Positions 1 to 64,000 of a stretch of DNA of 64,000 nt are shown piece after piece; position 1 is the first letter of the stretch; each line of letters begins with the position of its first letter. The notes under the pieces were generated by a model. It made no database searches. It was not told the DNA's origin and saw only the letters and a list, made by a program, of their open reading frames with translations. The DNA is taken from contig NZ_CP007456.1 of assembly GCF_000800455.1 (NCBI RefSeq), positions 992,001 to 1,056,000 of the forward strand. Direction: 5' to 3'. The translations under genes were made by a program, and so were the position numbers. The DNA is from Bifidobacterium catenulatum PV20-2. GTDB taxonomy: Bacteria > Actinomycetota > Actinomycetes > Actinomycetales > Bifidobacteriaceae.

Positions 1-176
1 TCATGGTCACGCATTACACGCGAATCCTCAAGTACATCAAGCCGGATATCGTGCATGTGTTTGCGGCCGGCCACTTCGTCAAGACTGGTGGTCCTGAACT
101 GGCCGACGAGCTTGAGGAATTCGGCTATGACGCATACCTGCCGGAAGGCGCCGACTCCGAAAGCGCGCTGGCATGA
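1..176 (+). CDS. sufC: Fe-S assembly ATPase SufC, C-terminal end (partial)
   Basis: Only the last ~57 codons lie in the window. The readable protein contains [15 protein letters not shown] and [20 protein letters not shown], which matches the segment after the H-loop histidine of SufC, the ABC-type ATPase of the SufBCD scaffold that energises Fe-S cluster assembly in the cytosol. The stop codon overlaps the sufS start (ATGA), so the two genes are probably translationally coupled. The 5' part, including the Walker motifs, is outside the window. Confidence 0.85.
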
Positions 177-1447
177 CTGATTTCGCAGCGATCCGTAAGG
201 AATTCCCGATTCTTAATCAGAAGATTCACGGCCATCAGCTCGTTTATTTGGATTCCGCGGCGACTTCGCAGAAGCCGCAATGCGTGATCGACGCCGAAAG
301 CGATTTCTATCGCACCATCAACGCCGGTGTGCATCGTGGAGCGCATGAACTTGCCGCACGTAGCACCATGGCGTTCGAGGAGGCGCGTGCCAAGGTGGCG
401 CGTCTTGTCGGCGCCAATACGGTTGAAGGCGAGGAAGAGATCGTCATTACTTCCGGCGCCACGGCAGGATTGAATCTGTTGGCGACCGCCTTCGGCAACG
501 CATCCCAAGGGCGTGGGGGAGAAGCGGCACGACGTTTCGCTGTGAAGCCGGGAGACGAGATCGTCGTATCCAAGGCTGAGCATCATTCTGTGTTGCTGCC
601 ATTCCAGGAACTTGCCGCACGTACCGGAGCGACACTGAAATGGTTTGATCTGGACGATGAAGGACGAATCCTTGCCAATACCGCAGATAAGGTAATCACC
701 GAGCGCACGAAAATCGTGGCCGTCACCCATGTGGGCAATACCACTGGTGCCATCACCGATATTGCGCCGATTGTGAAGCGTGCGCACGAGGTGGGCGCAG
801 TGGTTGTGCTTGACGCGTGTCAGTCTGTGCCGCACCTGAAGATCGATTTTCATGCATTGGACGTGGATTTCGCTGCATGGAGCGCGCATAAGATGTACGG
901 TCCAACAGGCGTCGGCTTCCTATATGGCAAGCGTGAGATGCTCGAAGCGTTGCCTCCGGCGAATTTCGGCGGATCGATGGTAGAACTTGCCTGGATGGAT
1001 CAGGAAGCGCAATATATGGCACCTCCGGCACGTTTCGAGGCGGGTACGCAGCCGGTTGCCCAAGTCGTAGCAGCAGGTGTTGCAGCCGAGTGGCTAATGA
1101 ACATTGGCATGGAAAATCTTGAAGCCCACGAACGCGTTATCGCAGGCGAACTGCTCAAGATGGGGCAGATCGAGGGCGTACGCATTCTTGGACCGCATGC
1201 CAATGAGCAACGTATCGGCACGGTTGCTTTCGAGATCGAAGGCGTTCACCCGCATGACGTCGGCCAGTTCATCGATGCGCAGGGCATCGCCATCCGTGTC
1301 GGTCACCATTGCGCGCAGCCGGTGCACCGCCATTTCGGTGTATATGCATCCAACCGTGCATCCAGTGGCATCTACAACTGCGTCGAAGACGCACAGGCGT
1401 TGGTTGAGGCGTTGAAGAAGGTCCGTCCGTTCTTTGGAGTTAAGTAA
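173..1447 (+). CDS. sufS: Cysteine desulfurase SufS
   Basis: PLP-dependent class V aminotransferase fold enzyme of 424 aa that takes sulfur from L-cysteine and passes it as persulfide to SufU for Fe-S cluster assembly. The PLP lysine is in [10 protein letters not shown] (about K240) and the catalytic cysteine in VGHHCAQP (about C380). [10 protein letters not shown] and [10 protein letters not shown] are typical cofactor-site segments. A loop of about 20 residues (about 109-126, [13 protein letters not shown]) is longer than in many SufS proteins and looks family specific. The ATG overlaps the sufC stop by four bases and sufU follows after five bases, so the genes form one suf operon. Confidence 0.96.
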
Positions 1448-1452
1448 CACAT

Positions 1453-2004
1453 ATGAGTGATTTTGCAATGTCTGGCGACGATCTCGAGCAGATGTACCAA
1501 GAGGTCATTCTCGAAGCCTCAAAGAATCCGCATGGCAAGGAGCATTTCGCTCCAGATCTGGCTTCTGAAAATGCCTTCCAAACGGGAAATGCCACGGTTC
1601 AAGCGGTTCACGAGTATTGCACTCCTGGCGAGTCCCATCAGTTCAATCCGACCTGTGGAGACGAGGCCACCGTGCACGTGGAGGTTTCCGACCAAGAGCC
1701 GCATGTTATCGAACGACTGGTGTGGGACGGTCATGGTTGTTCCATTTCACAGGCCAGCCTCTCGGTGATGGTCGACCTTGTGGAAGGCAAAACCGTGGAT
1801 GAGGCCATGAACTTGGCAAATATCTTCCATAAGCTCATGGAATCACGTGGCAAGGGACTGGATGATGAATCCGCGGAAGAATCCCTTGAGGACGGCATCG
1901 TCTTCCAAGGGGTGTCCAAGTATCCGATGCGCATTAAATGCGCATTGCTTGGTTGGGAAGGTATGAAGGATTCCGTGGCTAAGGCGTTGTCTGCGAAAGC
2001 GTGA
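1453..2004 (+). CDS. sufU: Fe-S assembly sulfur-transfer protein SufU
   Basis: IscU/SufU family protein of 183 aa. In Gram-positive bacteria SufU is the zinc-dependent sulfurtransferase that accepts persulfide from SufS. The three conserved cysteines and the aspartate are visible: TCGDEATVHV (C68, D70), GHGCSISQAS (C96) and RIKCALLGW (C163). The insertion between the second and third cysteine, typical of SufU as opposed to IscU, is present. It follows sufS by five bases and shares its operon. Confidence 0.95.
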   Translation: MSDFAMSGDDLEQMYQEVILEASKNPHGKEHFAPDLASENAFQTGNATVQAVHEYCTPGESHQFNPTCGDEATVHVEVSDQEPHVIERLVWDGHGCSISQASLSVMVDLVEGKTVDEAMNLANIFHKLMESRGKGLDDESAEESLEDGIVFQGVSKYPMRIKCALLGWEGMKDSVAKALSAKA

Positions 2005-2025
2005 CAAGCATCTTTCCGCAAGTGG

Positions 2026-2069
2026 GCCGGTGTTTCGTGCGTTGTGCCTACAGTGAACGAAACACCGGC
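2026..2069 (+). terminator. Strong hairpin between sufU and sufT
   Basis: A perfect 13-bp inverted repeat (2026-2038 GCCGGTGTTTCGT, 2057-2069 ACGAAACACCGGC) with an 18-nt loop lies 22 bp after sufU. No U-run follows, so it may be a partial terminator or an mRNA-processing or stability structure that separates sufT from the rest of the operon. Confidence 0.5.
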
Positions 2070-2135
2070 GACAAACTCCAGTCAACACGATAGGCTACTC
2101 AACAAGAATATACTCGAATCAAATATGGAGCGACA

Positions 2136-2723
2136 ATGAGTGATACCTTGGTACCAGAACCGCAAGCCTCGATTTTCGATTCCGTTGCCAAGGCATTGGG
2201 CAATGACGAGGCCGCTGCGCGTCGCGTCATGCTTAACCCTAATCTCGCCAAAGGATTCAAGGACGGCAAACTAGTGGAAATCGAACACGAGAACATCAAG
2301 CAGGATGCTTGTGGCTGTGGCAATCATGCTGGAGCATGCGGCTGTTCCGCAGAGCAGGATGACGGCATCGCATTGAAGGCTGTCGATGATATCGGACGTG
2401 CGACTGCCGCCGATGTGAAGGAAGCACTACATCAGGTCATTGATCCGGAACTCGGCATTGACGTGATTGATTTGGGCTTGGTATATGGCATTGAAATCGA
2501 TGAGCTTGGCCGTGCCATCATCACAATGACGCTGACCACTCCGGCATGCCCGCTGACCGATTTGATTGAAGACGAGTGCGCAAGCACCCTTGCCGGTCTC
2601 GTTGAGGAATTCCGTATTGATTGGACATGGCAGCCGCGTTGGAGCATGGAAAAGATCACTCCGGAAGGGCGCGAACAGTTGGCTGCGCTTGGATTCAACT
2701 TCGACAATCTTCCGAAATACTGA
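2136..2723 (+). CDS. sufT: SufT-like metal-sulfur cluster maturation protein (MIP18/DUF59)
   Basis: 195 aa. The C-terminal ~100 residues are a MIP18/DUF59 domain (VIDPELGIDVIDLGLVYG, then TLTTPACPLTD with the conserved cysteine near 138), the family that helps load Fe-S clusters onto target proteins. The N-terminal ~75 residues are not part of that domain: they hold a short helical region and a striking cysteine cluster, CGCGNHAGACGC (C59, C61, C68, C70). Position after sufSU agrees with the suf operon order of actinobacteria. The ATG at 2136 follows a GGAG-like site (ATGGAGCGACA). It ends at a bidirectional terminator shared with glgC. Confidence 0.9.
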   Translation: MSDTLVPEPQASIFDSVAKALGNDEAAARRVMLNPNLAKGFKDGKLVEIEHENIKQDACGCGNHAGACGCSAEQDDGIALKAVDDIGRATAADVKEALHQVIDPELGIDVIDLGLVYGIEIDELGRAIITMTLTTPACPLTDLIEDECASTLAGLVEEFRIDWTWQPRWSMEKITPEGREQLAALGFNFDNLPKY

Positions 2724-2750
2724 CAATATAGCAACATGAAAACGACATAA

Positions 2751-2785
2751 AAAAGCGTGCTCCCGACGCTGGGAAGCACGCTTTT
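2751..2785. terminator. Bidirectional rho-independent terminator
   Basis: AAAAGCGTGCT (2751-2761) and AGCACGCTTTT (2775-2785) form a perfect 11-bp stem with A-tract and T-tract on the two sides. It lies between the convergent sufT and glgC genes and can stop transcription from both. Confidence 0.9.
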
Positions 2786-2805
2786 GTTCTGTGTGCGGCA
2801 GAACG

Positions 2806-4050
2806 TCAGTCGTCGACCACGGTACCCTTCGGCACCACAGTGATACCTTCCGGCGTGACGGTGAAGCCACGAGCCAAATCATGTTCAGTGTCGATACCGA
2901 CGGTCGAATTCTCGGTAAGCACAACATTCTTGTCGAGAATCGCCTTGTAGACGCGTGCCCGACGATTGATGGTCACGCCGTCGAACAGAATCGAATCGAC
3001 GACCTGTGACCACGAGTGGATACGCACGTTTGGTGAAAGCACGGAATGGTGCACTTCGCCGCCCGACACGATGACGCCGGGGGAGACGATCGAATCGGTG
3101 GCGTGTCCAAGACGGTCACGACCGGCATGGACGAACTTTGCAGGCGGCAAATTGCCGGACAGCGTGTAGATAGGCCATTCGGTATTGTACAGGTTGAACT
3201 CCGGCACATAGGAAATTAGATCCATATGTGCATCGTAGAACTGCTTCAGAGTACCCACGTCGCGCCAGTAGGCATGATCGGTCGGTGTCGCTCCCGGAAT
3301 CTCGTTGGAATTGAAGTCGTAGACGCCGGCCTCATTGCGAGCCGCGAAGTACGGGGCGATGTCGCCGCCCATATCATGCTTGGTGTCTTCGGCCTTTTCG
3401 TCGAGTGCCAAAGCCTCAAACAGGGCGTCCGTGTTGGCAACGTAATTACCCATGGAAGCGAGGATGGAGTTCGGATCATCCGGCAGACCAGTCGTGGTCT
3501 GCGGCTTCTCCTGGAAGCTTTTGATCATGCTCGGGTGTTCCGGATCAACCTCGATCACGCCAAACTGGTTGGATTGGCTGATCGGCTGGCGAATACCCGC
3601 AACCGTGAACTCCGCACCGGATTCGATGTGCTGCTGCACCATCTGCTGGAAGTCCATGCGGTAGACGTGGTCGGCGCCGACGATCACCACAATATCTGGC
3701 TGCACGTCTTCGATGATGTTGATGGTCTGATAGATGGCGTCGGCCGAGCCGAGATACCAGTGCTTGCCGAGACGCTGCTGGGCAGGAACAGGGGAGACAT
3801 AGTTGCCGAGCAGCGGCGAGAAACGCCACACTGTGGAAATATGCCGGTCGAGCGAATGGGATTTGTACTGGGTGAGCACCACAGTCTGCATGTAGCCGGA
3901 ATTGACCAGATTGCTCAACGGGAAGTCGATCAGTCGGAACACACCGCCGAATGGAACGGCCGGTTTTGCTCGGTCCCTGGTCAAAGGCATCAGACGAGTG
4001 CCTTCACCACCTGCAAGAACGATGGAAAGAATTTTCGGATTCTTCGCCAT
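2806..4050 (-). CDS. glgC: Glucose-1-phosphate adenylyltransferase GlgC
   Basis: ADP-glucose pyrophosphorylase (414 aa), which makes ADP-glucose from glucose-1-phosphate and ATP for glycogen synthesis. The nucleotide-binding signature [29 protein letters not shown] segment is at residues ~12-36, followed by [10 protein letters not shown] and the GSADAIYQ and [11 protein letters not shown] motifs. The C-terminal third is the left-handed beta-helix domain used for allosteric control. The glycosyltransferase gene at 51620 would use its product; the two genes are not adjacent. Confidence 0.96.
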
Positions 4051-4145
4051 GAGAACTCCTCTCCTAGAGCGTCGTTACGACACCGCACACATTGGTCGGT
4101 CTGCATCATCGCAAACCGCTTACGCACTCAATAATTGCATATTTT

Positions 4146-4158
4146 TTGCAACATGCAA
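4146..4158. promoter_or_regulatory. 13-bp palindrome upstream of glgC
   Basis: TTGCAACATGCAA is a perfect palindrome around a central ACA/TGT-type core, about 95 bp upstream of the glgC start. It could be an operator for a LacI- or CRP-like regulator; nothing in the window shows which protein would bind. Confidence 0.3.
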
Positions 4159-4197
4159 GGAGTTTGCACCGCGAGTCTTGAAAATTTGCTGATTGTT

Positions 4198-5115
4198 TCA
4201 GTGAACAGCTGTTGAATAGAAGGCTACGGCGCTCGAAGCGGCGACGTTAAGGCTGTCCACTCCGTGGCTCATGGGAATCTTCACCGTCAGATTGGCACGG
4301 GAGATGGTGTGATGCGACAGGCCGTCGCCTTCAGTGCCGAAAATCAGCGCCAACTTGTCGATATGGTCTTTTTCGTCGTCGGCATTGTTCAAGCGGCGAA
4401 CAAGCTCTTCCAACGAAATGGAGTCGTCTTCAAGAGCCATAGCAACGGTCGTGAACCCAAGATCGTGCAATTCCTGCATGCCGGTGAACGGCCAGTAATG
4501 CTTATCATTTCCGCCGATGCGCGTCCACGGAATCTGAAACACCGTGCCCATCGACACGCGGGCGGCGCGCCGATACAGCGGATCGCCGCAAGAAGGCGTC
4601 ACCAACACGGCGTCGACATCCAACGCGGCCGCGGAGCGCATAAGCGCGCCGACATTGGTGTGGTCAACGATATTTTCCATGACCGCGATGCGGCGTGCTC
4701 CTCGGCAGACTTCCTCGACGCTGGGCAAAGGCCAACGCTTCATCGCAGCCAACGCGCCTCGGTGCAGCCGATAGCCGGTCAGCTGCTTGAGCTGTTCGGG
4801 GGAGGCCACGTACACGGGAATGTCGGTGCCCCATCGGTTGTCGATGAGCATGAAGGTTTCAGCCATGCCTTCAATCCACGGTTCTTCGACCAGCAGCGAT
4901 ATCGGCTCTCGGTTGGCGGCAAGCGCCCTGTCGATGACTTTTGGCGATTCCGCGATGAACAGGCCTTTGCTGGGTTCAAGCTTGTTGCGAAGCTGGATTT
5001 CCGTGAGATTTGGGTTATTGGCCAAAATGTGTGTCTGGAATTGTCTCTGAGGCCTTGTGCTGCAAGGGTCTGGAGGTATTTGAATGTGATGGAGGGGACT
5101 TTCCAGGTCGGCCAA
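4198..5115 (-). pseudogene. TrmH/SpoU-family RNA methyltransferase, 5' end displaced by IS insertion
   Basis: The body is a SPOUT methyltransferase: motif 2 FGTEGDGL and motif 3 IPMSHGVDSLNVAASSAV bind AdoMet at the trefoil knot, and IVDHTNVGALMRSAAAL is motif 1. Family members 2'-O-methylate rRNA or tRNA. The native gene began at 6430 (MQFIHLDSIDDERVAAYTNL...) and would encode about 288 aa, but an IS (5012-6369) now sits after codon ~20. The remaining frame runs on into the IS end and can start at a TTG at 5115, giving a hybrid of 305 aa whose first ~34 residues are IS-derived. The catalytic domain is intact, so residual activity is possible if it is transcribed from inside the IS. Confidence 0.88.
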
Positions 5116-6369
5116 AATGTGTGTCTGAAACCGGTTGGGACGTCTTATAACAGTAGGCGTGAGGAGCGTTTGAATGTGGTTGTCTGAAAGGTATGAGAAT
5201 TCCTCTGTGTCCCGGATGTCACACCACGATGAAGAAGAACGGAAAGACCTCGGCCGGTAGGACGCGCTGGCGGTGCAAGGATCCCGGCTGCGGTAGCTCG
5301 CTGTCGCGCGGCTATGATCGGCGGGCGGCGGATCTGGAGACGTCGCTGCGCTGGTTGTTGTCCAAGCAAAGCCAGGCCGAGTATGCGATCCCGGCGCGCA
5401 CGCTGCGCCGGATGAACGAGTTGTTATGGAGCCTGTGGCCGCCGGTTCCGCTGGTCGACGAGGTGTATGACGTGGTGCATTTGGACGGTATTCACTTGCA
5501 TCGGGATGCGGTCGTGTTGATAGCGATCGCCTGCGGGCATGTGATCGGCTGGTACGTCGCCAAAAGCGAGACCGCTGCCGCGTGGGCTCATCTCATGGCC
5601 AGGATCGCCCCGCCACTGGCGGTGGTGGTCGACGGGGGCGGTGGCATTCTGAAGGCATTGCGCGAGCACTGGCCTGATACCAAGGTGCAGCGGTGCTTGT
5701 TTCACGTGTGCATGAACATCACCCAGCTCACCGGAATCAAGCCAAGGTCCGAGGCAGGCAAACAACTGCGGAAGATTGCTGTCGCCTTGAGCCGCGTGAC
5801 GGACACGGATGCCGCGGCCGCATGGCTCGCCTCCTACAACCAGTGGGAGCAAACGTACGACGCGTTCCTTGACGAGAAGAGCACGTACGCGGACGGTACC
5901 ATAGCCGACCAGCACCAACGCCTCGTCAAAGCCAAACGCATGATCCGCAGACGTATCCGCGAGAACCACCTGTTCACGTTCCTGGAACCACCCAAGGGTT
6001 GCACCACGCCGATCCCAGCGACGAACAACCTCATCGAGTCATGGAACGGGCGGATCCGCGACATGCTCCGCCACCACCGGGGATTAAGCCTGTTGCGCCG
6101 AATCAAGGCGATCTGCTGGTGGTGTTATCAACACACCCGACAGCCCAAACCAGCCTCATGGCTCATAACCAACGCCATCAGTGACCAGCAGATCGAGGAA
6201 CTCTACCGCAAAGCATGGGAACACAGCCCACAAGGCGCATACGAAACCTACGGCATCCCCAACCGGTACGGCACCGGCATCGACTGGAACGAATTCCACA
6301 CCCGCGTAAAATACCCCAACACCACCGACTAACCCCATACCACCAGACACACATTTTGGCCAATAACCC
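5012..6369 (+). mobile_element. IS1249-type insertion sequence, copy 1
   Basis: 1,358-bp element with perfect terminal inverted repeats of 27 bp beginning GGGTTATTGGCCAAAATG (5012 inward and 6369 inward) and an 8-bp target duplication, both consistent with the IS256/IS1249 group. It holds a single transposase gene. The 18-mer GGCCAAAATGTGTGTCTG of the left end (5020-5037) is repeated in direct orientation inside the element (5110-5127), probably a second transposase binding site. A copy of the same length with the same encoded protein lies at 12166-13523. Confidence 0.95.
5193..6332 (+). CDS. IS1249-type DDE transposase, copy 1
   Basis: 379 aa. An N-terminal zinc ribbon (C6, C9, C28, C33) is followed by a MULE/IS256-like DDE domain: D98 in HLDGIH, D147 in VVDGGGG, the QRCLFHV segment that follows the second aspartate in this superfamily, and E282 in NNLIESWNGR. 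It cuts and joins the IS ends. ATG at 5193 follows GAAAGG. The protein is identical to that of copy 2, so both copies are probably recent and functional. Confidence 0.95.
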   Translation: MRIPLCPGCHTTMKKNGKTSAGRTRWRCKDPGCGSSLSRGYDRRAADLETSLRWLLSKQSQAEYAIPARTLRRMNELLWSLWPPVPLVDEVYDVVHLDGIHLHRDAVVLIAIACGHVIGWYVAKSETAAAWAHLMARIAPPLAVVVDGGGGILKALREHWPDTKVQRCLFHVCMNITQLTGIKPRSEAGKQLRKIAVALSRVTDTDAAAAWLASYNQWEQTYDAFLDEKSTYADGTIADQHQRLVKAKRMIRRRIRENHLFTFLEPPKGCTTPIPATNNLIESWNGRIRDMLRHHRGLSLLRRIKAICWWCYQHTRQPKPASWLITNAISDQQIEELYRKAWEHSPQGAYETYGIPNRYGTGIDWNEFHTRVKYPNTTD

Positions 6370-6430
6370 TGAGATTTGTATATGCCGCCACGCGCTCGTC
6401 GTCAATGGAATCAAGATGGATGAACTGCAT
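6370..6430 (-). pseudogene. Severed 5' fragment of the TrmH-family gene
   Basis: Codons 1-20 of the interrupted methyltransferase (MQFIHLDSIDDERVAAYTNL) starting with ATG at 6430 on the minus strand. The native promoter side is left here, cut off from the body at 4198-5011 by the IS. Confidence 0.85.
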
Positions 6431-6468
6431 GTGACCGATCTTTCGCCGAATAGCCTTTCAGATACAAG

Positions 6469-6494
6469 AAAACCCCTTGTTTCCAAGGGGTTTT
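6469..6494 (-). terminator. Terminator of tRNA-Leu
   Basis: AAAACCCCTT (6469-6478) and AAGGGGTTTT (6485-6494) form a 10-bp stem with a 6-nt loop; on the minus strand it ends in a T-run directly downstream of the tRNA. Confidence 0.85.
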
Positions 6495-6496
6495 GC

Positions 6497-6586
6497 TGGT
6501 GTCCGGAGCGGGACTTGAACCCGCACGCCTGTATAAATAGGCACTAGCACCTCAAGCTAGCGCGTCTACCATTCCGCCACCCGGAC
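6497..6586 (-). tRNA. tRNA-Leu (anticodon GAG)
   Basis: The minus strand folds as a class II tRNA: acceptor GTCCGGG/TCCGGAC, D-arm GGCGGAATGGTAGACGC, anticodon stem CTAGC/GCTAG with loop TTGAGGT (anticodon GAG, Leu), a long variable arm typical of tRNA-Leu, T-loop GTTCAAGTC, and an encoded CCA end. A terminator follows at 6469-6494. Confidence 0.95.
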
Positions 6587-6706
6587 AGGTGCGTTGCTCA
6601 CCGGCAACGAATGAAAACTATAGCAGATGCTTGGCGTGATGCAAGTCTCGGCGTGTCGCGCGGAATTCCGCCATTAGTATCCGAGGTGCTGGTAGTCTCT
6701 GGAACT

Positions 6707-7504
6707 ATGACTGATGCCCTTTTTCTGCTTGATACGGAACATGATGATGTGCCTGTGAACAGCGATGAGCTGAACGCCGGATGGAAATTGACGTTGCCTC
6801 AATCGGTGCGTCGCCACGCCATTCAGGCCATGCGTCTGAAAGACGGTGATGAGTTGCAGCTTTCCGATGGTAGGGGATTGCGCATCCATGCGGTGCTGTG
6901 CGACGCGCAGCAGGGAATCGCACAAGTGTCGAGCTTCAGCAAGGAGCCGCAGCCCATCACCAAACTCGCTTTGATTCAGGCGTTGACCAAAACGGGGCAT
7001 GATGAACAGGCCATCGACACGGCAACGCAGATCGGTGTGGACGAGGTAATTCCATGGCAGGCCGATCGTTCCATCGCCAAATGGAAGGTAGGGCGTACCG
7101 GCAAGAAGTGGAGGCAAGTGCTTGAGGCGGCCACCGAACAATCGCGACGTTCCTGGACGCCTGAATTGGGGGAGTGCGTGACCAGCAAGCAGCTGGTCGC
7201 CATATGCAAACGTGCCTGCGTGCGCGGCGATATGGTAATCGTGCTGCACCAGGATGCCACCAAAACCTGGAACCAGCTGGAGGAGTCGATCGCGGCGCTT
7301 TCCGACAAGTGTCTACAAGACGGGCGTCAGCGTACCGTGTACGTGGTGGTCGGGCCGGAAGGTGGTATCGGCGACGCGGAAATCGAGTCTTTCACCAATG
7401 CCGGAGCCGAAGTATGCGTGCTTGGAAGTAACATTCTGCGGGCGTCCACGGCCGGTCCGGTCGCATTGTCGCTGCTCGCACGGGCGTTGGGACGTTTCGT
7501 TTGA
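6707..7504 (+). CDS. rsmE: 16S rRNA (uracil1498-N3)-methyltransferase RsmE
   Basis: SPOUT methyltransferase of about 265 aa that methylates U1498 of 16S rRNA. Visible signatures are an N-terminal PUA-like domain (SVRRHAIQAMRLKDGDEL), KGIDEVIPW-like IGVDEVIPWQADRSI, the AEQSRRSW-like ATEQSRRSW, and the cofactor knot VGPEGGIGDAEIESF and LGSNILRASTA. The frame is open from 6611, but the ATG at 6707 fits the family N-terminus. It is the first gene of a co-directional run with hit, phoH, ybeY, corC and era. Confidence 0.92.
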   Translation: MTDALFLLDTEHDDVPVNSDELNAGWKLTLPQSVRRHAIQAMRLKDGDELQLSDGRGLRIHAVLCDAQQGIAQVSSFSKEPQPITKLALIQALTKTGHDEQAIDTATQIGVDEVIPWQADRSIAKWKVGRTGKKWRQVLEAATEQSRRSWTPELGECVTSKQLVAICKRACVRGDMVIVLHQDATKTWNQLEESIAALSDKCLQDGRQRTVYVVVGPEGGIGDAEIESFTNAGAEVCVLGSNILRASTAGPVALSLLARALGRFV

Positions 7505-7586
7505 TGCCACTGCCGACGATTTGCCGTGGATTATCCCGGTTGCGCAATAGCATGGTCATGACGGTTTCCCAGCATTAAGGAGCATT

Positions 7587-7922
7587 ATGAGCGACAAGGA
7601 TTGCCTGTTCTGCAAGATCATCGCAGGAGAGATTCCAAGCGAAAAGGTGTATGAGGACGATACCACCTACGCGTTCAAGGACATCAATCCGAAGGCCAAA
7701 GTCCATGTGCTTGTGGTGCCTCGTGAGCATTATGCGAACGTGGCCGAGCTCGCGGCGGCCGATCCGCAGCAGCTTGCCCACATGGCTCAAGTCGCGCAGA
7801 ACATCGCAGACAAGGAATTCCATGGCGCCTTCCGTCTGATCTTCAACACCGGGCTTGATGCGGGACAGACCGTATTCCATGTGCATGCCCACGTGCTGAC
7901 CGGTGAAAAACTCGACGAATAG
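7587..7922 (+). CDS. HIT-family nucleotide hydrolase/transferase
   Basis: 111-aa histidine-triad protein. The N-terminal [20 protein letters not shown] and the catalytic HVHAHVLTG motif near the C-terminus (H-phi-H-phi-H) are both present. HIT/HINT proteins hydrolyse AMP-lysine or other nucleotidyl adducts; the physiological substrate is not predictable here. ATG at 7587 is preceded by AAGGAGC. Confidence 0.93.
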
Positions 7923-7960
7923 CTTTCTTTTCCCTATATATCAACGTTAGAAGAGGTTTT

Positions 7961-9100
7961 GTGGCCACCACTACACGTACCATCGCGATTCCCCAACAGC
8001 TTGATCCGGTAACCGTGCTTGGGCCGGTCGACGAGGTTCTCCGGGAAGTGGAACGAGCGTTCCCCGACCTGACCATCATCGTCAGAGGCGACCGTATCGC
8101 GATCATGTCACGTTCCAACAAATCTGAATCCCAAGCCGCACAGGCCGAACATGTGATTGAAAACATCATTCAAGCCGCATATACGGCTCCGATGGACGCC
8201 GACACGGTGCGACGCATGCTCGATCAAAATGTGTTGAAAAACCCCGTTCGAGCCACGCGCCCGGGGCATGGGCGTGTAGTGGAGGGACTACGTTTGGCTG
8301 ATAGGCAGCAGGGGCGTGCCGCACAACGTGAGCATGCCGCAGACCGCCGCAAGCCGCACGTGCCAGGAGTGATCACCTTTGCGCTTGGTAAGCCGGTCCG
8401 CGCGAAAACCGCTGGTCAGGTCGCCTATATCAATGCCATTGAGTCGCACACCATCACGTTCGCCATTGGTCCCGCTGGTACAGGTAAGACGTATCTTGCA
8501 GTAGCCAAGGCGGTTCGCGCCTTTCAGGATCGGCAGGTGCGACGCATCATCCTGACCAGACCTGCGGTGGAAGCCGGAGAGAACCTCGGTTTCCTGCCGG
8601 GCACACTGAACGAAAAAGTCGATCCGTATCTTCGACCGCTGTACGATGCGCTTTCCGACATGCTTGGAGCGGACCTGCTCAAACGCTACATGGACGACGG
8701 TACCATTGAAGTCGCGCCGCTTGCGTACATGCGTGGACGCACGCTCAACGATGCGTTCGTGATCCTCGACGAAGCGCAGAATACCACCGAACAGCAGATG
8801 AAGATGTTCCTGACACGACTGGGTTTCAACACGAAAATGATCATCACGGGTGACGTGACGCAGGTCGATCTGACAGTACCGAAATCCGGTCTTGCCACCA
8901 TTGAACGCATACTTGACGGCATCGACGACATAGCGTTCGCCCATCTCAAGCCGGAAGACGTGGTACGACACGCGCTGGTCGGCAAAATCGTCGCAGCCTA
9001 TGATCGACACGCGGCCATTGCCGGTGACCATAGTCGGCACGTCGCAGGCAAAACCACATCCAAGCAAACGGACGAGCAAATCGAAAGGAACGCTGAATGA
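7961..9100 (+). CDS. PhoH-like ATPase (YbeZ)
   Basis: 379-aa PhoH family protein. The N-terminus resembles a KH-like domain, then the P-loop [17 protein letters not shown] and the Walker [24 protein letters not shown] with [15 protein letters not shown] [13 protein letters not shown]. YbeZ is an ATPase that works with the endoribonuclease YbeY in ribosome and rRNA quality control, and ybeY follows with a four-base overlap. Translation starts at GTG 7961 behind AGAAGAGG. The C-terminal ~45 residues are polar and not conserved. Confidence 0.92.
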
Positions 9101-9642
9101 GCGTTGAAGTAACCAACGAAACCGTCTGGCAGATTGACGGCAAGGTGTTCTCCGATCTCGGCATATGGGTGATGGACCAGATGCGAGTCAGCACGCAATC
9201 CGACCTGACCATCATGTTTGTCGACCCCGATCCGATCGCCCAATTGCATATGCGCTGGATGAACCTTGAAGGACCGACTGATGTAATGAGCTTCCCCATG
9301 GACGAACTGCGCCCAGGAGACGGCAGAACCGTGATGGAAGGCGTGCTTGGGGACATCGTGATCTGCCCATGGGTGGCCGCCCAGCAGGCGCTTGCGGCCG
9401 GACACAGCACCATGGAGGAAATGATGCTTCTGACGATCCACGGCATTCTCCACCTGCTTGGATACGATCACGCGACACCGGAACAGGAGCGCCAGATGTT
9501 CGGCCTGCAGCGTCAACTGCTGCTCACCTTCTTTGCTCTCCGCCAAGGATCGGGAGCGCAGGCAATTCTTCCGTCGGGAGCGCCGGATGCGCTTGCCGAA
9601 TGGGATCGGGAGCATGGTACCGGGCGGCAGATCGCCAAATAG
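9097..9642 (+). CDS. ybeY: Endoribonuclease YbeY
   Basis: 181 aa. The metal-binding signature [20 protein letters not shown] (H-x3-H-x5-H) is clear, preceded by the [23 protein letters not shown] substrate region. YbeY is a zinc-dependent endoribonuclease involved in 16S rRNA 3'-end maturation and ribosome quality control. The start overlaps the phoH stop (ATGA), as in most bacteria. The C-terminal extension after the motif is polar and family variable. Confidence 0.95.
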
Positions 9643-9690
9643 TGATGACGTTGCCGGTAGTATATCGTCCGGCATGATGGGGGCTGAATT

Positions 9691-11115
9691 ATGATGCAGG
9701 AGACAATGATTGCGGTGGTAGTGGTACTTGCCGTGGTAGCGTTGCTGCTGGTCTGGCTGTCTCTTTCGATGGCTGCCACCGAAGGCGCTGTGGGACGTGT
9801 GACCCGGGCGAGCCTGAACAACCTGATTCTTGAGATTCAGACGGATGCGGAACTTTCGCAGTTCATTCGCGACAAGAAGATCAAGCGCATCCATAAGGTC
9901 CAGCGGTTGGTTACCGACCGGTATGCCACCGCAGGATCGTGTGCGTTCTTCCGTATTTGCTGCAATGTGCTTGATGGTGTGCTTGTAACTGTGATCGCAG
10001 GCATGTTGGACGCTCCACTATGGGCCGAATTGCTTGCCGGATTTGTTTTTGCCATCGTCGTTGCGGTGATTTCGCTGCTGGTGCGTCCGCGCAGTGCGGG
10101 AGCATCCAAGCCCGTCGACATCATGCTGCAGCATGCGGATACCGTCTCCGTTGCGGTGCTGTTGACCCCATTCGCGAAAATTGGCGGACAAAAGGGCACG
10201 AAGCGCCGTGGCAACGATCTTTCCGATGACGAGGAACTCGAAAAAATCCAGATCGAGCAGGGGCGCGCGACCATCGACCGTCTGGTCGAAGCCAACGATT
10301 TCGACCCTGAAGTTTCCGAAATGCTGCGCAACGTGCTCACGCTTTCCGAAACACTGACCCGTGAGGTCATGGTGCCGCGCACCGACATGATCTGCATTGA
10401 GCGAGGCGAGACATTGGGAAACATGTTGAAGCTTTGCTCCCGTTCCGGATTCTCGCGTGTGCCGGTCATTGGTGACGATGTGGACGATCTGGTCGGCGTG
10501 GCCTATCTGAAGGACGCCGTACGCGCGACGGCTTTCAACCATGCGGCGATGACGCGCGAAGTCGAATCGATAGTCCGCGATCCGATGCTGGTGCCCGAAT
10601 CCAAACCAGTTGACGACCTGTTCCATCAAATGCAACGCACACGTCAGCATGTCGCCATCGTCGTGGACGAATACGGCGGCATCGCAGGCATGGTCACTAT
10701 TGAAGACGCCATAGAACAAATCGTGGGCGAGTTGGAAGACGAACATGATCGCACGCAACATGCCGATCCGGAACAGATCGGCGACAAAAGATGGAGCATG
10801 CCAGCCCGCACGCCGATCGCCGATCTAGAAGAGATTTTCGAAATCGACATTGACGAGGATGACGTCGACACTGTTTACGGATTGTTGACCAAATTGTTGG
10901 GACGCGTGCCGATCGTCGGTTCTTCCGCAGTCACCCGAGGATTGCGCATGACCGCAGTCGATTCCGCGGGACGACGCAAGAAGGTGTCGACCATTGTGGT
11001 GGAACCGGCCCACGTCGAGGGCGTGGACGAAACTGAAACACGTAACGAAGAACATGCGGATGATGCCGAAGAGGCATCCGACAACGATAAGGATTCCAAA
11101 GACAAGCATGACTGA
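9691..11115 (+). CDS. CorC/HlyC-type CBS-domain membrane protein
   Basis: 474 aa. A CNNM-type transmembrane domain (hydrophobic segments at about residues 5-28, 78-96 and 100-122) is followed by two CBS domains (REVMVPRTDM...VPVIGDDVDDLVGVAYLKD and VPESKPVDDLFHQMQ...IVDEYGGIAGMVTIEDAIEQIVGE) and a CorC/HlyC C-terminal domain (DEDDVDTVYGLLTKLLGRVP). Such proteins are linked to magnesium or cobalt transport. The acidic tail (residues ~450-474) is low complexity. The stop overlaps the era start by eight bases. Confidence 0.9.
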   Translation: MMQETMIAVVVVLAVVALLLVWLSLSMAATEGAVGRVTRASLNNLILEIQTDAELSQFIRDKKIKRIHKVQRLVTDRYATAGSCAFFRICCNVLDGVLVTVIAGMLDAPLWAELLAGFVFAIVVAVISLLVRPRSAGASKPVDIMLQHADTVSVAVLLTPFAKIGGQKGTKRRGNDLSDDEELEKIQIEQGRATIDRLVEANDFDPEVSEMLRNVLTLSETLTREVMVPRTDMICIERGETLGNMLKLCSRSGFSRVPVIGDDVDDLVGVAYLKDAVRATAFNHAAMTREVESIVRDPMLVPESKPVDDLFHQMQRTRQHVAIVVDEYGGIAGMVTIEDAIEQIVGELEDEHDRTQHADPEQIGDKRWSMPARTPIADLEEIFEIDIDEDDVDTVYGLLTKLLGRVPIVGSSAVTRGLRMTAVDSAGRRKKVSTIVVEPAHVEGVDETETRNEEHADDAEEASDNDKDSKDKHD

Positions 11116-12106
11116 CGCAGCAACGACTGAGACGACTTCCGACCATTCCGATTCCACTACGCCCATTCCATATCGTTCCGGTTTCGTTGCCGTGGTAGGA
11201 CGCCCGAACGTAGGCAAGTCGACGTTGATCAACGCGTTGATCGGCACGCAGATCGCCATCGCATCATCTCGCCCGGAAACCACGCGTAAGGCCATTCGTG
11301 GCATTCTTACCACAGATAATGCGCAGATCGTTTTGGTTGACACGCCTGGTATCCATCGCCCGCGCACATTGCTAGGACAGCGCCTGAATGATGTTGTGGA
11401 CGAGTCGCTCGCCGACGTGGACGCCATCGCCTTCCTGCTGCCCGGCGACCAGGAGATCGGTCCCGGCGACAGGCGCATTTTGAGTCGTCTGCGCTCCGAT
11501 TTCGCAGTGAAGCGCGACGATGGCACGTTCAAATGGAAAGTGCCGCTGATTGCCATCGTCACCAAAATCGACGAATTAAGCCGCGAAGGACTGATTAACA
11601 AGCTTATCGAAATCAACGAGTTTGCCGATTTCACCGATATCGTGCCTGTCAGTGCACTCAAGCATGACAATCTTGCCGAAGTCAAGAACGTGCTTATCGA
11701 AAACATGCCGGAAGGTCCGCAAATGTATCCGGCTGAACAGATTACCGAAGAACGTCCGGAAGAAACCATTGCGGAATTGGTTCGTGGCGCATTCCTGGAA
11801 GAATTGGATGACGAGCTGCCGCACTCGTTGGCCGTGGTCGTGGATTCCATTGAATATCCGGAAGACAACGATAGCGGAGCGGCCTACGATGGCAAAGCCC
11901 ACGTCATTGTGTCGATTTATGTGGAGCGTGATTCCCAGAAGCCGATTATCATCGGCAGGGGAGCGGAACATCTTGTGCGTGTCAAAAAGAAGCTGCGCAC
12001 GCCGGTCAACCGCATCGTCGGTCAGAAAGCAAAGCTCGACTTGCACGTCAAGGTCGCCAAAGGATGGCAGTCGGATCCGAAACAGCTTGAGAAGCTAGGC
12101 TTCTAA
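11108..12106 (+). CDS. era: GTPase Era
   Basis: 332 aa when started at ATG 11108, which overlaps the end of the corC-like gene; an upstream in-frame extension to 10994 lies wholly inside that gene and is unlikely. G1 VVGRPNVGKSTL, G3 DTPGI and G4 TKID are present, and the C-terminal KH domain contains GRGAEHLVRVKKKLRTPVNRIVGQK. Era binds the 3' end of 16S rRNA and helps 30S assembly. The N-terminal ~22 residues are Thr/Ser rich and not part of the GTPase fold. An IS is inserted 59 bp downstream of the stop. Confidence 0.95.
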   Translation: MTDAATTETTSDHSDSTTPIPYRSGFVAVVGRPNVGKSTLINALIGTQIAIASSRPETTRKAIRGILTTDNAQIVLVDTPGIHRPRTLLGQRLNDVVDESLADVDAIAFLLPGDQEIGPGDRRILSRLRSDFAVKRDDGTFKWKVPLIAIVTKIDELSREGLINKLIEINEFADFTDIVPVSALKHDNLAEVKNVLIENMPEGPQMYPAEQITEERPEETIAELVRGAFLEELDDELPHSLAVVVDSIEYPEDNDSGAAYDGKAHVIVSIYVERDSQKPIIIGRGAEHLVRVKKKLRTPVNRIVGQKAKLDLHVKVAKGWQSDPKQLEKLGF

Positions 12107-12152
12107 CCTATTTAAGGTTCGTTCGCAGTCAAACAGCTTGAGAAGCTAGGCT
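12080..12152 (+). repeat. 22-bp direct repeat of the era 3' end
   Basis: AAACAGCTTGAGAAGCTAGG plus CT at 12080-12101 (the last era codons) is repeated exactly at 12131-12152, with 29 bp between copies and 13 bp before the IS boundary. The first copy contains the small palindrome AGAAGCTAGGCTTCT. Confidence 0.85.
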
Positions 12153-12165
12153 CTTGATTTGTTTA

Positions 12166-13523
12166 GGGTTATTGGCCAAAATGTGTGTCTGGAATTGTCT
12201 CTGAGGCCTTGTGCTGCAAGGGTCTGGAGGTATTTGAATGTGATGGAGGGGACTTTCCAGGTCGGCCAAAATGTGTGTCTGAAACCGGTTGGGACGTCTT
12301 ATAACAGTAGGCGTGAGGAGCGTTTGAATGTGGTTGTCTGAAAGGTATGAGAATTCCTCTGTGTCCCGGATGTCACACCACGATGAAGAAGAACGGAAAG
12401 ACCTCGGCCGGTAGGACGCGCTGGCGGTGCAAGGATCCCGGCTGCGGTAGCTCGCTGTCGCGCGGCTATGATCGGCGGGCGGCGGATCTGGAGACGTCGC
12501 TGCGCTGGTTGTTGTCCAAGCAAAGCCAGGCCGAGTATGCGATCCCGGCGCGCACGCTGCGCCGGATGAACGAGTTGTTATGGAGCCTGTGGCCGCCGGT
12601 TCCGCTGGTCGACGAGGTGTATGACGTGGTGCATTTGGACGGTATTCACTTGCATCGGGATGCGGTCGTGTTGATAGCGATCGCCTGCGGGCATGTGATC
12701 GGCTGGTACGTCGCCAAAAGCGAGACCGCTGCCGCGTGGGCTCATCTCATGGCCAGGATCGCCCCGCCACTGGCGGTGGTGGTCGACGGGGGCGGTGGCA
12801 TTCTGAAGGCATTGCGCGAGCACTGGCCTGATACCAAGGTGCAGCGGTGCTTGTTTCACGTGTGCATGAACATCACCCAGCTCACCGGAATCAAGCCAAG
12901 GTCCGAGGCAGGCAAACAACTGCGGAAGATTGCTGTCGCCTTGAGCCGCGTGACGGACACGGATGCCGCGGCCGCATGGCTCGCCTCCTACAACCAGTGG
13001 GAGCAAACGTACGACGCGTTCCTTGACGAGAAGAGCACGTACGCGGACGGTACCATAGCCGACCAGCACCAACGCCTCGTCAAAGCCAAACGCATGATCC
13101 GCAGACGTATCCGCGAGAACCACCTGTTCACGTTCCTGGAACCACCCAAGGGTTGCACCACGCCGATCCCAGCGACGAACAACCTCATCGAGTCATGGAA
13201 CGGGCGGATCCGCGACATGCTCCGCCACCACCGGGGATTAAGCCTGTTGCGCCGAATCAAGGCGATCTGCTGGTGGTGTTATCAACACACCCGACAGCCC
13301 AAACCAGCCTCATGGCTCATAACCAACGCCATCAGTGACCAGCAGATCGAGGAACTCTACCGCAAAGCATGGGAACACAGCCCACAAGGCGCATACGAAA
13401 CCTACGGCATCCCCAACCGGTACGGCACCGGCATCGACTGGAACGAATTCCACACCCGCGTAAAATACCCCAACACCACCGACTAACCCCATACCACCAG
13501 ACACACATTTTGGCCAATAACCC
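12166..13523 (+). mobile_element. IS1249-type insertion sequence, copy 2
   Basis: 1,358 bp, the same length as copy 1, with the same 27-bp terminal inverted repeats, the same internal direct copy of the end sequence (12174-12191 and 12264-12281) and its own 8-bp target duplication. It inserted in the intergenic space between era and the acyl-CoA ligase gene and separates era from the shared terminator at 13554-13599. Confidence 0.95.
12347..13486 (+). CDS. IS1249-type DDE transposase, copy 2
   Basis: 379 aa, identical in sequence to the protein at 5193-6332: zinc ribbon C6/C9/C28/C33 and catalytic D98, D147, E282. Same ATG and GAAAGG ribosome-binding site. It is codirectional with era. Confidence 0.95.
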   Translation: MRIPLCPGCHTTMKKNGKTSAGRTRWRCKDPGCGSSLSRGYDRRAADLETSLRWLLSKQSQAEYAIPARTLRRMNELLWSLWPPVPLVDEVYDVVHLDGIHLHRDAVVLIAIACGHVIGWYVAKSETAAAWAHLMARIAPPLAVVVDGGGGILKALREHWPDTKVQRCLFHVCMNITQLTGIKPRSEAGKQLRKIAVALSRVTDTDAAAAWLASYNQWEQTYDAFLDEKSTYADGTIADQHQRLVKAKRMIRRRIRENHLFTFLEPPKGCTTPIPATNNLIESWNGRIRDMLRHHRGLSLLRRIKAICWWCYQHTRQPKPASWLITNAISDQQIEELYRKAWEHSPQGAYETYGIPNRYGTGIDWNEFHTRVKYPNTTD

Positions 13524-13553
13524 TTTGTTTAAAATCCGTTTCGCAACGGGTTG

Positions 13554-13599
13554 AATAGAATGAGGTCCGGTTCCCGCAGGGATCGGACCTCATTCTATT
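13554..13599. terminator. Bidirectional terminator between era and the acyl-CoA ligase
   Basis: AATAGAATGAGGTCCG (13554-13569) pairs perfectly with CGGACCTCATTCTATT (13584-13599), a 16-bp stem. It lies between convergent genes and was probably the original era terminator before IS copy 2 inserted upstream of it. Confidence 0.85.
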
Positions 13600-13609
13600 A
13601 TTCGAAGAA

Positions 13610-15646
13610 TCACTTCCTCTTAGTATACATCTGCGTGTTCAGCAAAGTGGCGTAACGTTGGATGACCTTCGGACGAATCACCTTCATGGAAGCGGTCATC
13701 AAACCATTCTCCTGAGTGAATTCCTCCGGCAGAATAATGAACTTGCGTACGGATTCCGCGCGGGAAACACCTTCGTTGGCCTGATCGACCCACTTCTGCA
13801 CTTCGGCGCGGACGGCCGCGTTATTGGCGGCGTCTTCCATCGACATGTTACGGTCCAGACCCTTGCTTTCCAGCCATGGACGCAGGGATTCCTCGTCGAG
13901 CGTAACCAAAGCGGAAATGAACGGACGCTTGTCGCCGAGAACCAGCGCCTGGGAAATGAACTCGCAACGCTTGATGGCTTCTTCAATCGGGCCAGGGGAA
14001 ACGTTCTTGCCGCCCGCAGTGATGATGAGATCCTTCTTACGTCCGATAATGTACAGAAAACCATCGTCATCGATACGTCCCAAATCGCCGGTACGATACC
14101 AACCATCCTTGGTGAATGAATCCTCAGAAGCTTCTTCGTTCTTGTGATACTTCGGGAACACCGCCGTACCCTTGACCTGAATCTCTTCATCCTCGGCAAT
14201 ACGAAGCTCGAAGCCAGGGAAGGCGACACCAACAGAACCCTGATGATATGGCACGCCAAGCGGGTTGAATGCGCACGGAGCGGTGGTTTCGGTCAAACCA
14301 TACCCCTCATACACGGGCACACCGGCGCCACGGAAGAACGCCATCAGTTCCGGATCAAGAGGAGCGCCGCCCGCCACAATCCACTGGGCACGTCCGCCGA
14401 GTACCTCACGCAGAGAAGCGTAGACCATCGGATCGAACGCCATACGGCGAGCCTTGGCCAGAGCGCTGGCCTTGCCCTTCGCGCTGACTTCCTTCATATA
14501 ATTCTGAGCTGTCACAACCGCCGCAGCGAAAGCCACTCCCTTGGCGCCATGTCCGGCCTTTTGCGAAGCAGCGTTGTACACCTTCTCGAGTACACGCGGA
14601 ACGACAATCATAACGGACGGTTTGGCGACCTGCAGATCGGCGATCAGCGTCTTGATACCCTGCGCGATGTAAATATGCATCTCGCTGGCCACGCAGATGT
14701 AGTTGATGGCACGTGCGAAGGAGTGTGCTTGGGGAAGGAACAACAGCACGTTGTTCTTCTTCTCGTGCAGCAGCTGCGGCATGTATACCGGAAGATTCAA
14801 CGCGGTGGTGCAGTAATGCTCATGAGTCATCTCCACACCCTTCGGTGCGGCGGTGGAACCGGAAGTGTATACGATGGAGCATAGGTCGGTTTTCTTGATG
14901 GAATCAATGCGCGCGTCGAGTTCCTCATCGCTTACGCCGGAACCATAGGCCATGATCTCGTCAAGACCGCCGTTTTCGAAGCAGATGATATGTTCCAGCG
15001 TCGGGCATTCCTTTTCGGCGCCGTCGGCTTTGGTGCGCATATCGGTGGTTTCGACCACCAGCAGACGTGAATCGGAATTATTGACGATGTTGCGAATCTG
15101 CTCCGCGGAATCCGTGTCATAGATCGTGGCGAGCACGCCTCCGCACGCCATAACGGCAGCATCGAACACATCCCACTCGTAAGAGGTGCGGCACATGAAC
15201 GCCACGCCATCGCCCTTCTTCAGACCGTAATGCATCAGGCCTTTGGCGATCTGGCGAATATCAGCAAGCACCTCATTTCCGGTTTTGGTTACCCATTCGC
15301 TATCCGATTTATAGGTGTAGAGCGGTTCGTCACCCATACGTTCTGCACGATCGGCGTAGATGTCGTAAATGGTGGTGCCCTCGTCCAGCGGCGGCTGACC
15401 CTCGGTTTTGGTGGTCAGCAAACCGGTTTCCGGGTCAAGGAACGTGGTGGATGGGAATCCTTCGCCCCACTCGACGGTGTGCGGAAGATCGATATGACCG
15501 TCGGGGGAGATGATGTTGTTCGGATCGTTGTAGTCCGGATTGTTACCGGAATCGTCGCTGACGGGGTGAACGAAGTCACCGCCCAGACGCAGTGCCTTCT
15601 GCGCGAGATTTGCAGCTCGCTTGTTCAAAGAGGTGATGACGGACAC
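13610..15646 (-). CDS. Long-chain fatty acid-CoA ligase (FadD/AMP-binding)
   Basis: 678-aa ANL-superfamily enzyme that activates fatty acids to acyl-AMP and then acyl-CoA. Motifs: P-loop YTSGSTAAPKGVEMTH (A3), YGLTETTAPCAFN (A5), GWYRTGDLG (A7), IIGRKKDLIITAGGKNVSP (A8) and a C-terminal lysine region. The N-terminal ~75 residues (NPDYNDPNNIISPDGHIDLP) form a leader common to actinobacterial FadD15-like ligases. The gene is monocistronic, ends at the bidirectional terminator and has a near-palindromic site upstream (15713-15730). Confidence 0.93.
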   Translation of the reverse strand: MSVITSLNKRAANLAQKALRLGGDFVHPVSDDSGNNPDYNDPNNIISPDGHIDLPHTVEWGEGFPSTTFLDPETGLLTTKTEGQPPLDEGTTIYDIYADRAERMGDEPLYTYKSDSEWVTKTGNEVLADIRQIAKGLMHYGLKKGDGVAFMCRTSYEWDVFDAAVMACGGVLATIYDTDSAEQIRNIVNNSDSRLLVVETTDMRTKADGAEKECPTLEHIICFENGGLDEIMAYGSGVSDEELDARIDSIKKTDLCSIVYTSGSTAAPKGVEMTHEHYCTTALNLPVYMPQLLHEKKNNVLLFLPQAHSFARAINYICVASEMHIYIAQGIKTLIADLQVAKPSVMIVVPRVLEKVYNAASQKAGHGAKGVAFAAAVVTAQNYMKEVSAKGKASALAKARRMAFDPMVYASLREVLGGRAQWIVAGGAPLDPELMAFFRGAGVPVYEGYGLTETTAPCAFNPLGVPYHQGSVGVAFPGFELRIAEDEEIQVKGTAVFPKYHKNEEASEDSFTKDGWYRTGDLGRIDDDGFLYIIGRKKDLIITAGGKNVSPGPIEEAIKRCEFISQALVLGDKRPFISALVTLDEESLRPWLESKGLDRNMSMEDAANNAAVRAEVQKWVDQANEGVSRAESVRKFIILPEEFTQENGLMTASMKVIRPKVIQRYATLLNTQMYTKRK

Positions 15647-15712
15647 GTGACTCTCCTACACATCTAAATCCAATATCTGTAGGAATGATAGACCCTTGAA
15701 CGCGACACGTCA

Positions 15713-15730
15713 CCTTACGGTAGCGTAGGG
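15713..15730. promoter_or_regulatory. Near-palindromic site upstream of the acyl-CoA ligase
   Basis: CCTTACG-GTAG-CGTAGGG is an imperfect palindrome 67-84 bp upstream of the ligase start. TACG-N4-CGTA half-sites resemble operators of lipid-related TetR regulators in actinobacteria; the identity of the regulator is inference. Confidence 0.4.
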
Positions 15731-15894
15731 AAAGCGTATGCGCTAACAAAGCGCTGCATGAAGAAATCGTCATGGAATGCCATTCAATAGGATTCAATAG
15801 GTGAACTTTTCTTCATGCGAAGGTGTGACCTACGTTACACTGGTGCGCTGTACCTGTTCATTTTGATTTCTTTAACGAGGAAGAAAGGGCACCT

Positions 15895-17040
15895 ATGGCT
15901 GAAAAAGCTGAAGCCACCGTGGTCTTCGGAGTTCTCAATGAGACTTCCGAACACGAGTCTCGCGTTGCTCTGACACCGGATATCGTAGCGAGGTTGCGTA
16001 AATCGGGTGTTAATTGCCTGATTGAAACCGGTGCGGGAATCGCATCGCATTATGTTGATGAGGATTATACTAAAGCCGGAGCGCAGGTCGTCTCCGCTGA
16101 TGAAGTGATTGCGCGTGCTGATGCGCTTGGTTTTGTCGATCGTCCGAGCGATGCGTTGATCGCTCGCATCAAGCAGGGTACTTGGATTATCGGTATGCTT
16201 GGCTCGTTCACCGATGCCGGTTATATCGCTGCGATTGAGAAGGCCGGCTTGGTCGGTGTTGCCATGGAGAAGCTGCCGCGTCAGTTGAGCTCCGCTCAGT
16301 CCATGGATGAGATGACCTCCCAGAACTCCGTGATGGGCTATAAGGCCGCCATTGTGGCAGCCAACGCTTACGGTTCGTTCCTGCCGATGATGACCACTGC
16401 CGCCGGCACGATCCGCCCGGCCAAAGTACTCATTCTTGGCGCTGGCATCGCCGGCCTGCAGGCCATCGGCACCGCCAAGCGTCTTGGTGCGGTCGTCACC
16501 GCATACGATGTGCGCCCGGCTTCCAAGGGTGAGGTCGAATCCTTGGGCGCCAAGTTCCTGGATCTGGGTCTTGATTTCTCCAAGGGCCAGGGTGAGGGCG
16601 GCTATGCTCGTGCGCTGAGCGCCGAAGAGCAGACCCAGCAGCAGGCTGCCGTCGATCAGAAGGCTGCCGGTTTCGACATCGTTATCACCACCGCCAAGGT
16701 TCCTGGTCGCAAACCGCCGGTTCTGCTGACCAAGGCCGGCGTGGCAGGTCTGCACCGCGGCGCCGTGATCGTCGACTGCGCGGCAAGTGATCTCGGCGGT
16801 AACGTCGAAGGTTCCACTGTCGGCACTCAGGTCACCGAGAACGGTGTGACCATCATCGGCGCTCCGTACTTGGCAAGCGGCGTTTCCACCACCGCATCCA
16901 ACCTGCTGAGCCGTAACGTGGCCGACGTGCTTGCGCATTTTGTGCGTGACGGCAAGCTGGCCATCGATTTGAACGAAGAGCTTGACAGCGCCATGGTCGT
17001 GGCTGGCCGTGGCGAGGAAACCAAGAAGAAAGGGGAGTAA
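15895..17040 (+). CDS. pntAA: NAD(P) transhydrogenase subunit alpha part 1 (PntAa)
   Basis: 381-aa NAD(H)-binding domain I of proton-translocating transhydrogenase. ETSEHESRVALTPDIVARLRKSG begins the AlaDH/PNT N-terminal domain; the Rossmann segment LILGAGIAGLQAIGTAKRLGA binds NAD(H), followed by YDVRPASKGEVESLGAKFLDL. The enzyme couples NADPH formation to the proton gradient. It is soluble, and the membrane parts are encoded by the next two genes three and one bases apart or less, so one operon. Confidence 0.95.
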   Translation: MAEKAEATVVFGVLNETSEHESRVALTPDIVARLRKSGVNCLIETGAGIASHYVDEDYTKAGAQVVSADEVIARADALGFVDRPSDALIARIKQGTWIIGMLGSFTDAGYIAAIEKAGLVGVAMEKLPRQLSSAQSMDEMTSQNSVMGYKAAIVAANAYGSFLPMMTTAAGTIRPAKVLILGAGIAGLQAIGTAKRLGAVVTAYDVRPASKGEVESLGAKFLDLGLDFSKGQGEGGYARALSAEEQTQQQAAVDQKAAGFDIVITTAKVPGRKPPVLLTKAGVAGLHRGAVIVDCAASDLGGNVEGSTVGTQVTENGVTIIGAPYLASGVSTTASNLLSRNVADVLAHFVRDGKLAIDLNEELDSAMVVAGRGEETKKKGE

Positions 17041-17043
17041 GCA

Positions 17044-17349
17044 ATGGATATCGTTGTTGCGATCACTCTGTTCGTCCTTGCGCTGCTCATTGGTGTTGAG
17101 GTTATCGGCAAGGTGCCGGCCACCTTGCACACTCCGTTGATGTCGGGCGCGAACTCGATCCATGGCATCGTCATCGCAGGTGTCGTCATCGTCGCCGCGC
17201 ATGCCACCAGCCCGCTCGCTTGGGTGTTTATCTTCCTGGCCGCAGTGCTGGGCACGATGAACGTGGTCGGCGGTTACGTCGTCACCGATCGCATGCTGGA
17301 AATGTTCAAGTCCGACAAGGGCAAGAAGAAGGAAGAGGAGGCCAAGTAA
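17044..17349 (+). CDS. pntAB: NAD(P) transhydrogenase subunit alpha part 2 (PntAb)
   Basis: 101-aa membrane subunit with about three hydrophobic segments (residues ~3-22, 39-58, 61-82). TPLMSGANSIHGIVIAG is the conserved domain II sequence that contributes to the proton channel. The split of PntA into two polypeptides is the usual arrangement in Gram-positive bacteria. It is followed without a gap by pntB. Confidence 0.94.
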   Translation: MDIVVAITLFVLALLIGVEVIGKVPATLHTPLMSGANSIHGIVIAGVVIVAAHATSPLAWVFIFLAAVLGTMNVVGGYVVTDRMLEMFKSDKGKKKEEEAK

Positions 17350-18795
17350 ATGGGTACCATGGCTGAAATGCTGAGTACTCCGCTCGGTGTCGTCGAATGG
17401 TTCGTCTATCTGCTGGCCGCCGTGATGTTCGTTATCGGCCTGCACCTGATGAACTCTCCGAAAACCGCCCGCAAAGGCAATATGGTCTCCGCCATCGGCA
17501 TGATCCTCGCCGTGGTCATGGCGTTCATTGTGCTATTCGCCGGTGAGATCTCCAATGGTTTTCAGCATGGCGTGGCTGTTGTGCTGTTGATCGCCGGCAT
17601 CATCATCGGTGCCGTCGCCGGCGTGGTTTCCGCCAAGAAGGTCAAGATGACCGACATGCCGCAGCTGGTGTCCGTGTTCAACACCGTGGGTGGTGGCGCG
17701 GCCGCGCTTGTGGCTTTGAACGATATTCTGACCTCCGAAGGCACTCCGTCCATCGTGGTGCTGATCACCGCCGGTTTGGGCATCATGATCGGTTCCGTCA
17801 CGTTCTCCGGTTCTCTGATCGCAGCTGGCAAGCTGCAGGGCATCAAGTGGGTCAAGAAGCTGAGCCTGCCGGGCAAGGGCTTCTGGAACATTCTGTTCGC
17901 CGTGCTGACCATTGCGTCCTTTATCATGCTGTGCGTGCAGCCGGGACAGCGTCTGCTGTGGTCCGTGCTCACCACCGTGTTCGCTCTGTGCTACGGCCTC
18001 GTGTTCGTCATCCCGATTGGTGGCGCTGATATGCCTGTGGTCATTTCCGTGCTCAACGCCTGTACTGGTACTGCAGTGGCCATGTCTGGCTTGGCCATCA
18101 ACAACATCGCTCTGATCGTGGCCGGCGCACTGGTTGGCGCCGCCGGTGTGACCCTGTCCATCGCCATGTCCAAGGCCATGAACCGTCCGCTGCTGTCCGT
18201 GCTCGCAGGCGGTTTCGGCGGTGCCAATGCCGCCGCTGGTGCTGGTGAAGGTCCGGAAGGCACCATGAAAGAAACTTCCGCCGATGATCTGGCCGTGCAA
18301 CTTGTGTACGCCGAAAAGGTCATTTTCGTGCCGGGTTTCGGCTTGGCTCAGGCCCAGGCTCAGCGCGAGCTTGCCGATCTTGGTGTGCTCCTGAAGGACC
18401 ATGGCGTCGAAGTCTCCTACGCCATCCACCCGGTGGCAGGCCGTATGCCTGGCCACATGAACGTGCTGCTTGCCGAAGCCAACGTGCCGTATGAGGAGCT
18501 CGTCGACTTAGACGACATCAACCCGCAGTTCCCGCAGGCCAATGTGGCTCTTGTGGTCGGCGCCAACGACGTGACCAACCCGGCCGCACGCAAGCCAGGC
18601 ACCCCGGTCTCCGGCATGCCGATCCTCGATGTCGACAAGTCCCAGAACGTGGTGGTCATGAAGCGCGGTCGCGGTACCGGTTACGCCGGCATCCAGAACG
18701 AACTGTACTTCGAAGACAACACGCAGATGCTCTTCGGCGACGCCAAGTCCAGCCTGCAGGCCGTTATCGCGGCAGTCAAGGAGCTCATCAACTAA
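17350..18795 (+). CDS. pntB: NAD(P) transhydrogenase subunit beta (PntB)
   Basis: 481 aa. The N-terminal ~280 residues hold eight to nine membrane helices; the C-terminal soluble domain III binds NADP(H), with GFGLAQAQAQRELADL, HPVAGRMPGHMNVLLAEA and GANDVTNPAARKPGTPVSGMP. It completes the proton-translocating enzyme with the two preceding genes and is followed by a terminator at 18825-18857. Confidence 0.96.
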   Translation: MGTMAEMLSTPLGVVEWFVYLLAAVMFVIGLHLMNSPKTARKGNMVSAIGMILAVVMAFIVLFAGEISNGFQHGVAVVLLIAGIIIGAVAGVVSAKKVKMTDMPQLVSVFNTVGGGAAALVALNDILTSEGTPSIVVLITAGLGIMIGSVTFSGSLIAAGKLQGIKWVKKLSLPGKGFWNILFAVLTIASFIMLCVQPGQRLLWSVLTTVFALCYGLVFVIPIGGADMPVVISVLNACTGTAVAMSGLAINNIALIVAGALVGAAGVTLSIAMSKAMNRPLLSVLAGGFGGANAAAGAGEGPEGTMKETSADDLAVQLVYAEKVIFVPGFGLAQAQAQRELADLGVLLKDHGVEVSYAIHPVAGRMPGHMNVLLAEANVPYEELVDLDDINPQFPQANVALVVGANDVTNPAARKPGTPVSGMPILDVDKSQNVVVMKRGRGTGYAGIQNELYFEDNTQMLFGDAKSSLQAVIAAVKELIN

Positions 18796-18824
18796 CAGCT
18801 GAACGTTCTATTGATGCTTTCCTG

Positions 18825-18857
18825 AAAGGTCTCTTCCGGTGATGGAAGGGACCTTTT
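18825..18857 (+). terminator. Terminator of the pnt operon
   Basis: AAAGGTCTCTTCC pairs with GGAAGGGACCTTT around a short loop and is followed by a T-run, 30 bp after pntB. Confidence 0.9.
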
Positions 18858-18907
18858 TGCATATGGTGGTTTTTGTAAGATCAGGTCTGTTGCATGCGAA
18901 TTGTGAG

Positions 18908-18963
18908 TTATCCACAGTTGTTATTCACCTGTGGATATGGGTGGAGTTTTCCACATATCCACA
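18908..18963. promoter_or_regulatory. Cluster of DnaA-box-like 9-mers
   Basis: Within 56 bp there are a perfect TTATCCACA (18908-18916), TTATTCACC (18921-18929), an inverted ATATCCACA (read TGTGGATAT at 18930-18938), TTTTCCACA (18947-18955) and ATATCCACA (18955-18963). This matches the DnaA-box consensus TTWTNCACA. It lies about 75 bp before the unrecognised gene at 19039. No dnaA, dnaN or AT-rich unwinding region is visible nearby. Confidence 0.6.
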
Positions 18964-19038
18964 GATTTTCAAGGTTTGGTGGCGCAGGATGATTTGAATA
19001 TGAGACAGTAGGTGCACCCTACAACAAAGGAGTTGCAC

Positions 19039-20406
19039 ATGGCGGAAATAATCACTGGCCCGTTCCATATGGATGAACAGGGATTCTTGGCAACGATCGA
19101 AGAACTTATCGAGCGTTTTGATGGATACAGTTCTGGCAAATATCTTGCGGAATTGGGGAAAATCCACGATGAATACGGTGAGATCGGGCCTCTTTCGCTT
19201 TTTGACGAAAAAGTCTGTGAACTGGGGAAGGAATTATTCTGCAGCACATCATGGGTGGCGAATCTGGCGTGGGCCATGATTTCGTTCGATTATGATCTGG
19301 TTGAGCATGATGCGAATTTTCTTGATGGATGCCGTAACATCGTGCGTAAGTACGGTATGAGCGTTTGGCTCTATGAAATGATCAATGACGCTTCGATGGC
19401 GGTGGCTTTGCAAAGACCCAGCAGCAGAATGCCATTCCAGATTGGATTGACCTACACCAAGGATGTGTTTCGAAGAAGCAAGAAAAAGGGCGGAAAATAC
19501 GCTACTAGCAAAAAGAAGAGACTGGCCTGCATGGCTGAATATTTGCAGGAAGTATATTGGCTGGCCGCGTACAGTCTGCTGCGTTGGGGTGAGGAAGAGC
19601 CGCGTGCGGCTGATGTTGCGTTGATGGTGCTTGGATATGGCGGTATCGGCATGTGCATGCTGAGGGACGATCCGAAAGTGGTGGATTCCGGATGCGATGA
19701 AGACTTCTCCTATCGCAATCTGTGCGACCATCTGCGCGATCTTAGAATTCAAGCCGATCTGGACTATGCTTGCAATGCCGACCTTGCCGAATCCATGTTG
19801 CTTGAATATCCCGCGTGTATGGATGCGCGATATCTGTACGATGCGGGGAAAATCGTGGAAGCGTATCGTGCTTTGTGGAACAAGCAGACTGAATCAGCTT
19901 CGCAAATCATGGAATGCGTTTACCAGAAGGGCGCATATCAGGTGGCGAGCATTTGGGAGGATCCGCTGTACCTGCATGATCTTGCCCTGTCGTTATTGGG
20001 GGCGGTGGGCTCGCGGCCCCTTACTGAAGGGTTCCGGACCCGAGATGACAAGATGTTCCAGCAGGGAGTGGAAAGTCTGAGACGAACGACTGAATCCGTT
20101 AAAGGGATGGGGTTGGTGATGACATTGGGAGGGTATATCTGCTTCCCGGAACCGGAAAGTAGGGATGATGCGCTTTTCGCACCGCGAAAGGAGAAGAAAC
20201 AATTAATGGACACTTGTAACGGGCTTAGGGATCTGTCGACAATGGTTGCGCTGTACCGTTTTCCGAGAGATATCGAATCCCTACGTGCCACGCGTGCGCT
20301 TCTCGCTCATGACGCGAAGGGATATATCGATCTGATGGGTCCATACATGGGAAGCGCGGATGAAACGGGAGGCAACGAGGGGAGGCCGGTTTCAGTCGGC
20401 GACTGA
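19039..20406 (+). CDS. Unrecognised conserved-looking protein, 455 aa
   Basis: I do not recognise this family. The start ATG at 19039 follows AAAGGAG seven bases upstream, better than the upstream GTG at 19012. The protein is predicted soluble with no signal peptide, rich in Leu, Tyr, Trp and Cys, and looks largely alpha-helical, reminiscent of helical-repeat proteins. A basic patch RRSKKKGGKYATSKKKR lies at about residues 150-166. The C-terminus is Gly/Asp rich. It stands alone, behind a cluster of DnaA-box-like sites and next to decayed genes, so it may be accessory DNA. No function is proposed. Confidence 0.6.
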   Translation: MAEIITGPFHMDEQGFLATIEELIERFDGYSSGKYLAELGKIHDEYGEIGPLSLFDEKVCELGKELFCSTSWVANLAWAMISFDYDLVEHDANFLDGCRNIVRKYGMSVWLYEMINDASMAVALQRPSSRMPFQIGLTYTKDVFRRSKKKGGKYATSKKKRLACMAEYLQEVYWLAAYSLLRWGEEEPRAADVALMVLGYGGIGMCMLRDDPKVVDSGCDEDFSYRNLCDHLRDLRIQADLDYACNADLAESMLLEYPACMDARYLYDAGKIVEAYRALWNKQTESASQIMECVYQKGAYQVASIWEDPLYLHDLALSLLGAVGSRPLTEGFRTRDDKMFQQGVESLRRTTESVKGMGLVMTLGGYICFPEPESRDDALFAPRKEKKQLMDTCNGLRDLSTMVALYRFPRDIESLRATRALLAHDAKGYIDLMGPYMGSADETGGNEGRPVSVGD

Positions 20407-20448
20407 TCGGCCTCTTAGATCGCGAACGTCTAAGCGTATGTATCGTGG

Positions 20449-20748
20449 TTATGCCGAGATTGAATGGCGGAACGTTCTGATGAGCTCTGTCTCTTCGATC
20501 TCGGTGCATGCTATGCCGTGTTGCTCCAACAATTCGCGAAATGCTTTTACGTATTTATCTGTGGTGAACTTCTGCGTGAATGTCAGACAGAAGTTCTCGT
20601 TTACGCAATTCACTTCCACCAGCATGGGTGCCGGATCCGTATAGGTGTAGCAATTTTGGACATGCCGTGCCAAAGAACCCCGATCGAACATTCCTGTATA
20701 ACAGATGTCAGTCGTTGAACGTCGCATGCTGATAACTTGTCTGCACAT
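20449..20748 (-). pseudogene. Possible C-terminal fragment of an acyltransferase/condensation-like protein
   Basis: 99-aa open frame whose second half (LVEVNCVNENFCLTFTQKF, then KYVKAFRELLEQHGI) resembles the C-terminal end of condensation-type or alcohol acetyltransferase-like proteins, where a strand pair is followed by a helix of this type. No HHxxxD motif and no good start are present; upstream DNA on this strand overlaps a MATE remnant on the other strand. I treat it as a remnant; it could also be a small intact protein. Confidence 0.3.
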
Positions 20749-20751
20749 CTG

Positions 20752-21045
20752 TTTCTGGGCTTCCAGATTCGGCAGGCTCTCAAGATAGTGATTCAGCCAA
20801 GTGGGTTCGGCCAGCTTAGGAATCAGTGTTTCAATATCGCACTCGTCTACCTGTTCATGGGGTATTTTCAGCTTGGTCCGGCAGATGCGGCTCTTGGCGC
20901 AATCCCTGCGCGGGCCATCAGTGTGATCGTCGCGCTGGTGGTGATTCGTTGCAAGCAGAAAGGCATTCGTTTAAGGAAAGCTGATTTCAAGCCGAATCGC
21001 AATATGTTGGGCGGCATTTTTAGCATACGGACATTCGTATATTGG
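20752..21045 (+). pseudogene. Remnant of a MATE-family efflux pump
   Basis: The frame contains FNIALVYLFMGYFQLGPAD, ALGAIPARAISVIVALVVI and RCKQKGIRLRKADFKPNRN, which follow the pattern of the helix 5-6 region and the central loop of MATE multidrug/Na+ antiporters (a full protein is ~450 aa). Only ~95 residues remain; the front (RQALKIVI) looks joined to the middle by a deletion, and the sequence after GGIFSI no longer fits. Confidence 0.55.
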
Positions 21046-21060
21046 CTTCATTACCCTGCC

Positions 21061-22344
21061 TTACTTGGAAATCGTATCGTCAAGGTGCACAAACAGTGGG
21101 CGAGCCAGCCATGCCAAGGGTAGTGATGCCAGTGCTGAAATCAGCAGAATAAGCCAAACCGTGCAATGTGCGTGCAGCCATCCGTAAAGCATTTGTCCGA
21201 GTGGCTGGGCACATATCGTCAACGATGAAATAATGGCCATGACCTTGCCTGTAAGCGCGGTTGGCGTCCTCATCTGAATAGATGGCACGAGAATGAGGTT
21301 CAAGAAATCAACGGCGATTATGACTACCGCAGTGCAGAGCACCAGCATGATGAGCTTGGTTTGCGTTGAACATGGAAGCAGGAAAGCGATGGCCGGCGGA
21401 AGCGGCATAAGACTTTCCACGAACAACAACGAAGGGGCGTTTTGTGATTTCAAACGGTTGGCGAAACATCCAGCAATGAATGTTCCCGCTATGCCGGCAA
21501 TGCCGATAATGCCATCGCATAGACCGTATGTCGCCGCATCGTAGCCTAACGTAGTTCGAATAATGTAAGGAAAGCTTACTGAACTGAATCCAGTCAGTAT
21601 CAGATTAATCCATGTGCAAACACCGGCTAATCGTGCTACGGTCGGCTCCTTGCGAAGCAGGAAAGCGGTCGCCGAATGCATATCGCCGATAATGACGCCG
21701 AGTAGGCAGATGCCGGCATCATCTTGATTCGATAGGGGCTTCGCGAGTCTGATGAAGCATTCAACCATGGCTGCCGACATAAGACATGCTGCGGTGATGA
21801 GCATCATCAGTCGAATGCCAATCAGCCCGTACATCACGCCACCTAGGAAACTCGGGAGTAATTGGCTGAGCTGCTGCACTTGGTTGATGATGGCCGTGCC
21901 TCGGCGAAGGTCAGTGGAGGACTCTCTTCCGATGATTTGTGGCAGTGCGGATTGTACGACGGGAGTTTCCATGGCATCGAGTACTGCCAATACTACCTGC
22001 ATGATGGCGATGGCGAGAATGTTGAATCCGGATAGTGCGAAAAACACAGTCGCGAGCAGCGTGACGATTCCTGAGATGATATCGAGCGCCACCATCATGG
22101 CACGTTTGCTTACTCGGTCGGCCATAACACCTCCGAATGGGCTGATAAGTATGGTCGGAATGACGGATATGGCCAGCACAGTGGCGAAGGTCGTGGATGA
22201 TGCGGTTTCGTCCAGTACCCACATGGACATGGCAAATCGGAGCATGGTATTGCCGAACAAGGAAATGCCTTGACCGAGTACAAGCAGGATGAAGTTTGCG
22301 GAGCGCAAGCTGGATTGGAGCGTCGTTGCTGACGAGTTTTTCAT
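21061..22344 (-). CDS. MFS multidrug-type efflux transporter
   Basis: 427 aa when started at ATG 22344, which has AAAGGAAT upstream; an open frame continues to 22476 without support. Twelve hydrophobic segments are readable. FGGVMADRVSKRAMMVALDII is the conserved loop 2-3 motif of MFS (GxxxDRxxRR-like). The closest type is the macrolide/tetracycline-like efflux group. It lies 73 bp downstream of a TetR gene in the same direction, so export of a toxic compound sensed by that regulator is the natural inference. The substrate is unknown. Confidence 0.85.
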   Translation of the reverse strand: MKNSSATTLQSSLRSANFILLVLGQGISLFGNTMLRFAMSMWVLDETASSTTFATVLAISVIPTILISPFGGVMADRVSKRAMMVALDIISGIVTLLATVFFALSGFNILAIAIMQVVLAVLDAMETPVVQSALPQIIGRESSTDLRRGTAIINQVQQLSQLLPSFLGGVMYGLIGIRLMMLITAACLMSAAMVECFIRLAKPLSNQDDAGICLLGVIIGDMHSATAFLLRKEPTVARLAGVCTWINLILTGFSSVSFPYIIRTTLGYDAATYGLCDGIIGIAGIAGTFIAGCFANRLKSQNAPSLLFVESLMPLPPAIAFLLPCSTQTKLIMLVLCTAVVIIAVDFLNLILVPSIQMRTPTALTGKVMAIISSLTICAQPLGQMLYGWLHAHCTVWLILLISALASLPLAWLARPLFVHLDDTISK

Positions 22345-22417
22345 GATTATTCCTTTCGACACCGACTGACGGTATGTAAAAAAGTGCAAATAAAGATAGA
22401 TTGATATTGCTGAGCTT

Positions 22418-23074
22418 TTATTGCGGATTGCTGGCGAGTAGGAAGAAGCCTTCCGCAAGCCGATCTTCCATATCACTGTCGTGATCGATAAGTGGAACTC
22501 CGAGCGAGTCCATAATCAATCCAAGACAGTGGATGCGATGCTTGAATTCACTAAGGGTAGTGATGGGGTAGAAGTTTGGAGCTAGCCAGTAATTGAATAG
22601 CAGTGAAAAAAGTTCCGCGGCTTCTTGAGGGTATTCGGTTGTAATTGAACCGTCCTTTAACCCCTCCTGGATGAAGTCGTATGCGATTTTGGTGCTGTCG
22701 GTTCGCCAGATGCGAAGATTTTCGGCGAGGATTTTCGGGTCGTTCAGCAGGGGAAACGCATCGCGCATGAGGGTCATATGTTCGGCGTCGGTAATCTGCA
22801 TCATGAGCGAATTGCGTAGTTTTTGCAATCCGTTTCGTGAGCCATCCTCTTGATTTGCTTGAGGAAGAAGTCGTTCGTTGTCGGAATCTACCAGCGCATA
22901 CAGCATCGCTTCTTTGTTTTTGAAATGATGATAGATAGCGCCTTTGCTGAGGTCTTCGAGCTCGTCGAGAATATCTTGAATCGTGGTGCGCTCATACCCC
23001 TTTTGTGCGAACAGCTTTTTCGCGGCGTCAAGGATTCGCTGTCGCGTCACCTCAGGGTGTGTATTACGCGCCAT
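22418..23074 (-). CDS. TetR-family transcriptional regulator
   Basis: 218 aa. The start ATG at 23074 lies six bases after GAAGGAG; the longer open frame to 23281 would run through the promoter and operator. The N-terminal helix-turn-helix is classic: TRQRILDAAKKLFAQKGYERTTIQDI followed by LSKGAIYHHFKNKEAMLYALV. The C-terminal ligand-binding domain is divergent. It probably represses itself and the MFS gene behind it through the palindrome at 23118-23136. Confidence 0.9.
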   Translation of the reverse strand: MARNTHPEVTRQRILDAAKKLFAQKGYERTTIQDILDELEDLSKGAIYHHFKNKEAMLYALVDSDNERLLPQANQEDGSRNGLQKLRNSLMMQITDAEHMTLMRDAFPLLNDPKILAENLRIWRTDSTKIAYDFIQEGLKDGSITTEYPQEAAELFSLLFNYWLAPNFYPITTLSEFKHRIHCLGLIMDSLGVPLIDHDSDMEDRLAEGFFLLASNPQ

Positions 23075-23105
23075 ATACATCTCCTTCAGTGGTGGAGTCG
23101 AATAC

Positions 23106-23136
23106 ATCAACATTATACATACCGTTGGTCGGTATG
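23106..23136 (-). promoter_or_regulatory. tetR-MFS promoter with palindromic operator
   Basis: On the minus strand a consensus -10 TATAAT (complement of 23112-23117) lies about 40 bp before the tetR start. Directly upstream is the palindrome CATACCG-TTGGT-CGGTATG (23118-23136), which would occupy the -35/-10 spacer. This is the usual layout for TetR autorepression. Confidence 0.65.
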
Positions 23137-23140
23137 GTGT

Positions 23141-23451
23141 GTCGGATGCCTCCCAGCTCAGTCGAAAAGTGTACCGAAAGAATCTCTGTAGATTTCTGCA
23201 AAGAAACCTGAATCTGCGTTGCCGGGGTGCGGGATGTCTGTCTTTTCTGCGGTTAGTGCATGATTGGGCGTCCAAGGTCAACTTGAGTGAGTGACGGCTG
23301 GGTTCCCGAAAGGGAATAAGACCCTGGTTCCTATATGCCTTTTATGGCATGGGGCTTTCGGTGAAGAACGATTGCATCCGATGTGAAAAATCCCACAAAT
23401 CCGGCCCACGTCCTGCTCTGGAACTTCAAAACTGTTGCCAATGCTGGAAAC
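23141..23451. other. Intergenic stretch without a recognisable gene
   Basis: About 310 bp between the tetR promoter and the NrdR boxes. I see short out-of-frame open reading frames only, none with a ribosome-binding site or family resemblance, and no strong hairpin with a T-run. Confidence 0.5.
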
Positions 23452-23499
23452 ACGCCGTATATAGTGTTTGAGAAGACAGCGAGACACTGTATGTTGTGG
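23452..23499 (+). promoter_or_regulatory. Pair of NrdR boxes upstream of nrdHIEF
   Basis: ACGCCGTATATAGTGT (23452-23467) and ACACTGTATGTTGTGG (23484-23499) both fit the NrdR-box consensus acaCwAtATaTwGtg, and their start-to-start distance is 32 bp, about three helical turns, as in known NrdR targets. NrdR is the ATP/dATP-sensing repressor of ribonucleotide reductase genes. The nrdH start is 73 bp downstream. Confidence 0.8.
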
Positions 23500-23572
23500 T
23501 CTTGATTTTTATTTTCGTTCGGATAATGTGTGCCACGTACCAACGACGTACGGTCGTGAAAGGACGTGGAAC

Positions 23573-23806
23573 ATGAACATTACGTTATACACCAAAGCAA
23601 ACTGCCCGCAATGCACGGCGACAAAACGCCAATTGGACAAACGGGGCCTTCCGTATAGGGCTGTCGACATTACGGCCGACGCACGTATCTCCGACAGATT
23701 GCGGAACGAAGGCTGGCGGCAGATGCCGGTCATCATCGCAGACGGCGAATCCTGGTCTGGGTATCGTCCCGACAAAATCCACGAGCTGGAGGCTCGCTGC
23801 AGGTGA
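23573..23806 (+). CDS. nrdH: Glutaredoxin-like protein NrdH
   Basis: 77-aa redoxin that delivers electrons to class Ib ribonucleotide reductase. The active-site CPQC is at residues 11-14 ([23 protein letters not shown]), and [22 protein letters not shown] carries the NrdH signature near the C-terminus. ATG 23573 is chosen over the upstream in-frame start at 23468, which would fall inside the NrdR boxes; GAAAGGACG precedes it. The stop overlaps the nrdI GTG start. Confidence 0.95.
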
Positions 23807-24237
23807 GCGCGCTGGTGTACTTCTCGTCGGCATCGGGCAATACGACACGCTTCGTGGAGGGATGCCGATTGGATGAATTCGGCATCCATGCAATGCGCAT
23901 CCCGCTGCGGCCAGACGAGCCTGAACTGCATGTGAATGAGCCCTACATCTTGCTGACACCTACATACGGCGGAGGAACAATCGACAAAGCAGTGCCCGTG
24001 CAAGTCAAACGATTCCTCAATGATGAACGCAACCGCAGTGGCATCATCGGAGTCATCGCATCGGGTAACACCAACTTCGGCGAAGCCTACGGCATCGCAG
24101 GCGACATCATCGCGGCTAAATGCCGCGTACCGCTACTCTACCGGTTCGAACTGATGGGCACTCCAGAAGACACCGAGACCGTGCGCGAAGGACTGCGCAG
24201 ATTTTTCGACGAATACACACAACAGGAACAACGATAA
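23803..24237 (+). CDS. nrdI: Flavodoxin-like protein NrdI
   Basis: 144 aa. NrdI is the flavoprotein that supplies the oxidant for assembling the Mn(III)2-tyrosyl radical cofactor of Nrd[14 protein letters not shown] is the FMN phosphate loop, and LLTPTYGGG and [19 protein letters not shown] are family signatures. It starts with GTG overlapping the nrdH stop by four bases. Confidence 0.95.
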
Positions 24238-24239
24238 CC

Positions 24240-26423
24240 ATGCCAGAAGATTCAACGACATCACACGCAGCAACCGACGTTACAGCCTCCTACGATCGCG
24301 CCCATGACTGGCACTCGCTCAACGCGATGCTGAACCTCTACGACAAGCAGGGGCGCATCCAATTTGATAAAGACCTCCAAGCCGTACGCGAGTACGTCGA
24401 AAAGCACGTGCTGCCGAACACCGTCCGCTTCGACTCCACGCAAGACAGACTCAGCCGGCTCATAGCAGACGGCTACTACGACGAATCCGTATTCGCCCAA
24501 TACGACGCCGAATTCCTTGACAGGTTCTACTGCAACGTGGATGACTGCGGATTCGAATTCGATACATTCCTCGGAGCCTTTAAGTTCCACCGCTCATACG
24601 CATTGAAAACCTTCGACGGCAAACAATATCTGGAGAACTTCCCGCAACGCGCGGCCGCCGTCGCGCTCGCGCTTGCCGCCGGCGACCAGGCAGCTGCCGA
24701 ATCGTATTTCGAAGAACTCGTATCAGGGCGTTTCCAACCGGCGACGCCCACTTTCCTCAACCTCGGCAAAGCGCAGCGCGGAGAGGCAGTCAGCTGTTTC
24801 CTCGTACGTATCGAAGACAACATGGAGTCCATATCGCGTGGTATCAACGCCGCATTGCAGTTGAGCAAACGAGGCGGAGGCGTCGCGCTGTTGCTTAGCA
24901 ATCTGCGTGAGGCCGGCGCGCCCATCAAGCGCATCAAACACCAGTCCAGCGGCGTTGTGCCTGTGATGAAACTGCTTGAGGACTCTTTCAGCTACGCCAA
25001 CCAGTTGGGCGCTAGACAGGGTGCCGGTGCGGTGTACCTCAGCGCTCATCATCCGGACATCATGCGTTTTCTCGACACCAAGCGCGAGAATGCGGATGAG
25101 AAGATTCGCATCAAATCTTTGGCTCTTGGAGTGGTGATTCCCGACATCACATTCGAACTGGCGAAGAGACACGAACGTATGGCCCTGTTCAGCCCATATG
25201 ACGTCGAACGCGTCATGGGCAGACCCTTCGCCGATGTTTCCATCAGCGAAAACTACCGGAATATGGTGGACGATGAACGCATCGGGAAAACCTACATCGA
25301 CGCACGAGAGTTCTTCATGACTTTGGCCGAATTGCAATTCGAATCCGGATACCCGTACATGGTGTTCGAAGATACTGTGAACCGAGCCAACCCGATCGAC
25401 GGACGAATCACCATGAGCAACCTGTGCTCGGAGATCCTCCAAGTGCAGGAGCCAAGCACCTATCATGAGGATCTGTCCTACGATCACGTGGGACGTGACG
25501 TGTCCTGCAATCTTGGATCGCTCAACATCGCCAAAGCGATGGACGGTGATTTGGGACGAACTGTGGAACGTGCGATTCGCGCACTGACCTCGGTGTCGGA
25601 ACATACGGACATCGCGTGTGTGCCATCCATCCGACGCGCCAACGACGAAGGTCATGCCATCGGCTTGGGGCAGATGAACCTCCATGGATTCCTTGCCAGA
25701 GAATCGATCATGTACGGTTCACCGGAAGCTCTCGACTTCACCGACATGTACTTCATGACCGTTGCATACCATGCCTACCGTGCCTCGCATGAGCTCGCAG
25801 TCGAACGCGGAACACGGTTTAGAGGCTTCGAACGGTCCTCCTATGCGAAGCCTGCCGGCGCAGGCAACTATTTCGACAAATACACGAACGGCGAGCGAAC
25901 GTTGGCGCCGAAGACCAGCAAAGTCGCGTCGCTGTTCGCACAACGGGGCATCCATATTCCCGACGAGAATGATTGGCGGCGTCTGCGTGACGACATCATA
26001 CGTGACGGTATCTTCAACCAATATCTACAGGCCGTGCCGCCCACGGGGTCAATTTCGTACATCAATCATTCCACGAGTTCCATCCATCCTATCGCCTCGA
26101 AGATTGAGATTCGCAAGGAAGGCAAGATTGGACGGATCTACTATCCGGCTCCCTATATGACCAACGACAATCTCCAGTATTTCGCGGATGCGTACGAAAT
26201 CGGATGGAAGGCCATTGTCGATACGTATGCCGAGGCAACGCGGCATATCGATCAGGGCCTGTCATTGACCTTGTTCTTCCCAGATACGGCGACTACCCGA
26301 GATTTGAACAAGGCGCAGATTTATGCGTGGCGCAAAGGCATCAAAACGCTGTATTACATCCGCATTCGTCAGCAGGCGTTGTCTGGCACCGAAGTGCAAG
26401 GCTGCGTCAGTTGCATGTTGTGA
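24240..26423 (+). CDS. nrdE: Class Ib ribonucleotide reductase alpha subunit NrdE
   Basis: 727 aa from ATG 24240, two bases after the nrdI stop. It reduces ribonucleoside diphosphates. Visible features: the N-terminal small domain ([21 protein letters not shown]), [22 protein letters not shown] with a redox cysteine, [17 protein letters not shown], the active-site [40 protein letters not shown], and the C-terminal CVSCML pair that accepts electrons from NrdH. No N-terminal ATP cone is seen, as expected for class Ib. Confidence 0.97.
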
Positions 26424-26453
26424 AATTCGTGGCTTGAAAGGAAAGGAAAAGAC

Positions 26454-27552
<1,099 letters not shown>

Positions 27553-27564
27553 CTGTATCCCTGA

Positions 27565-27827
27565 CAACCCCGAGGAAAGCCGCTACGGGAAACCGTCACG
27601 CCAGACACCACAGTGAGACGTCCTCGCGGAATGTCCGCCAATAACGGATGTACCGTATGCGAGGTAACTGCGCCGTCATCGGTGCTTTTGATCTCGTCTG
27701 GCACCAGGGAAGCACGGTCGACGGTTCACACGATGCCTGTTCCGGAGCAGGTCGGGCATGCGACGGCGGAATTGAACGACAACTGTTCGGCGGAAAAACA
27801 CGCGGGCAGGGGAACCTTGTTCGTCAT
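27565..27827 (-). pseudogene. Remnant of a UvrA-like ABC protein
   Basis: Reading the minus strand from 27827 gives MTNKVPLPACFSAEQLSFN, then CPTCSGTGIV, an in-frame TGA, then TVDRASLVPDEIKSTDDGAV, PLLADIPRGRLTVVSGV. CPTCSGTG followed by a line ending in DDGAV is the zinc-module region of UvrA-like proteins, and DIPRGRLTVVSGV is the strand before a Walker A (SGSGKT expected), which is lost. Internal deletion plus a stop show it is decayed. It fills most of the gap between nrdF and the OFA permease. Confidence 0.65.
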
Positions 27828-27990
27828 GGTATTGCTGCAATTGTGGTATCTGATCCATATATTCGACCGCAATGGAGGGGATGCCATTGTTTTTCACGGC
27901 TGCCGTCAGCGTACGCGAATCGGAAGGCGATGCTGGAATACGGGGAAATGGATTGGGACAGGAAGGACATATACATCGTATATATCAATA

Positions 27991-28021
27991 CCGGGGAACA
28001 GGACCGAAGTCTGTTCCCCGG
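27991..28021. repeat. Perfect inverted repeat in the nrdF-OFA intergenic region
   Basis: CCGGGGAACAG (27991-28001) and CTGTTCCCCGG (28011-28021) form an 11-bp GC-rich stem with a 9-nt loop. No T-run follows on either strand, so terminator function is uncertain. Confidence 0.55.
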
Positions 28022-28117
28022 CGCAGGGCGGCTAACAAGCGAATGCTCAGAACATCTGCATAAGGCGTTGATGGACTCATCCGCCGTGTCAGCGTGTTGA
28101 ACGATGCATCATGCCGC

Positions 28118-29404
28118 TCAACGTGATGATAAGGCGTTGGCGCTCTTGCCCTTCGTGCCGAGCACCACGGCGATGATGGACGCGAGAGCGATGGCGTACA
28201 GCACGGTGATGATCGGGATCAGCGCGCTGTAGCGGTGGGCCGCGTCCGCCGTATGGGAGACGACGAAGGACGCCAGCTGGTTGCCGGACAATCCGGCGAA
28301 CGCCCACGCGCTCAGAGCCAGCCCGTGCACGGTCGACACCGACTTCATGCCGAAGTGCTGCTCAAGCAGCACCGGCAGCGTGGAGAATCCGCCGCCATAG
28401 CCGGCGTTGACGAGGAACAGCATCGTCACGATCAGCCACAGGATGCCGTTGTCGATCGAATGCGTGAAGATCTGCAGCGCGCACACCGCGATGGACATGA
28501 TGAAGATCACCAGATATGCGGTCTCACGGCGCTTACAGTGGTCGGACAGCGTGGAGAACCCGACACGTCCGGCCGCGTTGAACACGGCGTCGACGGCCAG
28601 GACGACGCTGATGCTTCCCGCGATGGCCGTGGCCAGCTGGGTCGCGTTCAACGATGCGTACTTCGGAAGAATGGACAGCGCATCATGCAGGATGTCCTTC
28701 TCCTGGGAGATCAATGCCAGACCGCAGGTGATGTTGAGGTAGAAGGCCAGCCAGATCGCCCAGAACACCGGCTTCTTCATGATGTCGCGACGGCGGATGC
28801 GGGCCTGTTCGGAATACACGTATCCGGCGGGGCGCTTGATCAGCGCGAATCCCAGCAGCATCATCACCGCATAGACGGCTGCGAGGATGTAGAACATGGG
28901 TGCCAGTCCGACGGTGGAGATCAGCCACTGCATGACCGGGCTTGCGATGGCCTTGGCCAGACCGAATCCCGCGACGGCGATGCCGGTGGCGAGACCCTTA
29001 TTGTCGGCGAACCACAGCATCAGGTTCTTCACCGGCGTCAGATAGCCGACGCCCAACCCGATACCCATGATTACGCCATAGAAGATGAACACGCCGGGGA
29101 GCCATCCCGCCGCGATACTGGCTCCGGTACCGGCGAACCCACAGACGAAGCAGACCGTCGAGATCAAAGCCGACTTCTTGATGTCCTTTTCGACGAAGGG
29201 CCCAAGGAAGGCGGCCGACATGCCAAGGAAGAAGATGGCAAGTGAGAAGCCCCATTCCACAATGCCCGGTGCCACATGCATCTGATCGGCGATCAGCTGT
29301 TTGAACACGCTCCAGCAGTATACGGTGCCGATTGAGATGTGAATGAGCAACGCCGGAATAACAGCGCGCACCCAGCGGTTTTCCCCATGTTGTTTATTGG
29401 CCAT
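28118..29404 (-). CDS. OFA-type MFS permease
   Basis: 428-aa, 12-helix major facilitator of the oxalate/formate antiporter type. ALLIHISIGTVYCWSVFKQLI at the N-terminus, GVGYLTPVKNLMLWFADNKGLATGIAVAGFGLAKAIASP in the first half and GRVGFSTLSDHCKRR in the central loop are typical of the family (YhjX-like members). Family substrates are small monocarboxylates; this member's substrate is not predictable. No oxalate-degradation genes are nearby. A 12-bp inverted repeat lies directly upstream of its start (29424-29455). Confidence 0.85.
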   Translation of the reverse strand: MANKQHGENRWVRAVIPALLIHISIGTVYCWSVFKQLIADQMHVAPGIVEWGFSLAIFFLGMSAAFLGPFVEKDIKKSALISTVCFVCGFAGTGASIAAGWLPGVFIFYGVIMGIGLGVGYLTPVKNLMLWFADNKGLATGIAVAGFGLAKAIASPVMQWLISTVGLAPMFYILAAVYAVMMLLGFALIKRPAGYVYSEQARIRRRDIMKKPVFWAIWLAFYLNITCGLALISQEKDILHDALSILPKYASLNATQLATAIAGSISVVLAVDAVFNAAGRVGFSTLSDHCKRRETAYLVIFIMSIAVCALQIFTHSIDNGILWLIVTMLFLVNAGYGGGFSTLPVLLEQHFGMKSVSTVHGLALSAWAFAGLSGNQLASFVVSHTADAAHRYSALIPIITVLYAIALASIIAVVLGTKGKSANALSSR

Positions 29405-29423
29405 GTAATATCCGTTCCTCTCT

Positions 29424-29455
29424 GTTGTTTGTTCGCCTTGCGACGAACAAACAAC
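29424..29455. promoter_or_regulatory. Perfect 12-bp inverted repeat upstream of the OFA permease
   Basis: GTTGTTTGTTCG (29424-29435) and CGAACAAACAAC (29444-29455) are separated by 8 bp and end 19 bp before the permease start. It could be an operator or an mRNA leader hairpin close to the ribosome-binding site. Confidence 0.5.
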
Positions 29456-29620
29456 AAGATAATGGTGGAGTATTCCGTGGCTTTGAGCGTGCCGGGAGGT
29501 GGCAGAAGTGAGTGAGCCGTTGATTTCATTGGATTTTTCAACAAATGAACATTGCGCATGTTCACTTTAGGAATAAATATGAGGAAAATCTCATGTGAGT
29601 CTTGACACAGTTTTCATGGC

Positions 29621-30616
29621 TCACGATTCGAATGTGCGTTTGATGAAGGCGTTGACGGTGTTCCAATACAGTTCGGGATCCACGACGGATGCTTCCATAT
29701 GGCGTGCGCCGGGAACCATGAGCTTTTCCCGATCGATGCTCGAGCACGCTTCGTAATTGATCTTGAGGAAACGTGAGCTCACAATGTCGTCCTGTTCGCC
29801 ATGGATGAACAGCATTGGAATGACGGTATGTCTGAGTGACTGCAGACAGGTGGCTTCCGAAAAATCGTACCCTGCATAATGTTTGCAGAACAATCCCGTG
29901 GAATCCACGCATGCCGCGGCAAGCGGCTTCGGCAGATGCGACGAATGCCGAAGGTTGTCGATGAACACCATGCGTGCAGACGTGTAGCCGCTATCGACGA
30001 TCGCGGACACCACATTGCGTGGCAGACGTGGGTCTCCCGTCGTCATCATCACTGTTGCCGCGCCCATCGAACCGCCATACAGCAGGATTCGGGCGCCGGC
30101 GTCACTCGACACGATAAGGTCGATCCAATTCAGTAGATCATTGCGTTCAAGCCAGCCCATGCCGACGTACCGTCCCTCGCTCAGGTCTTGGGCGCGCTGC
30201 GACGGAACCAATACGGTGAATCCCATGCGGGCGTAACGATGTGCCCATTTCGCGGTTTCCTCCGGTACGCCGGTATAGCCATGCATGCAGATTGCGTACA
30301 GGTGTGGTTCTGGCGCAGTGCAATCCGGATCGAACAGCCATCCATGCAGTCGAAGTCCATCATCGCTGGTAATCGTCACAGGCTGTTTGGCTTGCGCGAA
30401 CCATTCTCCTGCTTCCCTTGCCTCACCCTGCTGAAGCTTTTCGATACGCTCCGGCGCAATCAGCGATTGATGGAAAACGGAACGTTTCCATTGCGTATCG
30501 ATGCAGAAATGGAACAGGTATTTCGCAGTCGTAGCCAACGATGCGATACAGGCAGCCGTCACGGCTCCCGTGGCGATGCAAATGTCGCGAACGATTGTGT
30601 CATTGTCATGCTTCAT
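29621..30616 (-). CDS. Alpha/beta hydrolase, membrane-anchored
   Basis: 331 aa. A hydrophobic segment at residues ~12-36 (CIATGAVTAACIASLATTAKYLF) probably anchors it to the membrane. The hydrolase core shows the oxyanion strand ICMHGYTGVPEE, nucleophile elbow YGGSMGAATVMM (Ser), acid HGEQDDIVSS (Asp) and histidine GARHMEA. It belongs to the group annotated as serine aminopeptidase-like or BAAT-like extracellular hydrolases (YqkD-like). The substrate is unknown. It stands alone. Confidence 0.85.
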   Translation of the reverse strand: MKHDNDTIVRDICIATGAVTAACIASLATTAKYLFHFCIDTQWKRSVFHQSLIAPERIEKLQQGEAREAGEWFAQAKQPVTITSDDGLRLHGWLFDPDCTAPEPHLYAICMHGYTGVPEETAKWAHRYARMGFTVLVPSQRAQDLSEGRYVGMGWLERNDLLNWIDLIVSSDAGARILLYGGSMGAATVMMTTGDPRLPRNVVSAIVDSGYTSARMVFIDNLRHSSHLPKPLAAACVDSTGLFCKHYAGYDFSEATCLQSLRHTVIPMLFIHGEQDDIVSSRFLKINYEACSSIDREKLMVPGARHMEASVVDPELYWNTVNAFIKRTFES

Positions 30617-30894
30617 TGCTGTCTCGATTCCTTGCGATTGACGGATTGTTCACAATTACTATCGATTGTACGTGCGCACGGCGTTTTCGTGGGCTTTGAC
30701 AGATTTTTGCATTTTTGATGTGTGGCGTTTTTTCGATGATGTCCGCCCCCGCCGTATACTAAGGAATGTTGTCTTGGCGAGGGAAGCATTGGCTTCCGTA
30801 ATCGACTCGGCGTGTGATTGTAGGCTCCTTGTGGGTTGATTCACGGCTCGTTGATACGCCGAAACAGAATGACGAATAACAAGGAGAAATAGCT

Positions 30895-31491
30895 ATGGCT
30901 ACCACCATTACCCTCGAAGGCGCTGCTCGTACTGAGTTCGGCAAGGGCGCTGCCCGCCGCATGCGCGTTGTCAACCTCATCCCGGCTACCGTGTACGCAG
31001 GCGGCGAAGAGCCGGTCTTCGTGCAGCTGCCGATGAAGGAAACCACCTTGGCTCTGCGCCACACCAACGCTCTGTTCACCATCAAGTACGGTGAAGAGAC
31101 CAAGATGGCCGTCGTCAAGGACGTTCAGCGCAACCCTGTGAAGCGCATCGTCGAGCACGTTGACTTCTACGAGGTCAAGGCCGGCGAGAAGATCGACGTC
31201 GAGGTGCCGGTGTTCGTCGAGGGCACCCCGAAGGGCGCTGCCGTCGCATTCGTAGACATTCAGGAGCTCAAGGTTCGCGCCGATGTCGCCAACCTGCCGG
31301 AGAAGATCGTGGTCAACGTTGACGGCCTGACCGACGGTTCCAAGGTCTTCGCCAAGGACGTCGTGCTGCCGGAAGGCGTTGTGCTCGACGTTGAGGATCC
31401 GGAAGAGTCCGTCGTCACCGTCGAGGTGCCGGAAGACGCTGCCGATGAGGCTGCTCCGGTCGAAGCCGCTCCGGCTGAAGACGCTGAGTGA
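30895..31491 (+). CDS. rplY: 50S ribosomal protein L25 (long, CTC/TL5 type)
   Basis: 198 aa. The N-terminal ~95 residues are the 5S rRNA-binding L25 domain (ARTEFGKGAARRMRVVNLIPATVYAGG), and the C-terminal half is the CTC/TL5 extension (VEVPVFVEGTPKGAAVAFVDIQ...), ending in an Ala/Glu/Pro-rich tail (EDAADEAAPVEAAPAEDAE). A good AAGGAGA site precedes ATG 30895, and a TATACT -10-like box lies near 30755. A terminator follows at 31555-31589. Confidence 0.96.
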   Translation: MATTITLEGAARTEFGKGAARRMRVVNLIPATVYAGGEEPVFVQLPMKETTLALRHTNALFTIKYGEETKMAVVKDVQRNPVKRIVEHVDFYEVKAGEKIDVEVPVFVEGTPKGAAVAFVDIQELKVRADVANLPEKIVVNVDGLTDGSKVFAKDVVLPEGVVLDVEDPEESVVTVEVPEDAADEAAPVEAAPAEDAE

Positions 31492-31554
31492 GTTCAGTTA
31501 GCTTAAGGAAGTGAACTTCCATCTTACGGTTTTGAAAAACTGTAAGAGATGATG

Positions 31555-31589
31555 AAAAGCCCATGCGCTCAGACGCGCGTGGGCTTTTT
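31555..31589 (+). terminator. Terminator of rplY
   Basis: AAAAGCCCATGCGC pairs with GCGCGTGGGCTTTTT, followed by the T-run; 63 bp after the rplY stop. A smaller hairpin CTTACGGT...ACTGTAAG precedes it. Confidence 0.88.
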
Positions 31590-31600
31590 CATACCCCGGC

Positions 31601-31957
31601 AACGCCCGTTCTCCGAGCTGGAAGGCATACGAAACTGACGGCAAATCCTGCATTTCTTACGCAATATTGGTACAACGGTTGGAGACGGACGTATACTCGC
31701 CTATACGTTCGGTGAACCCGTATGGCACTGTCGGGTACGAGGGGAACGTTTGCGTACTGCCGGAGACGGACTGCGTGACGATCCGTTTTCCCGGCAGTCA
31801 TCCCGATGCAGAATCCAGATGCCGCACATTAATGGACTATATCGATAATCATCATTTGACGGTGGTAGGCTTCTCCCATGAGATCACACTGATCGACAAT
31901 GGTCTGACGCAGGATTCCAGCAAATACGTGACATGCATCAGCATTCCAATCGAATAA
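31601..31957 (+). pseudogene. C-terminal remnant of a MerR-family regulator (GyrI-like domain)
   Basis: The frame ends with VGFSHEITLIDNGLTQDSSKYVTCISIPIE, preceded by FPGSHPDAESRCRTLMDYIDNHHL. This is the closing part of a BmrR/GyrI-like effector-binding domain. The helix-turn-helix and linker coiled coil are absent, and the only starts are TTG codons without a ribosome-binding site (for example 31667). I read it as a truncated gene of which about 100 codons remain. Confidence 0.55.
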
Positions 31958-32031
31958 CGACTAGCATGACTGACGATGCAAGGAGACAATGCACGAGAGG
32001 CGAAATGAGACGGTGCGGAGGAGAGGAACAT

Positions 32032-32475
32032 TTGAATAAGCATATTATTCGGCTTGATGTGGTGGCGGTGGTATTCCTTGGCGGATGTGTCGGCACGGGA
32101 CTGCGGTATGCGAGCTCGTTCATTGCGGACGTGGGCAGCTTCCATGTCGGTACGTTCGCGGCCAATATGGTGGCCTGCTTCGTATATGCGGCGCTTTCCG
32201 CATGGCTGGGATCTTCCAGTCTGTTGAAAGGCCGTGCAAAAGAATACGTGAATCGTGGATTCGGCATGGGCATGTGCGGAGGCCTTTCCACCATGTCCAC
32301 GCTCGCGTTGGAAGAATTCATGATGATTGACGATCACGCGATTCCCAGCGTCCTCACCTATTGCTGCGCAACGTTCATTGTCGGTTTTGCGCTCGCCTAC
32401 GCCGGTGCCTTATGCGGTTCGTGGCTGGCGGAACGAAACAAAGACGAACATGCTGACAAGGAGGCGATCCGATGA
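32032..32475 (+). CDS. crcB1: Fluoride channel subunit CrcB/FluC, paralogue 1
   Basis: About 147 aa with four hydrophobic helices. GGCVGTGLRYASSFI, FAANMVACFVYAALS and GMCGGLSTMSTLALEE are the FluC signatures; the GGxSTxST motif lines the pore. It exports fluoride. The TTG at 32032 follows GGAGGAGAGG closely; an ATG at 32005 is a less supported alternative, and the frame is open from 31933. It overlaps the next crcB by four bases; two-gene pairs of this kind form heterodimeric channels in Gram-positive bacteria. I found no fluoride riboswitch upstream. Confidence 0.9.
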   Translation: MNKHIIRLDVVAVVFLGGCVGTGLRYASSFIADVGSFHVGTFAANMVACFVYAALSAWLGSSSLLKGRAKEYVNRGFGMGMCGGLSTMSTLALEEFMMIDDHAIPSVLTYCCATFIVGFALAYAGALCGSWLAERNKDEHADKEAIR

Positions 32476-32840
32476 GCGCAATGCTTGCGATCGGCGTATG
32501 CGCATGCGGTGGCGTCGGTGCGGCCGCGCGCTATATCTGCGATTCGTATATCAAGGCATTGTGGCGCAAAACGTTCCCGCTTTCGACGTTTGCCATCAAT
32601 GTTGTGGCCGGTCTGCTTGCCGGCTTGGTGGCGGGATTGTTCGCGGCGAACATCATAAGCCCCGATTGCCGCTTACTACTCGCGACAGGATTCCTCGGCG
32701 GTTTCTCAACGTTCTCAACCATGATGAACGAGACGGTTACGCTCCTGCGTAATGGGAAAGTCGCTTGTTTCATCGGCTATGCTCTGGCTTCGATCGTTGT
32801 GCCCGTCATGGCCGTTGCGTGCGGTTACTGGCTGGTCTGA
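32472..32840 (+). CDS. crcB2: Fluoride channel subunit CrcB/FluC, paralogue 2
   Basis: 122 aa, four helices. GVCACGGVGAAARYICD, LSTFAINVVAGLLAGLV and GFLGGFSTFSTMMNE match FluC. It overlaps crcB1 (ATGA), and AAGGAGGCG is a strong ribosome-binding site. It would form a dual-topology-derived heterodimer with CrcB1 to expel fluoride. Confidence 0.92.
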   Translation: MSAMLAIGVCACGGVGAAARYICDSYIKALWRKTFPLSTFAINVVAGLLAGLVAGLFAANIISPDCRLLLATGFLGGFSTFSTMMNETVTLLRNGKVACFIGYALASIVVPVMAVACGYWLV

Positions 32841-32925
32841 GCTAACGTAAACGTGATTCCAAAATCATGTCCAAATGCAGAGACTGGCTTAAGTTCACGC
32901 GTAGCATGTAACTACGCTCGGGACT

Positions 32926-33105
32926 ATGGGAATCACGTATACCGATGAAAAGAAGTTCATGACGGAAGAAAGCAAGAACGCCGCCTTCTACCAGAAGCAC
33001 GGCTTCTCAAGCATGGAAGACGGCGCGGCCATGCAGATCTGCAATCCGGGAGAACGCCGCTGCAGCAAGCATCGTGATGCCAACAATCTTATTGATCCTG
33101 CCTAA
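32926..33105 (+). pseudogene. Internally deleted GNAT acetyltransferase remnant (59 codons)
   Basis: ATG 32926 opens MGITYTDEKKF, the usual N-terminus of a GNAT-family acetyltransferase, and it is joined in frame to TEESKNAAFYQKHGF and MEDGAAMQICNPGERR, the usual C-terminal beta6-beta7 region. The ~75 residues between them, including the acetyl-CoA loop, are missing. The short frame is open to TAA at 33103, but the product cannot bind acetyl-CoA. Confidence 0.6.
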
Positions 33106-33635
33106 TGACGGGGGTGTTGCTTTTTCGAGTATCCGCCAATACATTGGAGGGTTGGCCGGAGTATTTGGTCATTTCGTACCCTCTATGTGGTCTTTTTCCG
33201 GCAAGGTCTGCCATATATAGGCGAGATATCTCCGGTCAAGTTCACGAATCTGCCATATATATATAACGCAGATACGTGCATAGGGGGCATCTTGTCAATG
33301 TTGCCCGTGGATGGCGGGCAGAGGTTGCGCCGCTGTGCTGTTTCCGGGGCAAAGGAAGTTTATGCACCATGGCAGTTAACAGCAGTTACCTAGGCCTCCT
33401 GACAGTGCCCAACCCTGGGAGCTCTTGTTAACCGAACGAGGCTGCGGTGGGTGCCGACGGGCGTGAGGGCGGCAACTTTTTCGCAGGATGTTTCTTCCTA
33501 TCTCATATCGCGAACGCTTGTAATCGAAAGAGATTATGATGTGGGAAAGTTACTAACCAGAGCCGGTGCCACAAGCACTGGAATACCAACAACCGCGGGC
33601 CGCTTTCGGGCGGCTGCAACAAGAAGAAGTAAAGA
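33106..33635 (+). other. Long ilvE leader region
   Basis: 530 bp without a clear gene. It contains an AT-rich direct repeat TCTGCCATATATA at 33207-33219 and 33249-33261 (42 bp apart, four helical turns), a 20-codon ORF starting ATG 33369 (MAVNSSYLGLLTVPNPGSSC) ending at 33431, and a hairpin GCGGGCCGC-TTTC-GGGCGGCTGC-like structure just before ilvE. I could not match it to a T-box or another known riboswitch. Confidence 0.4.
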
Positions 33636-34763
33636 ATGACTGAACAGAATCATCACGATCCGGCAGAGCTTGACAAGCTCACCGAGAAGTTCACCGTGCT
33701 CCCGAACGAAAACCCGGCATCCGACGCCAAACGTGCCGAACTCATCGACAAGCCGGCATTCGGTCAGGTCTTCTCCGACAATATGGCCCACATGACTTGG
33801 ACCAAGGGCGAAGGCTGGGGAGACCGCCGCATCGAGCCGTATGCGCCGCTGAAGATGGATCCGGGCGCATCCGTTCTGCACTACGCTCAGGAATGCTTCG
33901 AGGGTCTGAAGGCCTACCGTCACGCCGATGGCTCCACCTGGCTGTTCCGTCCGGATGCGAACGCCGAGCGTTTCCAGAACTCCGCCAAGCGTCTGTACCT
34001 GCCAGAACTGCCGATTGGCGATTTCATCGGTTCCGTGGCCGCCCTCGTCAAGCGTGACGTGAACTGGGTTCCGACCCGCCGCGAGTACACCCTGTACATG
34101 CGCCCGTTCATGTTCGCTTCCGAGCCGTTCCTCGGCGTGCGCGCTCCACAGGAAGTGGATTACTGCGTGATCGCATCCCCGTCCGGCCCGTACTTCCCGG
34201 GCGGCGTGAAGCCGGTCAGCATCTGGGTTGAAGACAAGTGGTTCCGCACCGGTCCTGGCGGTACTGGCTTCGCCAAGTGCGGTGGCAACTATGCCGCATC
34301 CCTGCTGGGCGAATACACCGGTATCGACCACGGCTGCGAGCAGGTCTGCTTCGTCGATGCCGCCACCAAGACCTACCTTGAGGAACTTGGCGGCATGAAC
34401 ATGATGGTCGTGCACAAGGACGGCCACGTGGAGACCCCGTCTCTGACCGGCAACATTCTGCCGGGCGTGACCCGTCGCTCCCTGATTCAGCTCATCCAGG
34501 ACAACGGCCACGACGTGGTTGAAACCATGATCGCTCTGGACCAGTTGCTCGAAGACATCAAGTCCGGTGAAGTCACCGAGGTGTTCGCTTGCGGTACCGC
34601 AGCCATCATCACCCCGATCGGTCGTTTCAAGTCCGAGAAGTTCGACGTGACCGTTGCCGACGGCAACTCCGGCGAATTCACCGTGAACCTGCGCAACCAG
34701 CTGCTGGGCATCCAGCTTGGCGAGATCGAAGATCCGCACAACTGGATGTGGAAGGTCTGCTGA
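33636..34763 (+). CDS. ilvE: Branched-chain amino acid aminotransferase IlvE
   Basis: 375-aa PLP fold-type IV enzyme of the eukaryotic/actinobacterial BCAT type that interconverts Leu, Ile and Val with their 2-oxo acids using glutamate. HYAQECFEGLKAYRHADGS, MRPFMFASEPFLGVRAP, the PLP lysine in GFAKCGGNYAASLLGE and FACGTAAIITPIG are diagnostic. AAAGAATG-type start at 33636. A long hairpin follows the stop. The leader of ~530 bp suggests regulation. Confidence 0.96.
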   Translation: MTEQNHHDPAELDKLTEKFTVLPNENPASDAKRAELIDKPAFGQVFSDNMAHMTWTKGEGWGDRRIEPYAPLKMDPGASVLHYAQECFEGLKAYRHADGSTWLFRPDANAERFQNSAKRLYLPELPIGDFIGSVAALVKRDVNWVPTRREYTLYMRPFMFASEPFLGVRAPQEVDYCVIASPSGPYFPGGVKPVSIWVEDKWFRTGPGGTGFAKCGGNYAASLLGEYTGIDHGCEQVCFVDAATKTYLEELGGMNMMVVHKDGHVETPSLTGNILPGVTRRSLIQLIQDNGHDVVETMIALDQLLEDIKSGEVTEVFACGTAAIITPIGRFKSEKFDVTVADGNSGEFTVNLRNQLLGIQLGEIEDPHNWMWKVC

Positions 34764-34795
34764 TTTTTCGCGACTGACTTATAGTTCAAAGTCCG

Positions 34796-34880
34796 CCGAG
34801 GGGTGGGAAACATGGTGTTCGACACACTCAAGGCCGTTCGGCCAAGCCTACGGTCGAACACCATGTTTCCCGCCCCTCGG
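34796..34880. repeat. Long near-perfect hairpin downstream of ilvE
   Basis: Arms 34796-34823 and 34853-34880 (28 bp, one G.T mismatch) read CCGAGGGGTGGGAAACATGG... and its complement. Inside the 29-nt loop lies a further small inverted repeat GGCCG-TT-CGGCC. No T-run follows, so it may be a terminator variant or a dispersed palindromic element. Confidence 0.7.
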
Positions 34881-34938
34881 CTTATTGTGTACGATGAGAA
34901 GTCGCGAAATCCGAGAGTGAGGGAAGAGAAAGGGAAGC

Positions 34939-35688
34939 GTGCCGGTGGCGTTGGAGAGTAATGCCTTCTTTTGGGGGATTGAATATTTGGCGACGTTCTG
35001 CTGCGGCATGTGCGGCGGACTTGCCGCCGTGCGCAAAGGCTACGACATTTTCGCGATTCTCGTCACCACGTGGCTCACCGCACTGGGCGGAGGCATCATC
35101 CGTGACTTGCTGTTGGGTATTTCGCCGCCAGTCGGCGTATCAGACAAGGGTTTGGTGATCGTCGCGTTGCTCGCTTCGGTGGCTGTAGCGGTGTGTCATC
35201 CCGAAATCAACAAGCTCAAATGGTCCATGCTTTCATTGGATGCTCTGGCATTGGGATTGTATGCGGTCAACGGTACCAGCAAAGCCATGATGTACCACAC
35301 GTCAGGCATGACTGCGGTTTTTCTGGGCATGTTCACCGCGCTTGGAGGTGGGCTGATTCGAGACATGCTCATCAACGAAGTGCCGATGGTGATTCGTGAC
35401 AAACATTGGTATGCGGTTCCATCCGCCGTGGGATGCGTACTGACGGTGCTTGTCTGCAAAGGCGTGGACGCTGGAATCGTCAGTTTTCCAGCCGAAGTGG
35501 TGTTTGATCTGCTGATTGTCACATTGATGGTTGGCATGCGATTGATTTCGGTGATTTTCGACATTCAGCTTCCGGGAGCGCTGGTGCGTCATAATACATA
35601 TCTGCCAAGTGAATCGAAATATTTGAAACGACCGGTCATTCATTCTGATAAGGATTCCGACAAACGCAAGTGTGACAAGCGCAAGTAG
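34939..35688 (+). CDS. TRIC-channel/UPF0126-type membrane protein
   Basis: 249 aa with seven hydrophobic helices arranged as two inverted three-helix repeats. TWLTALGGGIIRDLLLG and MFTALGGGLIRDMLINEVP are the paired GGGxxRD signatures of prokaryotic TRIC cation channels (YadS/YicG type). The C-terminal ~35 residues are basic and cytosolic. GTG 34939 follows GGGAAGC. Monocistronic; the ion selectivity is not readable from sequence. Confidence 0.88.
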   Translation: MPVALESNAFFWGIEYLATFCCGMCGGLAAVRKGYDIFAILVTTWLTALGGGIIRDLLLGISPPVGVSDKGLVIVALLASVAVAVCHPEINKLKWSMLSLDALALGLYAVNGTSKAMMYHTSGMTAVFLGMFTALGGGLIRDMLINEVPMVIRDKHWYAVPSAVGCVLTVLVCKGVDAGIVSFPAEVVFDLLIVTLMVGMRLISVIFDIQLPGALVRHNTYLPSESKYLKRPVIHSDKDSDKRKCDKRK

Positions 35689-35734
35689 CGGCAGTGAGAG
35701 AGTAATTAAACGAAAAAGATATTTGCGTAACAAA

Positions 35735-35765
35735 AAAATCCCGCAGGAAAAACCTGCGGGATTTT
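35735..35765 (-). terminator. Terminator of rpsT
   Basis: AAAATCCCGCAGG (35735-35747) and CCTGCGGGATTTT (35753-35765) form a 13-bp stem with a five-base loop and T-run on the minus strand; it can also stop the plus-strand TRIC gene. Confidence 0.92.
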
Positions 35766-35788
35766 CGTTAGCTGTGAGCTTCTAAAAC

Positions 35789-36049
35789 TCAGAGAGCGTT
35801 GATGGCCACGGCAAGACCGGACTTGCGGTTAGCAGCCTGGTTCTTGTGGATCACGCCAGCGCCAGCAGCCTTGTCGAGCTTCTGAGCTGCGACCTTGTAG
35901 GCGGCTTCTGCTGCGGACTTATCGCCGGCGGCGATAGCTTCACGGGTGGCGCGAACGGCAGTCTTCAGGCTGGACTTCACGGCCACGTTGCGCTTGTGGG
36001 CCTTCTCGTTGGTGAGAACGCGCTTCTTCTGCGACTTGATGTTTGCCAC
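35789..36049 (-). CDS. rpsT: 30S ribosomal protein S20
   Basis: 86-aa very basic helical protein; [33 protein letters not shown] and [25 protein letters not shown] are canonical S20. It binds 16S rRNA. Divergent from lepA, which is the common neighbour in actinobacteria. Its AAAT-rich upstream carries GGAGAAAT as ribosome-binding site. Confidence 0.97.
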
Positions 36050-36205
36050 TATTTCTCCAAACGACGTTTTCTATAAGGACATACAAACAGTGATGATAAC
36101 ATGGCGCGCGGATAAATCGCCAACGGGCTTAGGAGTGTCGCGACTCACCATGCCGATACTAGCAGTTAGAATCGTTTGCGTCGAATATTTCAGGAGGAGG
36201 ATGGC

Positions 36206-38086
36206 GTGGGCCAGCAGCATAACCAGCCCGGTTTCACCGATCAGTCGTTGATTCGCAATTTCTGCATCATCGCGCATATCGATCACGGCAAGTCTACGGT
36301 GGCAGACCGTATTCTGCAGCTCAGCGGCATCGTGCCCGAACGTGAGATGCGTGATCGTTTCCTGGACCGCATGGATATTGAGCAGGAGCGTGGCATCACC
36401 ATCAAATCGCAGGCCGTGCGCGTGCCGTGGACGTTCGACGGCACCGAATACACCCTCGGCATGATCGACACTCCAGGTCACGTCGACTTCACCTACGAGG
36501 TTTCCCGCGCACTCGCCGCATGCGAGGGTGCCGTGCTGCTTGTCGATGCGACACAGGGCATCGAAGCACAGACCCTGTCGAACCTGTATATGGCCATTGA
36601 CCACGATCTGGCCATCATTCCTGTACTGAACAAAATCGATCTTCCCAGCGCGGAACCAGACAAGCATGCCGAAGAAATCGCAGGCCTGATTGGCTGCGAT
36701 CCTTCCGAAGTGCTACGCGTGTCCGGTAAAACCGGTGAAGGCGTGTCCGAACTGCTTGACCGTATCGTTGCCGACGTTCCGGCGCCGACTGGAGATCCGG
36801 AAGCACCCGCACGTGCGTTGATCTTCGATTCCGTCTACGACTCTTATCGCGGTATCGTCACCTACATTCGTATGGTCGATGGCGAGCTGCGTTCCCGTGA
36901 GAAACTGCATATGATGGGTATCGGCATGACCCATGATCCGATTGAAATCGGCGTGATCAGTCCAGACATGATGCCTACGAAGGCGCTTGGCGCGGGCGAA
37001 GTCGGTTATGTGATCACCGGCGCGAAGGATGTCAGCCAGTCCAAGGTGGGCGACACCATCACTTCTGCGCTCAAGCCCGCAGCCGATCCGCTCGAAGGCT
37101 ACCGTGACCCACAGCCCATGGTCTACGCGGGTCTGTTCCCGATCGACAACGCGCAGTATCCGGAACTCCGTGAGGCGCTAGACAAGCTCAAGCTCAACGA
37201 CGCGGCCCTGATTTATGAGCCGGAAACGTCTGTGGCGTTGGGCTTCGGCTTCCGCTGCGGCTTCCTTGGCCTGCTGCACATGGAGATCGTGACCGAACGA
37301 CTGAGCCGTGAATTCAATCTTGATTTGATCTCCACCGCGCCGAACGTGCCGTACGAGGTCACTGCGGAAGACAATTCCGTGTATCGTGTGACCAATCCGA
37401 GTGAATTCCCCGACGGCAAGATCAAGCAGATCGTCGAACCGATGGTGGCCGCCGACATCATCACTCCGAAGGAATTCATCGGCGCCGTCATGGACTTGTG
37501 TCAGGACCATCGTGGCCAAATGGGCACTATGGAATACATTTCCGCCGACCGTGTGGAAATGCATTATCGTATTCCGCTGGCTGAAATCGTGTTCGACTTC
37601 TTCGACCAGTTGAAGAGCCGCACCAAGGGCTACGCGTCGCTTGACTACCATGAGGACGGCGAACAGTCCGCCGATCTGGTGAAGGTTGACATTCTCATCC
37701 AGGGTGAGAAGGTCGATGCGTTCAGCGCCATCGTGCATAAGGATAAGGCGTATTCCTACGGTGTGATGATGACGAAGAAGCTGCGTGAGCTCATTCCTCG
37801 CCAGCAGTTCGAAATCCCGATTCAGGCCGCCATCGGCTCCCGCATCATCGCACGCGAGAACATTCGTGCCTTGCGCAAGGACGTGCTTGCCAAGTGTTAT
37901 GGCGGCGACATTTCCCGTAAGCGCAAGCTGCTCGAAAAGCAGAAGGCCGGCAAGAAGCGCATGAAGATGCTCGGCCATGTCGAGGTGCCGCAAGAGGCGT
38001 TCATCGCCGCATTGTCGACCGGAGAGACCGGCAATGACCGTGACACCAAAGACAAGATCCGTGCGGCCCAGAAGACCGAAGGCTGA
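36206..38086 (+). CDS. lepA: Elongation factor 4 (LepA)
   Basis: 626 aa if started at GTG 36206, nine bases after a strong CAGGAGGAGG; the frame is open from 36176. GTPase motifs [23 protein letters not shown] and NKIDLPSA are followed by EF-G-like domains and the LepA-specific C-terminus ([40 protein letters not shown], then [24 protein letters not shown]). It back-translocates or remodels stalled ribosomes. The stop overlaps the hemW ATG by one base. Confidence 0.96.
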
Positions 38087-39291
38087 TGTTCGAAGTTTAC
38101 ATTCATGTGCCATTCTGCATGCGCCGCTGCGGTTATTGTGATTTCAACACGTATACCGCCGTCGACATGGGAGCGGGCGCATCGCGCGGCAACTACGCCA
38201 ACATGGTGATTCGCGAGATGTCGATCGTTCGCGATTGGCAGATCGCGCACGGCATTGACGAACCGGAAGCGGCCACCGTCTTCTTCGGCGGTGGCACGCC
38301 CACGATTCTGAAAGCCTCGGATCTGGTGGACATGCTGAATGCCGTGCGCGATACGTGGGGCATTGCCGAGAACGCGGAAATCACCACCGAGGCGAATCCG
38401 GACACGGTGAACGCCGATTATGTGAAGGAACTGGCGAACGGCGGATTCAACCGCATCTCTTTCGGCATGCAGTCGGCCGTGCCAAGCGTGCTGAAAACAT
38501 TGGACCGTACGCATACTCCGGCCAATGTGGCGGCAGGAATCGCCGCGGCAAATGCTGCCGGCATGCGTTCCAGCGTGGATTTGATTTACGGTGCGCCGGG
38601 GGAGAGCCTTGATGATTGGCGCACTTCCGTACGCACGGCGATCGATTTGGGAGTCAACCATATTTCGGCATATGCGTTGACCGTTGCGCCGAACACGAAA
38701 ATGGGACGTCAGATTGCGGCAGGAACATTGCCTACGCCCGATGATGACGATGAGGCAACCAAATATGAGATCGCCGACGATCTGTTGAGCGCGGCCGGTC
38801 TTGAATGGTACGAGATCAGCAATTGGGCACGGCCTGGTTATGAATCGCAACATAATCTCGGCTACTGGCACAATGTCGACTGGGCCGGACTTGGACCGGG
38901 TGCGCACAGCCACTATGGCAACGTGCTGGATGTCGAACAGTCCATGCCGAAGGAAAAAACCGAAACAGTCAAAACTTCGGGCTTACGCAGCTGGGATATC
39001 GCACATCCGCGCATGTGGGGTCAGGCTATCAACGCCGGCGATATGCCATGGTCGGGACGCGAACGAATCTCCAACGAGGAGAACCTCGAAGAAATCATCA
39101 TGCTTGGTCTGCGCATACGTGAGGGCCTTGATTTGAGCCTTCTTGGAAGCACGGTTGATATGGCTCGCATCCAACCCATGGAAGACGAAGGTCTTATCGT
39201 GATCCGTGACGGACGTGTGATTCCAACCCGAACCGGACGCCTGCTCAACGACACCGTCATCGAGCGTTTCTTCGACGCCTGTTCGTTATAA
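38086..39291 (+). CDS. hemW: HemW-like radical SAM protein
   Basis: 401 aa. The radical SAM cluster motif CMRRCGYC is at C11, C15 and C18, followed by FFGGGTPTIL and the HemW-type DLIYGAPGESLDDW. HemW is a heme chaperone related to oxygen-independent coproporphyrinogen oxidase; annotation as HemN is common but the CxxxCxxC lacking the HemN extension favours HemW. It is translationally coupled to lepA (TGATG), a frequent pair. Confidence 0.9.
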   Translation: MFEVYIHVPFCMRRCGYCDFNTYTAVDMGAGASRGNYANMVIREMSIVRDWQIAHGIDEPEAATVFFGGGTPTILKASDLVDMLNAVRDTWGIAENAEITTEANPDTVNADYVKELANGGFNRISFGMQSAVPSVLKTLDRTHTPANVAAGIAAANAAGMRSSVDLIYGAPGESLDDWRTSVRTAIDLGVNHISAYALTVAPNTKMGRQIAAGTLPTPDDDDEATKYEIADDLLSAAGLEWYEISNWARPGYESQHNLGYWHNVDWAGLGPGAHSHYGNVLDVEQSMPKEKTETVKTSGLRSWDIAHPRMWGQAINAGDMPWSGRERISNEENLEEIIMLGLRIREGLDLSLLGSTVDMARIQPMEDEGLIVIRDGRVIPTRTGRLLNDTVIERFFDACSL

Positions 39292-39400
39292 CGCCGATAA
39301 TCCTCTGACGAATTGGTTTTAGACAGCCCATCTTGGTATGGGCGGATACAGTGTGTGGATTGAACAAGCCTCGAATGCGGCTGTCGCCGGATGTTCGCAA

Positions 39401-40198
39401 TCAGCGCATCGTGAGGCCGCCATCGACATGCAATGTCTGTCCGGTGATGAAACGTGCATCCTCACCCACCAGCAGTGCTACGCCCCCTGCGATGTCATCG
39501 GCGGTGGCGAGTCGTCCCAAAGGCGTCTGCTCGATGATATGTTCGCGAATATCTTCAGTAGTGGCGCGACTTGAATCCGTGCCTACGGTCAGACCTGCGG
39601 CGATGGCATTCACCGTGATGCCCCACGCTCCGGCTTCCTGCGCTAATGAGCGCGTGAGCCCGATGAGTGCGCCTTTGGCGGCTATGTAGTCGTGGTAGGG
39701 GACGATGGGACTGTCGACGAGGTTGCTGGAGATGTTGACGATACGTCCCCATGATTGGCGTCGCATGTATGGCAGTGCGGCTGTGCAGGTGTTGTAGGTG
39801 CCTTTGAGACATCCTTCGAGTTGGGTTGCATAGTCGTTCCAGACGGTATTGCCGAAAGTGATGCGGTTGCGCGGATCGAACGAGTAGTGATTGAGTGCGT
39901 TGTTGACGAGGATGTCGATGCCGCCGAAAGTGTTGACTGTGGTTTGCGTGAGTTCGTTGACTTGGTTTAGGTCGGTCACGTCTGCTTTGCATACGATGAT
40001 GCGTCCTTGCGCTTCGGCGTCGTGTTCGATGCGTCGCGCGGTCTGTTGTGCGCGTTCGTTGTTGCTCAGGTAGTCGATGGTCACGTTGGCGCCGAGTTGC
40101 GCGAGTCTGAGTGCGATTGCGGCACCGATGCCTCGGCTTGCGCCGGTGACGATAGCTGTTTTGCCGGTGAGCGGTCGGCTTGTATGTTGCTGGTTCAT
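39401..40198 (-). CDS. SDR-family oxidoreductase in the TPP-riboswitch operon
   Basis: 265-aa short-chain dehydrogenase, FabG-like. TGASRGIGAAIALRL is the NAD(P) loop, NNALNHYS the NNAG-like strand, and the catalytic triad is S in VNISSN with Y-x3-K in YHDYIAAKG. The C-terminus RFITGQTLHVDGGLTM is classical SDR. It is the last gene of the permease-luxE-luxC run, 16 bp behind luxC, so it most likely reduces the aldehyde made by the LuxC-like enzyme to an alcohol; this role is inference from context. Confidence 0.85.
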   Translation of the reverse strand: MNQQHTSRPLTGKTAIVTGASRGIGAAIALRLAQLGANVTIDYLSNNERAQQTARRIEHDAEAQGRIIVCKADVTDLNQVNELTQTTVNTFGGIDILVNNALNHYSFDPRNRITFGNTVWNDYATQLEGCLKGTYNTCTAALPYMRRQSWGRIVNISSNLVDSPIVPYHDYIAAKGALIGLTRSLAQEAGAWGITVNAIAAGLTVGTDSSRATTEDIREHIIEQTPLGRLATADDIAGGVALLVGEDARFITGQTLHVDGGLTMR

Positions 40199-40214
40199 GG
40201 GGTTTCCTTAGGGA

Positions 40215-41717
40215 TTATTCGTAATCGATGTCGAAGGTGTCGGAGTAACGGTCGGTGTTGCGTTCGATGTCAACGGCTCTGACAAGATCGAGGATGTTGA
40301 ATCCGCCATCGTGATGCCATCCGGATTTCGCACGGTTCATTTCGCCGACGGGGCAGATGCGGTCGATGCCGTATTCGCCCACGTGTTGCGCAAGTGTGAA
40401 TAGTCTGGATGAGCTGGCGGCGATCGCGCAGGTCTGCAGCCAAGCGCGATATGGTTTCAGCGCTGGCAGTGCGTTTTCGAGCTGATCCACGGCGACGAGG
40501 TTGATGGTGCGGTTGAGTGGGGTCGCCAATGAGGTGAGACTGTCGGTATTGGGGAAGTAGAGCACGGTCCAGCTGGTGCCTTGCGGTGACTCGATGACGA
40601 ACGGCGCCTGTGGGTCGCTTTGGGCCGTGGAACCGTCTGGTGCCGGAGCCGCCATGAACAGCGCTTTCATCTCGGTTTCGGAACGCGCTCTGCGTATGGC
40701 GAGCGATTCTTCATCGGAAGGGGCGGATCTTGGGTATTTGCGCTGCTGCGAGTCGAGTTCGCGGGCAAGCAGTTCGGCGGTTTGCGCGGGGGAGATGGCG
40801 CCGCCTCGTTCCACGAAGATGGTTTGCGGCGCCAAACAGCTTTGTTGGTCGTAGGTGGCCACGTCCACGGCCATGCGGTGCACGGTCTGCACATGCGTGT
40901 CCGCGCGCAACGCTTCGCGGCCAATCAGTGAGAAGCCGATGCGAGCACCATAGCTGAGAAACGGTTTGCCGGTACCGACGCGTGGACGGATGGCTTCAGT
41001 GGTGTGCGAAGAGCCGTAGGCGATTACGGCATTCGCTTCGCCGATCGCCATGTCTTCAAGTTCCACAGTGCCGCCACGCCATGGCACCACGGCCAAAGCG
41101 TCAGCAAGATCCGGATCGATTTGCGCCAAAGAGTGCGCGAAAAGTACGGGCATCAGCGGCTCATCGAACGAGGATTTGCCGATAATCGCGCTTTTCGTCA
41201 GCAGACTCATGGTCATGCTCCACACAGGAATGCCGGGAACGTTGCTGGAGAACACGTGGAACGTCAGATCAGGTCCATACAGGCGCGTGTACCCGCCGGA
41301 CTTGTTCGGACGGTATTCGTCCAGTATGCGCGGGCTTGACAGCTCATCGTCGAGAAAACGCAACAGCTCGCGTCTACGAAACATGCGCATGTAGCGTTTC
41401 AACTCGATGCGTGTCATCGTCGCATCATAGCCGGTAATGGCGGGAATCAACGATTCGGCAAGCAGACGTTCCTCATAATCGGGATCCGTCCACAATTCCA
41501 CAGCCTTACCGATAACATCCACAATGCGTTCGACGGAATATGCCGACAGTGTCTGCAGCCGATTGCGACGTACTGTCCCGCACAAATCACGGATTATTTC
41601 CGCAGTGAGCACCGGATATCGTAACGTGACCTCACCATGATTGGTGATGATGTCGCGCGTTTCGAAATCTTGAAACACGAAACCGCGCGGCGTATGGAAA
41701 ATATCGATGATGCTCAT
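40215..41717 (-). CDS. LuxC-like acyl-CoA reductase
   Basis: 500 aa, aldehyde-dehydrogenase superfamily, LuxC type. LTFHVFSSNVPGIPVWSMTMSLLTKSAIIGKSS is the nucleotide-binding front, and YDQQSCLAPQTIFVE contains the putative acyl-accepting catalytic cysteine (C294). LuxC takes an acyl group from LuxE and reduces it with NADPH to an aldehyde. Only a LuxE-like gene accompanies it; luxA, luxB and luxD are absent. Starts at ATG 41717 overlapping the LuxE stop by four bases. Confidence 0.88.
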   Translation of the reverse strand: MSIIDIFHTPRGFVFQDFETRDIITNHGEVTLRYPVLTAEIIRDLCGTVRRNRLQTLSAYSVERIVDVIGKAVELWTDPDYEERLLAESLIPAITGYDATMTRIELKRYMRMFRRRELLRFLDDELSSPRILDEYRPNKSGGYTRLYGPDLTFHVFSSNVPGIPVWSMTMSLLTKSAIIGKSSFDEPLMPVLFAHSLAQIDPDLADALAVVPWRGGTVELEDMAIGEANAVIAYGSSHTTEAIRPRVGTGKPFLSYGARIGFSLIGREALRADTHVQTVHRMAVDVATYDQQSCLAPQTIFVERGGAISPAQTAELLARELDSQQRKYPRSAPSDEESLAIRRARSETEMKALFMAAPAPDGSTAQSDPQAPFVIESPQGTSWTVLYFPNTDSLTSLATPLNRTINLVAVDQLENALPALKPYRAWLQTCAIAASSSRLFTLAQHVGEYGIDRICPVGEMNRAKSGWHHDGGFNILDLVRAVDIERNTDRYSDTFDIDYE

Positions 41718-42838
41718 GCGTTCGCCGCCATCACCTCATCGACGGCGATGGAGCAACCACGTGCCTCCGCACCCTTCGCACGACCATTGAGCTCGTAACC
41801 GGAAGCGGTGCGCACGCCAAGGTCCTCCGTCAAAATCGCCAGGCAGGAATTCCAATTCGCCAAATCGTAATGCGCGATCACACCTTGTTTGCCATTGGGA
41901 ACAGGCATGAGGGTCGCCGGATCGAGAAACACGGAGCGAACCCACGACGGCGTAGCCTTCAGATAATTCGACGATCCATCCGTATAGTACGACAGCAGAT
42001 TCTGGTCGTAAATCTGTGAACTCAACTCCGTCATGCCATACATGTTCACACAGTGCGTGCGAGCGACGCCGAACACCTCAGAGAACCTCGCATACAGGTC
42101 ATCGACCGTCATATTGGTTTTTGTGCTCTTGAATCCACCGGTATCGAACACACGCGAATCCTTCGCCAACGCATAGGTCTTGCCCTGCCTGGCAAGATAG
42201 TCAAGCAGATACAGGTATGCAGACGAGGCGCCCATCAGCATCACCGGCTCGCCATCGGCCACCGCCTGATCGAGGAATCCTTCCACGCCCGCGAAATCCA
42301 AACCATCCTCATGGAAGAAGAAGCCGCTGCCTTCGCTGCCGCACTGCTCCAGCGCACGCGTCAGATAACGGGCCAACGAACCATTATGGTTCATCTCCCA
42401 AGCGGGGGAGAGTATTGCGATGCGTATACGTTTGCGGTCAGGCATGATGAAATGACGGAACGGGCCGATCATCGAAGCGTCCCACACCTCAAGATCAGGA
42501 TGATAATTGCGTCCACGTTGGCCGGGATGCGTGGTGCCGCTGGTCATGAACACGGCCTCGCACTCCGTTTCGGGAACCGAAGTGAGCGTCAGCATCTTGA
42601 ACCCATCCACCGGCATCGGTGGAATATCCATCCAGCTGGACAACGTCTGCGGAGTCACCCTGCGAGACATGCAATACGTACGATACTGCATGTTATGAGC
42701 GTACTGAAAAGCGAAAATCTGGCGTGCGAGCGCGTCGAACGCCTTATCCGGCGCGGTTTCGCATCCGTACTTTTCGATGAACTCAAGCACATCTGCCTTG
42801 ATCTGCTGAGCTTCAGTGTTTAGCGACATCGATGTCAT
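41714..42838 (-). CDS. LuxE-like acyl-protein synthetase
   Basis: 374 aa from ATG 42838, which has AGGAAAGG about 12 bases upstream; an extension to a TTG at 42892 would overlap the permease and lacks a site. Adenylate-forming enzyme: EAVFMTSGTTHPGQRGRNYH is the AMP-binding P-loop, GASSAYLYLLDYLA and VNMYGMTELSSQIYD follow the ANL order. A cysteine near the C-terminus (C362 in RGCSIAVDEV) sits where LuxE carries its acyl-transfer cysteine. It would activate a carboxylate as acyl-AMP and hand it to LuxC. Confidence 0.88.
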   Translation of the reverse strand: MTSMSLNTEAQQIKADVLEFIEKYGCETAPDKAFDALARQIFAFQYAHNMQYRTYCMSRRVTPQTLSSWMDIPPMPVDGFKMLTLTSVPETECEAVFMTSGTTHPGQRGRNYHPDLEVWDASMIGPFRHFIMPDRKRIRIAILSPAWEMNHNGSLARYLTRALEQCGSEGSGFFFHEDGLDFAGVEGFLDQAVADGEPVMLMGASSAYLYLLDYLARQGKTYALAKDSRVFDTGGFKSTKTNMTVDDLYARFSEVFGVARTHCVNMYGMTELSSQIYDQNLLSYYTDGSSNYLKATPSWVRSVFLDPATLMPVPNGKQGVIAHYDLANWNSCLAILTEDLGVRTASGYELNGRAKGAEARGCSIAVDEVMAANA

Positions 42839-42888
42839 GATGCAATGTTCCTTTCCTATGTTCAATTTCGGTAACGGTTGATCGTGAA

Positions 42889-44238
42889 TCAAGCCTGTGT
42901 CTGATCCTCGTCATTGCCTGTGCCTGTTTTGTGACGATTGATCAGATTCGGCAAATCGATCAGCAACGCCTTGAGAATCACCACGCAGAACGCGCCGACC
43001 AGAATCGAATTGGAGAAGAACACGTGAGCGCCGCTCTCAAGACCGCTCAATGCGTTCGGCAACGCGATACCCAACAGCAGTGACAAGCCGATGACTACTT
43101 GGGATCGGTCGTCCGACTCTGCCTTGCGCAGCGTATTGAAGCCCGTGCTGATCAGGCTCGCCGCGGCCGGAAGGAAAATGCCACCGATTACAGGGGAGGG
43201 AATCAACGACAACATCGCACCGGCTTTCGGTATGAAACCAAGTGCCACAAACGCCACACCGGCGATGATCACCGGCACGCAGGTGCGGGACTTGCCCTCA
43301 TCCGTAACCTTAAGCAAAGCGACATTCTGCGGATACGCGGTAGTGGTGAAACCACCGATCAGCGAAGAAATAGCGGAACCAGCCGCTTCGCCGGACAAGC
43401 CATAACGAACCTGACGATCCTCAAGCTTGACGCCCTGAATCTCGCTGGCCGCCTGATACACGCCAAGCGCCTCCATAATCGCAACCATATACGCAATGAA
43501 GAATGGTACAAAAACCGCAGCATCAAAATCAAAACCACCATATGGCATGATCTGAGGAAGACCGAACCAAGACTTGGACGCAACCCCGGAAAAATCTGCC
43601 ATGCCAAACACTATGGAGAGCGAAGTGCCGACAACCAATGCAATCAAGTAGGAAAGCGCCCTGACCATACCCTTGCCAAACTGGGAAAGCACCACCACCA
43701 ACACGCAAGTCGCCACAGACACGGCCAACGTCTTTGGATCAGCAAACCCATCATCGCCGGGAGCGCCGCCAAGAAACTCACTCAATGTGAAACTCGATAG
43801 CGAAACGCCAACCAGAAAAATAATCACGCCGGAAACCATCGGCGCAAATAGAAAGCGCATCTTCTCAATCACGCGAGTCAGACACAGCACCACGAAAATC
43901 AGCGAACTAACAAAAATCGACGTGCCAGCCGCAGCCAACGAACCGGCGGTGCCAGCGGCAATCATCAACGCATCGAACGCGGCAGACGGACCTTGCACAA
44001 TTGGCAGACGCACCAACTTCGTGGCCTGAATCAACGTGACCAAACCAGACACGATGAAAATAGCGTTCACCATATTCGAAGATAAGGCCAACGGCAACCC
44101 AATGGCACCGGCCACAAATACCGGATCAAGCCACACATTAGACACCAACACATGCTGCAAACCCAGCAAAACGTTCTTTGGAGTGAGCTTTTTCGAATCG
44201 GATCCGTTCTGAACGGATGGTTGCGACATGGCAGACAT
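42889..44238 (-). CDS. NCS2-family nucleobase-type permease under TPP riboswitch
   Basis: 449 aa with 12-14 hydrophobic segments. LGLQHVLVSNVWLDPVFVAGA, RLPIVQGPSAAFDALMIAAGT and the TM8/TM10 substrate-site segments AYMVAIMEALGVYQAAS and GGFTTTAYPQNVALLKVTD place it in the uracil/xanthine (NCS2) family. I prefer ATG 44238 (third codon of the open frame) because GAGAGGGG lies eight bases before it. First gene behind a TPP riboswitch, 51 bp before luxE. The TPP control suggests its substrate is a thiamine moiety such as a pyrimidine, rather than uracil or xanthine; inference. Confidence 0.85.
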   Translation of the reverse strand: MSAMSQPSVQNGSDSKKLTPKNVLLGLQHVLVSNVWLDPVFVAGAIGLPLALSSNMVNAIFIVSGLVTLIQATKLVRLPIVQGPSAAFDALMIAAGTAGSLAAAGTSIFVSSLIFVVLCLTRVIEKMRFLFAPMVSGVIIFLVGVSLSSFTLSEFLGGAPGDDGFADPKTLAVSVATCVLVVVLSQFGKGMVRALSYLIALVVGTSLSIVFGMADFSGVASKSWFGLPQIMPYGGFDFDAAVFVPFFIAYMVAIMEALGVYQAASEIQGVKLEDRQVRYGLSGEAAGSAISSLIGGFTTTAYPQNVALLKVTDEGKSRTCVPVIIAGVAFVALGFIPKAGAMLSLIPSPVIGGIFLPAAASLISTGFNTLRKAESDDRSQVVIGLSLLLGIALPNALSGLESGAHVFFSNSILVGAFCVVILKALLIDLPNLINRHKTGTGNDEDQTQA

Positions 44239-44320
44239 GTCCATTCCCCTCTCTTCCTTATATGGAGGATGACCAGTTTATGATCGCCGACACAGAGGAA
44301 CGTATATGTGCACCGTTCGT

Positions 44321-44405
44321 AACATTCCTACGCAGGCATTACCCTGATCAGGTATGAGGGTCCGGGCAAAAGCCCGTCTCAGCCACATATCGGCTCCCCT
44401 GTACT
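44321..44405 (-). promoter_or_regulatory. TPP riboswitch (THI element)
   Basis: The minus strand reads AGGGGAGCCG, GGCTGAGA, the P3 hairpin CGGGC-TTTT-GCCCG, ACCCTCATACCTGATCAGGG, TAATGCCTGCGTAGGAATG. The CTGAGA core, the ACCTGATC-GGGTAAT-CC-GCGTAGG core and their spacing are those of the TPP riboswitch. It lies about 80 bp before the permease start and probably represses the permease-luxE-luxC-SDR run when thiamine pyrophosphate is plentiful. A CCTCT between aptamer and gene could pair with the AGAGGGG ribosome-binding region, which would fit translational control. Confidence 0.95.
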
Positions 44406-44636
44406 ATTCAGACAAGCAGCCAGCATAACGGCATGCGTCGATACTTGGATGAGTTGGCGTGAGAGTCCGGTTCGTTGGATATTCTCCACATCCCCTCGAG
44501 AAAGTATGTCTTGACTTTTCGGGGTATTCGTTATATGGACACATGAAACGTGTTTGATACAGGGGCGCGTTATTCTAATCCACGCATTAAAGAACCGCAA
44601 GACTTTTCTTGCCTAAAAACATTGAAGGTGGTTTCG

Positions 44637-49208
<4,572 letters not shown>

Positions 49209-49209
49209 C

Positions 49210-50757
49210 ATGGGAGATCCACGTGGATTCCTGAAGGTCCGTACCCGTCGCGAACTGGCCGAACGCCCCGTCGAGGAGCGAATCAAGGATTGGTTCGACG
49301 TCCACGCCGAATCCGGCCTGCAACCTTGGACCACTGAACAGGCGGCCCGATGCATGGATTGCGGCACGCCGTTCTGCATGAACGGCTGCCCGTTGGGCAA
49401 CATCATTCCAGAATTCAACGATCTGGTCCGCCAGGAGAAGTGGGAAGACGCGTACAACCGCCTGTCCGAGACGAACAACTTCCCTGAGGTCACCGGCCGC
49501 ATCTGCCCCGCGCTGTGCGAGGCCGCCTGTGTGCTAGGCATCCACCAGCCGCCGACCATGATCAAGAACGACGAGTGCACGATCATCGATCAGGCATGGG
49601 AGCTTGACTATGTCAAGCCGTTGCCTCCGCAGCGTCTGACCGACCAGACCGTCGCCGTGGTCGGCTCCGGCCCGTCCGGTCTAGCATGCGCCCAGCAGCT
49701 CACCCGCGCCGGCCACACCGTGGTCGTATACGAGCGTGATGACGCCATCGGCGGTCTGATGCGTTACGGCATTCCGAACTTCAAACTCGACAAGCGACTC
49801 ATCGACCGCCGTGTGGAACAGATGGAGGCCGAAGGCACTGTATTCCGTACCGGCGTGGAGATCGGCAAAGACATCTCCTGGGACGACCTGCGCTCCCGCT
49901 ACGATGCCGTGGTCGTTGCCATCGGCTCCACCGTGCCGCGCGACATGAAGATTCCGGGTCGTGAACTCAAAGGCATCCACTTCGCCATGGAGTTCCTGCC
50001 TGACGCGACCCGCCGCATCTACGGCGTTAAGCCAGTCAATGACATCACCGCCGAAGGCAAGCACGTCGTGATCATCGGCGGCGGCGATACCGGATCCGAC
50101 TGCTTGGGCACGTCCATCCGTCAAGGCGCCAAGGACGTCACTGTGCTGCAGATCATGCCGCAGGAACCAAGCGAACGCCCGGCCAACCAACCGTGGCCGA
50201 CTTTCGCACGCCTGTATCAGAAGACCTCCTCCATGGAGGAAGGCTTCGAAACCCAGCGCGCCGAATACGTGTACAGCACGGATTCCGTGAACTTCGTCGG
50301 CACCGAAGAGGAACAGGCTAAGGTGAAGGTGGAACACTCCACCGCCACCGAAGGCTTCGTGGCCGACGAGAACGGACATGTGACCGGCCTCAAGGTCGTG
50401 AACGTGGCACCCGGCGAAAACGGCCCGTTCACACGTCAGCCGGGCACTGAACGCGTGATCCCGGCCGACTTGGTGCTCATCTCCGTCGGTTTCCTGCATC
50501 CGGACACCACCACGCTCGTGGACCAGCTGCCCGTTGACCTCGACGGGCGCGGCAATGTGGCTCGCAACGACAAGTTCGCCACCAGCCAGGATGGTGTATT
50601 CGCCTGTGGCGACGCCGGACGCGGCCAGAGCCTCGTGGTATGGGCCATCTCCGAAGGCCGCTCCTGCGCGGCTGCCGTGGATGAATACCTCACCGGTGCC
50701 ACTGAACTGCCGGCACCCATCGTGGCCTCCAAAAGGCCGATGATGCTGCCACGCTGA
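49210..50757 (+). CDS. gltD: Glutamate synthase small subunit GltD
   Basis: 515 aa. N-terminal 4Fe-4S ferredoxin-like cysteines at C48, C51, C56 and C60 (CMDCGTPFCMNGCPLGN) and ICPALCEAACVLGI, then FAD-binding VVGSGPSGLACAQQL and NADPH-binding IIGGGDTGSDCLGTSIRQGAK. It passes electrons from NADPH to GltB. Starts one base after gltB and ends before the hairpin 50780-50825. Confidence 0.97.
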   Translation: MGDPRGFLKVRTRRELAERPVEERIKDWFDVHAESGLQPWTTEQAARCMDCGTPFCMNGCPLGNIIPEFNDLVRQEKWEDAYNRLSETNNFPEVTGRICPALCEAACVLGIHQPPTMIKNDECTIIDQAWELDYVKPLPPQRLTDQTVAVVGSGPSGLACAQQLTRAGHTVVVYERDDAIGGLMRYGIPNFKLDKRLIDRRVEQMEAEGTVFRTGVEIGKDISWDDLRSRYDAVVVAIGSTVPRDMKIPGRELKGIHFAMEFLPDATRRIYGVKPVNDITAEGKHVVIIGGGDTGSDCLGTSIRQGAKDVTVLQIMPQEPSERPANQPWPTFARLYQKTSSMEEGFETQRAEYVYSTDSVNFVGTEEEQAKVKVEHSTATEGFVADENGHVTGLKVVNVAPGENGPFTRQPGTERVIPADLVLISVGFLHPDTTTLVDQLPVDLDGRGNVARNDKFATSQDGVFACGDAGRGQSLVVWAISEGRSCAAAVDEYLTGATELPAPIVASKRPMMLPR

Positions 50758-50779
50758 TTCGACGGCGACACTAAGATTC

Positions 50780-50825
50780 AAGTGGTCTTCATCCGCATCC
50801 ATCAGAATGCGGATGAAGACCACTT
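50780..50825. terminator. Hairpin after gltD
   Basis: AAGTGGTCTTCATCCGCAT (50780-50798) and ATGCGGATGAAGACCACTT (50807-50825) form a perfect 19-bp stem with an 8-nt loop, 23 bp after gltD. It has only a short T stretch, but its position argues for termination. Confidence 0.8.
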
Positions 50826-50942
50826 TCCCTATAGGTAACGTTTTTCTTGAATCGATATGACTGAAGCGTGGAAAACAGCCAGCATACGGGTCCAGCATAC
50901 GCTAAAGTAGCATGCAGCAACACGTAACAAAGGAGTGCACCA

Positions 50943-51404
50943 ATGCCAAATCGCGCCGAACGACGTGCCCAAGCCAAGCAGAACCGCAGGGGAGTGCCTC
51001 AACAGTACGACCAGACCAGAGGCCGTGGCCGTTCCGGCATGCTTGACGAATACCAGCTTCAGGAGAAGTCCCGTCGCCTGCAGGACGGCACCGACGGCCC
51101 ATGGAAACCGACCGGCGGCAGCGTCGTGGAAAATGAAAGCCTGCTGACCACCAATCCGGATTACACAAATCCGAAGATGTTCAAAGCGCCGCATTCCATG
51201 CGCCAGTGGTTCCGCGTAGCCAGCTGGACGCTGATCGCATTGTCCGCAATCGCATTCCTTGTAGTCATGTGGCTTCCATCACATCCGATGTGGCTCATCG
51301 CAACCGTTTCCATTGTTTTTGCCATCGGTGTGCTTAGTCTGTTCTTCACGGCGGGTAATCCGAAGCATAATCCGAATCTCGATCAGAATGGTACGGCCGT
51401 CTGA
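50943..51404 (+). CDS. Small membrane protein of unknown function
   Basis: 153 aa. The first ~85 residues are hydrophilic and strongly basic at the start (RAERRAQAKQNRRG), then two hydrophobic helices (about 91-108 and 113-133) and a short polar tail. AAAGGAGTGCACCA precedes ATG 50943. It looks like a conserved actinobacterial tail-membrane protein. No functional motif is recognised. It is followed by a terminator. Confidence 0.7.
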   Translation: MPNRAERRAQAKQNRRGVPQQYDQTRGRGRSGMLDEYQLQEKSRRLQDGTDGPWKPTGGSVVENESLLTTNPDYTNPKMFKAPHSMRQWFRVASWTLIALSAIAFLVVMWLPSHPMWLIATVSIVFAIGVLSLFFTAGNPKHNPNLDQNGTAV

Positions 51405-51422
51405 TAGTAAAGCGATGAACGT

Positions 51423-51463
51423 AAAGCGGGGCTGCGTCCGATGGAAGAATGCAGCCCCGCTTT
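51423..51463. terminator. Terminator after the small membrane protein
   Basis: AAAGCGGGGCTGC (51423-51435) and GCAGCCCCGCTTT (51451-51463) form a 13-bp stem; A- and T-rich ends give bidirectional shape. Confidence 0.85.
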
Positions 51464-51619
51464 CACATGCGAGTCACGAATGACGGCACCGTTCGGTCTT
51501 GGTTTGTCAGAAAAGATGCAAAACTTTGTGACACGAATGAAACAATCAGGCGTTTCATTGAAAAATTGCCTTACAGTAGTGATGGAACAACTGCCTGACT
51601 CGAAGAGGAGAGCACAGAT

Positions 51620-52876
51620 ATGAAGGTTGAAATCCTTTCCCGTGAATATCCGCCCAAGGTGTATGGCGGCGCAGGCGTGCACGCGGAGGAGCTTTCCAAA
51701 GTTCTGGCGGAACGCGTGGATGTGACGGTCCGTGCGTTTGATGGACCGCGTGCCGAGAATGAGATCCCCAAGATTCCGAGTGATGATCCTAAAGGTTCGC
51801 TTAAGGTCATCGGGTACGACGTTCCCAAGGAACTCCAAGAGGCGAACGGCGCGTTGAAAACATTTGGCGTCGACTTGCAGATCGCCAACGATGTGGACGC
51901 CGACATCATCCACGCCCACACATGGTACGTCTGCCTAGCCGGTTACCTCGCCAAGATGCTGCACGGAACGCCGCTGGTCATCACCGCGCATTCCCTCGAA
52001 CCGTTCCGTCCATGGAAGCGTGAGCAGCTGGGCGGCGGCTACGACCTGAGCTCGTGGGCTGAACGTGACGCATACGAGCACGCCGACCGCGTCATCGCCG
52101 TATCCGCCGGCATGCGCGAAGACATCCTGTCCGCTTATCCGAATCTCGATCCCGACAAGGTGGTCGTGGTGCACAATGGCATCACCATGAGCCAGTTCGA
52201 AACCCCGGCTGACGATGATCCGGGCTGGAAGGTGTTCGAACGCTACAACATCGACCGCAATAAGCCCACGCTCCTGTTCGTCGGCCGCATTACCAGGCAG
52301 AAGGGTCTGCCGTACCTGCTGCAGGCGTTGCATTTCGTCGATTCAGGCATCCAGGTCGTGCTGTGCGCCGGCGCACCCGACACTCCGGAAATCATGAACG
52401 AGGTCAAAACCGCGTTCGCCAAGCTTGATGAGGAGCGCGGCAACATCATCTGGATCGAAGAGATGCTGCCGAAGCCGGAACTTAACGCGCTCGAACACGG
52501 TTGTGACGCGTTCATCTGCCCGTCCATTTACGAGCCACTCGGCATCGTGAACCTTGAAGCCATGGCCTGCGGTCTGCCCGTGGTGGCCTCCGCGACTGGC
52601 GGTATTCCTGAAGTCGTCGTCGACGGCGAAACCGGTTACCTCGTGCCCATCGACCAGTTGCACGACGGCACTGGCACCCCGACCAATCCAGACAAGTTCG
52701 TGCACGATATGGCCGACGCTATTAACCGCATCATGGCCGACCCTGAAAAAGCGAAGCAGATGGGACAGGCTGGATATGAACGAGCACGCGACAACTTCAG
52801 CTGGGAGTCGATCGCCGACAAGACCGTCAAGGTCTACGAGGACGTGCTTGCCGAGCAGGGCAAAGCCGCCGAATAG
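51620..52876 (+). CDS. glgA: GlgA/GlgM-type glycosyltransferase (glycogen synthesis)
   Basis: 418-aa GT4-family retaining glycosyltransferase of the actinobacterial GlgA type. YPPKVYGGAGVHAEELSK is the N-terminal acceptor side, and YEPLGIVNLEAMACGLPVVAS the donor site with the E-x7-E pair. In related actinobacteria this protein uses ADP-glucose either to extend glycogen or to make maltose-1-phosphate (GlgM); the sequence alone does not decide. ADP-glucose would come from GlgC (2806-4050). ATG 51620 follows GAGGAGAG; a terminator follows at 52903-52944. Confidence 0.9.
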   Translation: MKVEILSREYPPKVYGGAGVHAEELSKVLAERVDVTVRAFDGPRAENEIPKIPSDDPKGSLKVIGYDVPKELQEANGALKTFGVDLQIANDVDADIIHAHTWYVCLAGYLAKMLHGTPLVITAHSLEPFRPWKREQLGGGYDLSSWAERDAYEHADRVIAVSAGMREDILSAYPNLDPDKVVVVHNGITMSQFETPADDDPGWKVFERYNIDRNKPTLLFVGRITRQKGLPYLLQALHFVDSGIQVVLCAGAPDTPEIMNEVKTAFAKLDEERGNIIWIEEMLPKPELNALEHGCDAFICPSIYEPLGIVNLEAMACGLPVVASATGGIPEVVVDGETGYLVPIDQLHDGTGTPTNPDKFVHDMADAINRIMADPEKAKQMGQAGYERARDNFSWESIADKTVKVYEDVLAEQGKAAE

Positions 52877-52902
52877 CCCGTTCGCCACGTAGATGATACG
52901 TG

Positions 52903-52944
52903 AACGCCTTTCGCCGTACGCATTATTCTGGCGGAAGGCGTTTT
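52903..52944 (+). terminator. Terminator of glgA
   Basis: AACGCCTTTCGCC (52903-52915) pairs with GGCGGAAGGCGTT (52930-52942), followed by TT; 27 bp after the stop. Confidence 0.85.
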
Positions 52945-52980
52945 CATGACTGCAATCTGCACAATGGCAGGGGAGGAAGA

Positions 52981-53832
52981 ATGTCGGAAAAGAACATCGC
53001 GCTGAAACTCACTGACGTGGAATTCCGTCGTCGTAAGCGTGTGATTCTCACCAAGGTCAATTTGGAAATCAACAAAGGTGAGAAATGGGTGTTGTTCGGT
53101 CCTAACGGTATCGGCAAATCAAGCTTGGTTCAAATGATGAGCACCAGAGGCTTCCCGTCGGAAGGTACCGTCGACATTCTTGGCAACCGTCTCGGTAAAG
53201 TGGACGTGTTCTCCTACCGTAACCGCATCGGTTTGAGCTCCGCGGAACTGAGCCGTGCATTCCCGCCTCAGGAAGATCCGCTCGACGCCATCGTGACCGC
53301 ATTGACCGCGACCACCGGCCGTTGGCGCGACACTTACACCGACGAAGATTATGCCAAGGCGCGCTCCCTGATGCGCGAATTCGGCATCGAATACCTCGAA
53401 GGCAAGATGATGTTCAAGCTTTCGGAAGGCGAACGTACGCGCGTGCTGATCTGCCGTGCGCTGATGGCCGATCCGGATTTGCTGATTCTGGATGAACCGA
53501 CCACAGGACTCGACCTGGGTGGTCGTGAGATCGCGCTTCGTGCGTTGAGCAGGGTTGGTGCCGAACAATCAGACCGTGCCGTGGTATTGGTGACGCATCG
53601 TCTTGAGGAGATTCCGCAGGGATTCGACCATGTGGCGATCATGGGTAGAATCACCGGCAACGAAGCCGATGCTTATGCCGACAATGTGGCAGGCAACGAT
53701 CCGGCCCCCGGAACCATCGTGTACACGGGCGACTTGGAACATGGCTTCACGTCCGCGCGCTTAAGCGAGGTGTTCGGCCTGAAGCTCGAGGTGACACACA
53801 TGAACGGGCGCTGGAACGCGTACGCGCTGTAA
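52981..53832 (+). CDS. Stand-alone ABC-type ATPase
   Basis: 283 aa from ATG 52981, which follows GGGGAGGAAG; the frame is open from 52900 but that part overlaps the preceding terminator. One nucleotide-binding domain: Walker A GPNGIGKSSL, signature LSEGERTRV, Walker B LLILDEPTTGLDLGG and the H-loop VLVTHRLEEI. No membrane partner is adjacent. It resembles ModF/YheS-like soluble ABC proteins in iron or molybdate context, but I cannot assign a substrate. Confidence 0.85.
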   Translation: MSEKNIALKLTDVEFRRRKRVILTKVNLEINKGEKWVLFGPNGIGKSSLVQMMSTRGFPSEGTVDILGNRLGKVDVFSYRNRIGLSSAELSRAFPPQEDPLDAIVTALTATTGRWRDTYTDEDYAKARSLMREFGIEYLEGKMMFKLSEGERTRVLICRALMADPDLLILDEPTTGLDLGGREIALRALSRVGAEQSDRAVVLVTHRLEEIPQGFDHVAIMGRITGNEADAYADNVAGNDPAPGTIVYTGDLEHGFTSARLSEVFGLKLEVTHMNGRWNAYAL

Positions 53833-53941
53833 CTGGCGCTTTGCATGGCGGAACATGCTGTAGCATGAATAGCGCCAGACAGGCGGTCTTGACCGCACTG
53901 TCGCAATGATGGAAGCCGTGTTGGGAATGAAGGAGCGATTG

Positions 53942-54997
53942 ATGCGTCGAGGACCGTTGACGGCGGGCGAGAAAGTGCAGTTTACGGATCGCAGATCCAA
54001 TAAGATCACCGACCAGCTGGTGCCTGGTGGCGTGACGCAGACCTCGCATGGCATCATTCTGCACGACGACGTGATCGGGCAGCTGGAGGGATCTGTGGTG
54101 GTGACGGTGAGCGCCAAACGTGAGACCCAGATCAACCAGGACCATCCGGAACGCGACGCCAACAAGCCTTGGAAGGGCACACGCGCCATCGGTGGGTGGC
54201 AGTTCGCGGTAATGCGCCCGCGGCTGGCCGACTATGTGCTGTCGATGCCTCGCGGCGCGCAGATCATGTATCCGAAGGACATTGCCCAGGTAATTCAGTT
54301 GGGCGACATCCGTTCCGGCATGAACGTGCTGGAATCCGGAGCCGGATCTGGCGCCATGAGCATCAACCTGTTGGACGCGGTGAGTGAGTCCGGCCGGCTG
54401 ACCACCATCGAGATGCGGTCGGAATTCGCCCGCGTGGCCGAAGCGAACGCCACGGTCTATTTCGGAGGCCGCCCTGCTTGGTGGGATTTGAAAACTGGAG
54501 ATTTCGACTCGGTGGCGGCCACGTTGCCGGAGCATTCCTTCGACCGCATCATGCTTGACATGCTCGACCCTTGGAACCGGCTTGAACAGGCGTATCGAGT
54601 GATTGCCCCCGGAGGCGTGCTCGTGGCGTATGTGACCACCACCACGCAGCTGAGTCGTATGGCGGAGGCGTTGCGCGAAGCCGGCTGCTGGACGGAACCG
54701 GACATCCAGGAAACGCTGGAACGTGACTGGAAGGCGCAGGGTTTGGCGATCCGCCCCGACCATCAGATGATCGGGCACACCGGTTTCCTTATGGTATCCC
54801 GTGCGATGGCTCCGGGATTCCAGGCGTTGCGCAAACGCGACCGTGCCACGAAAGACACGACCACGGATATCGATTCCCTGAGCGCCGAAGAACGTGCCGA
54901 ACAGCTCGAAGACCTTGAACTACGTGACATTTCCGACCGTAAGCTGCGCAAAGTGCTGCGCGATCTCGACGCGCAGGTCGAGGCTATCGGCGATTGA
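53942..54997 (+). CDS. trmI: tRNA (adenine-N1)-methyltransferase TrmI
   Basis: 351 aa from ATG 53942, six bases after AAGGAG; alternative start 53906. Class I AdoMet methyltransferase of the TrmI/Trm61 type that makes m1A58 in tRNA. The N-terminal beta domain is followed by MPRGAQIMYPKDIAQVIQLGDIRSGMNVLESGAGSGAMSINLLDAV, LTTIEMRSEFARVAEANA and FDRIMLDMLDPWNRLEQA. In actinobacteria it commonly sits near the proteasome or phosphatase genes; here a SixA-like gene follows. Confidence 0.93.
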   Translation: MRRGPLTAGEKVQFTDRRSNKITDQLVPGGVTQTSHGIILHDDVIGQLEGSVVVTVSAKRETQINQDHPERDANKPWKGTRAIGGWQFAVMRPRLADYVLSMPRGAQIMYPKDIAQVIQLGDIRSGMNVLESGAGSGAMSINLLDAVSESGRLTTIEMRSEFARVAEANATVYFGGRPAWWDLKTGDFDSVAATLPEHSFDRIMLDMLDPWNRLEQAYRVIAPGGVLVAYVTTTTQLSRMAEALREAGCWTEPDIQETLERDWKAQGLAIRPDHQMIGHTGFLMVSRAMAPGFQALRKRDRATKDTTTDIDSLSAEERAEQLEDLELRDISDRKLRKVLRDLDAQVEAIGD

Positions 54998-55085
54998 TAC
55001 GGTGTTTCTTGCAGTTGTCCTGAGACAATAGTCGTGTGTGTTGCGTTGACGCGCATCGGATCGTTAAGGATTGGAGCATTCGTCC

Positions 55086-55643
55086 ATGGGAACGAGCCTC
55101 AAGAAGGTTGCGAAGAAAGCCAAGGATTACAAATACGTGCTGCTGGTGATGCGCCACGCCAAGACCGAACCGTTCGGTGACGGCGGCGACGCCGGGCGCG
55201 AACTGACCGACAAGGGACGCAAGCAGGCGAAGGCCGTCGCCAAAGGCTTGGTCACGCACAAAATGGCGCCGACGCGTATCGCGTGCTCCAGCGCCACCAG
55301 AGCAAGACAGACATGCGACCGCATGCTCAAGGTGTTCGGCGACGACCCGAAGGTCGACTATCGCCAGAGCCTGTATGAGGGTGGGGTGCAGTCCGTGTTC
55401 GACGAGCTTGCCCAGACCAAGGAAAAGCATCGCGAATTGTTGGTGCTCGGCCATGAGCCCACCGTGTCGATCGCATGCCAGTGGCTGGCGAGCTCCGAAT
55501 CGGATGCGACGCTGCTCGACCTGCTGAACCTGGGCATGTCGCCGGCTTCGCTCGCCGTGTTCGGATCGAACGAGCCGTTCAATCAATGGCAGTTGCACAG
55601 CGGCGAACTCATCGCATTGCTGACGGCCAAGGATTTTGAATAA
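55086..55643 (+). CDS. SixA-like histidine phosphatase
   Basis: 185 aa from ATG 55086; TTG 55071 is an in-frame alternative. Histidine phosphatase superfamily: the catalytic VMRHAKTEPF (RHG-like) near the N-terminus, SSATRARQTCDRML and the second histidine LGHEPTVS. SixA dephosphorylates phosphohistidine in signalling or PTS proteins in enterobacteria; the substrate of actinobacterial members is unclear. Confidence 0.88.
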   Translation: MGTSLKKVAKKAKDYKYVLLVMRHAKTEPFGDGGDAGRELTDKGRKQAKAVAKGLVTHKMAPTRIACSSATRARQTCDRMLKVFGDDPKVDYRQSLYEGGVQSVFDELAQTKEKHRELLVLGHEPTVSIACQWLASSESDATLLDLLNLGMSPASLAVFGSNEPFNQWQLHSGELIALLTAKDFE

Positions 55644-55851
55644 TTCCTTGTCGATCGGCATGATGTTGAGAGGCATGAAACGTTATTGTGCCAACTGATA
55701 TAAACCGTGCTAATACGCGCCACACTATGCCGGTATGACGCCGAATCGTTGGAATACTGCGGAAACGTAGACGGCAGTAAGGCTTGTATGGTGTTGTGCG
55801 CGCGTGACGCTGATACGAGTTTTCCTGCCGAAAACGGCGTTTTACGCCCAC

Positions 55852-55871
55852 TTAGAGTGTGATTTAGAGTG
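55852..55871 (+). repeat. Tandem TTAGAGTG repeats upstream of the integrase
   Basis: TTAGAGTG is present twice (55852-55859 and 55864-55871), 12 bp apart, ending 25 bp before the integrase ATG. Possible recombinase arm-type sites or promoter elements. Confidence 0.3.
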
Positions 55872-55896
55872 GACTCCCTGACACGGGAGGACAGTC

Positions 55897-57117
55897 ATGG
55901 CGGGCAAGACGAAAAACAGAAGGACCGGGGGATCCGGAAGCGTGTTCCAGGACTCCAAAGGACGATGGCACTTCCGCAAGGACATGGGAACCGACCCGGC
56001 GACCGGACGCAGACGCCCGCCGATCGAAGCCACCGGCATGGTGAAAAGCGAGGCGCGCGCCCGTTTCCAGGCGAAGATAGCGGAATGGGAGCGGGACGGA
56101 AGACTGCCCAGCAAGGACGGCCCGAAAACCGCGGACTACTTCGAACGGTGGATGGAGAAGCACAGGACCACCGTCAACCCCACCACCTGGCGCAACGAAT
56201 CCAGCTGGATGCGCACCATGAACGCGATCATCGGGAACATCCGCCTCAACCGGCTCACCGCCGACGACATCAACGGCATGTGCAGACGACTGCGCCGCAC
56301 ACGCAAAAGCAAGACCGTCAACACCTATCTCGCAGTCCTCGGCGCCATGCTCCGAACCGCGAAACGGGACGGACTCATCGCCGACGACCCGATGGAAAAC
56401 GTCGGACGAATGCCGGAGGACCGGTACGAACGCCCCATCCTCGACGTCGCCGACCCAGCGAAGGTCATCGAGGCCGCGCTCGCCGAGCCCGATCCGGCGG
56501 TCGCAGTGTTCGACAGTCCGGACGAGCGTGAGAAGTGGGCACTCATGTTCGAACTTGCCTTCACCACGGGCATGCGGCCGGGGGAGAGGTATGGCCTGAT
56601 GCCCTACCAGCTGGAACTGCATCATGGGATTCCCGTCATCAACGTGTGCCAGCAGGCCAAGCCGATACCAGCCGGCGCCACGATCCCGGATTGGATGGAA
56701 GCCGAGCATCTGGATGGGGCGATCTGGCTGACCAAACCGAAGACCGCCAAAGGCGTGCGGACAGTTCCCATTCCGCAGGGGCTTTGGGACCGTCTTTGGG
56801 CGCATATCGTCAAATGGGGCGTGCCGTCCCATGGACTGGTGTTCACCAATCTTTACGGCCATCCCATCAGACGGGACAACGAGGAGAAGCGTTGGCGCCG
56901 CGCCCTGAAGATGGCGGGACTGCCGTACGTCGACATCTACAGCGCGCGGCACTGGCTCGCCACCGAACTCGCCGCCGCCGGCGCGAGCGACGAGGAGCGC
57001 ACCGCCATCATGGGCCACACCGACATCCACACCACCAGCGTGTACACGCATTGGAGGGAACGGCGGCTCGCCAAGACGCTCGACGCCGCCCTGCCAGACC
57101 TCCGCGACGGCCAGTGA
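55897..57117 (+). CDS. Tyrosine-type integrase
   Basis: 406 aa. The N-terminal AP2-like region (GSVFQDSKGRWHFRKDMGTDPATGRRR) binds arm sites, a SAM-like core-binding domain lies at ~75-165, and the catalytic domain has R227 (TTGMRPGERYGL), R351 (YSARHWLATELA), H374 (MGHTDIHTTS) and nucleophile Y383 (VYTHW). The usual first histidine of the H-x2-R box is a tyrosine (Y348). It marks the left side of a mobile segment. ATG 55897 is preceded by GGGAGGACAGTC. Confidence 0.93.
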   Translation: MAGKTKNRRTGGSGSVFQDSKGRWHFRKDMGTDPATGRRRPPIEATGMVKSEARARFQAKIAEWERDGRLPSKDGPKTADYFERWMEKHRTTVNPTTWRNESSWMRTMNAIIGNIRLNRLTADDINGMCRRLRRTRKSKTVNTYLAVLGAMLRTAKRDGLIADDPMENVGRMPEDRYERPILDVADPAKVIEAALAEPDPAVAVFDSPDEREKWALMFELAFTTGMRPGERYGLMPYQLELHHGIPVINVCQQAKPIPAGATIPDWMEAEHLDGAIWLTKPKTAKGVRTVPIPQGLWDRLWAHIVKWGVPSHGLVFTNLYGHPIRRDNEEKRWRRALKMAGLPYVDIYSARHWLATELAAAGASDEERTAIMGHTDIHTTSVYTHWRERRLAKTLDAALPDLRDGQ

Positions 57118-57153
57118 CGGACGGCGGCGGCTTTTCCGCAACACGAAAGAGTA

Positions 57154-57182
57154 TTGACACGCCCCGCGCTCGCCGGTAGATT
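57154..57182 (+). promoter_or_regulatory. Sigma70-type promoter before the DUF2335-like gene
   Basis: TTGACA (57154-57159), a 17-bp spacer and TAGATT (57177-57182), 24 bp before the GTG start of the next gene. Confidence 0.7.
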
Positions 57183-57205
57183 GAGATACGAAGCAAGGAG
57201 GTGCC

Positions 57206-57736
57206 GTGGACGATGAGCATGAAGACAAACGCTTTGACCAAGGGAATACGCAGGGGGGTATCCCTCGTGATGGCGCCGAATCCGACAACGGAATTCAACC
57301 GAATCAAAAAAAGGATAGCGGGAACGGACGTGGAGACGTCGTCGGCCAGACTGATCATGATGTCGATGGGCGAGGCGACCCGCAGGACGGTAATGGACGA
57401 CAGACGATAATAGGCGCGTCGCTCTGGGACGGGCCGACCCCGTCGCCGGAGGATATGGCCGGTTTCAAAACCGTCGATCCGACGTTTCCCGAACGCATTA
57501 TGCGCATGTCGGAGGAAACCGTACGTACCAAAAACAAGGCGATGCTGCGCTCGTCGACGCTTGAATCATGGGCGGTCCTCATCACATCCGCCAGCATGTC
57601 CGCACTACCATGGGTCATCTGCCTCACAGGTGTCCTCAACGGGAACAACGCGGCGGCCGTCATAGGCGGCATCGCCGGTCTTCTCGCCTCAGGCTCAAGC
57701 CTGATACAGGCGATCAGGAACAAGAAAAACGATTAA
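57206..57736 (+). CDS. DUF2335-like membrane protein of the mobile segment
   Basis: 176 aa starting at GTG 57206 behind AAGGAGG. The first ~85 residues are hydrophilic and rich in Asp, Gly, Asn and Gln, followed by FPERIMRMSEETVRTKNKAMLRSSTLES, a helical segment, and two hydrophobic helices (about 123-143 and 146-166) with a basic tail. This layout fits DUF2335 proteins often seen on phage or integrative elements; function unknown. It has its own promoter. Confidence 0.65.
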   Translation: MDDEHEDKRFDQGNTQGGIPRDGAESDNGIQPNQKKDSGNGRGDVVGQTDHDVDGRGDPQDGNGRQTIIGASLWDGPTPSPEDMAGFKTVDPTFPERIMRMSEETVRTKNKAMLRSSTLESWAVLITSASMSALPWVICLTGVLNGNNAAAVIGGIAGLLASGSSLIQAIRNKKND

Positions 57737-57830
57737 AACATTCAAACCCCGGCGCTCGCGGTATGAACCGCACCCCGATTGTTGGACTGAAGAAATTCAG
57801 ATTCGATGATCGGAGGTGCGGTTCTTTCGT

Positions 57831-58397
57831 ATGCGTGAGGATCGAAGGAGACGTTACGACGACGGGTTCCGGCGCGAGGCGCTGGAACTCATCAAGGCCG
57901 GAGCCGGCAAGGACACGCTCGCCAGACGGCTTGCCATACCGGTGTATACCGCGAGAAACTGGATCATGCTGTACAGGTCCGGCGGCGAGGAGGCGGTCAT
58001 GGGAGGCGGCGGCAGCAGACGCTACGACTGGGAGACGAAGGTCGCCGCGGCGCGCGACCACGTCGAGAACGGTCTGACCAAGACGGAGGCCATGGCCAGG
58101 CACGGGATCGCGAGCATCGCGTCCCTGGAGCGCTGGTGCCGCGACTACCGGTCCGGAGGTCCGGAGGCGCTCAGGCCGAAACCCAAGGGCAGGCCGAAAG
58201 GCGCGAGATCCAGACCGAAGCCCGAACCGACGCGCGAGCAGGAGCTCGCCGAACAGGTCGCGTACCTGAAGGCGAAGGTCGCGTACCTGGAAAAACTCCG
58301 GGCCCTGCGGGCGTCCAAGTCACGCGGCGCGAGCGAAGCGCCGTCGTCCGACTGCTCGCGGGGCGGGGACACCGGCTCGACCACCTCCTCGAGATAG
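57831..58397 (+). CDS. IS3-family OrfA
   Basis: About 188 aa from ATG 57831 (GTG 57816 is in frame upstream). Two helix-turn-helix modules (RREALELIKAGAGKDTLARRLAIPVYTARNWI and KTEAMARHGIASIASLERWCRDY) are followed by a basic hinge and a leucine-zipper-like tail (EQELAEQVAYLKAKVAYLEKLRAL). This is the DNA-binding half of an IS150-type transposase. The A5 run in GGAAAAAC at 58289-58296 is a plausible -1 frameshift site into orfB. Confidence 0.85.
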   Translation: MREDRRRRYDDGFRREALELIKAGAGKDTLARRLAIPVYTARNWIMLYRSGGEEAVMGGGGSRRYDWETKVAAARDHVENGLTKTEAMARHGIASIASLERWCRDYRSGGPEALRPKPKGRPKGARSRPKPEPTREQELAEQVAYLKAKVAYLEKLRALRASKSRGASEAPSSDCSRGGDTGSTTSSR

Positions 58398-59197
58398 CCG
58401 GGCTGCCGCGATCCACGTACTACCATCACCTGTCGCGCCCGGCGCATGTGTCCAGGCCGGACGTGGAGCCGATGGTACGGGAGATATGGGAGCGCACCCC
58501 GAACGGGTGCGGCCACCGGCAGGTGCGCATGTGTCTGGTCCACGAGTTCGGGCAACGAGTGTCGGCCAAGAGCGTGCTCAGGGTCATGCGGCGCATGGGA
58601 CTGAGATGCGCCATCCGCTCCAGGAACCCGTGGAGGAGGTACAGCTCGTACAGGGGCGGGACGGGAGGCCACGTGCATAACCTGCTCAGACGCGACTTCG
58701 ACGCGGCCCGTCCGTTCTCCAAGCTCGGCACCGACGTCACCGAGTTCAAGGTGGCGGGCGGCAAGGCGTACCTCGCGCCCGTGTACGACATGGCCAGCAA
58801 GGAGATCGTGGCCTGGGACGTGAGCCGGCGTCCCGACCTGGACCAGCAGAAGCGTCTGCTCGCCATGCTCGCGGAGCGCCTGCCCGCCGGCGCGGAACCC
58901 ATACTGCACTCGGACATGGGATGGCAGTACCAGCACCAATGGTGGCGGGACGAGCTCGAACGCCTCGGCATCCGCCAGTCCATGAGCCGCAAGGGCAACT
59001 GCCTGGACAACGCCGCCACCGAGCAGGTGTTCGGACACCTGAAGGACGAGTTCTACCGCGGCCGCGAGTTCGACTCGTACGAGCAGTTCAAACGCGAGCT
59101 GGACGCCTACATCGTGCACTGGAACACCAGACGGCGCCAGATACGACTCGAGGGACACACCCCGGAGGAGTTCCGGAGCATGTCCCTCGCGGTCTAG
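58289..59197 (+). CDS. IS3-family OrfB (catalytic, by -1 frameshift)
   Basis: About 302 codons in the -1 frame relative to orfA, entered at the A-run near 58290; an independent open frame starts at 58136. HTH_21-like GLPRSTYYHHLSRP and NGCGHRQVRMCLVHEFGQRVSAKSVLRVMRRMGL precede the rve integrase core with D in LGTDVTEFK, D in LHSDMGWQYQH and E in NAATEQVFGHLKDEFY. It has the full DDE set and looks intact. Confidence 0.88.
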   Translation, partial: GKTPGPAGVQVTRRERSAVVRLLAGRGHRLDHLLEIAGLPRSTYYHHLSRPAHVSRPDVEPMVREIWERTPNGCGHRQVRMCLVHEFGQRVSAKSVLRVMRRMGLRCAIRSRNPWRRYSSYRGGTGGHVHNLLRRDFDAARPFSKLGTDVTEFKVAGGKAYLAPVYDMASKEIVAWDVSRRPDLDQQKRLLAMLAERLPAGAEPILHSDMGWQYQHQWWRDELERLGIRQSMSRKGNCLDNAATEQVFGHLKDEFYRGREFDSYEQFKRELDAYIVHWNTRRRQIRLEGHTPEEFRSMSLAV

Positions 59198-59242
59198 GGC
59201 TGTATCCTAATTAACAACGTCCAACAATCGGGGCGCAGTTCA

Positions 59243-59487
59243 ATGCTGGGGGAGGGGCGTTTTCGTGTTCCGGCGGGTGTATCATACGGAGAAAGCAGAA
59301 AAATAGAGTCTACTTTGAGTGACACTCAGGTGGTGGAAACACGAAACTCCAAGCGTGGCAACGCATGCAGAAACCTCACCGCTATAAACCGTGCTTATAA
59401 CGACACTCAAGTTTTCTTAATGCCTTATAGCAAGGCGTTTTGTGATAGCTTGAGCGGGTTGCATTGTTTATATCAGATGGAGGATTC
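59243..59487 (+). other. metE upstream region
   Basis: 245 bp. It carries the 13-bp repeat at 59383, a small hairpin GCCTT-ATAGC-AAGGC followed by GTTTT near 59421, and CTCAAG/CTTGAG half-sites around it. These may be the regulatory region of metE; I find no SAM or B12 riboswitch. Confidence 0.35.
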
Positions 59488-61794
59488 ATGTCCGCTCTCA
59501 CTTCCGTCTCCGGTTTCCCGCGCATCGGCCAGAACCGCGAGCTGAAGAAAATTATCGAAGCCTATTGGAAGGGTGCCGCCGCGCTTGACGACGTGCGCGC
59601 CACCGCCAAGGAGCTGCGTGCCAAGCATTGGAAGTTGCAGCAGGCAGCAGGAATCGACCTGATTCCGAGCAACGACTTCAGCTATTACGACCAAATGCTT
59701 GACACTGCCATCCTGCTGAATGTCATTCCGCAGCGCTATCAGCGCCTCGCCTTCGACAATCCCGAGGAGACGCTGTTCGCCATGGGCCGCGGCTACCAGG
59801 GAGACAAGGGCGACGTCACCGCGTTGCCGATGAAGAAGTGGTTCACCACCAACTACCACTATCTGGTGCCGGAAGTCGATGAAGTCACCGACATCAAGCT
59901 CAACAGCACCAAGCCGTTCGACGAGTTCAACGAGGCGAAGGCGCTCGGCATCACCACCAAGCCGGTACTCATCGGCCCGTACACCTTCCTCAAGCTAGCC
60001 CGCAACCCGCAGGCCGAAGAACTCGAATACGATAAGGGCCTGATCAACGCGGTCGCCGCCGTCTACGCCGAGGTCGTGGCCAAGTTCGCCGAACTGGGCG
60101 CCGAATGGATCCAGATCGACGAACCGTACCTCGTGCTCGACAAGGAGCCGGGCGACGTCGAACTGTTCAAGAGCCTGTACGCCAAGATCCTGCCCGCACG
60201 CAATGGCAAGATCAAGGTGCTGCTCAACACCTACTTCGGCCACATCGCCGACGTGTATGAGACCGTCAACCTGCTCGCCTTCGACGGCATCGGACTCGAC
60301 CTCAACGAAGGTAAGGATGAGAATCTCGCCGCCGTCGAAAAGTTTGGCGTCGCAGAGAACACCACCATCTTCGCCGGCGTGGTCAACGGCCGCAACATCT
60401 GGCGCAACGATTACGCCGTCAGCCTCGGCCTTGTCGACGCGCTGAAGAAGGTCGCCGACAACGTGGCCGTCTCCAGCGCAAGCTCCCTGCTGCACGTGCC
60501 GTTCAGCACCGAAGGTGAGGACAGTCTCGCCGATGACGTGCGCAAGCATTTCGCCTTCGCCGTTGAAAAGCTCGGTGAACTGCACGACATCGCGGTCCTT
60601 GCCGACGCCAGCGAGGAAGACAAGAAGGCATCCGAAGCATTGGCCGGCAACCAGGCACTGTTCGACGGTACCCGCGTCGCCGCCGACAAGAACGTAGCGG
60701 AACGTCTCGCAGCCCTGACCGACGCGGACTTCGTACGCCAGCCGGCACGCGCCGAACGCCAGAAGGCACAGCGAGAGGCGTTGAACCTGCCATTGCTGCC
60801 GACCACCACCATCGGATCCTTCCCGCAAACCAAGGAAGTGCGCGCCGAACGCGCCAGACTGCGCAAGGGCGAAATCACCAAGGCAGAATACGACGAATAC
60901 ATGAAGGCGCAGATCGATGCCTGCATCAAACATCAGGAGCAGATTGGCCTCGACGTGCTTGTGCATGGCGAATTCGAACGCAACGACATGGTCGAATACT
61001 TCGGCCAGAACCTCAACGGTTTCCTGTTCACCAAGAACGCTTGGGTGCAGTCCTACGGCACCCGCTGCGTGAAGCCCCCGATCGTATGGGGCGACGTGTC
61101 CCGCGCCAACCCGATCACCGTGGAATGGAGTGCTTACGCGCAGTCCCGCACCAGCCATGTGATGAAGGGCATGCTCACCGGCCCGGTCACCATTCTCAAC
61201 TGGTCCTGGCCGCGCGAGGACATCACCCACGAGCAGCAGACCCAGCAGCTGGCCCTCGCCATCCGCGATGAAGTGCTCGACCTCGAAGCAGCAGGCATCA
61301 AGGTCATCCAGATCGACGAGGCCGCCCTGCGCGAAAAGCTACCGCTCAGGAAGACCGACTGGCACAAGAAGTACCTCGACTGGGCCATTCCGGCATTCCG
61401 ACTGGTGCACTCCGCAGTCAAGCCGACCACGCAGATCCATACCCACATGTGCTACTCGGAGTTCAACGACATCATCACCGACATCGATGCCATGGACGCC
61501 GACGTGATCTCTTTCGAAGCCTCCCGCGGTGATCTTGTGGTGCTCGACGCCATTCACGACGCCAACTTCGAAACCGAAGCTGGCCCGGGCGTCTACGACA
61601 TCCACTCGCCGCGCATCCCGTCTGAAGCCGAAATCGAGGAACGCATCTACGAAATCCTCAAGAAGATGGACGTCGAAAAGGTGTGGATCAACCCCGACTG
61701 CGGTTTGAAGACCCGCGGCAACGCCGAAACCTGGCCAAGCCTCGAAAACCTCGTGGCCGCAGCCCAGGCTGTGCGCGCCAAGCTGGCCAAGTAA
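59488..61794 (+). CDS. metE: Cobalamin-independent methionine synthase MetE
   Basis: 768 aa from ATG 59488 (ATGGAGG site eight bases upstream; frame open from 59464). Two TIM-barrel halves: [22 protein letters not shown] at the N-terminus and [25 protein letters not shown] starting the catalytic half, [20 protein letters not shown], and the zinc ligands in [11 protein letters not shown] and NPDCGLKTR. It methylates homocysteine from 5-methyl-tetrahydropteroyltri-glutamate, which MetF (next gene, 29 bp downstream) supplies. Confidence 0.97.
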
Positions 61795-61823
61795 GGCGAA
61801 ACGTTAGGAACAAGACAACAGCC

Positions 61824-62663
61824 ATGCATTCGCCAATGTTCTCGCTCGAGGTGTTCCCTCCAAAGCGAACCTCCCCTGTGGGTACCATCTACGACACGTT
61901 GGATGGCCTGCAGGGGTTGGACCCCGATTTCATTTCCGTCACCTACGGCACCGGCAAATCATCCGACCGTACGCTGACCGCGCGCATCGCCCACACCGTA
62001 AGCGAATACGGCATCCCCAGCGTGGCCCATCTGACCGCGCAATATCTGAACAGGGATGACGTCGACCAGGCACTCGATATGTTCGAACAGGCCAAAGTCT
62101 CCGGCGTACTCGCCTTGCGTGGCGACCGCATCGACGGTGCCGAACCGGCAGGAGTGTTCGACCATGCCAGCGATCTGGCCGTGTACATCCGCCAGCAGCG
62201 TCCGGGCATGAAGATCTACGGCGCCTGCTATCCGGAAAAGCATCCGCAGGCGGCAACACTGGAAGAAGACATCGACAATCTCAAAAAGAAAGTCGACGCC
62301 GGCGTGACACACCTGATCTCGCAACTGTTCTACGATAACGAGGACTTCCTGAGATTCCTCGACAAAGCGAGGACTGCAGGCATCGACGTGCCGATCGAAG
62401 CGGGCATCATGCCAGTCATGAACGCGAAATCGGTGTTGAACATGTCGAGCAAATGTCAGTCGAAGATTCCCGAAAAACTCGGCATCATGCTCGATAAATG
62501 GGGAAGCGACAAGGCTTTGCTTAAAGAGGCGGGTATCGCTTACGCATCCGAGCAGATCTGCGATTTGGTGGCGCGGGGCGTCGACGGTGTGCACCTGTAT
62601 ACGATGAACCATCCATGCGTCAGCCGACGTATTTGGTCCAACGTCAAACCATTCTTCGTCTGA
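61824..62663 (+). CDS. metF: 5,10-methylenetetrahydrofolate reductase MetF
   Basis: 279-aa flavin enzyme; FSLEVFPPKRTSPVGTIYDTLDGL at the N-terminus, FISVTYGTGKSSDRT, VSGVLALRGDRIDG, LISQLFYDNEDFLRFLDKAR and GIMPVMNAKSVLNM are family signatures. It makes the methyl donor for MetE. ATG 61824 is chosen on family N-terminus; the longer open frame overlaps metE. Terminator at 62686-62725. A damaged paralogue begins near 63412. Confidence 0.95.
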   Translation: MHSPMFSLEVFPPKRTSPVGTIYDTLDGLQGLDPDFISVTYGTGKSSDRTLTARIAHTVSEYGIPSVAHLTAQYLNRDDVDQALDMFEQAKVSGVLALRGDRIDGAEPAGVFDHASDLAVYIRQQRPGMKIYGACYPEKHPQAATLEEDIDNLKKKVDAGVTHLISQLFYDNEDFLRFLDKARTAGIDVPIEAGIMPVMNAKSVLNMSSKCQSKIPEKLGIMLDKWGSDKALLKEAGIAYASEQICDLVARGVDGVHLYTMNHPCVSRRIWSNVKPFFV

Positions 62664-62685
62664 TTTCAGGCGATGCAACAAACAT

Positions 62686-62725
62686 CAGGGGCGGTTGCGG
62701 GTATTTCGCAACCGCCCCTGGTTTT
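62686..62725 (+). terminator. Terminator of metE-metF
   Basis: CAGGGGCGGTTGCG (62686-62699) and CGCAACCGCCCCTG (62707-62720) form a 14-bp stem followed by GTTTT, 22 bp after metF. Confidence 0.92.
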
Positions 62726-62745
62726 ATACGGTTGCTATAGAAACC

Positions 62746-63465
62746 ATGACTTCCATGCAACACAAGTTCGGAGCGCTCGATCTGATTCGAGCAGGGCTGC
62801 AAGATTTCGACAAAGCTCGCACATTGTTCGATGAGCTGCACAATGACGGCATTGACGATGACAGAATGCGACTGCTGCTGACAACGCTGGAAAAAGCGTG
62901 CGATCCTGACGTCGAACTCAGCAACCTGGTGGACATCACCAACGCGATGCAAAGCCAGGGGCGCGACTTCGACGCCATGGTGCCCGACGAGGCGGCGCTC
63001 GTACGGCTCATCACCGTGCTCGGCGTATCCGATGAAATGGGCAAGCTCATGCGATTCCGGCCCGAACTCGTGGAGGCCGTAGCCAACGACGCCTGCGAAA
63101 GCCATCTTTACAATCACGAACAGCGCAGAGCGCATGTGCTCAAATCCGTAGGAGCCGATCCCAATGACCATGCCATGCCGGCCGCAAGCCTGCCACTTGC
63201 CGAGGCTGCGACGGCGCTACGTAAAACCTATCGCAAACAACTCGCCGCAATCATGGCGCAAGACGCCACGGCGAACGATCCCATCGAAATCCAACCGCGC
63301 ATCAGCGCCGAACTTTCCGACCTTGCGGACGCGGCGCTTGAAGGCGCGCTCGCCATCGCACGCCATGAAGTGGACGGCAGCGAACATGTACGTTTCGCCA
63401 TCATCGGCATGGGCAAATCCTCCGATCACACGGCTACGGCGCGCATCGCGAACGCGATCCGCTAA
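62746..63465 (+). pseudogene. Truncated glnE (glutamine synthetase adenylyltransferase), fused to metF-like DNA
   Basis: Residues 1 to about 225 follow the N-terminus of actinobacterial GlnE: ALDLIRAGLQDFDKARTLFDEL, LRKTYRKQLAAIMAQDATA, LSDLADAALEGALAIARHEV, VRFAIIGMGK. The family continues after GMGK with G-x-x-ELNYVSDVDV, the nucleotidyltransferase catalytic motif, but here it switches to SSDHTATARIANAIR and a stop, which is metF sequence. The protein thus lacks both adenylyltransferase active sites. A normal GlnE is over 1,000 aa. Confidence 0.75.
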
Positions 63466-64000
63466 GAATACGGCATCGACGCGGTGACACATCTGACCGC
63501 GCAGTATCTGGATCACGAGGCCGTGGACGAGGCGTTGGACATGTTCGACCAGGCCAAGGTCTCGGTGTGCTCGTCCTGCGCGGCGATCACGTGGAAGGTC
63601 GTGAGCCGGCCGGCGTGTTCGAGCACGCCTCCGATCTGGCGGCATATGTGCATGAGCGCCGTCCGAACCTCAAACCGTACGACGCCTGCTACCTGGAGAA
63701 ACACCCGCAGGCGGCAACACTGGACGAGGACATCGAGAATCTCAAAATCAAAGTCGACGCCGGCGTGACACACCTGATCTCGCAACTGTTCTACGATAAC
63801 GCCGATTTCCTGCGCTTCGTGGACAGGGTGCGCGCCGCCGGCATCGACGTGCCGATCGAGGCCGGCATCATGCCGGTGACCAACGAGCAATCCGTGCGGC
63901 GCATGACCTCGATGTGCGCCTCTCGAGTGCCGGAGAGGCTGGATCGGATTCTGCAACGATGGGGGAGTGACCCCGCTACGCTGAAGGAGGCCGGCATCAT
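63412..64000 (+). pseudogene. Second, damaged metF copy (continues beyond window)
   Basis: Homologous to metF codons from GKSSDRT onward: GKSSDHTATARIANAI, a TAA (63463-63465) where metF has a serine, then YGIDAVTHLTAQYLDHEAVDEALDMFDQAKVS, a net loss of two bases near 63568, then (other frame) LRGDHVEGREPAGVFEHASDLAAYVHERRP and THLISQLFYDNADFLRFVDRVRAAGIDVPIEAGIMPV up to the window end. The 5' third of the gene is replaced by glnE DNA. The stop plus frameshift make it non-functional. Confidence 0.8.

Follow-up and report, generated by a model that had tools for sequence, protein, structure and literature searches.

The window analysed here, a stretch of 64,000 nucleotides of the Bifidobacterium catenulatum PV20-2 genome, contains at positions 39401–44410 on the minus strand a TPP riboswitch together with genes for an NCS2-family permease, a LuxE-like and a LuxC-like protein and an SDR oxidoreductase. 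The succession of a TPP riboswitch and four minus-strand genes had been proposed by a sequence-only reading and was confirmed by cmscan and by Pfam matches from family searches, which covered the four operon proteins in the window (Table 1). The spacings given in that reading were correct for the overlap of luxE and luxC and for the 16 bases preceding the SDR gene, whereas the 51 bases between the permease and LuxE genes had to be changed to 50. This value depends on the start of LuxE, whose open frame extends to a TTG at 42892; because several homologues begin near the ATG that represents residue 19 of the long frame, this ATG is probably the start codon. No luxA, luxB or luxD gene was seen by eye among the translations listed for 36.5–47.5 kb, as claimed before, and thiD, thiE or thiM do not lie beside the module in the window itself.

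Table 1. Features of the operon and its surroundings in the window
Feature	Position or spacing	Strand	Evidence
Convergent neighbour, resembling a HemN/HemW-type protein	38086–39291	+	reading of the translation
SDR oxidoreductase, proposed aldehyde-to-alcohol reductase	39401–40198	-	PF13561, 4.6e-54
LuxC-SDR junction	16 bases between	-	
LuxC-like acyl-protein thioester reductase	40215–41717	-	PF05893, 1.9e-117, 393 bits (cut-off 21)
LuxE-LuxC junction	4-base overlap	-	
LuxE-like ATP-dependent acyl-protein synthetase	41714–42838	-	PF04443, 5e-25, 88.6 bits (cut-off 24.9)
NCS2-LuxE junction	50-base gap if LuxE begins at ATG 42838	-	
NCS2-family permease, proposed acid importer	42889–44244	-	PF00860, 8e-66
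Shine-Dalgarno stretch predicted for the permease gene	44246–44257	-	ViennaRNA model
TPP riboswitch aptamer (THI element)	44307–44410	-	cmscan RF00059, 61.8 bits (gathering 54.3), E 1e-9
Divergent neighbour, resembling glutamate synthase large subunit	44550–49208	+	reading of the translation

The aptamer and a tRNA were the two Rfam matches at gathering score in the window, and the genome contains seven TPP matches including that of the operon, six of them above the cut-off. In a ViennaRNA model of the free leader, the 12 bases of the predicted Shine-Dalgarno stretch were unpaired with probabilities of 0.09–0.88, while enforcing the aptamer gave values of 0.00–0.19 for nine of these bases and 0.63–0.98 for the other three. 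According to this model, the formed aptamer would largely mask the Shine-Dalgarno stretch of the permease gene and act as a translational OFF switch. The minimum free energy fold of the leader was by itself not unusual (z −1.31), and scanning for promoter and terminator patterns gave no useful information.

The enzymes carry the residues expected for a reduction of carboxylates to alcohols. LuxE, which is present in a single copy in the genome, contains T117-S118-G119, an NMYGMTE motif and C380 near the C-terminus, all invariant in 10/10 aligned sequences, and its profile matched the LuxE chain of PDB 7xc6 (3.2e-30) with C380 aligned to the C-terminal Gly-Cys-Ser of the latter. Both the ATP-binding core and the C-terminal acyl cysteine of the LuxE family are present. 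C294 of LuxC, the active-site cysteine, was invariant in 7/7 aligned sequences and aligned with the cysteine of a YDQQAC stretch in the LuxC chain of the same structure (3.6e-32). Likewise, Y171, K175 and a P-x-V-P-Y-H-D-Y motif of the SDR were invariant in all seven sequences aligned, and the motif recurs in a standalone SDR that is likewise preceded by a TPP aptamer. The carboxylate-to-alcohol chemistry suggested by the sequence-only reading thus appears natural, judging from LuxE and LuxC cysteines conserved as in the luminescence enzymes and from the Tyr and Lys of the SDR. Scores at luminescence grade were not reached in NCBIfam, with 86.7 bits for LuxC (cut-off 750) and 71.3 bits for LuxE (cut-off 550).

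The permease scored 110.2 bits against the NCBIfam model NCS2_1 "purine/pyrimidine permease", above the cut-off of 40, which we counted in favour of a pyrimidine acid as substrate, and 316.8 bits against the xanthine permease model pbuX (TIGR03173), below the cut-off of 414.15; a Bacillus relative reached 334.1 bits with the latter. The type of transporter differs by clade, NCS2 being present in most Gram-positives and mostly an ABC system in Proteobacteria. Because the transporters are exchangeable between loci, a role of the operon in uptake seems natural. The binding protein of the ABC system was dismissed as proof of a pyrimidine ligand, since it matches THI5, THI13 and ThiY only weakly; its match to a sulfonate family (107 bits) was better, yet below that family's own cut-off.

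The sequence-only reading had proposed a search for co-occurrence of the enzyme trio with TPP riboswitches, and the link held up in this independent test: a TPP aptamer lies upstream of the module in 47/47 loci examined with enough upstream DNA, which belong to three phyla, and the module is therefore not a chance neighbourhood. The set consists of 11 Bifidobacterium loci (one with an internally deleted operon), 21 chromosomal loci of Bacillota, nine of Burkholderiales and six on plasmids; these are not independent, as many are congeners and the proteins of L102 and L103 are identical. The Rfam gathering score was reached in 35 of the 47 loci, while six (L057, L060, L065, L067, L068 and L070) stayed below it with 48.6–54.1 bits at E 1.6e-6 or better, and the aptamers of L102–L107 were recovered only with our own model R1, whose construction did not include them (E at most 1.3e-11). 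The count excludes L048 and L059, whose contigs break off some 360 and 444 bases ahead of the first gene and show no aptamer within that DNA, and L098, which is the same contig as L037, judging by its length. The scan also left out seven Bifidobacterium carriers (G001, G006, G019, G020, G038, G060 and G069), some of which may equal the species of L030–L036. Three Armatimonadetes LuxE-LuxC pairs (L062–L064) have no adjoining SDR, matching transporter or TPP aptamer and were omitted from the module counts. The distance matrices of LuxE, LuxC, SDR and NCS2 agree with each other (r 0.89–0.96 over 30–41 loci, with 0/999 permutations as high).

Genes of thiamine synthesis are found in the same row as the module in two phyla, and thiD, thiE, thiM, thiG or thiO adjoin it in eight loci. 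A ThiM-ThiD-ThiE set is encoded directly 3' of the module in L039 and L058 and directly before it in L042 and L065, ThiD-ThiE follows it in L048, and in L057 and L079 ThiD precedes it and ThiE comes behind it, accompanied by ThiO and ThiG. In L054, ThiG-ThiH and a ThiF match are located about 0.45 kb downstream. In L042, L057, L065 and L079, the aptamer is followed first by a thi gene belonging to the row. In two lactobacilli, the whole proposed pathway is encoded on small plasmids; the Lactiplantibacillus plasmid measures 10 kb.

From what the sequences show (riboswitch, order of the genes, catalytic residues, thi neighbours, gene content and conservation in several phyla), we consider TPP-repressed salvage of a thiamine precursor, in which a pyrimidine acid would be reduced to HMP, to be the best explanation of the operon, with somewhat better than even confidence. 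A role in thiamine salvage as such is very strongly indicated, the reduction of an acid to an alcohol appears highly likely from the sequences, and the pyrimidine acid is the favoured substrate by a smaller measure; import, direction of the reactions, regulation, substrate and product are what we infer here. At low thiamine pyrophosphate, the riboswitch would permit expression of the operon, and the NCS2 permease, or the ABC transporter in other phyla, would import a thiamine fragment in oxidised form, for which 4-amino-2-methylpyrimidine-5-carboxylate is the most likely candidate. LuxE would adenylate the carboxylate and hand it as a thioester via its C-terminal cysteine to LuxC, whose reduction of this thioester would give the aldehyde. 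From the aldehyde, the SDR would produce the alcohol HMP by a further reduction, and ThiD and ThiE would convert HMP to thiamine phosphate. The original idea, in which TPP controls the uptake of an oxidised thiamine fragment and its reduction, is supported by the aptamers in all 47 loci and the thi genes in eight. In rat urine, the pyrimidine acid is known as a metabolite of thiamine, according to the title of reference 144 in PMC7780320.

The sequence-only reading had named a pyrimidine or a thiazole acid as alternatives, and the evidence on this choice is divided, thi gene content favouring the pyrimidine and ThiW in four operons the thiazole. With 4-methyl-5-thiazoleacetic acid as substrate, the same operon logic would yield hydroxyethylthiazole for phosphorylation by ThiM, which we regard as unlikely, though the foremost of the alternatives. 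ThiW, described as a HET transporter (PMC6593275), is encoded inside the operons of L040, L043, L049 and L107, in L040 without an NCS2 match beside it, which counts against the pyrimidine and for the thiazole. Moreover, ThiM was found in 30/31 Gram-positive carriers tested; in a subset of 29, all contained ThiM and 28 full-length ThiG. The thiM gene even adjoins the module in L039, L042, L058 and L065, but among the annotated loci it never does so without thiD, which occurs without thiM in L048, L057 and L079. The pyrimidine acid is preferred because 9/10 ABC-type carriers tested lack full-length ThiM, so that a thiazole product would be unusable by the known route, because the full-length protein is also missing from one NCS2-type carrier (G146), and because in two loci thiD, thiE, thiO and thiG lie beside the module in genomes without a match to ThiC or ThiM (G387 and G140), where only pyrimidine salvage would be useful. 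Missing ThiM is usual in the order of the Thauera genome, as 40/41 controls are without the full-length protein (two of the 40 with partial matches just above the cut-off), and the argument is therefore a functional one and not one of enrichment. These gene absences are uncertain because G140, G141 and G146 are metagenome-assembled and G387 and others are of unstated completeness. Among 31 carriers with data on ThiC and ThiG, eight have ThiG without ThiC and one is without either, while the reverse case, ThiC in the absence of ThiG, does not occur. We did not adopt ThiC loss alone as a sign of need, as ThiC is also missing from 110/193 genomes of the G122 family (some carriers included) and from 4/41 control genomes of the Thauera order. 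Separate branches could use separate acids. Carboxythiazole, the 2-carboxylate of the thiazole, was rejected as substrate because its reduction would yield no thiamine precursor.

It is rather improbable that the enzymes act on another thiamine-related acid, e.g. thiamine acetic acid, or repair intracellular oxidation products of HMP or its aldehyde while the transporter serves a separate precursor. This would fit the Pantoea plasmid locus L105, where the three enzymes are encoded with no matching transporter adjoining, the variation of transporters among clades and the standalone TPP-linked SDR, but the other annotated module loci all have an NCS2, ABC or ThiW transporter gene in the row, even the deleted L097 keeping an NCS2 fragment, and the thiD and thiE neighbours indicate a precursor and not whole thiamine. 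A long-chain aldehyde or another product outside thiamine metabolism, tied by the riboswitch merely to thiamine status, is suggested by the membership in the LuxE and LuxC families, whose only solved relatives found were the luminescence enzymes of PDB 7xc6. We consider this very unlikely in view of the aptamers in 47/47 loci, the rows that include thi genes in two phyla and scores of 71 bits (LuxE) and 87 bits (LuxC) against luminescence cut-offs of 550 and 750.

In the literature searched, which covered few subscription journals, we found no description of the module, in agreement with the previous statement that no described pathway with this combination is known. A comparative study of 2002 is said to have possibly listed a TPP-linked oxidoreductase; the same literature, with few subscription journals covered, yielded nothing on a gene name for it. 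With this gene set, the gut bifidobacterium, like numerous bacteria unrelated to it, probably recovers a usable B1 building block from an oxidised fragment. Chances are about even that it represents a hitherto undescribed, horizontally spread system for B1 recovery, in which the pyrimidine acid excreted by animals on thiamine breakdown is taken up and converted to HMP by a repurposed pair of LuxE and LuxC with an SDR, at the expense of ATP and reductant; human gut bifidobacteria would in that case recycle a vitamin breakdown product regarded as waste. If our preferred reading of pyrimidine acid reduction is true, a reductive branch is added to thiamine salvage, and B1 predictions would change for lactobacilli as well as for bacteria of gut and soil, as strains scored as HMP-requiring might grow on the acid of HMP. 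It would also assign a function to this set of LuxE, LuxC and SDR. Its LuxE members now bear names such as acyl-CoA synthetase, long-chain fatty acid-CoA ligase and CoF or coenzyme F390 synthetase, others just LuxE/PaaK family, and its SDR members that of 3-oxoacyl-ACP reductase.

The latter name corresponds to the PRK08642 family (NF006393), the best NCBIfam match of the two operon SDRs tested and of the standalone enzyme, yet both operon SDRs were under its cut-off of 292, with 259.2 bits for the B. catenulatum and 271.6 bits for the Thauera enzyme; the standalone TPP-linked SDR reached 402.7 bits, and the fatty-acid name of this family looks doubtful for TPP-linked members. In luminous bacteria, LuxC and LuxE convert an acid via an acyl-enzyme to the aldehyde, using the cysteines that align with C294 and C380. 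The LuxC-LuxE fatty acid reductase (PDB 7xc6) is thus a recognisable relative, but the module differs from the luminescence system by its position behind a TPP riboswitch, its association with a transporter and an SDR, and scores far below the NCBIfam cut-offs. With the known salvage of HMP (uptake by CytX, ThiXYZ or YkoEDC) and HET (uptake by ThiW or ThiU), listed with ThiD, ThiM and ThiE in Table 1 of PMC6593275, it shares the control by TPP riboswitches and the combination of a transporter with enzymes feeding ThiD and ThiE, whereas the B1 row of that table does not contain NCS2, LuxE, LuxC or SDR. A further difference is that the module would import an acid, which would first have to be reduced. 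In the TenA/YlmB pathway with ThiXYZ, base-degraded thiamine is salvaged hydrolytically by converting the damaged pyrimidine fragment to HMP. Both systems would return a damaged pyrimidine fragment to HMP, and a ThiY-type binding protein is a further likeness, but TenA/YlmB salvage is hydrolytic, whereas that of the module would be reductive and driven by ATP.

The TPP riboswitch followed by permease, LuxE, LuxC and SDR genes, as described in the sequence-only reading, was confirmed in the window, which covers G000:C1:992001-1056000 of the single 2.37 Mb contig of the Bifidobacterium source genome. The aptamer is separated by 62 bases from the NCS2 permease gene, which is followed on the minus strand by the LuxE, LuxC and SDR genes. 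Gene order and packing were as previously read, except that the gap between the NCS2 gene and the likely LuxE start is 50 rather than 51 bases. When the aptamer was enforced in the modelled fold of the leader, most of the Shine-Dalgarno stretch was predicted to be hidden, which would fit a translational switch. The closest sequences to the window LuxE come from Bifidobacterium sp. N4G05 (96%) and B. catenulatum subsp. kashiwanohense (92%).

Coordinates and records of the features discussed in the text (G, genomes; L, loci cut from genomes or plasmids)
Feature	Location	Strand	Remarks
TPP aptamer of the window operon	44410-44307	-	61.8 bits
Standalone SDR gene	G000:C1:941455-942234 (L012:7453-8235)	- in L012	outside the window; TPP aptamer; also L099, L100, L101
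Tandem TPP aptamers (two) 5' of ThiW	L040:6764-7136, L043:4928-5355, L049:5649-6107, L107:3787-4083		three Niallia records and Bacillus infantis
Plasmid loci of two lactobacilli	L102 (NZ_CP035118.1), L103 (NZ_CP050546.1)		entire operon
Deleted Bifidobacterium operon	L097:8207-10116		genome G015
LuxE of Pullulanibacillus camelliae	L061:7929-9055		

The operon is one branch of the predicted TPP regulon of its host. The source genome contains seven TPP matches, six of them above the cut-off, and the other aptamers stand ahead of tenA, of thiM, of a fused thiE-thiC gene, of a ykoEDC-like transporter (named from its translation), of a ThiF gene that is followed by a ThiG match and whose aptamer is the one under the cut-off, and of a standalone SDR gene. 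Given its ThiC, ThiG, ThiE and ThiM, the host is apparently capable of de novo thiamine synthesis. The standalone SDR (260 residues) was an unexpected member behind its own aptamer, and it fits NCBIfam NF006393, a family named 3-oxoacyl-ACP reductase. It is carried by four genomes of the genus, three of them with a TPP aptamer at the gene (G000, G042, G058), while none was found there in G052. Because it shares the P-x-V-P-Y-H-D-Y motif and Lys175 with the operon SDR (38% identity) and is linked to TPP aptamers, the two enzymes may have an aldehyde substrate in common.

Scanning one genome per species for LuxE yielded 36 loci, namely eight in Bifidobacterium, 22 in Bacillota, those of Ramlibacter and Thauera, one in Methylomirabilota and three in Armatimonadetes. 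LuxC with an adjacent SDR occurred in 11 of 112 Bifidobacterium genomes (source genome included), and a sample of 399 genomes from the order of Thauera, which we take to be Burkholderiales in GTDB, contained eight carriers, counting Thauera. In one Bifidobacterium locus (L097), a deletion from early NCS2 to mid LuxC has removed LuxE and left the TPP aptamer and SDR. In the record of Pullulanibacillus camelliae (L061), LuxE is split over two separate reading frames. The Armatimonadetes loci are LuxE-LuxC pairs (LuxE 31-36% identical to that of the window), for which an adjoining SDR, a matching transporter and a TPP aptamer were looked for and not found. The Gram-positive order is TPP, NCS2, LuxE, LuxC, SDR, and that of Burkholderiales and Azospirillum is LuxE, LuxC, ABC ATPase, permease, NMT1/THI5-type binding protein, SDR; the Methylomirabilota locus follows the latter without an SDR match. 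A Pantoea dispersa megaplasmid carries LuxE, LuxC and SDR in a row without a matching transporter, and Niallia NCCP-28 (L040) has two TPP aptamers, ThiW, LuxE, LuxC and SDR with no NCS2 match. Because the transporter varies between loci, the constant core consists of the three enzymes and the riboswitch. The NCS2 operon travels as a unit, because a small plasmid of Lactiplantibacillus plantarum (10 kb) and one of Levilactobacillus brevis (21 kb) each carry it complete, all four protein accessions being shared between the two. Mantel tests showed closely matching distances for the four proteins (r 0.89-0.96, over 30-41 loci).

A search for co-occurrence of the three enzymes with TPP riboswitches, as the sequence-only reading had suggested, found the aptamer in all four groups of loci. 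It lies upstream on the coding strand in 11/11 Bifidobacterium loci examined (the window, L030-L037, L096 and L097), in 21/21 chromosomal Bacillota loci with upstream DNA (L065 only at 50.8 bits), in 9/9 Burkholderiales loci (four at the gathering score, five at 48.6-54.1 bits) and in 6/6 plasmid loci analysed, the last by our own model built without these loci. In total, 35 aptamers reached the gathering score, six fell under it and six were found by our own model. No aptamer was found at L048 and L059, where the sequence ends about 360 and 444 bases upstream. On the L. plantarum plasmid, a hairpin and T run, read by eye, lie between aptamer and permease and look like a transcription attenuator.

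Thiamine breaks into pyrimidine and thiazole parts, a carboxylic acid form exists for each, and the known route for recovered thiazole alcohol requires ThiM. Full-length ThiM was present in 29/29 Gram-positive carriers of the main ThiM search and, among two further carriers tested, in G147 and not in G146. Only one of ten ABC-type carriers tested contained it (G384), with no match in G140, G141, G142, G240, G280, G351, G387, G414 and G472. In G387 (locus L079) and G140 (locus L057), the genes are arranged as ThiD-LuxE-LuxC-ABC-SDR-ThiE, next to ThiO and ThiG, which in L057 lie on the other strand, and no ThiC match was found; since these genomes would make thiazole and not pyrimidine, only a pyrimidine product makes sense there. 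Among the 31 carriers with both ThiC and ThiG data, a count in which the ABC-type carriers are G387 and G140, eight have ThiG without ThiC, G124 lacks both, and ThiC never occurs in the absence of ThiG. The carboxylic acid of the pyrimidine is known from rat urine as a metabolite of thiamine, judging from the title of reference 144 in PMC7780320. This gene content is weighed against the presence in four operons of ThiW, listed as a thiazole-alcohol transporter in the gut vitamin survey consulted in part (PMC6593275), against the commonness of such absences, with ThiC missing from 110/193 relatives in one family and full-length ThiM from 40/41 controls of the Thauera order, and against the possible incompleteness of metagenome-assembled and some other genomes, which weakens the ThiC and ThiM absences. 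On this balance, we consider the pyrimidine acid the most likely, and moderately probable, substrate, and salvage of the thiazole acid rather unlikely. The two major clades might also use different acids.

A literature search found no description of the TPP-LuxE-LuxC-SDR module. TPP-regulated transporters and enzymes are described in a survey from 2013 of genes under RNA control (PMC3766115), whose main text lacks the terms NCS2, xanthine and dehydrogenase, and in the gut vitamin survey (PMC6593275); the portions of both texts consulted, supplements aside, do not name LuxE, LuxC or NCS2. For Bifidobacterium breve, the part of a transcriptome study consulted reports one TPP riboswitch, at a biosynthesis operon (PMC5746004). 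The LuxE proteins are named in their sources as CoF or coenzyme F390 synthetase, LuxE/PaaK family acyltransferase, acyl-CoA synthetase or long-chain fatty acid-CoA ligase. Comparison across genomes lends strong support to the predicted role of the module in thiamine metabolism. The proposal of the sequence-only reading is supported and has become more specific: a mobile LuxE-LuxC-SDR module, predicted to be under TPP control, would salvage an oxidised precursor of thiamine by reduction, most likely the pyrimidine acid. LuxE-family enzymes activate a carboxylate with ATP and pass the acyl thioester to LuxC, LuxC-family enzymes reduce it to the aldehyde with NADPH, and SDRs interconvert aldehydes and alcohols. 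The SDR residues Tyr171 and Lys175 are kept in 7/7 aligned sequences, as are the ATP-binding motifs and C380 near the C-terminus of LuxE (10/10) and C294 of LuxC (7/7). Alignment of the window proteins to the solved luminescence LuxE and to the solved LuxC places C380 and C294, respectively, opposite the cysteines of these structures.
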